Origin: an uncultured Acidimicrobiales bacterium
GTDB lineage: Bacteria; Actinomycetota; Acidimicrobiia; Acidimicrobiales; Aldehydirespiratoraceae
NCBI GenBank assembly: GCA_938091985.1
Contig: CALKOE010000254.1
Span: 1-15,054 of the forward strand
Length of the DNA stretch: 15,054 bases
Reading direction: 5' to 3'
Made by a program: the position numbers and the translations under genes. The notes under the pieces were generated by a model, which saw only the letters and a program-made list of their open reading frames with translations, was not told where the DNA came from and searched no databases. Positions 1 to 15,054 of this stretch are shown in pieces (position 1 is the stretch's first letter; the number at the start of each line of letters is the position of its first letter).

Positions 1-876
1 GTGAGCCACGGGTTGCGGTGCTCGCGGCGCAGACTGCGGCGTTGGCGCGACCCGAGCCGAAGCCGGTTCCGGGCGGGGTTCGCGGCGAGGCTTGCGATCG
101 CCGTCGGGCCAGAACATCGAGAGGAGGAGCAAGACGATGCCAACGCCGCCGAGCACGATCGAGGGCGTGAGCGCCGCTCGGAGCACAGCGGTGAGCAGCG
201 CCGCGAGCACCTCGGCCTGGTCCGGCGCGAACTCGCGGAGCAGGAACGGAACGCCGAGCCCGACGATGAGGTAGAAGGCAGTGGTACCGATTGCCCACCG
301 AGCGGCCTTGCCGAGCACCTGAGAACGGTCGCTGGTGGTGAGGAAGGCCAGGAGCGCCATGACGATCGACATTCCGGCCAGAATCGGCACGGTCCGTTCG
401 AGGAAGTCCTTGACCGGCGATGCGTTGGGAATTCGCTCGGTCGGCAGCTCGACCTCGAACTCCTCGGGGATCTGCTCCGCCACCGATGGGGCCACCGCTC
501 CGATGCGAGCTCGAGACGATTCGAGTGCGGGCCCGAGGTCGATCGTGGCGGGCGCATCATCGAGTCCGAGGAAGGCGCGATGTGTGGTCCCGAGCGAGTC
601 GATGATCAGATCGCGAACTACCGGGTCGTCGAGAATGATGTCGACCCCGGCATCGACCTGCTCCGCGCTGAGCCCCGGCACCGCCCGGTCGAGCGCCTTG
701 CCGATGTTCAGGCCGATCTGGTCGACCACCGCCTCGTTGTCGAGCAACTCCTCGGCGATCGTTCCGGTTCGGTCCTCATCAAAGACGATGCGCAAGGCAA
801 GGAACCCCCACCATGCAAACGAGCCGATGAGGAGGGCGGGGCCGAGAATCAGGCCGGCGATGACGCGACGAAACAC
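1..876 (-). CDS. Multi-pass membrane protein of unknown function (3' end outside window)
   Basis: I do not recognise the family. Reading from a GTG at 876 gives 292 residues with no stop before the window edge, so the C-terminus is missing. Hydrophobic segments lie at about residues 6-30, 162-181, 193-214 and 233-256. Residues 31-160 form a polar, acidic, probably helical domain between helices 1 and 2, likely on one face of the membrane. The visible end (from about 258) becomes Arg/Pro/Ala-rich, as in a cytoplasmic tail. The frame is open upstream only to a stop at 898-900 and contains no ATG, which fixes the GTG as the best start, although no clear Shine-Dalgarno is seen. It lies 54 bases downstream of the lipoprotein gene on the same strand and may be cotranscribed. 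The pattern (TM, large loop, three TMs) suggests an integral membrane protein, not a transporter I can name. Confidence 0.8.
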   Translation of the reverse strand, partial: MFRRVIAGLILGPALLIGSFAWWGFLALRIVFDEDRTGTIAEELLDNEAVVDQIGLNIGKALDRAVPGLSAEQVDAGVDIILDDPVVRDLIIDSLGTTHRAFLGLDDAPATIDLGPALESSRARIGAVAPSVAEQIPEEFEVELPTERIPNASPVKDFLERTVPILAGMSIVMALLAFLTTSDRSQVLGKAARWAIGTTAFYLIVGLGVPFLLREFAPDQAEVLAALLTAVLRAALTPSIVLGGVGIVLLLLSMFWPDGDRKPRREPRPEPASARVAPTPQSAPRAPQPVAH

Positions 877-930
877 GGCGCCATGTTCGCACGTCGATCA
901 CCGACGACCGTGGCGCGTTCGATCAGAAGG

Positions 931-3030
931 TCAGCTGCGCTGCGGTGAGATGCATGGCGCGCCGCCACACACGTCGATCACGGTGCCGGTCCGGAGGAAG
1001 GCATCGATCTGTTCGACCGCGTCGAGGTGACGACGCGGATCCTCGTGAGGGTCGGTTCCATTGCGGGGCGGCACATTCTCGATCGGCGGGACCGGCTGGC
1101 CGCTGTCCCACATCACCGTGGCCGACCCCTCGAACGGATATCCCTCGATGCGGGGAATGCCCCAGAACGGCTCGACATCGCTTGAGCGGCCTTCGCCGAA
1201 CCCAGGCCACACTGCCGACGCCCCCATCGAGCGGGCCATCACATCCATCGCGACATTGGCGACCTGGAAGTCACCAAGCGCACCGTGCAGCAGCCCGGAC
1301 TTCTGGTCGAGGCCTTCCAACGGCTCGGAGTAGTAGTTCACGTAGCCGTTGCCCTCGGCTCGATCCCAGAGCATCTGGATCATCAAGAGCAGCTGGGCCT
1401 GGTCGAGCTTGTCGGGATACGACGGGTCGAGCAGCAGTTGATACTGATCGAAGTCGACACTGCGGTTGAGCAGGGTCGAGTAGTTCACGCCGGGGACACC
1501 GAACACCCCGCGGTCCCAGTCGGTCGACACAGCAGTCGTGACCGGTCCCATGATGCCGCCCTGGCTGATGCCGTAGTAGGCGAGCTGATCGGTGTCGAGG
1601 AGTTGATTGCCATCACCATCGCTGAATGCCTCGTGCGCCGCGAATCCGTCGGGGTGACGCATCAGGCGCCCGAGAAACAGCGTGTTGAGGTGCCCCTGCA
1701 GGAGCCGATCGCTGAGCGTGTGGAAGGTCGAGAGTTCGCCGAGCGCGTTGATGGCGTTGATGACGTCTTCATCGGCCATGCCGATCAGGTCGGTGCCGCA
1801 GATCACATGATTGTGGTGTTCGGCTAGCAAACGAGGGCCGGCCGAGGTCACCTGGTTCCGGGTGCCCAGAAGGCCGTGGCCGTAGATCACGCCGGCGCCC
1901 GGTTCGGCCGCCGTGGTGTTGTCGTGGATCATGCACCGATACACCGAGGCGAACAAGCCGTTGACTTCAGGCAAATCCGGGTCGCCGACCAGGTTCAGCC
2001 CATTGCCGGTCGAACCATCGGCGGTCAGATACAAGGGCACCTCGTAGGTGCCCTCGATGTAGGTGTAGGTGTCGCTGTCGTCGCGGTTGACCGCGTCGAC
2101 GGTGAAGGTCGGAGCAGCGTCGCCGAGGATCGCGAAGGCGTCGTCGCGCATGTGGAGCAGCGGACCGGTGAGGCTCTCGGTCGAGATGACGGTGAACTCC
2201 CACGCGATCACCAACTCCTCGCGAGCCACGCCGGCCGCGGCGAGGTCGCTGAACACTCGTTCCATTGCCGGCCGGTGGGCCTCGACCTCAGCCACATCGG
2301 TCTCGAGGCGGTCCCGATAGGCCCGGAAGGTCTCGGTGGGCTCGATCGCTTCACCCGCGCCGTCGACCAGATTCCGCAGGCCGATGACGATGCGGTGACC
2401 ATCGGGGTAGTTGGTGGCTGGCCGAACGAAGAGTGCCCGCCGATCCGGGTCAGTCGAATTCGCGTCGAGCTCGGCCCAATGGGGCCAGCGTTCGCCGGTG
2501 GTCGCGTCGATCACCACGCTGCCTGACGCGTCGTCGAGCGATCGGGCGATGTCGGAGATCGGCGCCAGCGACGATCCCTGCGGATCCACACCGGGGATGA
2601 GAACGAGGCCGGCACTACCGGGCGAGAACCCGTCGGCTCGGTTCTGACGCGCCGGATCGACGGGTGTGCCATCAACGTGAGCGGGCATGTGATCGAGAGG
2701 TAGGGCCACACGACGACCGGTCGCGGAGTCGGCATCGGCGATCGTGAGGGCGTCACTCGGGAACGGCAACATGCATTCGTGGCCGGTCTGCTCGCAGCCC
2801 GACTCCTGTTCGAGAACGAGCTCGATCGAACCGGCAAACCCTTCGTCCGACGCGATGTCGTCGTTCGTCGAGTCATCAGCACCGTCCGGAGTGTCGACGC
2901 TCTCGCCGCCCGGGTCGGAGCTGTCGGGCGGGGTGGTTTGGCTCTCACCGCCGTCGTCACCCGAACACGCCGCAACGAGCAGCGAAGCTGCTATGACAAG
3001 GGCGATTACGCGATGCAGACGTCTACTCAT
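931..3030 (-). CDS. Secreted lipoprotein with alpha/beta-hydrolase (lipase/esterase-like) signature
   Basis: 699 residues. The N-terminus is a lipoprotein signal: basic MSRRLHR, a hydrophobic core, then lipobox VAAC with the lipidated Cys at residue 22, followed by an acidic Ser/Asp/Gly linker to about residue 65. The mature protein should therefore sit on the outer face of the membrane. The catalytic half shows the signature YGHGLLG (383-389), resembling an oxyanion-hole HG motif, and YYGISQGG (485-492), a GxSxG nucleophile elbow with Ser489. A likely acid is Asp587 in LLHGALGDFQV and a likely base His668 in DPRRHLD; these two are inferred from the usual order of the triad. The N-terminal half (about 66-330) carries no motif I recognise and may be a beta-rich accessory domain. 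Substrate is unknown. Cysteines 79/86, 366/411 and 688/693 could form disulfides outside the cell. The ATG at 3030 is chosen because it gives a perfect signal peptide; no strong Shine-Dalgarno precedes it. Confidence 0.85.
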   Translation of the reverse strand: MSRRLHRVIALVIAASLLVAACSGDDGGESQTTPPDSSDPGGESVDTPDGADDSTNDDIASDEGFAGSIELVLEQESGCEQTGHECMLPFPSDALTIADADSATGRRVALPLDHMPAHVDGTPVDPARQNRADGFSPGSAGLVLIPGVDPQGSSLAPISDIARSLDDASGSVVIDATTGERWPHWAELDANSTDPDRRALFVRPATNYPDGHRIVIGLRNLVDGAGEAIEPTETFRAYRDRLETDVAEVEAHRPAMERVFSDLAAAGVAREELVIAWEFTVISTESLTGPLLHMRDDAFAILGDAAPTFTVDAVNRDDSDTYTYIEGTYEVPLYLTADGSTGNGLNLVGDPDLPEVNGLFASVYRCMIHDNTTAAEPGAGVIYGHGLLGTRNQVTSAGPRLLAEHHNHVICGTDLIGMADEDVINAINALGELSTFHTLSDRLLQGHLNTLFLGRLMRHPDGFAAHEAFSDGDGNQLLDTDQLAYYGISQGGIMGPVTTAVSTDWDRGVFGVPGVNYSTLLNRSVDFDQYQLLLDPSYPDKLDQAQLLLMIQMLWDRAEGNGYVNYYSEPLEGLDQKSGLLHGALGDFQVANVAMDVMARSMGASAVWPGFGEGRSSDVEPFWGIPRIEGYPFEGSATVMWDSGQPVPPIENVPPRNGTDPHEDPRRHLDAVEQIDAFLRTGTVIDVCGGAPCISPQRS

Positions 3031-3078
3031 GCCGATGGAGCATCGCGCGGATCTGCCGAGGTGGCGACTCGCCGACGT

Positions 3079-3237
3079 CTAGAAAGGCGCGATCTGCCAG
3101 ACGAGCCAGCCAACGGCGATGGCAATCGCCCAGGACGCGGCGAGTACACAGAGAAAGAGGAGTCCTTCACCTTCGGAGAGGTGATGTCGCTTCACCTCAA
3201 CCGGAGATTCGGTCTGCTTCCCTTCGATCCTCAGCAT
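3079..3237 (-). CDS. Small single-pass membrane protein
   Basis: 52 residues: a polar N-terminal half (MLRIEGKQTESP, then VEVKRHHLSEGEG) and one hydrophobic segment at about residues 26-48 ending WQIAPF. The frame can be extended to a TTG at 3267, but the ATG at 3237 has a GAGGG Shine-Dalgarno five bases before it, so I take the shorter form. It lies 48 bases upstream of the lipoprotein gene on the same strand and may share its transcript. No family is recognised. The good ribosome binding site and clean helix argue that it is real in spite of its size. Confidence 0.6.
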   Translation of the reverse strand: MLRIEGKQTESPVEVKRHHLSEGEGLLFLCVLAASWAIAIAVGWLVWQIAPF

Positions 3238-3388
3238 GCCAACCCTCGCTTCGCACCTAGGCCCCAAGTGGAGCCCCTATTGCAAACTTGCACAGTTCAA
3301 CCGACTACTCGTGGCAGGCCACCCTCCGTGGCGAAGGTGACCCGGAGGTAGAACGGCGTTCAGTCTTGGATGCTCGAGTTGGTGCAGA
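3238..3388. other. Intergenic region with a weak inverted repeat
   Basis: The longest gene-free stretch in the window. It holds CCTCCG at 3323-3328 and CGGAGG at 3343-3348, which could pair as a 6-bp stem with a 14-base loop downstream of the 127-residue gene. No T-run follows on the minus strand, so a terminator role is doubtful. No tRNA-like fold or other gene is seen here. Confidence 0.4.
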
Positions 3389-3772
3389 TCAGAAAAGTTC
3401 GCCCTGGGCCACGACGGGAAGCTGCCACTCATGTTCGAGGTCGGCGAGGCTCAACAGGTCGACCCCCATGACCGCAAGGACGGGATCGAGCCCCGACGGA
3501 AGCTCACCGAACCGCACCGCTCCCTGCTCAGCCTCCACCAGCTGCGCGAGGGGGATGCCGTTGCGGTCGGCGAACTTCTCGGGCCCGGCCAGTTGGCTGA
3601 CCCGGGCGGCAAGTGCCACCGAGGCCGCCACCGGATGCTCGAGCCCGGCGATGCGCGCCTGCACAGCCATCCGCTCGATCATCGCCGTTGCGTCTCTCCG
3701 CAGAAGGCGGGCTTCCTCCGCCTCCGACAGGGATGCGGCAACGGGGTTGGTGGTGGCGACCTCGGTGAGCAT
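3389..3772 (-). CDS. Hypothetical soluble protein, 127 residues
   Basis: No family is recognised. The protein is helical in appearance: residues 14-45 are Ala/Glu/Arg-rich and amphipathic, and 47-62 is an Ala-rich helix. A more mixed half follows, ending HEWQLPVVAQGELF. It has no signal peptide or membrane helix. The ATG at 3772 has an AAGGTG Shine-Dalgarno six bases upstream. Its start faces the plus-strand dehydrogenase gene at 3844, so the 71 bases between them probably carry divergent promoters. The start is well supported and nothing competes on the other strand, so I judge the gene real but cannot assign a role. Confidence 0.65.
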   Translation of the reverse strand: MLTEVATTNPVAASLSEAEEARLLRRDATAMIERMAVQARIAGLEHPVAASVALAARVSQLAGPEKFADRNGIPLAQLVEAEQGAVRFGELPSGLDPVLAVMGVDLLSLADLEHEWQLPVVAQGELF

Positions 3773-3843
3773 GTCAACACCTTGCCGAGGGGGTGTGACA
3801 CTGCCCGCCGTCGAGTCGTTGCCCCAGATGTCAGACTGGCGAG

Positions 3844-4686
3844 ATGTCCATCGGCATCATCCATCCCGGCGCCATGGGATCGTCGCTCGGCGCGGCGCTC
3901 AGCGCCGGCGGCCACACCCCGCACTGGGCCTCCGACGGCAGAAGCCAGGCCACTCGCACTCGAGCCGCGGGCGACGGCCTGGTCGACGTCGGCACACTCC
4001 GCGCCCTCACGAACACATGCGACATCATCATCTCCGTCTGTCCACCGGCAGAGGCGGTCAACGTCGCCGAATCGGTGGCGGCCCTGTCGTTCACCGGCAT
4101 GTATCTCGATGCCAATGCAGTGTCGCCCGCGACCGCCCGGACCATCGCGGGTCGAGTCGAGTCCGCCGGTGCCACGTTCGTCGATGGCGGAATCATCGGC
4201 CCGCCGGCTCGTCACGCCGGCCTCACCGTGCTCTATCTCTCGGGTGAGGCTGCGCGCTGCAATGCGATCGCGTCGCGGTTCGAGGGTTCACCGCTCGCGA
4301 CCCACCTCGTGGGCGCTGAGCCCGGCGCGGCGTCGGCGGTCAAGATGGCCTTCGCCGCGTGGACGAAAGGCACCAGCGCCCTCCTGCTTGCCGTGAGAGC
4401 CCTGGCCGAAGCCGAAGGCGTCACCGAAGGTCTCGACCACGCATGGTCGGTGCTCACCCCCGAACTCATCGACCGATTCCCCGCCACAGTCCGGGGGACG
4501 GCGCCAAAGGCCTGGCGTTTCGCCGGCGAAATGCGAGAGATCGCCTCGACCTTCGACCACGCTGGCTTGCCCGGCGGCTTCCACGAGGCGGCCGCCGAAA
4601 TCTACGAGGCGCTCTCTGACCTCCGCGACTACCCAGACGCGACCGAGGCTGACGTGATCCAACGTCTCACCGAGCCGGGCCCCTGA
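3844..4686 (+). CDS. NAD(P)-dependent beta-hydroxyacid-dehydrogenase-like enzyme, DUF1932 type
   Basis: 280 residues. The N-terminus is a Rossmann fold with the family dinucleotide motif GIIHPGAMGSSLG (4-16). It is followed by the strand IIISVCPP (61-68), typical of the 6-phosphogluconate / 3-hydroxyisobutyrate dehydrogenase superfamily. FVDGGIIGPP (112-121) matches the substrate-loop position of that superfamily, and Lys167 in SAVKMAF is the likely catalytic lysine. The C-terminal helical half (about 190-270) resembles the DUF1932 domain found in phosphogluconate-dehydrogenase-like proteins, instead of the canonical 3HIBADH C-domain. It should oxidise or reduce a small hydroxy acid in the cytoplasm; the substrate is not evident. 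It lies 15 bases upstream of a TIM-barrel isomerase-like gene, suggesting a joint catabolic step. The start has no strong Shine-Dalgarno. Confidence 0.85.
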   Translation: MSIGIIHPGAMGSSLGAALSAGGHTPHWASDGRSQATRTRAAGDGLVDVGTLRALTNTCDIIISVCPPAEAVNVAESVAALSFTGMYLDANAVSPATARTIAGRVESAGATFVDGGIIGPPARHAGLTVLYLSGEAARCNAIASRFEGSPLATHLVGAEPGAASAVKMAFAAWTKGTSALLLAVRALAEAEGVTEGLDHAWSVLTPELIDRFPATVRGTAPKAWRFAGEMREIASTFDHAGLPGGFHEAAAEIYEALSDLRDYPDATEADVIQRLTEPGP

Positions 4687-4688
4687 CC

Positions 4689-4694
4689 TACGCT
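4689..4694 (+). promoter_or_regulatory. Possible -10 box (TACGCT) of a leaderless start
   Basis: TACGCT fits TANNNT and ends seven bases before the ATG at 4702, the position expected when transcription begins at or beside the start codon. No Shine-Dalgarno is present between the two genes. No convincing -35 is seen. This would give the isomerase gene a promoter of its own inside the operon. Confidence 0.35.
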
Positions 4695-4701
4695 CGGCCC
4701 G

Positions 4702-5538
4702 ATGACCGTTGAACTCTTCCGTCACGCGTGGGGCGCAGTCGGCGACGGCTGCCCTTGGCCCGATCTCTCGACGCTGTGTCGCAGCGCCAAGCAGGAGGGC
4801 TACACCGGCGTGGAGTTCCCTCTCTTCGCCATGGGCGACGAGCGAGACGAGGTTCTGGCCACGATTGCCGAGCTCGAACTCACGCTCCTACCGATGCTGA
4901 TGACGTTCGTCGGCGAGATGCACGACCCGGCCGCCCACCTCGAATCGCTCAAGGGCCAACTCGCGCAAGCAGCCGAACTCGGCCTCACCCGGGTGAACGC
5001 CCATGCGGGCGCCGACGCCTTCGACGACGACACCACGGCGCAATTCCTTCGTGACTCGATCGCAATGGCGGCCGACCACGGCATCGACCTCCTCCACGAA
5101 ACCCACCGCATGCGACCGCTCTATAACCCGTGGCGCACGGCTCGGATGGTTGAAGAGGTGGAGGGGCTGCGGCTGACCGCCGACTACTCCCACTGGGTGT
5201 GTGTGGCCGGCAGGCTTCCGTTTGATTCCGCCGCGGCATTCACCACGTGTGCACCCGCGGTCGGCCACATCCATGCCCGCGTGGGGCATTCAGAGGCGCC
5301 TCAGGTTGGTGATCCCCGTGACCCAGCGGTGGCGATGGAGCTGGGGTCGCATGAACACTGGTGGGATGAGATCGTGGCGGCGGCCACTGAACGAGGCGAC
5401 ACGATGACCGTCACACCCGAGTTCGGCCCGCCGCCCTACATGCCGACAGTTCCACACACCGGCGAGCCGGTGGCCGACCTCGCCGAGATCGTTGCGTGGA
5501 TGCGCGACCGTCTGATGGATCGCTACTCAACCGAGTGA
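4702..5538 (+). CDS. Sugar phosphate isomerase/epimerase-like TIM-barrel protein
   Basis: 278 residues, the usual length of the xylose-isomerase-like (AP endonuclease family 2) barrel. Likely metal ligands lie at the expected strand ends: Glu133 in LLHETHR, Asp161/His164 in TADYSHW, His189 and His191 in GHIHARVGH, and Glu240 in TPEFGPPPY. YTGVEFPLF (34-42) is the usual second-strand glutamate motif. These proteins interconvert ketoses or epimerise sugars and cyclitols in the cytoplasm using a divalent metal. Substrate cannot be read from sequence, but the adjacent DUF1932-type dehydrogenase suggests a hydroxy-acid or sugar-acid pathway. Its stop codon is one base from the stop of the convergent DUF4262-like gene. 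Confidence 0.85.
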   Translation: MTVELFRHAWGAVGDGCPWPDLSTLCRSAKQEGYTGVEFPLFAMGDERDEVLATIAELELTLLPMLMTFVGEMHDPAAHLESLKGQLAQAAELGLTRVNAHAGADAFDDDTTAQFLRDSIAMAADHGIDLLHETHRMRPLYNPWRTARMVEEVEGLRLTADYSHWVCVAGRLPFDSAAAFTTCAPAVGHIHARVGHSEAPQVGDPRDPAVAMELGSHEHWWDEIVAAATERGDTMTVTPEFGPPPYMPTVPHTGEPVADLAEIVAWMRDRLMDRYSTE

Positions 5539-5539
5539 G

Positions 5540-5986
5540 TCATCTGGCTCGACGGATCTCGTCGAGCCGACGAACGTTCGGCCCACAGTCGTCGCAGAAC
5601 CAGGACGGACCTGGAACGAGTTGCACGAAGTCGCCCGTGGTCGCCGCCATCGAATAGCGGCTCTCCCAGCCGGCGACAAGACCATCGAGAAAGTGCGTCT
5701 CGTCGACGGTGACCGTCTCGACATCGAGAAGATCGAGCGTGTCGCTCTTGATTTCTCCGAAGTCGACATAGTCCTCGGCGACCGCATGCACGAGGGCCTT
5801 CTGGATGGTCGGCTCGATGTCGACCACGAGCAACTCCGGCTGATCCCAACTCTCGAACGCGCCGATCGTGTAGGTCCAGGGCGACTCGTCTTCCACGTGC
5901 ACGGTGGTGAACCCGTGGACCCGGATCACCAGGTCGGTGTGTCGGTCGATTTCTTCCCAGCTGTATCCGTCGCAACGCATGCACAT
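5540..5986 (-). CDS. DUF4262-like protein with two CxxC pairs
   Basis: 148 residues. The central part, with SPWTYTIGAFESWDQPELLVVDI (split at 35-46 and 47-57), matches the pattern of the DUF4262 family, small bacterial proteins of unknown function. Near the N-terminus is CMRC (Cys2, Cys5) and near the C-terminus CDDC (Cys131, Cys134); the four cysteines could bind one zinc or iron ion and tie the ends together. The ATG at 5986 has a strong Shine-Dalgarno GGGAGG six bases upstream that is itself in an inverted repeat (see 5991-6015). No membrane segment or signal is present. The gene is 81 bases downstream of the LLM oxidoreductase gene on the same strand. Family assignment is by pattern only. 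Confidence 0.75.
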   Translation of the reverse strand: MCMRCDGYSWEEIDRHTDLVIRVHGFTTVHVEDESPWTYTIGAFESWDQPELLVVDIEPTIQKALVHAVAEDYVDFGEIKSDTLDLLDVETVTVDETHFLDGLVAGWESRYSMAATTGDFVQLVPGPSWFCDDCGPNVRRLDEIRRAR

Positions 5987-5990
5987 GCGC

Positions 5991-6015
5991 GGCCTCCCTC
6001 TTTTTGCGAGAGGCC
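5991..6015 (-). promoter_or_regulatory. Hairpin that would sequester the ribosome binding site of the DUF4262-like gene
   Basis: On the minus strand GGCCTCTC (6015-6008) can pair with GGGAGGCC (5998-5991) as eight base pairs including one G-T(U) wobble, around a nine-base A-rich loop. The 3' arm contains the Shine-Dalgarno GGGAGG of the gene starting at 5986. No T-run follows, so it is unlikely to be a terminator. A role in translational control is inferred. Confidence 0.45.
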
Positions 6016-6067
6016 GGTGCGGTGCCGCCGGCGAGCGGATTCGCAGTCTGGTGGCGCCCTGTGACAG

Positions 6068-6964
6068 TCAGCCCTGATTGGCGAGGACGAGGGCCTGTCG
6101 GGTCTCGGCCTGCTCGTCGGGGGTGCCGAACACCACGCCGTTGACCAGGGTCGAACCGGCGTCGAAGAATCCTTGCAGACGCTCGATGACCTCGGACTGT
6201 GATCCGATCAGCGCAATATCGGCGGGGCCGGCGACACCCTCGCGATCCATCATCGCTCGATACGACGGGAGGCCGCCATAGATCTCGAACTGTGTTGCCG
6301 CTCGCTCGAGCGCGGGCCCGGGGTCGGCTGTGACACAGACGGGCACAGACGAAATGATCTGCGGCTCCGGTCGTCCCGCGGCCTCGGCAGCTTCGCGGAT
6401 CGTCGGTGCGACATGGTCCCGGATGGTGTTGGGGCCGGTCATCCACGTCGACGTGCCGGCGGCGCGAGTGCCACACAGCTTCAACATCGCGGGTCCCAGC
6501 GCAGCAATCACAACCGGCGTTGGCGGAGCGTTGAACGAGAGACCACCGCGAAACGTCAGCGTCTCTCCTTCGGCGCTGACCGGCTCGTTGGCGAGCAGCG
6601 GCAGCAACACATCGAGGTACTCGCGCATGTGGCGAACGGGCTTCTCGAACGACATGCCGAACATCCCCTCGATCACCAGCTGATGCGACAGCCCTATGCC
6701 GAGCGTGAACCGACCGCCGCTGATGTGGCTCAGGGTCTTGGCCTGGGCCGCCAGCATTCCGGGGTGGCGGGGATACGTCGGGATGACCGCGGTCGCAAAC
6801 TTCAGATCCGGCACTTCCCTGGCGACAACACCGAGTGCCGTGATGGCATCGACGCCGAAGATCTGCGGGAGCGACATCGTCGAGAATCCGTCTGCCGCGA
6901 TCTGCTTCGCCTGGCGAACCAAATCGTCGATGTCGTCTGTCTGCGTGAAGATGCCGATATCCAT
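6068..6964 (-). CDS. LLM-class (luciferase-like) F420-dependent oxidoreductase
   Basis: 298 residues, the usual length for a luciferase-like monooxygenase TIM barrel. Supporting features are the N-terminal strand MDIGIFTQT, LKFATAVIPTYPRHP (54-68), the LAAQAKTLSHISGGRFTLG stretch (71-89) and GLSH (91-94), all characteristic of the flavin/F420-dependent LLM superfamily. These proteins carry out two-electron chemistry on small molecules using F420 or FMN; sequence alone does not settle the cofactor, though the actinobacterial setting favours F420. There is no membrane segment. The ATG at 6964 is preceded by TAGGGT at 6976-6971, six bases away, suggesting a leaderless transcript. The start faces the CorA-like gene 65 bases away, so the two are divergently transcribed. 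Confidence 0.88.
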   Translation of the reverse strand: MDIGIFTQTDDIDDLVRQAKQIAADGFSTMSLPQIFGVDAITALGVVAREVPDLKFATAVIPTYPRHPGMLAAQAKTLSHISGGRFTLGIGLSHQLVIEGMFGMSFEKPVRHMREYLDVLLPLLANEPVSAEGETLTFRGGLSFNAPPTPVVIAALGPAMLKLCGTRAAGTSTWMTGPNTIRDHVAPTIREAAEAAGRPEPQIISSVPVCVTADPGPALERAATQFEIYGGLPSYRAMMDREGVAGPADIALIGSQSEVIERLQGFFDAGSTLVNGVVFGTPDEQAETRQALVLANQG

Positions 6965-6970
6965 GCCGGG

Positions 6971-6976
6971 ACCCTA
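6971..6976 (-). promoter_or_regulatory. Possible -10 box (TAGGGT) of a leaderless start
   Basis: TAGGGT fits TANNNT and lies six bases before the ATG at 6964. No Shine-Dalgarno is present. The best -35-like sequence at the right distance is only a weak match. Confidence 0.35.
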
Positions 6977-7029
6977 GAGCACCGCTCGGCATCACCAGCA
7001 CGGCGGCCTTGCTGCGACATCATTCCTGC

Positions 7030-8154
7030 ATGCTGACCCGAGTGCTCGAGTGCGACCGCCGGGGCCGAGCTGTGCTCGCCGACATCGAGTCCGCACCCTC
7101 GGCTTCGACCACCTGGCGCTGGATCGATATCGAAGTCCAGCCCGAAGACACCGAAGAACTCATCGAGCTGTCGTCACGATTCTCGCTCGATCCGCTCGCG
7201 GTTCGTGACGCGATCCACGATCCCGACCTACCGAAGACTGATGACTTCGGCGAGTCGTTGCTCGTCGTGCTCCACGGACTGTCCGAGACCCATGTGGCGA
7301 CGTACGAGGTCGACTGCTTCCTCACCGATCACGAGCTCATCACGATGCGCCGTCAGCACTCCCCAGCGATCGAGGCGCTCTGGCAGAACCTGCAGCAGCG
7401 ACCCGAGTTGACGAGTGGTGGCGCCGACGAATTACTGGCTCGGCTGGCTGATGTGCTCACGCGACGCCTGATCGCGATCCTCGACGTCTTCGACGACCGC
7501 ATCGAGGGCCTCATCGAACTCGCGCTCAGCGCCGACGGCACGCTCATCCGCGAGGTCACAACCGTTCGTAAGGATCTGGCCGCGGTGCGCAGGGCGGTCC
7601 ACCCACAGCGAGAGACACTCGACTTGCTGCGCGTCTCGACCTCACCACTCATCAGCAAGGCCGGCCGACGTCGATACTCCGACGTGTTCGACGTGGCAAC
7701 TCGCCTCGCATCGGGCATCGATGCGGCTCGCACGGCCCTCACCGAGACCCTCGACGCCTATCGAGGCGCTGAGGCAAAGCAGGCCACGGAGGTGAGCAAA
7801 GTCCTCACCATCTACGCCGCCATCATGTTGCCGCTCAGTCTCATCGTCGGGTTCTTCGGCATGAACTTCGAGAACCTCCCGGGCACAGCCAACGACGGTG
7901 GTTGGGTCGTGGTCACTCTTGCCATGGGTGTGCTCACCACGGTCTCGCTCGGCATGTTCGTGGCGCTCGGATGGATCAAACGGCCGTCCGGGCGCAAGGC
8001 GAGCGCCGTGCTCGGACGGGGGCTGATCGAGGGCGCTCGGGCCCCGATCGAGCTGGTGAGCGCCGCGCTCGAGATCTCGGTGACGCCACTGCGTTCAGCC
8101 GCGACTCGGCGCCGCGACCCGGACAAGCCGGCATCGCGACACCCTCCGACCTGA
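7030..8154 (+). CDS. corA: CorA-family divalent cation (Mg2+/Co2+) channel with C-terminal extension
   Basis: 374 residues from the ATG at 7030; a TTG at 7009 is in frame, but the later ATG fits the family N-terminus better. The large N-terminal cytoplasmic domain is followed by a long helix, then membrane helix 1 (about 258-276), the family signature GMNF (277-280, in FFGMNFENLPG), a short outer loop and helix 2 (about 292-314). CorA pentamers conduct Mg2+ inward and gate on internal Mg2+. Unusually, some 57 residues follow helix 2 (GRKASAVLGRGLIEG and onward, ending basic and proline-rich), whereas most family members end within roughly ten residues. No Shine-Dalgarno is visible. The gene converges with the gene ending at 8162, seven bases away. 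The subfamily, and so the exact ion, is not certain. Confidence 0.88.
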   Translation: MLTRVLECDRRGRAVLADIESAPSASTTWRWIDIEVQPEDTEELIELSSRFSLDPLAVRDAIHDPDLPKTDDFGESLLVVLHGLSETHVATYEVDCFLTDHELITMRRQHSPAIEALWQNLQQRPELTSGGADELLARLADVLTRRLIAILDVFDDRIEGLIELALSADGTLIREVTTVRKDLAAVRRAVHPQRETLDLLRVSTSPLISKAGRRRYSDVFDVATRLASGIDAARTALTETLDAYRGAEAKQATEVSKVLTIYAAIMLPLSLIVGFFGMNFENLPGTANDGGWVVVTLAMGVLTTVSLGMFVALGWIKRPSGRKASAVLGRGLIEGARAPIELVSAALEISVTPLRSAATRRRDPDKPASRHPPT

Positions 8155-8161
8155 CCAACGC

Positions 8162-8944
8162 TCAGTCGCGGTCGTGGCCATTGCCGTTGCCGTTGCCGTT
8201 GGAGTGGCCATTCCCCTTGCCCTTCGCATGACCGTTGCCGTTGCCGTTGCCCTCGGCGGCATCGTCGTCATCGCCGTCATCGTCAGTGCCCGTGGACTCT
8301 TCGCCGTCGTCGTCCGCATCGTCGTCGTCGGACTTACCGCAGTCTGTGCCTGCCGCTTCGCTCACGCGATCACCATGGGTTCCGTCGACTTCTGTGATCT
8401 TGTCCCGAGCGACCAATGAGACGTAGTGCCCGTGGTTCAACGCTCCCTCGCACGCAAGCTCGAGTTCCTCGGTGTCGAGACCGTCCGAGGGATCGACGCC
8501 CTCGATCTCCCGATCTGACTTGTCGACGTCGTCGGCGTCGGCGTCATCGCCAACTGTTTCGCCCTCATCGTGCTCATCTTCACCGCCGGCGACAGCCGAG
8601 TCGTCTTCCGGCGACCCTTCGTCGTCCTCGGCTGCAGTGTCGAACGTCTCGGCAAATTCGGGGTCAGGGCTGTCGAGCAGCGTGACCGTGCCGGTCGCGG
8701 CCGCAGCGACGCTGGCCAGGCCGAGGACCGCTGCGGTAGCGGCCACCGCTGTCCGACGGGCGATTCGACCGGTGACTCTGTGTGACGCGAGGGTCAACTG
8801 AGGCGCCGGGCTACTCGCAGCTCCCGGCGCATGCAGACCGGCCAACATCTCGCCTATGGCGCCATGCTCGCTTGTCACGGTCCCGTTGGCCGCAGCCTCG
8901 ATGATCGCGTCGGACTCTCCAGAGGAGAATTCGGTCATGCCCAT
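8162..8944 (-). CDS. One-pass membrane protein with anti-sigma-like N-terminus, acidic outer region and Asn-Gly tail
   Basis: 260 residues. Residues 10-40 are a short cytoplasmic segment alignable with that of the membrane protein at 9564-10283 (IIEAAANGTVTSEHG versus ILDAASSGATISGYE). One membrane helix lies at about 66-88. Outside it, residues 95-160 are very rich in Asp/Glu. Residues 164-203 form a compact piece bearing NHGHYVSLVAR and VSEAAGTDCGK with two cysteines (164, 202). It ends with another Asp-rich run and a tail of Asn-Gly, Lys-Gly and His-Gly repeats ending HDRD. It starts 24 bases after the sigma factor gene, the usual place for an anti-sigma factor, so a role in holding that sigma at the membrane is inferred. 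No zinc-binding HxxxCxxC anti-sigma motif is present. The acidic region might bind cations. Start could be either ATG at 8944 or 8938. Confidence 0.75.
   Translation of the reverse strand: MGMTEFSSGESDAIIEAAANGTVTSEHGAIGEMLAGLHAPGAASSPAPQLTLASHRVTGRIARRTAVAATAAVLGLASVAAAATGTVTLLDSPDPEFAETFDTAAEDDEGSPEDDSAVAGGEDEHDEGETVGDDADADDVDKSDREIEGVDPSDGLDTEELELACEGALNHGHYVSLVARDKITEVDGTHGDRVSEAAGTDCGKSDDDDADDDGEESTGTDDDGDDDDAAEGNGNGNGHAKGKGNGHSNGNGNGNGHDRD
8178..8252. repeat. In-frame hexanucleotide repeat encoding Asn-Gly
   Basis: Two runs of the 6-base unit GGCAAC (read on the minus strand; GTTGCC on the plus strand), at about 8180-8201 and 8232-8251, separated by a degenerate Lys/His-Gly stretch. 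The unit keeps frame when copied or lost, so tail length could vary between strains. Confidence 0.7.
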
Positions 8945-8968
8945 TGATCGCTCGGGCGACCCCAGGCG

Positions 8969-9571
8969 TTACACCACCGAGAGAATTTCTTGCCGATCAG
9001 ATTCTTCGATCCCCGGCAGATCGTGTTGCTCTATGAGCGCCCTGAGCGCGTTCAAGCCTCGGTGGCTCAGCACTCTCACGTTCTCCGGCGTGATCCCGAG
9101 GAGGTCGGCAACCTCATCGACACTCAAGCCGCCGAGCACACGCAATCCGACGACATCAGCCTGACGCGATGAAATCTGGCGAAGAAGTGCCACTGCCCAA
9201 TCCGGCCCGTCATCAACGAGATGGGCATCCAATCGGGGCTCGTGCGGCACTTCGGCCACCGCAAGCGGACGCCGACTGGACCTGCGCACCTCGTCGACGA
9301 GACGTCGCCGAGCGATCGTGAACAGCCATCGCCGAAACTGCTCGCCGTCGCCCGAGAACCGATCGAGTGAACCGGCGACGGACTCCCAAGTGGCCGACCC
9401 GACATCGGCCGCGAATCCCGGCGAGACCGTTTCGAGGTAGCGGCGTAGCCCTGGTTCGTAGGTCCGGTGGATCGCAGCGAACGCGTCCTGGTCGCCGTTT
9501 TTCGCGTCGTCGATCAGCGATGACGGCACCCCAGCTATGTGGGTGCGTCGGCGCCGCTGCTGTCTACTCAT
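8969..9571 (-). CDS. ECF-like RNA polymerase sigma factor
   Basis: 200 residues from the ATG at 9571. Region 2 spans about residues 26-98, with the core-binding helix pattern FAAIHRTYEPGLRRYL and the promoter-contacting block FRRWLFTIARRRLVDEVRR (79-97), rich in Arg as expected. Region 4 spans about 125-182: SSRQADVVGLRVLGGLS, then the helix-turn-helix DEVADLLGITPENVRVLSH and a basic end. The size and two-domain layout are those of ECF (group IV) sigma factors. The start overlaps the stop of the preceding membrane-protein gene by eight bases (ATGAGTAG), implying translational coupling. In-frame starts further upstream would lie inside that gene and are rejected. The next gene downstream encodes a probable membrane partner. 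It should direct transcription of an envelope or stress regulon; the signal is unknown. Confidence 0.88.
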   Translation of the reverse strand: MSRQQRRRRTHIAGVPSSLIDDAKNGDQDAFAAIHRTYEPGLRRYLETVSPGFAADVGSATWESVAGSLDRFSGDGEQFRRWLFTIARRRLVDEVRRSSRRPLAVAEVPHEPRLDAHLVDDGPDWAVALLRQISSRQADVVGLRVLGGLSVDEVADLLGITPENVRVLSHRGLNALRALIEQHDLPGIEESDRQEILSVV

Positions 9572-10283
9572 CTCGCTCACTCGGCTTGCCCTTGCCATTG
9601 TCACTGCTGTTGCCTTTGCCGTTGCCGTTGCCGTTGCCGTTGTTCCCGAGCGGCTCCATCGTCGTGGTGGTAGGTACGACGGTCGTCGTGGGCGGGGTCG
9701 GCGTGGAACTTGTGGGAGATGTTGTCGACGGCGCAGCCGTCGTGGTCGACGCTGGAGCGCTGCTCGGAGTGGACGGATTGGTCCCCGCGGGATCCGATGT
9801 CGGCCCGCCGGGGCTCGGACTGGAGCCCGCGTCATCTCCAGTCGGGTCGTCCGCCACACCGAGAACGGAGCTCACCGGCTCGCCTGGAAGGTCAGATGTC
9901 GATCCCCCGTCTTCGCCAGCCGGGAAGTCTGCGGTATCGCTCACGACCCGCTCGGCCGCTCCATTGCCCCCGGCGTCCGGCTCAGTGTCGACAGCAGGTC
10001 CCGTGCCGGAGAACGCGACGACTCCGATGACGGCGGCAAGGGTCGAGGCCGCCAGGACGATGATGCCCGGCTTCACCACCGCCGCAGCACCCGCGAACCT
10101 TCCAGGCGACGACGCGCCGACCGCCGCAGCGACCGCCGACGTGCTGATCGCAGTGCCTGCCGGCACCGGCGTCGTCGCTCTGACCCGAGTGAGAAGTGCC
10201 CCGACCTGCTCATATCCCGAGATCGTCGCTCCCGACGATGCCGCGTCGAGGATCGCTGCAGATGTCTCGAATGGATCGGTCAT
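9564..10283 (-). CDS. One-pass membrane protein with anti-sigma-like N-terminus, Thr/Pro/Ser-rich stalk and Asn-Gly tail
   Basis: 239 residues. The N-terminal cytoplasmic part (about 1-68) includes ILDAASSGATISGYEQVGALL, alignable with the membrane protein at 8162-8944. One membrane helix lies at about 72-92. The outer region is acidic/Gly-rich (100-165), then Thr/Pro/Ser-rich (165-209), like a cell-wall-spanning or O-glycosylated stalk. It ends in an Asn-Gly/Lys-Gly tail (213-234) and SERDE. No enzymatic motif or cysteine is present. The ATG overlaps the TGA of the short sigma-like gene (ATGA, 10280-10283) and its own TAG overlaps the start of the next sigma gene, so the genes are tightly coupled. 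The layout suggests an anti-sigma or sigma-sequestering sensor for one of the two neighbours; this is inference from position and topology. Confidence 0.75.
   Translation of the reverse strand: MTDPFETSAAILDAASSGATISGYEQVGALLTRVRATTPVPAGTAISTSAVAAAVGASSPGRFAGAAAVVKPGIIVLAASTLAAVIGVVAFSGTGPAVDTEPDAGGNGAAERVVSDTADFPAGEDGGSTSDLPGEPVSSVLGVADDPTGDDAGSSPSPGGPTSDPAGTNPSTPSSAPASTTTAAPSTTSPTSSTPTPPTTTVVPTTTTMEPLGNNGNGNGNGKGNSSDNGKGKPSERDE
9611..9643. repeat. In-frame hexanucleotide repeat encoding Asn-Gly
   Basis: Run of the same GTTGCC unit (plus strand; GGCAAC on the coding strand) as at 8178-8252, inside the tail of the upstream membrane-protein gene. It encodes alternating Asn and Gly. Confidence 0.65.
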
Positions 10284-10735
10284 GCCGCTGTCCCTTCGCG
10301 CATCAACCGAGCGAGACCCTCGTGGCCGGCGAGACGGACTCGCTCCACGGGGCGGCCGATGACAAATGCTGTCTCGAACTCGTCCAGTCCGGCTACAACC
10401 CGGAGGGCAACCACGTCCATCTCGAGCGGTGCCAATGCCCGCATCGCCTGGATCGCAGGGTCGTCGGTGTCATCGGGGTCTGGGCAGACCACCATGCCGT
10501 CGCGAGCGGACCGCAAGAGCCAAATCAGCGGGGCGACACCCTCGGGCTGCAGCGCCAAGGTCCGCGCGGCCCGAGCCCAAACCTCGTCCATGTCCTCGAG
10601 CGCCTCCGGGTTGACGACCTCGAGATAGCGCTCGAGCACCGGGTGGAATCGCTCGTAAAGATCTGCCCATGCGAGGGCGTCGCCTTGGCGCGCACCCGCT
10701 ACGGACGGATCCACGACGGCCAGGCTCAACGACAT
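10280..10735 (-). CDS. Short, divergent sigma-70-like protein with degenerate region 2
   Basis: 151 residues. Residues 12-62 resemble sigma region 2.1-2.2 (ARQGDALAWADLYERFHP and VLERYLEVVNPEALEDMDEVWARA), in the same order as the neighbouring sigma at 8969-9571. The following segment, APLIWLLRSARDGMVVCPDP (68-87), lacks the Arg-rich promoter-contacting block that the neighbour has. Residues 96-147 resemble region 4 (LAPLEMDVVALRVVAGLDEFE then AFVIGRPVERVRLAGHEG), a recognisable helix-turn-helix. The linker between regions is acidic and short. It may be a sigma-like protein that no longer melts DNA, a regulator of its neighbour, or an ECF with altered specificity. It heads the four-gene cassette; its stop overlaps the next start by four bases. 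The ATG at 10735 lacks a clear Shine-Dalgarno. Confidence 0.75.
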   Translation of the reverse strand: MSLSLAVVDPSVAGARQGDALAWADLYERFHPVLERYLEVVNPEALEDMDEVWARAARTLALQPEGVAPLIWLLRSARDGMVVCPDPDDTDDPAIQAMRALAPLEMDVVALRVVAGLDEFETAFVIGRPVERVRLAGHEGLARLMREGTAA

Positions 10736-10822
10736 GTAGGCCTATCGACCCACAACGCCAACAGGTTGACCGATTTCTTTTTGCGTCTGCCGATCGGCGG
10801 ATTGGAAGCTCTCCGTTGCGGC
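10736..10822 (-). promoter_or_regulatory. Upstream region of the sigma/membrane-protein cassette, with a possible ECF-type promoter
   Basis: This gap is the likely promoter region of the four-gene cassette. On the minus strand AACC (10767-10764) and TCGA (10748-10745) lie 15 bases apart and nine bases before the start, which loosely resembles ECF -35 (AAC) and -10 elements. A 10-bp palindrome GCCGATCGGC (10789-10798) and an 8-bp palindrome TAGGCCTA (10737-10744) are present. No terminator with a T-run on the minus strand is seen for the peptidase gene. Confidence 0.3.
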
Positions 10823-12631
10823 TCAGACTCGCCCGGCGGCCTCCGCTGCAGCTTCGGCCCGGGCGATCTGCGTGTCGACGATGTCGAGGCCCGCCGACCA
10901 GAACGCGGGATCAGCGAGATCACAGCCGACGATCGCGCCGAGTTCCTCCGGCCATTGCGAGCCGCCGGCACCGAGCAGCTCGAGATAGCTCGGCACGAAT
11001 GCTGCACCCTGGGCCTCGTACTGGGCGTAGACGGACAGGGCCAGGAGCTGCCCATAGGCGTAGGCGTAGACGTAGCCAGGCGTGCCGATGAAGTGCGGGA
11101 TGTAGGACCACCAGGTGCGGTACCCCTCCGTCACCTCGACCGTGTCGCCGAACAGATCGGTCTGGGTGCGAGACCAGTGGTCGGCGAAGTCATCGGTCGA
11201 CAGCTCGCCGATCTCTCGACGATGGGTGTGCACCGCATCTTCGAAGCGGTTCATGGCGACCTGACGGAACACCGTCGCGATGTTGCCTTCAACCTGCTGA
11301 GCGAGTAGCGCGAATCGGTCAGCGGGATCATCGGTCTGATCCAACAGCCGCTCGAACGTGACCGTCTCGCCGAAGACCGAGGCCGTTTCGGCCAGCGTCA
11401 ACGGTGTCGACTGGTGGAAGATCCCCTGGGGACGCGAGAGGTAGCCGTGGAGCGCATGTCCCAGCTCGTGCGCAAGTGTGAGCACGTCGCCTGGCGTTGC
11501 CGTGTAGTTGAGGAAGACATACGGGTGATGGTTGGGCACCGTGTAGGCGCAAAAAGCGCCGCCCCGCTTGTTGTCACGGACCGGGGCATCGATCCAACCC
11601 TCGTCGTAGAACCGGTCGACGATGTCGGCCAGCTCCGGGCTGAAACTCGCGTAGGCGTCGCGCACGGTTGCCTTGGCATCGTTCCACGGCACATGGACGT
11701 TGGTTTCGGCCACCGACGAGCCACGGTCGTAATCGGCAAGCCGGTCCACACCGAGCACCTTCGCCTTCAGCGCATACCAACGCTGCGGGAGGTCGTAGCG
11801 GCCGACCACGGCCTCGACGAGTGCGTCGACCGATGCATCGGTGGCCTCGTTGCCCTGATTCCAGGCGGTGATCCACGTCGGGTAGTTGCGGAGACGATCT
11901 TCGGTGCTCTTCTCGGCCAGCAGCGTGTTGAACACGAATGCCCGATTGCGCAGCCCTGGCTCGAGCCCTGCGGTCACGGCGTCGGCGGCGGTCTTGCGAA
12001 CCGCGCGGTCGGGGTGCATCAGGCGCGACAGACCGGCATCGAGCGGCATCTCGTCGCCGTCGATCTCGACTCGGATCGCCGAGGTCAATTCGGTGAAGAG
12101 CCGGACCCACGCGGAACGCCCGGTGGGTGCCTTGTTGGCAAGCAGCTTCTCCTCGGCCTCGCTGAGAACGTGGGGGAGCCGCAGCCGTGCGGTCTCGAGG
12201 TGGTGACGGTGAGACGCCAGCTCGGCAGTGTGGACCAGTTCCGTGGCACGGGCCTCGTCGATGGCCAGCCATTCGAGTTCGAACCAGACCAATTCAGCGC
12301 TGAGCTGGGCGGTGCGTTCCTGAATCTGTGCCATGAGGGCGCCGTTGGCCGGGTCGGCGACGTCGGTGGCGAACCGCAGAGACGCATAGTTGGCTGCCCG
12401 GTGCGCTGCTTCGAGCAGATCAGCCTGGGTTTCGAGCCAAGCGGCGATTTCGGCAGCACTTGCGTCGGCCAGCTTGCCCTTCGCTGCGGCGGTGAGTGCG
12501 GCGGCCATCTCGTCCGCCCGGTCGAGCAGCGCCAGTGCGCCCTCGGTTCCCTTGCCATCGACGAGGGTTTCGATGTCCCAGGCGACGTCTTCTGCGCCGG
12601 TCGCCGGGTCGTTGGTCTCGGTAGCGGTCAT
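10823..12631 (-). CDS. M3-family oligoendopeptidase (PepF-like zinc metallopeptidase)
   Basis: 602 residues from the ATG at 12631. The zinc site is HELGH (388-392), with the third ligand probably Glu415 in LTLAETASVFGE. The surrounding sequence (TLAHELGHALHGYLS, then QGIFHQSTPLTLAETASVF) and the length are those of the M3B oligoendopeptidase F group, cytoplasmic enzymes that cut short peptides enclosed in a deep channel. The late motif GYRTWWSYIPHFIGTPGYVYAYAYGQLLAL (split over about 537-566) carries the His/Tyr residues typical of the family active site. There is no signal peptide. An in-frame extension to 12721 would run into the cytochrome bd subunit II gene and is rejected; TACACT seven bases before the ATG supports this start. 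The gene follows the cytochrome bd genes by 28 bases, but I see no functional link. Confidence 0.93.
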   Translation of the reverse strand: MTATETNDPATGAEDVAWDIETLVDGKGTEGALALLDRADEMAAALTAAAKGKLADASAAEIAAWLETQADLLEAAHRAANYASLRFATDVADPANGALMAQIQERTAQLSAELVWFELEWLAIDEARATELVHTAELASHRHHLETARLRLPHVLSEAEEKLLANKAPTGRSAWVRLFTELTSAIRVEIDGDEMPLDAGLSRLMHPDRAVRKTAADAVTAGLEPGLRNRAFVFNTLLAEKSTEDRLRNYPTWITAWNQGNEATDASVDALVEAVVGRYDLPQRWYALKAKVLGVDRLADYDRGSSVAETNVHVPWNDAKATVRDAYASFSPELADIVDRFYDEGWIDAPVRDNKRGGAFCAYTVPNHHPYVFLNYTATPGDVLTLAHELGHALHGYLSRPQGIFHQSTPLTLAETASVFGETVTFERLLDQTDDPADRFALLAQQVEGNIATVFRQVAMNRFEDAVHTHRREIGELSTDDFADHWSRTQTDLFGDTVEVTEGYRTWWSYIPHFIGTPGYVYAYAYGQLLALSVYAQYEAQGAAFVPSYLELLGAGGSQWPEELGAIVGCDLADPAFWSAGLDIVDTQIARAEAAAEAAGRV

Positions 12632-12638
12632 CCGGCGG

Positions 12639-12644
12639 AGTGTA
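12639..12644 (-). promoter_or_regulatory. Possible -10 box (TACACT) of a leaderless start
   Basis: TACACT (minus strand) fits TANNNT and ends seven bases before the ATG at 12631. It lies in the 28-base gap after the cytochrome bd subunit II gene. No Shine-Dalgarno is visible, so the peptidase may be expressed from its own leaderless transcript. Confidence 0.4.
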
Positions 12645-12659
12645 GAGCCGCCAGTCGAC

Positions 12660-13661
12660 TCACTCGACGCCCACACGGTTGCGATCGGCGAGAAAGAGCA
12701 GGAAGACCAGCGGCGGCACAACCAGGACCGAGGCGAGTCCGAATGCGATGACCAGGCCCCACAAGGTCGCCGACTCGGTGACCTTGTCGTCGATTCTCAT
12801 CTCGTCGACGAGCACCCACGGATACTGGGCCACACCCCATCCGACCACGATGCTGCCCACGGCGACGACCGCCGCGGCCCGCGCGGCTCGGAGACGACTC
12901 GAACGCAACAGAGCGAGCGTGGCGATGCCGCCCGCGGCCGAGACCGCTACGAGAGGCGCACCACGAGACGTCAGGCGATCAAACAGTGTCTCGGCATCGG
13001 CCGCGAGCGGAATGATCCCGACCAGGGCGACCACACCGGTGACAACGCCGACGATCATGGCGCGGCGTCGCAGCCAGTCGGCCAGTTCGGGGGCGTCGAG
13101 TCCGGCCGCATCAGCCGCGAGAAACACACCCGCCAGGAACGTGCAGGTCAGCACCGACAGGATCCCACCGAGAATCGACGTGGGATTCAGCCACGACGTC
13201 CAGAGATCTCCGGTGCCCTCCGCTGGCACGCGCCCGCTCGCGACCCCACCGGCGATGGCGCCGAGGAAGAACGGGGTGATGAGCGACGACGATGCAAAGA
13301 CCGCTCCGGCAACACGGGCCCAGCCGAGCGAGGGGGAGAACTTGCGAAACGCGAACCCTGCGCCGCGCAACACGATGCCGAGTCCGGCCAACCAGAAGGG
13401 AATCGCGAGCGTGCGCATGAGCTGCGCGAACGCGTCGGGGAAACCAGTCCACAAGAACACGAGCACAAAGATCAACCACACGTGGTTGGCCTCCCAGACG
13501 GGCCCGATCGCGTGGTCGATGATTCGACGCAGCCGGCCGCCCTTCTCGGCGCTGCCCGCCACCAAGTCCCACACACCGCTGCCGAAGTCGGCGCCGCCGA
13601 ACACGGCGTAGAGCACGATGCCGAGAAACATCAACGCGGCCACGACATCGACGAGGTTCAC
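12660..13661 (-). CDS. cydB: Cytochrome bd quinol oxidase subunit II
   Basis: 333 residues with eight or nine hydrophobic helices. Family features include the first helix with VFGGADFGSGVWDL (20-33, matching the conserved GxDxG) and GPVWEANHVWLIF (53-65), the strongly conserved Trp/Glu-Asn motif of subunit II. It forms a membrane heterodimer with subunit I, oxidising quinol and reducing O2 to water with high oxygen affinity. The GTG at 13661 overlaps the stop TGA of subunit I (GTGA), the usual translationally coupled arrangement. Reading further upstream in the same frame (to 14033) only runs inside the subunit I gene. No genes for the CydCD assembly transporter are seen downstream; the peptidase gene follows instead. 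Confidence 0.93.
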   Translation of the reverse strand: MNLVDVVAALMFLGIVLYAVFGGADFGSGVWDLVAGSAEKGGRLRRIIDHAIGPVWEANHVWLIFVLVFLWTGFPDAFAQLMRTLAIPFWLAGLGIVLRGAGFAFRKFSPSLGWARVAGAVFASSSLITPFFLGAIAGGVASGRVPAEGTGDLWTSWLNPTSILGGILSVLTCTFLAGVFLAADAAGLDAPELADWLRRRAMIVGVVTGVVALVGIIPLAADAETLFDRLTSRGAPLVAVSAAGGIATLALLRSSRLRAARAAAVVAVGSIVVGWGVAQYPWVLVDEMRIDDKVTESATLWGLVIAFGLASVLVVPPLVFLLFLADRNRVGVE

Positions 13662-15054
13662 GATGCGTCCTCGCCGACACCACGACTGTCGGCGGGCCCA
13701 TAGGGCGTGGCGAGATCCTTCTCCCCTGCCGCCCAGCGTCGCGACATCGAGAAGATCGTGGCAAGCGTGCCAAACGTCATCGCCGCGTAGACGACGGCGA
13801 GCACCGTCAGCGTCACCCAGATGTATCCGGCATCGGTCACCGCGTCCTCGGTCCGCAGCACGTTGTGAACGATCCACGGCTGACGGCCGACCTCGGTGGT
13901 GATCCACCCGGTCTCCAGCGCAACCATCGCGGCCGGGCCGGCCACCACGAGCGCCCGGAGGAAACGACGACTCTCGAACACGCGGGCCCAACGCTGCATC
14001 GGGACGACGCCTCGCGCTCGTCGGTATCGCCACGCTCCCCAGGCGACCAAGCCGACGAGTGCCGAGCCGATCCCGATCATGAGTGTGTAGGCAAGATGCA
14101 CGATGCCGACGGGTGGACGCTCGTCTTCGGGCACTGCATCGAGGCCGACGACCTCGGCGTCGAAGTCGTTCTGCGCAAGGAAGCTGAGCAGTCCTGGGAT
14201 CGGGATCTCGATCGCTCCTCGCAGCTCACCGTCGATCACGATGCCGCCCAGCTTCAGGGGAGCTCGTGTCTCGGTCTCCTCCAACACCTCGATCGCGGCG
14301 AGCTTGATCGGCTGGTCATCGGCGATGCGCTGCCCGGCGAAATGACCGACCACAGGTTGAATCGGTGTCGCAATCGCCGCGAATACGAGCGGCACAACAC
14401 AACCGAGACGGTGGAGCCGGTCCGTGTGACCCTGCAGCATGCGAAAGGCATAGACGGCGCTCAGCGAGAAGCCCACGACCATGACAGCAGCCAGATACAT
14501 GTGGGTGGCCTGGAGCCAGACGTGGTCGTTGAAGATGGCCGCGACCGGATCGATGTCGACGACCTCTCCGGTCTCGTCGATCCGAAACCCGGTAGGGGCG
14601 TTCATCCATGCGTTGACCGACACCACCATGAAGGAACCGATGATCCCCGCGGCCATGATCGGCAGCAACATCAGTGAGTGCATCCGGCCGGGTAGGCGAC
14701 CCCAGCCATAGACGTAGATGCCGAGGAAGATCGCCTCTGCGAAGAACGAAATGCCCTCGAGTGCGAAGGCGAGCCCGACGACATCGCCGAACTGCTCCAT
14801 CAAGCCCGGCCACAGCAGGCCGAGCTCGAACGACAAGATCGTGCCGCTCACCGCGCCGACGGCAAAGAGCACCGCACCGACCTTGGACAACCGCTTCGCG
14901 ATCTCGAGCGCGTCGACGTCGCCACGCAGACCGCGCCGGTGCAACACGAAGATGATCGCCGGCAGGGCCATGCCGAAACAGGCGATGATGATGTGCCACC
15001 CCAACGACAGCGCCATCTGATTGCGGGCCGGGGTGAGCGCATCGGATGCGAAGA
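13658..15054 (-). CDS. cydA: Cytochrome bd quinol oxidase subunit I (5' end outside window)
   Basis: The frame is open to the right edge and reads FASDALTPARNQMALSLGWHII, so the ATG at 15016 is internal and the true start is outside the window. About 465 residues are visible. Counting from that Met: His8 in SLGWHI is the conserved N-terminal haem ligand; Glu87 and Glu94 lie in ALEGISFFAEAIFLG, the proton-path region; His172 in QATHMY corresponds to the b558 ligand; DQPIKLAAIE (234-243) starts the quinol-binding Q-loop with its Lys and Glu; and GRQPW (377-381) is a family signature. The Q-loop is of the short type common in Actinobacteria and Firmicutes. With subunit II it forms the high-affinity terminal oxidase of the respiratory chain. 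The stop overlaps the start of subunit II. Confidence 0.95.
   Translation of the reverse strand, partial: FASDALTPARNQMALSLGWHIIIACFGMALPAIIFVLHRRGLRGDVDALEIAKRLSKVGAVLFAVGAVSGTILSFELGLLWPGLMEQFGDVVGLAFALEGISFFAEAIFLGIYVYGWGRLPGRMHSLMLLPIMAAGIIGSFMVVSVNAWMNAPTGFRIDETGEVVDIDPVAAIFNDHVWLQATHMYLAAVMVVGFSLSAVYAFRMLQGHTDRLHRLGCVVPLVFAAIATPIQPVVGHFAGQRIADDQPIKLAAIEVLEETETRAPLKLGGIVIDGELRGAIEIPIPGLLSFLAQNDFDAEVVGLDAVPEDERPPVGIVHLAYTLMIGIGSALVGLVAWGAWRYRRARGVVPMQRWARVFESRRFLRALVVAGPAAMVALETGWITTEVGRQPWIVHNVLRTEDAVTDAGYIWVTLTVLAVVYAAMTFGTLATIFSMSRRWAAGEKDLATPYGPADSRGVGEDAS

Follow-up and report, generated by a model that had tools for sequence, protein, structure and literature searches.

A pseudo-sigma and its membrane protein encoded beside a complete ECF sigma/putative anti-sigma pair in an uncultured Acidimicrobiales bacterium

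Why should a cluster that encodes a complete extracytoplasmic function (ECF) sigma factor and a putative membrane-bound anti-sigma factor also encode a second, incomplete sigma-like protein with a membrane protein of its own? The question is raised by four minus-strand genes, in the order S1-M1-S2-M2, among the open reading frames of the window, the 15,054-nucleotide stretch of contig CALKOE010000254.1 that was analysed (Table 1). The genes overlap or almost touch, and their coordinates and junctions agree with those claimed in an earlier note on this DNA: S1 and M1 share an ATGA overlap (10280-10283), M1 and S2 overlap by 8 bases (9564-9571) and S2 and M2 are separated by a gap of 24 bases (8945-8968). 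The gap would be 30 bases if M2 begins at its second ATG, at 8938, which is favoured by the M2 homologues as the likely true start. The 200 residues of S2 are counted from the ATG at 9571, with the frame staying open farther upstream, and S2 homologues begin aligning at about residue 12-18.

Table 1. Features of the S1-M1-S2-M2 locus, with positions in the window.
Feature	Positions	Strand	Length, basis or context
S1, pseudo-sigma	10280..10735	-	151 aa
M1, putative one-pass membrane protein	9564..10283	-	239 aa
S2, ECF sigma factor, BldN/ShbA/SigD-like, regions 2 and 4 intact	8969..9571	-	200 aa
M2, putative anti-sigma, one-pass membrane protein	8162..8944	-	260 aa
M1 likely membrane helix, residues 71-91	10011..10073	-	hydrophobic stretch; hydrophobic maxima of homologues
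M2 likely membrane helix, residues 65-87	8684..8752	-	low-confidence helix there in predicted model
M2 outer motif C-x4-NHG-x2-VS-x-VA-x-D...HG-x2-VS-x-AA-x2-DCGK, residues 165-204	8333..8452	-	kept in close M2 homologues
P1, promoter-like element ATCGGTCAAC-N17-CGAT	10744..10774	-	8 bases 5' of S1 start codon
P2, promoter-like element GTGTAAC-N17-CGAT	8947..8974	-	8 bases 5' of second M2 ATG

The profile matches identify S2 as a typical ECF sigma factor of the BldN/ShbA/SigD-like kind. It scores above the Pfam cut-offs for PF04542 (33.6; cut-off 24), PF04545 (35.2; 24.1) and PF08281 (34.7; 25.7), as well as that for TIGR02937 (59.0; 42.9). The best NCBIfam matches, BldN (78.2 bits; cut-off 206) and ShbA (74.3; 209), both fall below cut-off, while the best PDB sequence match is ShbA (9isn; E 1e-13) and region 4 matches that of SigD (3vep; E 5e-4).

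S1 retains the N-terminal half of sigma2 together with sigma4. In S1, as across its family, the -10 recognition helix is without its second half and the linker between sigma2 and sigma4 has lost much of its length. S1 belongs to a discrete and uniform family of 62 near-full-length proteins (147-175 aa). The S1 of the window lies below every Pfam cut-off, its best match being region 4 (E 0.042). Pfam sigma region 2 is matched in one of the 62 members (E 0.11), and precomputed PF04542 assignments are found in none of 65 S1 relatives versus 54 of 55 other proteins of the same listing. Among PDB sequences, the S1 profile best matches BldN in complex with RsbN (6dxo chain A; E 7e-11), and S1 region 4 matches SigD region 4 (3vep) at E 2e-6. 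The predicted S1 model does not share a common arrangement with BldN in this complex (12.4 A) or with E. coli sigma-E in sigma-E-RseA (1or7; 10.4 A). S2 is also predicted to be compact, and compactness alone therefore does not distinguish S1. Where S1 relatives carry names in their source, these are 'hypothetical protein' or 'sigma24 family protein', labels which would both mislead.

The N-terminal segments of M1 and M2, which had been claimed to align, do so over 32 columns in a profile-to-profile comparison (hhalign probability 93%, E 2.6e-7). Searched in 51 genomes, the profile of the M2 N-terminus hits M2s and M1s only at E up to 0.01 (in the larger genomes, of as many as 154 candidates from a first look, 119 were scored); on this sequence evidence the two N-terminal domains are paralogous. 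The low-complexity outer region ascribed to both proteins is likewise seen in M1 and M2. The Asn-Gly tail with a charged end, also described as shared, is not general, with the M1 proteins of two genomes of another genus (G021 and G031) having a charged D/E/K-rich tail. Distinct outer domains are borne out for M2, in which the C-NHG...HG...DCGK motif is conserved in close homologues and is doubled in G021 and G031, but not for M1, where no conserved outer domain is found among five aligned proteins. The M1 protein search returned a single relative. Two weak M1-profile matches occur in G011 and G061. In a model of the S2-M2 chain (mean pLDDT 75, pTM 0.56, without an interface score), the two N-terminal helices of M2 are ordered. 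The N-terminal profiles of M1 and M2 have no sequence match to solved anti-sigmas, the 10 PDB hits (E 0.24-1.7) being unrelated proteins.

Two promoter-like elements accompany the genes and differ systematically in their -35 part. P2, in which the TAA stop codon of S2 is embedded, is the sole match to its pattern within the incomplete assembly of the window. GTGTAAC-N17-CGAT is present at the S2/M2 junction in all six family genomes with S2, and AAC-N17-CGAT near the junction at nine of ten S2-like loci. The P2 pattern gives nine matches in 14 genomes and its backwards form none. Six of these are S2/M2 junctions and one each falls in G015, upstream of a gene for a secreted-looking protein, in G013, inside a long open frame, and in G014. 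A related P2 pattern has six matches in six genomes, at the junctions of G000, G004, G021 and G031 and twice in G015, one of the two being the secreted-protein site and the other five falling among the sites already found, while G002 is without a match because its seventh base differs. A P2-led secreted-protein gene tracking S2 was considered and set aside, as it was found in G015 and G020 only of the 51 genomes (E 1e-6). In G020, P2 precedes the secreted-protein gene, yet no S2 is found at E 1e-22, and P2 is therefore a promoter class rather than proof of S2.

P1 lies upstream of S1 at all seven S1 loci and upstream of S2 in the three family genomes where S2 heads its operon (3/3), and is lacking before four more distant S2-like genes. 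Since it is also present in G028, where the searches found no S2, S2 is not the sole reader of P1. A strict P1 pattern gives 20 matches in the 14 genomes, and two, both in G031, when written backwards. The 20 comprise seven S1 promoters, one S2 promoter (G015) and 12 others, of which six were inspected, each of these six lying within a longer open frame. Strict matches in genomes without S2 are those of P1 in G014 (one) and G026 (three) and of P2 in G013 (one), G014 (one) and G020. A looser P1 pattern, GGTCAR-N18-CGAT, was uninformative, each of the 14 genomes holding between 10 and 56 matches whether or not it has S1. P1 and P2 may be active promoters and P2 may be read by S2; as both elements are short and rare, such regulatory claims are directly testable.

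The best explanation of the locus as a whole, tentative and somewhat short of an even chance, is that S1 is a sigma mimic beside S2-M2 and that the first pair tunes the second. S2 and M2 would form an ECF sigma/membrane anti-sigma pair resembling sigma-D and RsdA, with S2 reading P2 ahead of M2 in a negative feedback. S1, lying ahead of S2-M2 in the same operon, would keep the shape gripped by an anti-sigma, having lost part of the helix with which the -10 element is recognised and opened, and M1, translationally coupled to S1, would hold it at the membrane. Should M1 be inactivated or outnumbered, S1 could bind the N-terminal domain of M2, related to that of M1, and thereby release S2, such that the first pair would set the threshold of the second or add an input. 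M1 and M2 would in this case both be anti-sigma factors, S1 would bind M1 or M2, control would run from the first pair to the second and the four genes may constitute a two-input cassette. A narrower and less probable form, still to be taken seriously, makes S1 a membrane-tethered, stand-alone anti-anti-sigma in a sigma-D-like envelope switch, where M1 would store S1 and its release would titrate M2 and fire S2.

The rival that survives best, though unlikely, is that S1-M1 and S2-M2 are independent switches in one operon, linked through a shared promoter type and in-place duplication. The recurrence of the four-gene order holds within the genus, being found in all three genomes with both pairs (G000, G002 and G004, the window included), and fails in G021 and G031, where the two pairs sit on separate contigs, at more than 10 kb from the ends of these. 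G015 has S2-M2 without S1, while in G028 S1 and P1 are present and M1, S2 and M2 were not found by these searches. The first pair is therefore not an obligate partner everywhere, in keeping with independence, and the S1 of G028 either acts otherwise or is a relic. Against independence, S1 and S2 occur together in five of the 51 family genomes, with S1 only in two, S2 only in one and neither in 43 (Fisher one-sided p 5e-5, ignoring shared ancestry and with the S2 presence cut-off of E 1e-22 chosen post hoc). For nine of 16 further M2 homologues, moreover, the longest contig equals in size that of an S1 member, suggesting co-location, and P1 is shared with the S2 genes that head their operons. 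With respect to duplication, two paralogous sigma/membrane pairs are indeed present, one of the sigmas missing a defining part. S1 forms a single clade (support 100/100, 11 rows) with a stem of 1.83 changes per column, which has no supported attachment to S2 in a tree with 26 added, BLAST-chosen genome rows. A recent tandem duplication of S2 giving rise to S1 is neither supported nor rejected, as AU tests reject none of three placements of S1: p is 0.276 when S1 is grouped with the S2s of the six family genomes, 0.427 with two ECFs, of G283 and G163, and 0.431 with ten ECFs that the protein search supplied.

More doubtful is that S1 is a DNA- or polymerase-binding regulator, controlled by M1, whose sigma4, seated on the -35 of P1 or P2 or on the core enzyme, would block S2 or modulate it. 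S1 region 4 keeps an HTH-like shape, and DNA or core polymerase binding is therefore possible. Pfam region 4 is matched in 61 of the 62 S1 proteins (E up to 1; best 2.3e-8), the arginine of an RVR-type stretch in the recognition helix is kept in 26 of 31 aligned members and P1 precedes S1 at every locus, G028 included. However, this arginine is lost (e.g. RVAAVS instead of RVRLAG) in six of the 62 (P0050, P0053, P0055, P0057, P0058 and P0062) and in the S1 of G028, even though G028 retains P1, and S1 is acidic overall, with a mean charge of -8.7 (31 proteins) versus -1.6 in seven ECFs. It is very improbable that S1 and S2 constitute a split sigma factor akin to SigO-RsoA of Bacillus subtilis: S1 region 2 is incomplete and a second sigma gene adjoins, but S2, with regions 2 and 4 above the Pfam cut-offs, should need no partner, and S1 stands alone in G028. 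Scarcely credible is a decaying pseudogene maintained through coupling to M1, for although only one half of the -10 recognition helix remains, the S1 frame is open in 7/7 genomes carrying it, its length is confined to the narrow range of the family and its pN/pS (0.07-0.59 in 21 genome pairs) is below that of S2 in 10/10 shared pairs. S1 is under purifying selection and not decaying, and the term 'defective' given to it in the earlier note does not suit a uniform, conserved family.

The preferred reading, a sigma mimic tuning a neighbouring sigma/anti-sigma pair, has counterparts in several known systems. In the SigD-RsdA class, the anti-sigma inhibits the sigma and regulated proteolysis releases it. 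SigD-RsdA of Corynebacterium and Mycobacterium is described as an ECF sigma with a membrane-anchored anti-sigma (PMC11175481), and Corynebacterium rsdA as having its own GTAAC-N17-CGAT promoter (PMC6338062). S2-M2 is similarly an ECF sigma with a putative membrane anti-sigma, region 4 of both S1 and S2 matches SigD and the GTAAC/GAT spacing at the S2/M2 junction has the geometry of the Corynebacterium sigma-D promoter PrsdA, as a sequence match only. The locus departs from SigD-RsdA in having a pseudo-sigma pair in addition and in the NHG-type motif of M2's outer region. M1 and M2, with their short and fast-evolving domain, have no Pfam match (up to E 10) or PDB sequence match to RsdA. The fold of RsbN wraps around its sigma. 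RsbN is a membrane-anchored anti-sigma (PMC8103513), and no ShbA promoter motif was found in passages of PMC9205884. Streptomyces ShbA and BldN provide the best NCBIfam and PDB matches of S2 and the best PDB match of S1, but S1 is without part of region 2 and differs from BldN in arrangement, and M1 and M2 have no sequence match to any 6dxo chain, RsbN included (the fold search covered single chains only).

In PhyR, a receiver domain is joined to a sigma-like domain, which binds the anti-sigma and frees the true sigma. Sigma factor mimicry is represented by this alphaproteobacterial system in passages of reviews, PMC8103513 among them. S1 resembles PhyR of PhyR-NepR-EcfG in its sigma-like fold with a degenerate promoter-binding part, and differs in consisting of sigma-like parts only, with no receiver domain, in its ECF lineage and phylum and in adjoining its own membrane protein; the Pfam PhyR_sigma-like family touches one of the 62 S1 proteins (E 0.057). 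In the two-subunit SigO-RsoA of B. subtilis, an incomplete sigma is encoded near its partner sigma (PMC8103513), as S1 is near S2, but here S1 is not required to supply a missing region. No title on a stand-alone pseudo-sigma was found among the matches listed in the open-licence literature. If the narrower reading, with a membrane-tethered anti-anti-sigma, is true, Actinomycetota would have evolved sigma factor mimicry of their own, lacking a response-regulator domain and adding a second input at the membrane. A small, uniform pseudo-sigma family next to a complete pair would make partial loss of the -10 helix a repeatable route from a sigma factor to one that regulates anti-sigmas, in a compact four-protein system where two inputs could combine.

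The four genes listed in the table below, which in the earlier note were read as a tandem pair of modules that could act as a two-input signalling cassette, form a real and conserved unit, and the junctions described between them were borne out on re-reading of the window. They code for a pseudo-sigma factor lacking part of the -10 recognition helix (S1) with its paired membrane protein (M1), and an ordinary ECF sigma factor (S2) with its putative anti-sigma factor (M2). The window corresponds to one contig, C254, from the assembly G000 (incomplete, at 66%), where a gene for an M3-family peptidase precedes S1 on the minus strand and a CorA gene is convergent from the other side of the cassette. 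The ATGA overlap of S1 and M1 is found in all six loci with M1 that were read (the window, G002, G004, G005, G021 and G031), and the named loci with S1 relatives all derive from Acidimicrobiia or Acidimicrobiales MAGs. Elsewhere in the window, positions 931-3030 (-) code for a 699-aa lipoprotein-like protein, with 82% identity over 646 residues in G002 and no Pfam match at E 0.001.

Coordinates of the cassette genes and the junction element in the window
Feature	Description	Position	Strand
S1	pseudo-sigma factor	10280-10735	-
M1	membrane protein	9564-10283	-
S2	ECF sigma factor	8969-9571	-
M2	putative anti-sigma factor	8162-8944	-
P2	GTGTAAC-N17-CGAT, promoter-like element by sequence	8947-8974	-

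Read as DNA, the order S1-M1-S2-M2 occurs in G000, G002 and G004. The G005 contig ends after S1-M1, and no S2 was found at E 1e-22 in this assembly (81% complete). S1-M1 and S2-M2 are located on separate contigs in G021 and G031, in every case over 10 kb away from the nearest contig end, while G015 encodes S2-M2 without S1; S2 and M2 are present in the same six of the 51 family genomes. G028 has S1 (L061:9022-9471, -) with its upstream promoter-like element (P1) kept, but no M1, S2 or M2 was found in the searches, and the frame next to S1 (8189-8944) resembles a dienelactone hydrolase. In the protein database, nine of the 16 M2 homologues besides that of the window come with a longest contig of the same size as that of an S1 member (588879, 187537, 107104, 58365, 48109, 15033, 11154, 5147 and, for G004, 4481363), and on these equal sizes they are taken as co-located with S1 on one contig. 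Two of the nine cases involve S1 members (P0055 and P0058) whose sequence features are those of the G028 group, and in the tree P0058 also groups with G028 (support 100/98). The linkage of the two pairs may thus be of long standing, and G021, G031 and G028 may have lost it secondarily, as judged from contig sizes rather than DNA. Two further S1-family proteins (P0010 and P0059) share a longest-contig size of 34,454, which suggests two S1 genes on one contig.

In all seven loci the P1 element (GGTCAR-N18-CGWW) begins 36-38 bases before the S1 start codon; shuffling of the upstream sequences gave it in 0.007 of 7 on average. The element also stands before S2 in the three family genomes where S2 leads the operon (G015 and, in the form GGTCAG, G021 and G031), and was not found before four more distant S2-like genes (G042, G044, G048 and G060). 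The strict pattern matches exactly once per assembly in G000, G004 and G005, at the S1 promoter-like site, once in G014, three times in G026 and not at all in G001, G003, G006 and G013. P1 and P2 agree in spacing, with 17 bases separating an AAC-like triplet from CGAT, while their -35 parts are consistently different.

P2 starts in the last S2 codon, with the TAA stop codon inside its -35-like part, and leaves 8-9 bases between its end and the likely M2 start; it is found at the S2/M2 junction in all six family genomes with S2. Within the order, AAC-N17-CGAT lies no more than 60 bases from the S2 stop codon in 9/10 S2-like loci (exception G060), the background being 0.05 AAC-N17-CGA per 100 bases and strand. 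The full pattern has nine matches in 14 genomes (the six junctions and three others), and a single match in the incomplete G000 assembly. In one report, sigma-D promoters of C. glutamicum, confirmed by transcription assays, have a -35 GTAAC(A/G) and a -10 GAT, and PrsdA reads GTAAC-15 nt-CTCGAT in 37/38 species (PMC6338062). PrsdA as given there has the same AAC-N17-CGAT as the promoter-like P2. M2 probably starts in truth at its second ATG (window 8938), since M-x-E-I or M-x-D-I/L opens many of the homologous proteins and CGAT then lies 8 bases away, as at P1.

A second P2 match in G015 precedes a gene (L139:637-1434, -) whose product, 265 residues long, has an N-terminus resembling a signal peptide. 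Over 207 residues this protein shows 52% identity with the outer region of P0138, an M2 homologue, and the two have in common an NHG...GC...SDLGK pattern and a tail rich in Asn and Gly. Its only other relative among the 51 genomes (E 1e-6), which likewise looks secreted, is encoded in G020 (L151), with the same element upstream. Given these two upstream elements, the promoter class of P2 seems also to serve proteins that resemble the outer part of such anti-sigma factors. No S2 was found in G020 at E 1e-22, and another sigma factor must therefore read the P2-type element there.

Regions 2 and 4 of S2 both exceed the Pfam cut-offs, and its best NCBIfam scores, to the BldN and ShbA models, fall under the model cut-offs. 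M2 consists of a cysteine-free N-terminal part of ~60 residues, a single hydrophobic helix and an outer part. In the latter, close homologues keep the motif C-x4-NHG-x2-VS-x-VA...HG-x2-VS-x-AA-x2-DCGK, of which G021 and G031 have two copies. In a single-chain model of S2 joined to the beginning of M2 (mean pLDDT 75, pTM 0.56), M2 residues 8-19 and 25-38 were helical (block mean pLDDT 68-85; rest of M2 38-45), and these ordered helices would be compatible with docking of M2 on S2. The N-terminal domains of M1 and M2 are homologous by profile comparison: the M2 profile finds the M1s of G000, G002, G021 and G031 at E 7e-5 to 2e-3, only these and the six M2s being matched at E 0.01, while the M1 profile matches the six M1s, the M2 of G021 (0.005) and two 118-codon frames (0.004-0.005). 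No conservation was observed in the outer part of M1 among aligned homologues.

Most likely, S2 would be the working sigma factor and M2 its membrane anti-sigma factor under P2 feedback, with S1 acting as a sigma mimic and M1 as its membrane holder. As M1 and M2 are homologous and S1 keeps a sigma-like shape, cross-binding of S1 is a natural hypothesis, and the two-input reading is plausible as a candidate. One rival takes S1, truncated in the -10 recognition helix, as a sigma4-based regulator of DNA or polymerase. A second takes S1-M1 and S2-M2, which stand apart in some genomes and adjoin in others, as two independent switches. A split sigma factor formed by S1 and S2, the latter with both regions recognisable, is unlikely, as is decay of the S1 gene.

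S2-M2 belongs to a known type of pair, and the novelty of the cassette is S1-M1; among the models of the Pfam and NCBIfam copies used, none is specific to M1, M2 or S1. A known instance of sigma factor mimicry is the PhyR-NepR system of Alphaproteobacteria where, according to reviews, a degenerate sigma-like domain of PhyR titrates NepR (PMC8103513, PMC8999054). By analogy with PhyR as described there, S1 would likewise titrate an anti-sigma factor, but without a receiver domain.
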